From: Bacteroidota bacterium
GTDB taxonomy: Bacteria; Bacteroidota; Ignavibacteria; Ignavibacteriales; Ignavibacteriaceae
NCBI GenBank assembly: GCA_021793635.1
Contig: JAJYSI010000074.1
Coordinates: 1 to 10,171 of the forward strand
Reading direction: 5' to 3'
Length of the DNA: 10,171 bases
Positions 1-10,171 of this stretch are shown here, one piece after another. A program made the position numbers and the translations under genes. The notes beneath the pieces were generated by a model. The model made no database searches. It was not told the origin of the DNA and saw only the letters and a program-made list of their open reading frames with translations. Position 1 is the stretch's first letter. Every line of letters starts with the position of its first letter.

Positions 1-41
1 ACGCAGACAATTTCAAATATAATGGAAGTGAATTGCAAAAC

Positions 42-67
42 CTCCGAGGTTTAGGAAAACCTCGGAG
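42..67 (+). terminator. Intrinsic terminator of an upstream gene
   Basis: An 11-bp perfect stem (CTCCGAGGTTT at 42-52 pairs with AAACCTCGGAG at 57-67) has a 4-nt AGGA loop and is followed by TTTCTCATT. On the minus strand the same hairpin is followed by GTTTTG, so it could act in both directions. It probably ends a plus-strand gene that enters from the left. Of the three plus frames, only the one ending in TAA at 20-22 (reading RRQFQI-stop) closes before the hairpin, so that is the likely end of the upstream gene; those few residues cannot be identified. Confidence 0.75.
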
Positions 68-91
68 TTTCTCATTATGCAATAATAACCT

Positions 92-123
92 TTTGCGTAA
101 GGTGACTTATTGACTAACTTTTG
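92..123 (+). promoter_or_regulatory. Bacteroidetes-type promoter for the PIG-L/ytxJ unit
   Basis: TTTG at 92-95 is followed by exactly 19 bases and then TAACTTTT(G) at 115-123. This matches the Bacteroidetes primary-sigma consensus TTTG-N19-TAnnTTTG at 7 of 8 positions of the -7 box. Transcription would start near 127-130, about 50 nt before the ATG at 178. The TTG codon at 121, the first possible start of the open frame, lies inside the -7 box and so cannot be the start if this promoter is right. Confidence 0.55.
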
Positions 124-177
124 CTACGTTGGAATGGACTTAATCAAATTCTTAGAAAATTAATTTTAGAAAGCTTT

Positions 178-2694
178 ATGAAAATACTTAGCGCTTCGGT
201 CAGCATTATATTTATTTTACTGATAAATTTTTCAGCATCCAATTTTGTTCAAGCTCAGCCAAAACCGGTGATGAATTCTGGCGAGTTACAGTTAGCACTT
301 AAAAAATTAAATGTGCTTGGCAGCGTATTGTATATTGCAGCTCACCCTGACGATGAAAATAATGCTTTACTGGCTTATTTTGCAAAAGGAAAACTTCTCC
401 GAACAGGTTACCTTTCTTTGACTCGCGGCGATGGGGGACAAAATCTAATAGGTACAGAACAAGGTGATTTGCTTGGGGTTCTTCGTACGCAGGAGCTTTT
501 ACAGGCACGTAAGATTGACGGCGCCAAACAATATTTTTCTCGCGCTGTTGATTTCGGATTCTCTAAATCAGCGCAAGAAACTTTAGACTTTTGGGGAAAG
601 GAAAAAATTCTATCAGATGTTGTCTGGGTTATTAGAAAATTCAAACCGGATATAATCATTACAAGATTTCAAGGAACTAAGGCTGATGGACACGGCAATC
701 ATACGGCATCCGAGATACTTGCAGCAGAGGCATTCAAATTATCAGGGGATTCTACAAAATTTCCTGAACAATTAAAATACGTAAAGCCCTGGCAGGCTAA
801 AAGAATTCTTTGGAATGCCTGGCTTCCGTTACTTGAAAAACGTAAAACCGATCTTTCAAAATTATTAAAGGTTGACGTAGGCGGTTATAATCCTTTGCTT
901 GGGAAATCTTATACTGAAATTGCGGCTGAAAGCAGAAGTATGCATAAAACGCAAGGTTTTGGCTCGAGCAGTAGTTTTGGAGAAGCAATAAATTATTTCG
1001 TTCCGATAGCCGGCTCCCCTGCTGTTAATAATATCTTTGAGGGAATTGATATGAGCTGGAACCGTATCAAAGGTGGTGAAAAAATAGGGAAATTGATTTC
1101 CAAGGCAAATGAAGAATTTAGCCCTGGAAATCCTTCCGCAATTATACCGGTTCTCCTAAAGGCTTTAACCGAAATGAAGAAGATTGATAATAATTATTGG
1201 GTAAAAGAAAAGGAAAAGGAATTAGTTGAAGTTATTCGTTCCTGCGCTGGAATTTTTGTAGAAGCAGATGCCTCAGATTATACTGTATCTCCCGGTGATA
1301 AAATTAATGTTGCTTCATCGATCATAAACCGTTCAAATTTCCCTTTTTTATTAGAGAAAGTGGAGGTAACTGATCAAGAAAAAAGTATGGATGAGAATTC
1401 CGAATTGAAAAATGAAAAATTAGTTCCGGTAGACTTAACGTGCAAACTTCCGGTGGATGCTGAATATTCACAACCATATTGGTTGAGAAAAGAACATACC
1501 ATTGGGGATTATGAAGTGGATGATCAGAGGTTAATCGGAAAAGCGGAGAATGATCCCCCTCTCTTAGCAAAATTTTTTGTAAAAGCCGGTAATGAAGAAT
1601 TAATTTTCAAAACTCCAGTTCAGTACAAATGGACTGACCCGGTTAAGGGAGAAGAGTTTAGGCCTCTTGTAATTGCTCCGAAAGTATTACTAAATTTAAA
1701 GGATAAAGTTTATCTTTTCCCAACTTCAAATGAAAGGAAGGTTTCATTTATACTTAAAAGCAGTGAAGATAATTTAACAGGTATATTCAAAATAAATGTA
1801 CCGAAGGGGTGGAATGTTGAACCAGATCAAAAATCTTTCACTTTTAAGAAAAAGTATGACGAGCAAATTTTTAACTTTCAAGTAACTCCACCAGATCACT
1901 TTTCAGAAGGCTATTTAACTGCCGAAGCAATTACCGGGAATAAATCATATTCATTGGGTGAATCGATAATAAATTATTCTCACATTCAGCGTCAGACTGT
2001 ATTCTATCCATCGAAAGCAAAGATTATACGGTTAGATTTGAAAAAGGTAATTAATAATATTGGTTACATCATGGGGCCTGGTGACGAAGTCCCACAAATA
2101 CTTAAGGAACTTGGTTATAACGTAACCATGCTAACCGAAAATGATTTAGAGACAAAAAATCTCAGCGGTTTTGATGCAATCGTAACAGGAATACGATTGT
2201 ATAATACCGATAAGCAAATATCCTTTGAACAACCTAAGCTTTTAATATATGTAGAGAACGGCGGAACTTTAGTGGTTCAATACAATAAATTTTTTGATTT
2301 AGTAACTGATAAAATCGGGCCTTATCCTTTTCACATTTCGAATGACAGGGTAACGGATGAAAATTCTAAAGTCACTTTTTTAGATAAGGGTAGTCCAATT
2401 CTTAATTTCCCTAATAAAATTAACGAAAATAATTTTAAGGGCTGGATTCAGGAACGCGGGTTATATTTTGCAGATAACTGGGATAAAAATTACACCGCAG
2501 TCATCAGTTGCCATGATCCTGAAGAGACACCTAAGGACGGCGGAATCCTATATACGCATTACGGCAAGGGGGTTTTTATCTATACAGGTTACGATTGGTT
2601 TAGAGAACTTCCAGGCGGTGTATCAGGTTCTTATCCTATTTTTGTTAATATGATTTCAGCCGGAAAATTTTATCAGGCACAGCAGCATAAATGA
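178..2694 (+). CDS. Secreted PIG-L (LmbE-like) family deacetylase with C-terminal ThuA-like domain
   Basis: An 838-residue protein, much larger than a simple PIG-L enzyme (about 230-300 aa). Residues 1-27 form a signal peptide (basic start MKI, hydrophobic core, FVQAQ before the mature part), so it should act outside the cytoplasm. The PIG-L domain covers about 48-290. It holds the metal-binding AHPDDE motif (residues 55-60) and the second zinc-ligand motif GHGNH (171-175). PIG-L enzymes remove N-acetyl groups from sugars or sugar conjugates; the substrate here is unknown. Residues about 365-600 are beta-rich. The segment around 515-585, with VPKGWNVEP, resembles NEW3/NPCBM-associated domains. 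Residues about 620-830 resemble a ThuA / class I glutamine amidotransferase-like fold (GPGDEVPQILKELGY, then FDAIVTGIR), with no clear catalytic Cys. I chose the ATG at 178 because the signal peptide begins there and the promoter overlaps the earlier TTG. The stop overlaps the next open frame by 4 nt. Size and signal peptide argue against BshB, the cytoplasmic bacillithiol deacetylase. Confidence 0.88.
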   Translation: MKILSASVSIIFILLINFSASNFVQAQPKPVMNSGELQLALKKLNVLGSVLYIAAHPDDENNALLAYFAKGKLLRTGYLSLTRGDGGQNLIGTEQGDLLGVLRTQELLQARKIDGAKQYFSRAVDFGFSKSAQETLDFWGKEKILSDVVWVIRKFKPDIIITRFQGTKADGHGNHTASEILAAEAFKLSGDSTKFPEQLKYVKPWQAKRILWNAWLPLLEKRKTDLSKLLKVDVGGYNPLLGKSYTEIAAESRSMHKTQGFGSSSSFGEAINYFVPIAGSPAVNNIFEGIDMSWNRIKGGEKIGKLISKANEEFSPGNPSAIIPVLLKALTEMKKIDNNYWVKEKEKELVEVIRSCAGIFVEADASDYTVSPGDKINVASSIINRSNFPFLLEKVEVTDQEKSMDENSELKNEKLVPVDLTCKLPVDAEYSQPYWLRKEHTIGDYEVDDQRLIGKAENDPPLLAKFFVKAGNEELIFKTPVQYKWTDPVKGEEFRPLVIAPKVLLNLKDKVYLFPTSNERKVSFILKSSEDNLTGIFKINVPKGWNVEPDQKSFTFKKKYDEQIFNFQVTPPDHFSEGYLTAEAITGNKSYSLGESIINYSHIQRQTVFYPSKAKIIRLDLKKVINNIGYIMGPGDEVPQILKELGYNVTMLTENDLETKNLSGFDAIVTGIRLYNTDKQISFEQPKLLIYVENGGTLVVQYNKFFDLVTDKIGPYPFHISNDRVTDENSKVTFLDKGSPILNFPNKINENNFKGWIQERGLYFADNWDKNYTAVISCHDPEETPKDGGILYTHYGKGVFIYTGYDWFRELPGGVSGSYPIFVNMISAGKFYQAQQHK

Positions 2695-2756
2695 GAACCA
2701 TTAAGTTTTTAAGAGGACTTTACCTATTTTTCATTAATAGAAAAGAAAGTTTTACA

Positions 2757-3113
2757 ATGACTGATATTAAAGAATTGAAATCAATTGAAGAATGGGAGCA
2801 ACTTAAGAAAGAATCTTTGTCAAAAAGCGAATTGGTAATTCTTAAGTATAGTCCATACTGTTCGATTAGTGTATTTGCAGAAGATAATTTTGATCGTTGG
2901 GTTTCATCATTGGATGGTAGTGCTGAATTAAAAATTAGGAAAGTGAATGTTGTTTCGGAGCGGCCGGTTAGCCAGCAAATTGCAAAAGATTTAAAAATAG
3001 TCCATGAATCACCTCAACTAATATGGTTAGACCGGGAAATGAGTGTAAAGTGGAATGCTACCCATTATGAAATAACAAAGCCCGCTATAGAAGGCAAGAT
3101 TAAAACAAAATAA
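2757..3113 (+). CDS. ytxJ: Monothiol bacilliredoxin YtxJ (BrxC-like)
   Basis: A 118-residue, cytoplasmic, thioredoxin-fold protein of the YtxJ/BrxC family, which handles bacillithiol-mixed disulfides on proteins. The single cysteine, C35, lies in KYSPYCSIS, matching the family's monothiol motif (TCPIS in Staphylococcus BrxC). The expected cis-proline is in HESPQLIW (S85-P86). An in-frame ATG at 2691 overlaps the deacetylase stop as ATGA and would add 22 residues (MRTIKFLRGLYLFF and so on) not typical of the family. I prefer the ATG at 2757: MTDIKELKSIEEW is a normal YtxJ start and AAAAGAAAG lies 8-16 nt upstream of it. It is probably cotranscribed with the deacetylase. Its presence predicts bshA, bshB and bshC elsewhere in the genome. 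No second cysteine is present. Confidence 0.85.
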   Translation: MTDIKELKSIEEWEQLKKESLSKSELVILKYSPYCSISVFAEDNFDRWVSSLDGSAELKIRKVNVVSERPVSQQIAKDLKIVHESPQLIWLDREMSVKWNATHYEITKPAIEGKIKTK

Positions 3114-3132
3114 ATTATTCTATTCAAGATAT

Positions 3133-3194
3133 TTTACCGGGGAAATATTACTTGTTATGAAATTAATTTTGCACAAGTATATTTTCCCGGTAAA
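3133..3194. terminator. Long hairpin at a convergent gene junction
   Basis: Arms at 3133-3155 and 3173-3194 pair almost completely: 9 bp starting TTTACCGGG, one G-U pair, 6 bp (AAATAT), a single bulged T, then 6 bp (ACTTGT). The 17-nt AT-rich loop is TATGAAATTAATTTTGC. It sits between the end of ytxJ and the end of the convergent OB-fold-like gene, where a shared bidirectional terminator is expected. Neither strand has a real T-run after the stem, so termination may depend on other factors, or the element may mainly stabilise 3' ends. Confidence 0.55.
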
Positions 3195-3207
3195 GCAGAA
3201 GCACATA

Positions 3208-3651
3208 TTATCCGGGGCGCAAATAATCCCAAATAGGATGCCCCTTGTCATTTCTCATTTTTAGAATAATTCCATTACAAATAATTCTTGCAGCTATCAT
3301 AATAGGTTTATTATTAAAGGTTACACGCGAACCTTCTATTTCAATCTTGTCATTAGCTTTAAGACAAATATTCAGACACTTGGTAAACCAGGTTGGGCAT
3401 AAAATAGCAATGACGGTATCCTTTTTTGTTTTAACAATAAGTTGAATACCATAAGACATTCCGTTAGTTGGTTTAACACTATCTAAACTTACAATTTCAC
3501 CAAAGACAGTATCTATTGTTTTAGTATTAAACAGGCTGTTAAATTTACTACCGTCTTCCCAGCCGTCATTTTCTTTTTGAGCAAAACCAGTCGTTGAACA
3601 AATTATCACTAACAGACATACCACTACGGATGAAGAATAATTTACCTTCAT
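3208..3651 (-). CDS. Small secreted OB-fold-like protein, function unknown
   Basis: A 147-residue protein with a signal peptide (residues 1-25, hydrophobic core VVVCLLVII, ending GFAQ). The mature part reads as one small beta-barrel. It has GEIVSLDSV (51-59), SYGIQLIVKTKKDTV (66-80), LKANDKIEIEGSRV (97-110), NKPIMIAARI (114-123) and a closing KMRNDKGHPIW (131-141). From memory this matches a widespread uncharacterised periplasmic family with the layout VxGxVxxVE, HLxLKT, LGPxWYL, LxPGDxVEVTGSRV, KPALIAxEV, LRDxxGxPxW. No enzymatic role can be assigned. Four cysteines follow the signal peptide (C85, C92, C96, C125); C85 replaces the usual Gly of the LGPxW motif. The start is well supported: GAGGAAGGGG lies 6 nt before the ATG. 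It lies 44 nt downstream of the universal stress protein gene on the same strand and is probably in that operon. Confidence 0.7.
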   Translation of the reverse strand: MKVNYSSSVVVCLLVIICSTTGFAQKENDGWEDGSKFNSLFNTKTIDTVFGEIVSLDSVKPTNGMSYGIQLIVKTKKDTVIAILCPTWFTKCLNICLKANDKIEIEGSRVTFNNKPIMIAARIICNGIILKMRNDKGHPIWDYLRPG

Positions 3652-3665
3652 AAATAACCCCTTCC

Positions 3666-3690
3666 TCAGGCTATTTATTACTCAGCCTGA
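3666..3690 (-). other. Intercistronic hairpin abutting a strong ribosome-binding site
   Basis: TCAGGCT and AGCCTGA form a perfect 7-bp stem with an 11-nt loop in the 44-nt gap between the universal stress protein gene and the OB-fold-like gene. In the minus-strand transcript the 3' arm runs directly into the Shine-Dalgarno (AGCCTGAGGAAGGGG). No T-run follows, so it is not an intrinsic terminator. It may influence ribosome access or mRNA processing between the two genes. Confidence 0.4.
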
Positions 3691-3695
3691 TTTAA

Positions 3696-4196
3696 TTATC
3701 CAACCCAATTTTCCGCGAAAGTATTTCGATTAGCTCTTACATCTTGAAGTAGAGATGCATTTGCCTTTACGCAAATCGTAGGTATTTCGGAAAACCTAAG
3801 AACTTTATTACAAACATTTCCTGTAACAAGATTAGAAAGTCCTGTCCAGCCGTGAGAAGCAATTACGATAAGGTCGACATGATTTTTACGGGAATAGTTT
3901 AGAATCTGTTCGTATGGTTTACCTGGAGCTAAAATTTCGATGATATCAACACCCTTAGAGGAAACTTTATTAATAAAACGTCTTAATTCCTCTTCCGCAT
4001 CAAGGTAGCGTGCTTCCTCAAAGCGTTTCTTGTTGAAATCATCCAAACTTTGGTCTTGATTGTAAACTGACTCGATAATGTGCAGTACATGAAGAACGGA
4101 ATGATTCTGTTTCGCAAGCATATGACCGAATTCAAGAGCTTGCACAGAATTCACAGAGAAGTCCGTAGGCACCAGAATATTTTTATATTCAACCAT
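3696..4196 (-). CDS. Universal stress protein (UspA family)
   Basis: A 166-residue, single-domain Usp fold, slightly longer than the usual 140-150 aa. The N-terminus YKNILVPTDFS carries the nucleotide-contacting D12. The C-terminal half has DLIVIASHGWTGL and GNVCNKVLRFSEIPTICVK. In the ATP-binding pattern G-x2-G-x9-G-(S/T), the first Gly is Ala113, G116 and G126 are kept, and the last position is Asn127 instead of Ser/Thr. ATP binding is therefore plausible but not certain. Usp proteins generally support survival under energy or oxidative stress; no specific partner is visible. A tail of about 20 residues follows the fold (after ICVK). The start is firm, with TAAGGAGG and a 5-nt spacer before the ATG. 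It is the first gene of a probable two-gene unit with the OB-fold-like gene. Confidence 0.9.
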   Translation of the reverse strand: MVEYKNILVPTDFSVNSVQALEFGHMLAKQNHSVLHVLHIIESVYNQDQSLDDFNKKRFEEARYLDAEEELRRFINKVSSKGVDIIEILAPGKPYEQILNYSRKNHVDLIVIASHGWTGLSNLVTGNVCNKVLRFSEIPTICVKANASLLQDVRANRNTFAENWVG

Positions 4197-4224
4197 CGAA
4201 ACCTCCTTATTTGATTATTAAAAT

Positions 4225-4279
4225 ATCTAAATCACAAATTTAGATGTGCAATGTTGGAATAATTGACACATAATGTCAA
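4225..4279 (-). promoter_or_regulatory. Candidate regulated promoter of the universal stress protein gene
   Basis: Read on the minus strand, TAAATTTG (complement of 4235-4242) exactly matches the Bacteroidetes -7 box TAnnTTTG, but no TTTG lies at the expected -33 position, as in activator-dependent promoters. The palindrome TTGACA-N5-TGTCAA (4263-4279) is centred about 41 bases upstream of the predicted start. A second palindrome, ATCTAAAT-N5-ATTTAGAT (4225-4245), covers the -7 box itself. The first looks like an activator site and the second like a possible repressor site. The 17-bp spacing does not match the 14-bp FNR or 16-bp CRP consensus, so no regulator is named. Confidence 0.35.
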
Positions 4280-4305
4280 ATATTTGTACATATATTGCTA
4301 TTATT

Positions 4306-4659
4306 TTAGACGAACAATGTCGATAATTGTTTCGTTACTTCATTTAAATCAAAAGGTTTATAAATAATTGAATTTGTATATTTTCTTATTGTCTTATCAA
4401 AATCTTTAACTTGATTTTCATAAACATAAGTCAGAACAATCGGGACATTAGTTTTAGCTTTACGAAGTTCATAACATAAAGCTTCTATTTTTTTTGATGG
4501 TTGTGTATCAATGATAATCATATCAAAATCCAAATAGGAGGATACCTCTTGCAGAACATGAAGATCTGTAGTAGTAGTTACATTGTAGCTATTCTGCAAA
4601 TACATCAAGAAACTTAAACACATACTTGCATCTGAACTATAGATAATGATATTTTTCAT
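4306..4659 (-). CDS. Stand-alone receiver-domain response regulator
   Basis: A 117-residue protein consisting of one CheY-like receiver domain with no output domain. Expected landmarks are D51 at the end of beta-3 (DMIIIDTQPS), T77 after beta-4 (VPIVLTYV) and K101-P102 after beta-5 (IIYKPFDLNE). The acidic pair normally after beta-1 is reduced to S9-D10 (YSSDAS), so Mg2+ binding may be weaker, but phosphorylation at D51 still looks possible. Such proteins act as phosphate sinks, relays or protein-interaction switches. It lies downstream of the NtrC-type regulator gene after a 265-nt gap, so it may have its own promoter yet serve the same kinase. There is no recognisable Shine-Dalgarno. It is a divergent family member, so the specific partner is unknown. 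Confidence 0.75.
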   Translation of the reverse strand: MKNIIIYSSDASMCLSFLMYLQNSYNVTTTTDLHVLQEVSSYLDFDMIIIDTQPSKKIEALCYELRKAKTNVPIVLTYVYENQVKDFDKTIRKYTNSIIYKPFDLNEVTKQLSTLFV

Positions 4660-4679
4660 ATTAGATGATTTTCCGGCAA

Positions 4680-4708
4680 ATTATAAGGGTGCAAAAATAG
4701 CATGTCGA
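4680..4708 (-). promoter_or_regulatory. Sigma-70-like promoter for the receiver gene
   Basis: On the minus strand TCGACA (complement of 4703-4708), a 17-nt spacer and TATAAT (complement of 4680-4685) match the classical -35/-10 consensus at 11 of 12 positions with ideal spacing. The predicted start is near 4673, leaving a leader of about 13 nt with no Shine-Dalgarno. The rest of the gap back to the regulator gene (4709-4924) shows one weak stem, 4774-4782 with 4792-4800, and no credible gene. Confidence 0.4.
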
Positions 4709-4924
4709 TTTGTGTGCCAGAATTGAATGGGTTAATTGTGGAAGAGCATGCCCAAAATATATCGAAATTAGATATTTTGTAGCAATTATGACTACAGAAT
4801 AGGAATTATTCTTAAAATTACTTCTCGTTATTGAAAAATAATAATCAAATATTTCATGGAATGAGAACCCTGGCAATAAGGATACAGACAAAATATTGCA
4901 TATTCGAGTAAATAGACTAAATCA

Positions 4925-6280
4925 TTAAGCTTTAATATCGAGTTCTTTCAGTTTTCTATAAAGTGTAGAAAGTCCGACTTGAAGGACTTCGGCAGTTTTT
5001 TCTTTATCAAAGTGATTATTTTCCAAAGCTTTGAATATATAATCTTTCTCAATTTTCTTGACATATTCTTCAAGCGAGCCAACTTTAGAAAAATCGATTA
5101 TAGGCCCCTTAGAATTAAAATTTTGAGGTAGATCGTTGAGAAGTATAAATTCAGTCTTGCAAAAAATAGCTGCTCTTTCCAGGGTATTTTCAAGTTCACG
5201 AATTTCCCCTTTCCATTCATAATTCATTAAAGAGCGCATAGCATCGCTGTCTATTCCTTTAATATTCTTATTTAGCTCTTTCCTATATTTATTTAAGAAA
5301 TGATCCGCAAGCAACGGGATGTCTTCTTCCCTTTCTTTTAATGAAGGGAGTCTAATTTCAACAATATTTAGTCGGTAATAAAGGTCTTCTCTGAAACGGC
5401 CATTGGCAACATCTTCTTTAAGATCGCGATTTGTGGAAGCAATGAACCTAACATTGACATTAATCGACGCCGTAGATCCGACGGGCGTATATTCTTTTTC
5501 TTGCAGCACACGAAGCAATTTTACTTGAAGCTGTAGAGGTAATTCGCTTATTTCATCTAAAAACAAAGTGCCACCGTCAGCAGCTTTAATTAAGCCTTCT
5601 TTATCAGAGATAGCCCCAGTAAAAGCACCACGTTTATGTCCGAACAATTCGCTTTCAATTAGATTTTCTGTAATAGTTCCGCAATTAACAGAAATTAGAG
5701 GTTTATTTTTCCGTTTACTGTTATAATGCAAAGCACGGGCGACTAACTCCTTACCAGTGCCGCTTTTACCCGTAATTAAAACAGTCGTATCGGTATCAGC
5801 AACAGTTTGAATCATATCAAAAATTTTTCTAATTGCCGGGCTTTTACCAACGATATTTTCGAAATCAAAATTTCTCTGAATTTCTTTCCTTAAGAGTCGA
5901 TTTTCAAGGATAAGATTTCTAACCTCAAATAATTTTCTAATTTTAATTAAAAGTTCATCAAATTCAACCGGTTTAAGTAAGTAATCACTTGCGCCGTTTC
6001 TAAGGGCTGAAATTGCCGTATCCAAAGAGCCAAAAGCCGTTATAATGATAACAGAAGTTTGTATGTTTAACTTTTTAATTTCTTCAAGAAGCTGAATCCC
6101 TTTCATTTCAGGCATTTCAAGGTCAGTCAACACCAGATCGAAAGACTCTTCAAGAAGCCAATTATAGGCAGCACGTCCATTTTCCGCTTCTTGGACATAG
6201 AACCCTTCTTTTTTCAATACAAAAGAAAGAGATTCTCTAATAATATCTTCATCATCTACAACTAAAATTCTCTCAGCCAT
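4925..6280 (-). CDS. NtrC-family sigma-54-dependent response regulator
   Basis: A 451-residue activator with the full three-domain layout. The receiver (about 1-120) has D9/D10, phospho-acceptor D53 (LTDLEMP), T81 and K103. The AAA+ domain (about 141-375) has Walker A GKSGTGKE (171-178), the sigma-54-contacting loop GAFTGA (218-223), Walker B GGTLFLDE (236-243) and candidate arginine fingers R297 and R303 in GRFREDLYYRLN. The C-terminal Fis-type helix-turn-helix (about 405-449) is NHFDKEKTAEVLQVGLSTLY. All residues needed for ATP-driven opening of sigma-54 promoters are present. It starts 11 nt after the kinase stop, and its Shine-Dalgarno (AAAAGGA) overlaps that stop, so the two are translationally linked. 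The linker before the HTH and the WKGEIREL variant of the usual WPGNVREL are minor differences. The target genes are not shown by the protein itself. Confidence 0.95.
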   Translation of the reverse strand: MAERILVVDDEDIIRESLSFVLKKEGFYVQEAENGRAAYNWLLEESFDLVLTDLEMPEMKGIQLLEEIKKLNIQTSVIIITAFGSLDTAISALRNGASDYLLKPVEFDELLIKIRKLFEVRNLILENRLLRKEIQRNFDFENIVGKSPAIRKIFDMIQTVADTDTTVLITGKSGTGKELVARALHYNSKRKNKPLISVNCGTITENLIESELFGHKRGAFTGAISDKEGLIKAADGGTLFLDEISELPLQLQVKLLRVLQEKEYTPVGSTASINVNVRFIASTNRDLKEDVANGRFREDLYYRLNIVEIRLPSLKEREEDIPLLADHFLNKYRKELNKNIKGIDSDAMRSLMNYEWKGEIRELENTLERAAIFCKTEFILLNDLPQNFNSKGPIIDFSKVGSLEEYVKKIEKDYIFKALENNHFDKEKTAEVLQVGLSTLYRKLKELDIKA

Positions 6281-6291
6281 ATATTTTCCTT

Positions 6292-7737
6292 TTAAGGTTG
6301 AATTGGTAAAGTAATTGTGAAAGTAGTGCCCTTATTTAATTTGCTTTCTACTTTAATATCTCCCTGGAAACTTTTAATTATACCATAGCTCACCCACAGA
6401 CCTAAGCCGGTTCCTTTACCTGCTTGCTTGGTAGTAAAGAATGGTTCAAAAACTTTTGCTAAATTTTCTTCAGGAATTCCTTTGCCGTTATCGGTAAAAA
6501 CGAGAATCACAAAATCATCAATTATTTCAGAACTAATTTCAATTTTCTTTTGCTTCCCGAAATCTTCAACCTCAGCAATTGCATCGACAGCATTAAGCAA
6601 AATATTCACAAATATTTGCTGAATTTGATCCGAGATAAGCGGAAGAAGGGGAATTTTTTTATTCAAATCGATACTAAATATTATGTCTTTAGCTTTAGCG
6701 CCTACTTTAATTATTTCAATAGCTTCAGAAATGTTTTGGTTTATGTCTGTCAATTGAAGTTCATAATTAGAAGGGCGTGAAAAATCGACAAGGTCCCTTA
6801 TAATTTTTGAGATTCTTGTAACCTGTTTTTTGACTAGCTCTAATTTTTCTTTAGCAAATTCATCGTTAGTAGACCTTTGAACGACCTGTACGAGAGCGGA
6901 AATAGAAGCCAAAGGATTGCCTACTTCGTGTGCAACGCCCGCAGCCAAAGTGCCGATGCTTTCCATTTTTTGAGTATGGATTAACTGTTTTTCCAATAAT
7001 TTTTTTTCGGCAAGGTCGCGATGGATACCAAAATACCCTGTAACATTCCCGTCACTGTCGAGAATCGGAGAAATTAATAGTTGAGTATAAAACGGGTCGC
7101 CATTCTTCTTACGGTTTTCCACCTCGCCAACCCAAACTTTACCGGATGAAATTGTAGTCCACATTTTGTCCCAGAATTTTTTTGAGTGTTTTCCACTGCT
7201 GAATATACTGGGGTTTTTACCGATCAAATCTTCTCTCGTATAGCCGCTTGTCGCAACAAAAGCCGGGTTCACATAAATCATTTTCCCTTGAAGATCGGCA
7301 ATTTGTACCGGATTAACAGTGTTTTGAGCAACGTAATAGAAACGCATTAGCTCATTTTCTTTCGTTCTTTGATCAGTTACATCTCTGGCTAAAATAAAGC
7401 AATTCAAATTATTGCCTGACGGATCACCAAATGGTGAAAGGAATAAATTTATATCGAAGATTTTACTACCGGTATTAAACTTTGTAAATAGATTTTCATT
7501 TTTATTCTCGTCGATACAATTTTTCAATAACAATTTAACTCTTCCGACAAATGCAGGTTCAATTAAATCAAAAAAATTTTGATGGACCAGATTATTATTG
7601 GTGATTTTCAAAGTATCATATACGGTTTTATTCAGGTCTAATATTTCCCCGTTCTTTGAAACAATAAAGAACATATCTTGAAATTTTTCAAAAAGGTCAA
7701 AATCAAATTTGAATTTCTTATTGGATGGATTTTTCAT
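6292..7737 (-). CDS. Cytoplasmic PAS-PAS sensor histidine kinase
   Basis: A 481-residue kinase with no membrane segment, so the signal is probably cytoplasmic. PAS domain 1 covers about 15-125 ([20 protein letters not shown]). PAS domain 2 covers about 132-245 ([38 protein letters not shown]) and ends in a PAC-like [18 protein letters not shown]. The HisKA helix carries phospho-accepting H270 in [16 protein letters not shown]. The HATPase domain has N-box N378/N382, G1 DNGKG (416-420), F-box FEPFFTTK (430-437) and G2 GTGLGL (442-447). It is intact and the natural partner of the NtrC-type regulator downstream. Neither PAS domain shows an obvious heme or flavin Cys/His motif, so the ligand is unknown. 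The start ATG has no Shine-Dalgarno. No clear promoter could be chosen in the AT-rich DNA upstream. Confidence 0.94.
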
Positions 7738-7901
7738 ACAAAATTGTGTTTGATTTATTTATGCTAACATTTCACCGTAAAAATAAAAAAAATGAACAAA
7801 TTAAAGTAAACCAACCATAATTTTTTATAATTACCAAACGTGAAACCACTATATAAAATGATGCCAATATTTTTTTTGGAATTTAAATTTAGAAACAAAA
7901 A

Positions 7902-7953
7902 TTTCTTATCTTAATTAAAAATAATTGAAAGCAATAAGACAAGCGATAAGAAA
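7902..7953. promoter_or_regulatory. Candidate upstream activator sites
   Basis: TTTCTTATC (7902-7910) and GATAAGAAA (7945-7953) are a perfect 9-bp inverted repeat with a 34-nt spacer. Within it GCAATAAGA (7931-7939) and GCGATAAGA (7943-7951) form a direct repeat with a 12-nt period. The cluster lies about 150-200 nt upstream of the predicted start of the sigma-54-type promoter, the usual distance for NtrC-family enhancers. AT-rich sequence makes chance repeats common, so this is only a candidate. Confidence 0.3.
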
Positions 7954-8076
7954 GGATTCCCACTTCTGCAAAGTAAAAAAAACCTTCTTCCCAATGTCAA
8001 GAATTTCATATTGAATATAACATAAAATAATATAAAAAAATTGAGTTGCCGGCGTAGAAATCATCAATAGATATAT

Positions 8077-8092
8077 TGGAATGAAGGTTGCT
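8077..8092 (+). promoter_or_regulatory. Sigma-54-type (-24/-12) promoter
   Basis: TGGAATGAAGGTTGCT matches the consensus TGGCACG-N4-TTGCW in the invariant GG and GC, with exact spacing between them, and in TTGC plus the following W. It differs only at the C of positions 4 and 6. Transcription would begin near 8103 and run toward metX on the plus strand. No protein-coding gene lies downstream in that direction before the terminator. An NtrC-type activator is encoded 1.8 kb away on the other strand. Confidence 0.45.
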
Positions 8093-8102
8093 GTGAAATT
8101 TT

Positions 8103-8290
8103 CGCACTATTAGTATTAATAGCCCATAAGTTATAAGAATAGAGTAAAGGTTACGGTAATTTTCCTTCTTGTTCAGCCGCAGCCTTTAATCTATCCTAAT
8201 AACGATTAAAAATGTTACCTCTCATCTTAACGCCCACCTTAGGGCATGGTGAATATGATCCGCAAGTTGATCACCATGCCCTAATTTTTT
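8103..8290 (+). ncRNA. Predicted sigma-54-dependent small RNA
   Basis: The interval from the predicted sigma-54 start to the T-run after the hairpin would give an RNA of about 188 nt. It opens with a small perfect hairpin, CTATTA-GTAT-TAATAG (8107-8122), and ends with a 14-bp terminator stem and T6. The middle is largely unstructured and contains a pyrimidine-rich stretch, TTTTCCTTCTT (8160-8170), of the kind that pairs with ribosome-binding sites. There is no recognised RNA family. The prediction rests on promoter plus terminator on the same strand, not on homology. The alternative is that the hairpin only serves the 3' end of metX, which stops a few bases away on the other strand. Confidence 0.35.
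8239..8290 (+). terminator. Strong intrinsic terminator, plus-strand polarity
   Basis: TTAGGGCATGGTGA (8239-8252) and TCACCATGCCCTAA (8271-8284) form a perfect 14-bp stem with an 18-nt loop, followed immediately by TTTTTT (8285-8290). The T-run exists only on the plus strand. Read on the minus strand, the stem starts just after the metX stop codon but is followed by GGTGGGCG. It may still protect the metX 3' end, yet as a canonical intrinsic terminator it works for transcripts coming from the left. Confidence 0.75.
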
Positions 8291-9461
8291 ATATAGATGC
8301 AAAAAAATTTTTTATAATTTCGGTTAGCTGTTCAAATTCAATTAAGAAAGCGTCATGCCCAAAGATTGAATTTATTTCTGTATAAACTGAGTGAGGTGTT
8401 TTTGAAGCGATGTCGATTTGTTCTTCCGGCGGGTATAAAATATCTGTGGATATACCGATATTTAAAGATTTAGCTTTGATGTTCTCAAGAACTTCTTCTT
8501 CCGAAGCTCTATTATAACTTATGTCATGCAAATCCATAGCCTTTGTGATATACAAGTAAGTGTTGGCATCAAAGCGTTCGACCAATTTTATTCCTTGGTG
8601 TTCCAAGTAATTCTGAATTTGAAATTTATAATTCTTAACAAAAAAATTGTTTGGAGAGTCGGGCCTTTCTCTCCCAAATTTTCTATCAAATGATGGTTTA
8701 GTACGGTAGCTTATCATGGCAATTTTCCTTGCTAAACCAAGACCTTTTAACGGTTGTTTTTTATAATTACCGTTCTCCCAAGAGACATCATTCATAATTG
8801 CATTTCTTGCGGCTTCATTTAGGGCAATTCCCCATGCAGAGTGTCGCGCGGATGTAGCAATAGGGATAATAGTTTCAACAAAATCAGGATACATAATTGC
8901 CCATTCTAAAACCTGCATTCCGCCTAAAGAACCACCAGCAATAGAAAATATTTTTTTTACCCCCAACATTCTTAAAAGTTCATATTGAACTTTGACCATG
9001 TCTCTAACGGTAATTAAGGGAAAATCCATTCTGTAAGTAACGTTTGTCGAAGGGTTTAAACTTGCGGGACCAGTAGAGCCGTAACAACCGACCAAAAAAT
9101 TAGGGCAAATAACAAAATATTTATTTGTATCAAACGCCTTTCCCGGTCCGATAAGCTCATTCCACCAGCCTGATTTACCGAGATTCATTTTGTTATATTT
9201 GTAAAGAAATTCATGGTTAGCTGAATTAGTTAATTCTTCTTCCGTAATGATTCCGGCTGCATGCGAATTTCCGGTCAAAGCGTGGCAAATCAAGATTACA
9301 TTATCACCGGATGAATTTAATTCACCATAGGCTTGATAGGCTGTCGATACGGTGGTTAAAGCTTCTCCGGATTCTAAATGAAGCGGATTTTCTTTTGAAA
9401 ATAGTTTAACAACTTTTGTAAGCGAGAATATTTCAACTTTTTCTGACAGGGTTAATTCCAT
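8289..9461 (-). CDS. metX: Homoserine O-acetyltransferase
   Basis: A 390-residue cytoplasmic alpha/beta-hydrolase-fold enzyme that transfers an acetyl group from acetyl-CoA to homoserine, the committed step of methionine synthesis. Length and motifs are typical: [10 protein letters not shown] (61-70), [16 protein letters not shown] (97-112), [13 protein letters not shown] (125-137) and the nucleophile elbow GGSLGGMQ with S178. The catalytic acid is D340 ([10 protein letters not shown]) and the base is H369 (FGHDAF). Members of this family can be succinyltransferases despite the metX name; I did not resolve the specificity residues. The start ATG is preceded by an A-run and no Shine-Dalgarno. 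A TATCTTTC sequence about 20 nt upstream resembles a -7 box. It is separated from the OsmC-like gene upstream by a terminator, so it is probably its own unit. I see no SAM riboswitch in the 105-nt gap. Confidence 0.95.
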
Positions 9462-9499
9462 TTTTTTTATTCCGAAAGATAAAAAATGTTTTGTAAAAG

Positions 9500-9531
9500 A
9501 AATAAAAACAGGGTGAACTAAAAGTCCACCC
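9500..9531 (-). terminator. Intrinsic terminator between the OsmC-like gene and metX
   Basis: On the minus strand GGGTGGAC-TTTTA-GTTCACCC (complement of 9511-9531) forms an 8-bp stem with one G-U pair. It is followed by TGTTTTTATTT (complement of 9500-9510). Orientation and U-run fit termination after the OsmC-like gene. It lies only about 50 nt before the metX start codon. Confidence 0.7.
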
Positions 9532-9566
9532 AGGTTTATTTAATAGCAAATAGTTCCTTTAGACAA

Positions 9567-10121
9567 TTAAGAAACTAATTCTTTAGTTTCTACAAATTTG
9601 AAAGAGCCTTCAACATGGACATGATTTTGTAAAATATCAAGTACAGGGCAACGGCTTTCGGCAAAGTAAACAAGCTGTGCAAGCTTTTCTTTATCCTGTT
9701 CAGATGTTGTTATTGTCGTTATATATTCAACATGATGGAAACCAGCTCTAATATTTGCCAAATTGAAAAATCCACGCAAGTCAAGATTACCTTTGGTTTC
9801 CACATGAATCGAATCCACACAAATTCCCAAAACCGAGGCATAAGCCTTTATGACAATTTCCTGGCAAGCTGCTAAGGCGCCAAGGACTAACTCGACGGGA
9901 TTTGGACCTTGATCATTTCCACCCAATCTTGGAGGTTCGTCAGAATAAATTTGAAATTGTCGGATATTTATTTTGGATATAAGTCCTTCTTCCAATTTTG
10001 CACTTGCCTTAAAGGTAGCTATACTATCATCCGGGTTAGACTTAATATTGTTAACCACAACTGAAACAGCAGATACTATCCGGTCAGTTTCTTGAATAAA
10101 ATTTTGATTTCTAATACTCAT
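9567..10121 (-). CDS. OsmC-family protein (putative thiol peroxidase)
   Basis: A 184-residue cytoplasmic protein of the OsmC/Ohr superfamily, which reduces organic or other hydroperoxides with a cysteine pair. The two conserved cysteines are present: C86 in GALAACQEIV, after the family signature GGNDQGPNPVE (67-77), and C158 in ESRCPVLDIL. It resembles the general OsmC/YhfA-like branch more than Ohr. Some relatives have other or unknown roles, so peroxidase activity is inferred. The N-terminal 45 residues are longer than the minimal fold (about 140 aa). The start is supported by AAAAAAGGA with a 5-nt spacer before the ATG. It is followed by its own terminator and then metX on the same strand. 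Its thiol chemistry fits a bacillithiol-using cell, as ytxJ suggests, but no direct link is visible. Confidence 0.87.
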   Translation of the reverse strand: MSIRNQNFIQETDRIVSAVSVVVNNIKSNPDDSIATFKASAKLEEGLISKINIRQFQIYSDEPPRLGGNDQGPNPVELVLGALAACQEIVIKAYASVLGICVDSIHVETKGNLDLRGFFNLANIRAGFHHVEYITTITTSEQDKEKLAQLVYFAESRCPVLDILQNHVHVEGSFKFVETKELVS

Positions 10122-10133
10122 TTTAATCCTTTT

Positions 10134-10156
10134 TTAAACTATTGTTTTTTGTTTAA
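10134..10156. promoter_or_regulatory. Inverted repeat upstream of the OsmC-like gene
   Basis: TTAAAC (10134-10139) and GTTTAA (10151-10156) form a 6-bp inverted repeat 13 nt before the start codon of the OsmC-like gene, at the right edge of the window. A further CGTTTAA follows at 10160-10166. It could be an operator, but the sequence is AT-rich and the window ends here, so support is weak. Confidence 0.2.
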
Positions 10157-10171
10157 CTACGTTTAATGCGA

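What the first reader, a model, noticed from the sequence alone, without database searches (positions are those of the whole stretch)
8077..8290. Possible sigma-54-dependent small RNA beside an NtrC-type two-component operon
A -24/-12 element with correct GG/GC spacing (8077-8092), no coding potential downstream, and a perfect 14-bp hairpin followed by T6 on the same strand (8239-8290) define a transcription unit of about 188 nt. The neighbouring divergent operon encodes exactly the kind of activator such a promoter needs. The arrangement recalls LuxO-driven Qrr RNAs, but I know of no described counterpart in this lineage. The T-run polarity is the key point: a terminator serving only metX would carry its T-run on the other side.
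Basis: partly seen in the sequence, partly recalled or inferred. Interest (0 to 1): 0.72.

Follow-up and report, generated by a model that had tools for sequence, protein, structure and literature searches.

The report
Sigma-54 small RNA beside its two-component regulator
The stretch most likely encodes a previously undescribed small regulatory RNA, switched on through an enhancer-dependent promoter by the two-component regulator encoded next door, and kept in related bacteria although most of the surrounding intergenic DNA has changed.

Summary
In the window alone the -24/-12 match is near chance (1 found, 0.34 expected); relatives decide. A covariance model of the 3' part hits 9 of 164 genomes of the order, all of one genus; all 9 have the -24/-12 element upstream. 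Three loci of other genera, found beside the orthologous kinase, share the layout. Promoter identity is 91%, flanks 31-36%. The terminator stem covaries and its G-U pairs point to the + strand. A pair of dyads 30-31 bp apart lies upstream in 13 of 13 loci, scoring 16-19 against 11-14 at 22 decoy promoters. Similar pairs precede this window's receiver/universal-stress operon (8 of 8 loci) and cydAB (clear in 4 of 11 genus genomes). Most kinase-bearing loci read from other genera (23 of 26) lack the RNA. Hfq: 0 of 14 genomes. Transcription, activator binding and targets are untested; one target search failed. It is a new RNA family working like GlmY, CrcZ or Qrr without being shown to be one.

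The parts
7957..7972 (.). upstream dyad 1 (TTCCCACTTCTGCAAA), putative activator (enhancer) site
   Evidence: pair 30-31 bp apart in 13 of 13 loci; window coordinates
7988..8003 (.). upstream dyad 2 (TTCCCAATGTCAAGAA), putative activator (enhancer) site
   Evidence: its start lies 88-91 bp (7 loci) or 99-104 bp (6 loci) from the -24 G, two clusters about one helical turn apart
8076..8091 (+). -24/-12 (sigma-54 type) promoter element TTGGAATGAAGGTTGC
   Evidence: 91% mean identity over 11 loci against 31-36% in the flanks
8103..8290 (+). predicted small RNA, 188 nt (from +1, 12 nt after the -12 C, to the end of T6)
   Evidence: inferred from promoter and terminator; predicted lengths in relatives 111-347 nt; no shared ORF
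8130..8203 (+). 5' domain long hairpin, seen in the window's own clade (L133-L136), not in the other relatives
8213..8238 (+). conserved segment, predicted single-stranded, with CCTCTC (8218-8223, kept in the genus) and CCCACC (8233-8238; CCYACC is kept in all four genera)
8239..8290 (+). terminator: stem 8239-8252/8271-8284, loop with GATCCGCAAGT (invariant in the genus copies), T6
   Evidence: 7 of 13 pairs with changes on both sides
6292..7737 (-). sensor histidine kinase with PAS domains, divergent from the RNA
   Evidence: one match each in 55 of 61 family genomes at E <= 1e-100
4925..6280 (-). NtrC-type response regulator (receiver, sigma-54 activation domain, Fis-type HTH), proposed activator
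4822..4867 (-). second dyad pair (4867-4852 and 4837-4822) upstream of the receiver-like/Usp operon
   Evidence: 8 of 8 loci, 30-31 bp spacing, 17 of 20 points each (no shuffle control made for these)
4705..4719 (-). -24/-12-like element TGGCACACAAATCGA of that operon; the -12 dinucleotide is GA here, GC in 3 of 8 loci
3208..4659 (-). receiver-like protein (4306-4659), universal stress protein (3696-4196) and a 147-aa protein (3208-3651): proposed co-regulated operon

Best explanation
The + strand of 8103-8290 encodes a non-coding small RNA. The phosphorylated NtrC-type regulator of the divergent kinase/regulator operon binds the two dyads at 7957-8003, and by DNA looping and ATP hydrolysis opens sigma-54 RNA polymerase at the -24/-12 element. 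Transcription ends at the hairpin at the edge of metX. The same regulator probably also drives the receiver/universal-stress operon next to its own gene and, in some relatives, cytochrome bd (cydAB), so the RNA would be the post-transcriptional arm of a respiratory or stress response. The most likely action is pairing of the conserved C-rich segment (CCTCTC and CCYACC, just before the terminator) with G-rich ribosome-binding regions of target mRNAs, without Hfq. Shown by computation: conservation of promoter, dyads and 3' domain, and the strand. Inferred from neighbourhood, shared sites and partial co-occurrence: the activator. Inference only: the targets and mode of action. My confidence is 0.82 for a sigma-54-driven RNA activated by the neighbour and well under 0.6 for the pairing step.
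For: R1 found the 3' domain in 9 of 164 genomes, one copy each. The -24 G lies 48-183 nt upstream of it in 9 of 9, and the element is found with dyads and terminator in 3 loci of other genera beside the orthologous kinase. Promoter identity is 0.91 against 0.31-0.36 in the flanks. Best dyad pair: 16-19 of 20 points in 13 of 13 loci, reached by 0 or 1 of 500 shuffles each, against 11-14 at 22 decoy promoter matches. Stem: 99.2% of cells paired, 7 of 13 pairs changed on both sides, 0 of 500 shuffles as high on both. Strand: 13 G-U cells against 1 A-C cell. No shared ORF; the 111-nt version has none over 1 codon. RpoN in 16 of 16 genomes. Among 13 genus genomes, 8 have both kinase and RNA and 3 have neither. 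In L147 and L151 the gene beyond the RNA is not metX (CN_hydrolase and semialdehyde dehydrogenase) while the kinase stays. Similar dyad pairs stand before the Usp operon and, in some genomes, cydAB.
Against: No RNA, protein-DNA or mutant data. The kinase is matched in 55 of 61 family genomes, but of 26 loci read from other genera only 3 have the RNA layout, so the two-component system usually does without it there. G006 and G007 have dyad-like pairs at cydA although no kinase match was found there, so another regulator may read such sites. 5 of 11 genus cydA genes lack the pair and 2 have a weak one. The -12 dinucleotide is GT in 4 of 13 loci. T-runs are interrupted in four relatives. One seed-based target search gave 32 hits against 27 for the reversed control, and no orthologous target among those compared. 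R2 failed to recover the L147 copy that I had left out as a test.
Confidence: 0.82

Rival explanations
1. A real sigma-54-driven RNA, but activated by another enhancer-binding protein, the neighbouring regulator being only a neighbour.
For: Dyad-like pairs occur at cydA in G006 and G007 where no kinase match was found. Other NtrC-type regulators in these genomes were not counted.
Against: The RNA sits beside the same kinase gene in four genera while the gene on its other side differs in two of them; both are missing together in 3 of 13 genus genomes; the same kind of site lies before the operon next to the regulator gene in 8 of 8 loci.
Confidence: 0.12
2. The hairpin is only a terminator that separates metX from the divergent operon, and the promoter match is chance.
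For: The hairpin lies at the metX stop codon and the T-run overlaps it; the promoter motif alone is near chance in one window.
Against: Promoter, dyads and 3' domain are kept together in 13 loci; in L147 and L151 the gene beyond is not metX; G-U pairs fit a + strand RNA; on the metX strand of the window the stem is not followed by a T-run.
Confidence: 0.03
3. The RNA does not pair with mRNAs but titrates a protein through its CCYACC motif and stem-loop, in the manner of CrcZ with Hfq-Crc. (This is a rival for the last step only, not for the existence of the RNA.)
For: The part kept across genera is very short (CCYACC plus stem); the seed-based target search found nothing; Hfq, a usual helper of pairing, was not found.
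Against: By eye there is one CCYACC copy at the conserved place, whereas sponges carry many sites (recalled). No candidate partner protein was tested.
Confidence: 0.25
4. The RNA is a messenger for a very small protein.
For: Short ORFs of up to 29 codons occur in single copies (L135, L147).
Against: No ORF is shared among the longest ones of 12 copies; the L139 version (111 nt) has none over 1 codon. Frames running out of the predicted RNA were not counted.
Confidence: 0.02

Closest known systems
GlmY beside the qseEGF (glrKR) operon, E. coli
   Same: A sigma-54 promoter of a small RNA, activated through upstream activating sequences by the NtrC-type regulator encoded in the operon immediately next to it (PMC6075780, passages read).
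   Different: In E. coli glmY lies upstream of qseEGF; here the RNA is divergent from the operon. The site there is TGT-N12-ACA. No Rfam family matched here.
CrcZ/CrcY with CbrA/CbrB, Pseudomonas and Azotobacter
   Same: RpoN-dependent small RNAs activated by an NtrC-type two-component regulator; crcZ lies downstream of cbrB (PMC6292655, passages read).
   Different: CrcZ and CrcY act against Hfq-Crc; Hfq was not found here in 14 of 14 genomes searched.
Qrr RNAs with LuxO, Vibrio
   Same: Sigma-54-dependent small RNA switched on by enhancer-binding proteins (PMC10162802: title and abstract start, one reference-list passage).
   Different: Qrr RNAs work with Hfq in quorum sensing and come in several copies in many vibrios (recalled; a cited title names Hfq). 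One copy here, Hfq not found.

Membership tests
sigma-54-dependent promoters | GG-N10-GC -24/-12 element | tested here: met
   GC in 9 of 13 loci (window included), GT in 4 of 13
sigma-54-dependent promoters | RpoN encoded in the genome | tested here: met
   16 of 16 related genomes; the window's own assembly is not held
sigma-54-dependent promoters | upstream activator sites | tested here: met
   dyad pair in 13 of 13 loci, decoys lower; by sequence, binding not tested
trans-acting small RNA | own promoter and terminator, no conserved ORF | tested here: met
   by sequence only
trans-acting small RNA | conserved pairing with target mRNAs | tested here: inconclusive
   one seed pattern in 9 genomes, 32 hits against 27 control, no orthologous target among 9 ORFs compared
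Qrr RNA | match to an Rfam family model | tested here: not met
   Rfam scan of the window to E = 1: only one chance-level hit elsewhere; that a Qrr model is in the library is recalled
Qrr RNA | Hfq-dependent action | tested here: not met
   Hfq in 0 of 14 related genomes; 5 of 14 control genomes ring
GlmY/GlmZ, CrcZ | match to an Rfam family model | tested here: not met
   that these models are in the library was not checked
GlmY/GlmZ, CrcZ, Qrr | the regulator is the ortholog of QseF, CbrB or LuxO | tested here: inconclusive
   the regulator matches many NtrC-type NCBIfam models, best AtoC, all 25 shown below their cut-offs; no tree was built
any | transcript detected | not testable with these tools
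   no RNA-seq at hand

The most novel reading that the evidence does not exclude
This is the founding member of a small-RNA family in Ignavibacteria-type bacteria: an Hfq-independent riboregulator with a fixed 3' module (CCYACC plus terminator stem-loop) and a freely replaced 5' part of very different length, serving as the RNA output of a respiratory or stress two-component system that also controls a universal stress protein operon and, in some species, cytochrome bd.
Probability: 0.4. Interest if true: 0.72.

Novelty: new member of a known kind. Interest (0 to 1): 0.58.

Why it matters
I found no small RNA described for Ignavibacteria in open papers: one search gave 6 papers with both terms, none about such an RNA by title and abstract start; one search gave none; searches listed none, but only 15 of 390, 15 of 1,809 and 1 of 1 papers were seen. 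The sigma-54 small RNAs I know are from Proteobacteria and Myxococcota (recalled). A conserved case in genomes without a detected Hfq would show the enhancer-dependent small-RNA circuit in another phylum, and gives a defined promoter, enhancer, activator and RNA to test. It also links a two-component system present in most of the family genomes sampled to a universal stress operon and, in part, to cytochrome bd.

Tried and rejected
Rejected: chance promoter; metX terminator only; small protein gene; known Rfam family.

Led nowhere: R2 over 391 genomes of the class gave 8 hits: 4 of the genus, the two other-genus copies it was built from (G082, G084), and two weak hits (G014, G287) that lie in sequence reading as protein-coding by eye, without dyads or promoter. 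R2 did not find the left-out L147 copy. The seed-target search found no orthologous target: 30 of 32 hits had loci, 9 frames of at least 50 codons were compared; two hits (L249, L253) open similar 25-codon frames, not pursued. L148, sister of L147, may hold a decayed copy, but its best dyad score (12) is at decoy level. Only 30 kinase loci of 55 genomes with a match were read (loci limit), and in L153 only 584 bases upstream. My first promoter expression was mis-spaced and was repeated; the expression failed to find the sites in four loci and was replaced. Paper search asked for a word stem as a whole word and so could find nothing; it is no evidence.

Rows dropped: L133 and L135, near-identical to the window, were left out of the 11-locus identities (with L135 in, flanks are 32-37% and the 18 bases 84%); L133 and L147 were left out of A5.

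Not done: structure prediction, protein homology search over the large database, a tree of the regulators.

Full report
Check of the observation. The -24/-12 element is TTGGAATGAAGGTTGC at 8076-8091 on the + strand, one base left of the stated place; the stem is 8239-8252 with 8271-8284 and T6 is 8285-8290. The predicted RNA of 188 nt folds better than all of 200 shuffles, z = -4.66. In this window alone the promoter pattern is not beyond chance: 1 found, 0.34 expected. Rfam gives nothing at this place up to E = 1. The kinase and NtrC-type regulator are confirmed by Pfam.

Relatives. The window's own assembly is not held; the nearest genome G001 shares 54% of sampled words and matches the region at 99%. 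metX relatives include four near MAGs labelled Bacteroidetes and one labelled Ignavibacteriaceae (L011-L015). The last matched only the 3' part by BLAST, yet carries TTTGGAATGAAGATTGC upstream. A covariance model (R1, six sequences) searched over 164 genomes of the order hit 9, all of one genus, 9 of its 13 genomes, one copy each. In all 9 the -24/-12 element lies upstream, identical to TGGAATGAAGATTGC or with one change, its -24 G 48-183 nt before the 3' domain. In 8 of the 9 the RNA lies between metX and the kinase gene; in the ninth (G011) the contig of 3,026 bases holds metX and the RNA but not the kinase.

Wider finds. The kinase has one match at E <= 1e-100 in 55 of 61 family genomes. 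I read the upstream region of 30 of these loci (4 of the genus, 26 of other genera). Three of the 26, each from a different genus (L146, L147, L151), have the dyad pair, the -24/-12 element (with 1, 3 and 1 changes), CCYACC and a terminator; in the other 23 my expressions did not find the layout. L021 has metX and the kinase less than 100 bases apart, with little room for the RNA. In L146 the neighbour is still metX; in L147 and L151 the gene beyond the terminator is a carbon-nitrogen hydrolase and a semialdehyde dehydrogenase by Pfam. So the RNA keeps company with the kinase rather than with metX.

Promoter and enhancer. Over 11 loci the 15 bases from -26 to -12 are 91% identical on average, while the 20 bases on either side are 36% and 31% identical. 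The -12 dinucleotide is GC in 9 of 13 loci and GT in 4 (L136, L137, L146, L147). Upstream, each of 13 loci (the window, 9 of the genus of which L133 and L135 are near-identical to it, 3 others) has two 16-bp dyads of the type TTCYC-N6-GRGAA, 30-31 bp apart; the distance from the second to the -24 G is 88-91 in 7 loci and 99-104 in 6, about one helical turn apart. The pair scores 16-19 of 20 points, reached by 0 or 1 of 500 dinucleotide shuffles in each locus; the weakest is L151. The scoring rule was drawn from these loci. The fair control is the 22 decoys: sites in the same set of genomes with at most one mismatch to the promoter that are not RNA loci (22 of 28 such sites listed, those with a fetched locus); their best pairs score 11-14, and none has a single dyad of at most two mismatches together with a terminator.

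RNA. The 3' stem of 11 aligned copies (10 distinct rows) has 99.2% of cells paired and 7 of 13 pairs changed on both sides, 0 of 500 shuffles as high; for further pair types 2 of 500; slid versions reach at most 50.4% paired. On the same rows there are 13 G-U cells and 1 A-C cell. G-U on the + strand would be A-C on the - strand, so the stem is kept as a + strand RNA. Predicted lengths run from 111 to 347 nt, with 5' parts that share little; the long 5' hairpin of the window (8130-8203) is seen in its own clade only. CCYACC lies directly before the stem, or three bases before it in L147, in all four genera. No ORF closed inside the RNA is shared.

Activator and co-regulated genes. Among 13 genus genomes, 8 have both kinase and RNA, 3 (G006, G007, G008) neither, one (G011) the RNA only, on a short contig, one (G004) the kinase only, 170 bases from a contig end; G007 is 79% complete. 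RpoN is in 16 of 16. A similar dyad pair precedes the receiver-like/Usp operon in 8 of 8 loci, with TGGCAC at -24 in 8 of 8 and GC at -12 in 3 of 8. A pair also precedes cydAB (cydB over its NCBIfam cut-off, cydA matching below it): of 11 genus orthologs 4 are clear with a promoter (G001, G010, G012, G006), 2 weak without one (G009, G007), 5 without. None was seen at the cydA relatives of other genera. G006 and G007 have no kinase match, which speaks against a strict one-to-one link. The respiratory or stress reading is therefore inference.

Mode of action. Hfq was found in 0 of 14 genomes, while 5 of 14 control genomes ring. I propose pairing of the C-rich segment with ribosome-binding regions. 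The one test made, the complement of the CCTCTC segment 3-11 bases before an ATG in 9 genomes, gave 32 hits against 27 for the reversed control and no orthologous target. Titration of a protein remains open.

Comparison. GlmY with QseEF (PMC6075780, passages) and CrcZ with CbrAB (PMC6292655, passages) have the same logic: a sigma-54 small RNA beside the regulator that drives it. None is a family match by Rfam. A recent survey of sigma-54 regulons (PMC12316311, two passages) has no occurrence of Ignavibact, small RNA or non-coding in its main text; it does report universal stress proteins among sigma-54 regulons of Planctomycetia, so a sigma-54-driven Usp gene is not new in itself. Paper searches for such an RNA in Ignavibacteria or related phyla listed none; they cover open-licence papers only, and apart from the passages named I saw listings.

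Verdict. A conserved small-RNA gene with an enhancer-dependent promoter is very likely; the neighbouring regulator as its activator is likely; its targets are unknown.

Noticed in passing
4822-4867 and 4705-4719, - strand: Dyad pair and TGGCAC-type -24 element upstream of the receiver-like/Usp/147-aa operon, in 8 of 8 loci: a second likely target of the same regulator.
   Followed up: partly
L202, L203, L208, L257-L267 (upstream of cydA): The same kind of dyad pair and a -24/-12 element before cydAB, clear in 4 of 11 genus genomes, one of which (G006) has no kinase match.
   Followed up: partly
7846-7866: Block CCACTATATAAAATGATGCCA, upstream of the kinase gene, recurs in similar form in several genus relatives (seen by eye); perhaps the kinase promoter on the - strand.
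   Followed up: no
4306-4659, - strand: Receiver-like protein scoring below the Pfam cut-off (22.8 against 30.2 bits), beside a universal stress protein; may be a degenerate receiver.
   Followed up: no
L220 (G003 kinase): The kinase match of G003 holds one TAA; sequencing error, start-region effect or decay, not examined.
   Followed up: no
L148, upstream of the kinase: Sister of L147 with a similar-looking terminator region by eye but no clear promoter or dyads; possibly a decayed copy.
   Followed up: partly
9511-9531, - strand: Hairpin with a T-rich tail between the OsmC-like gene and metX.
   Followed up: no
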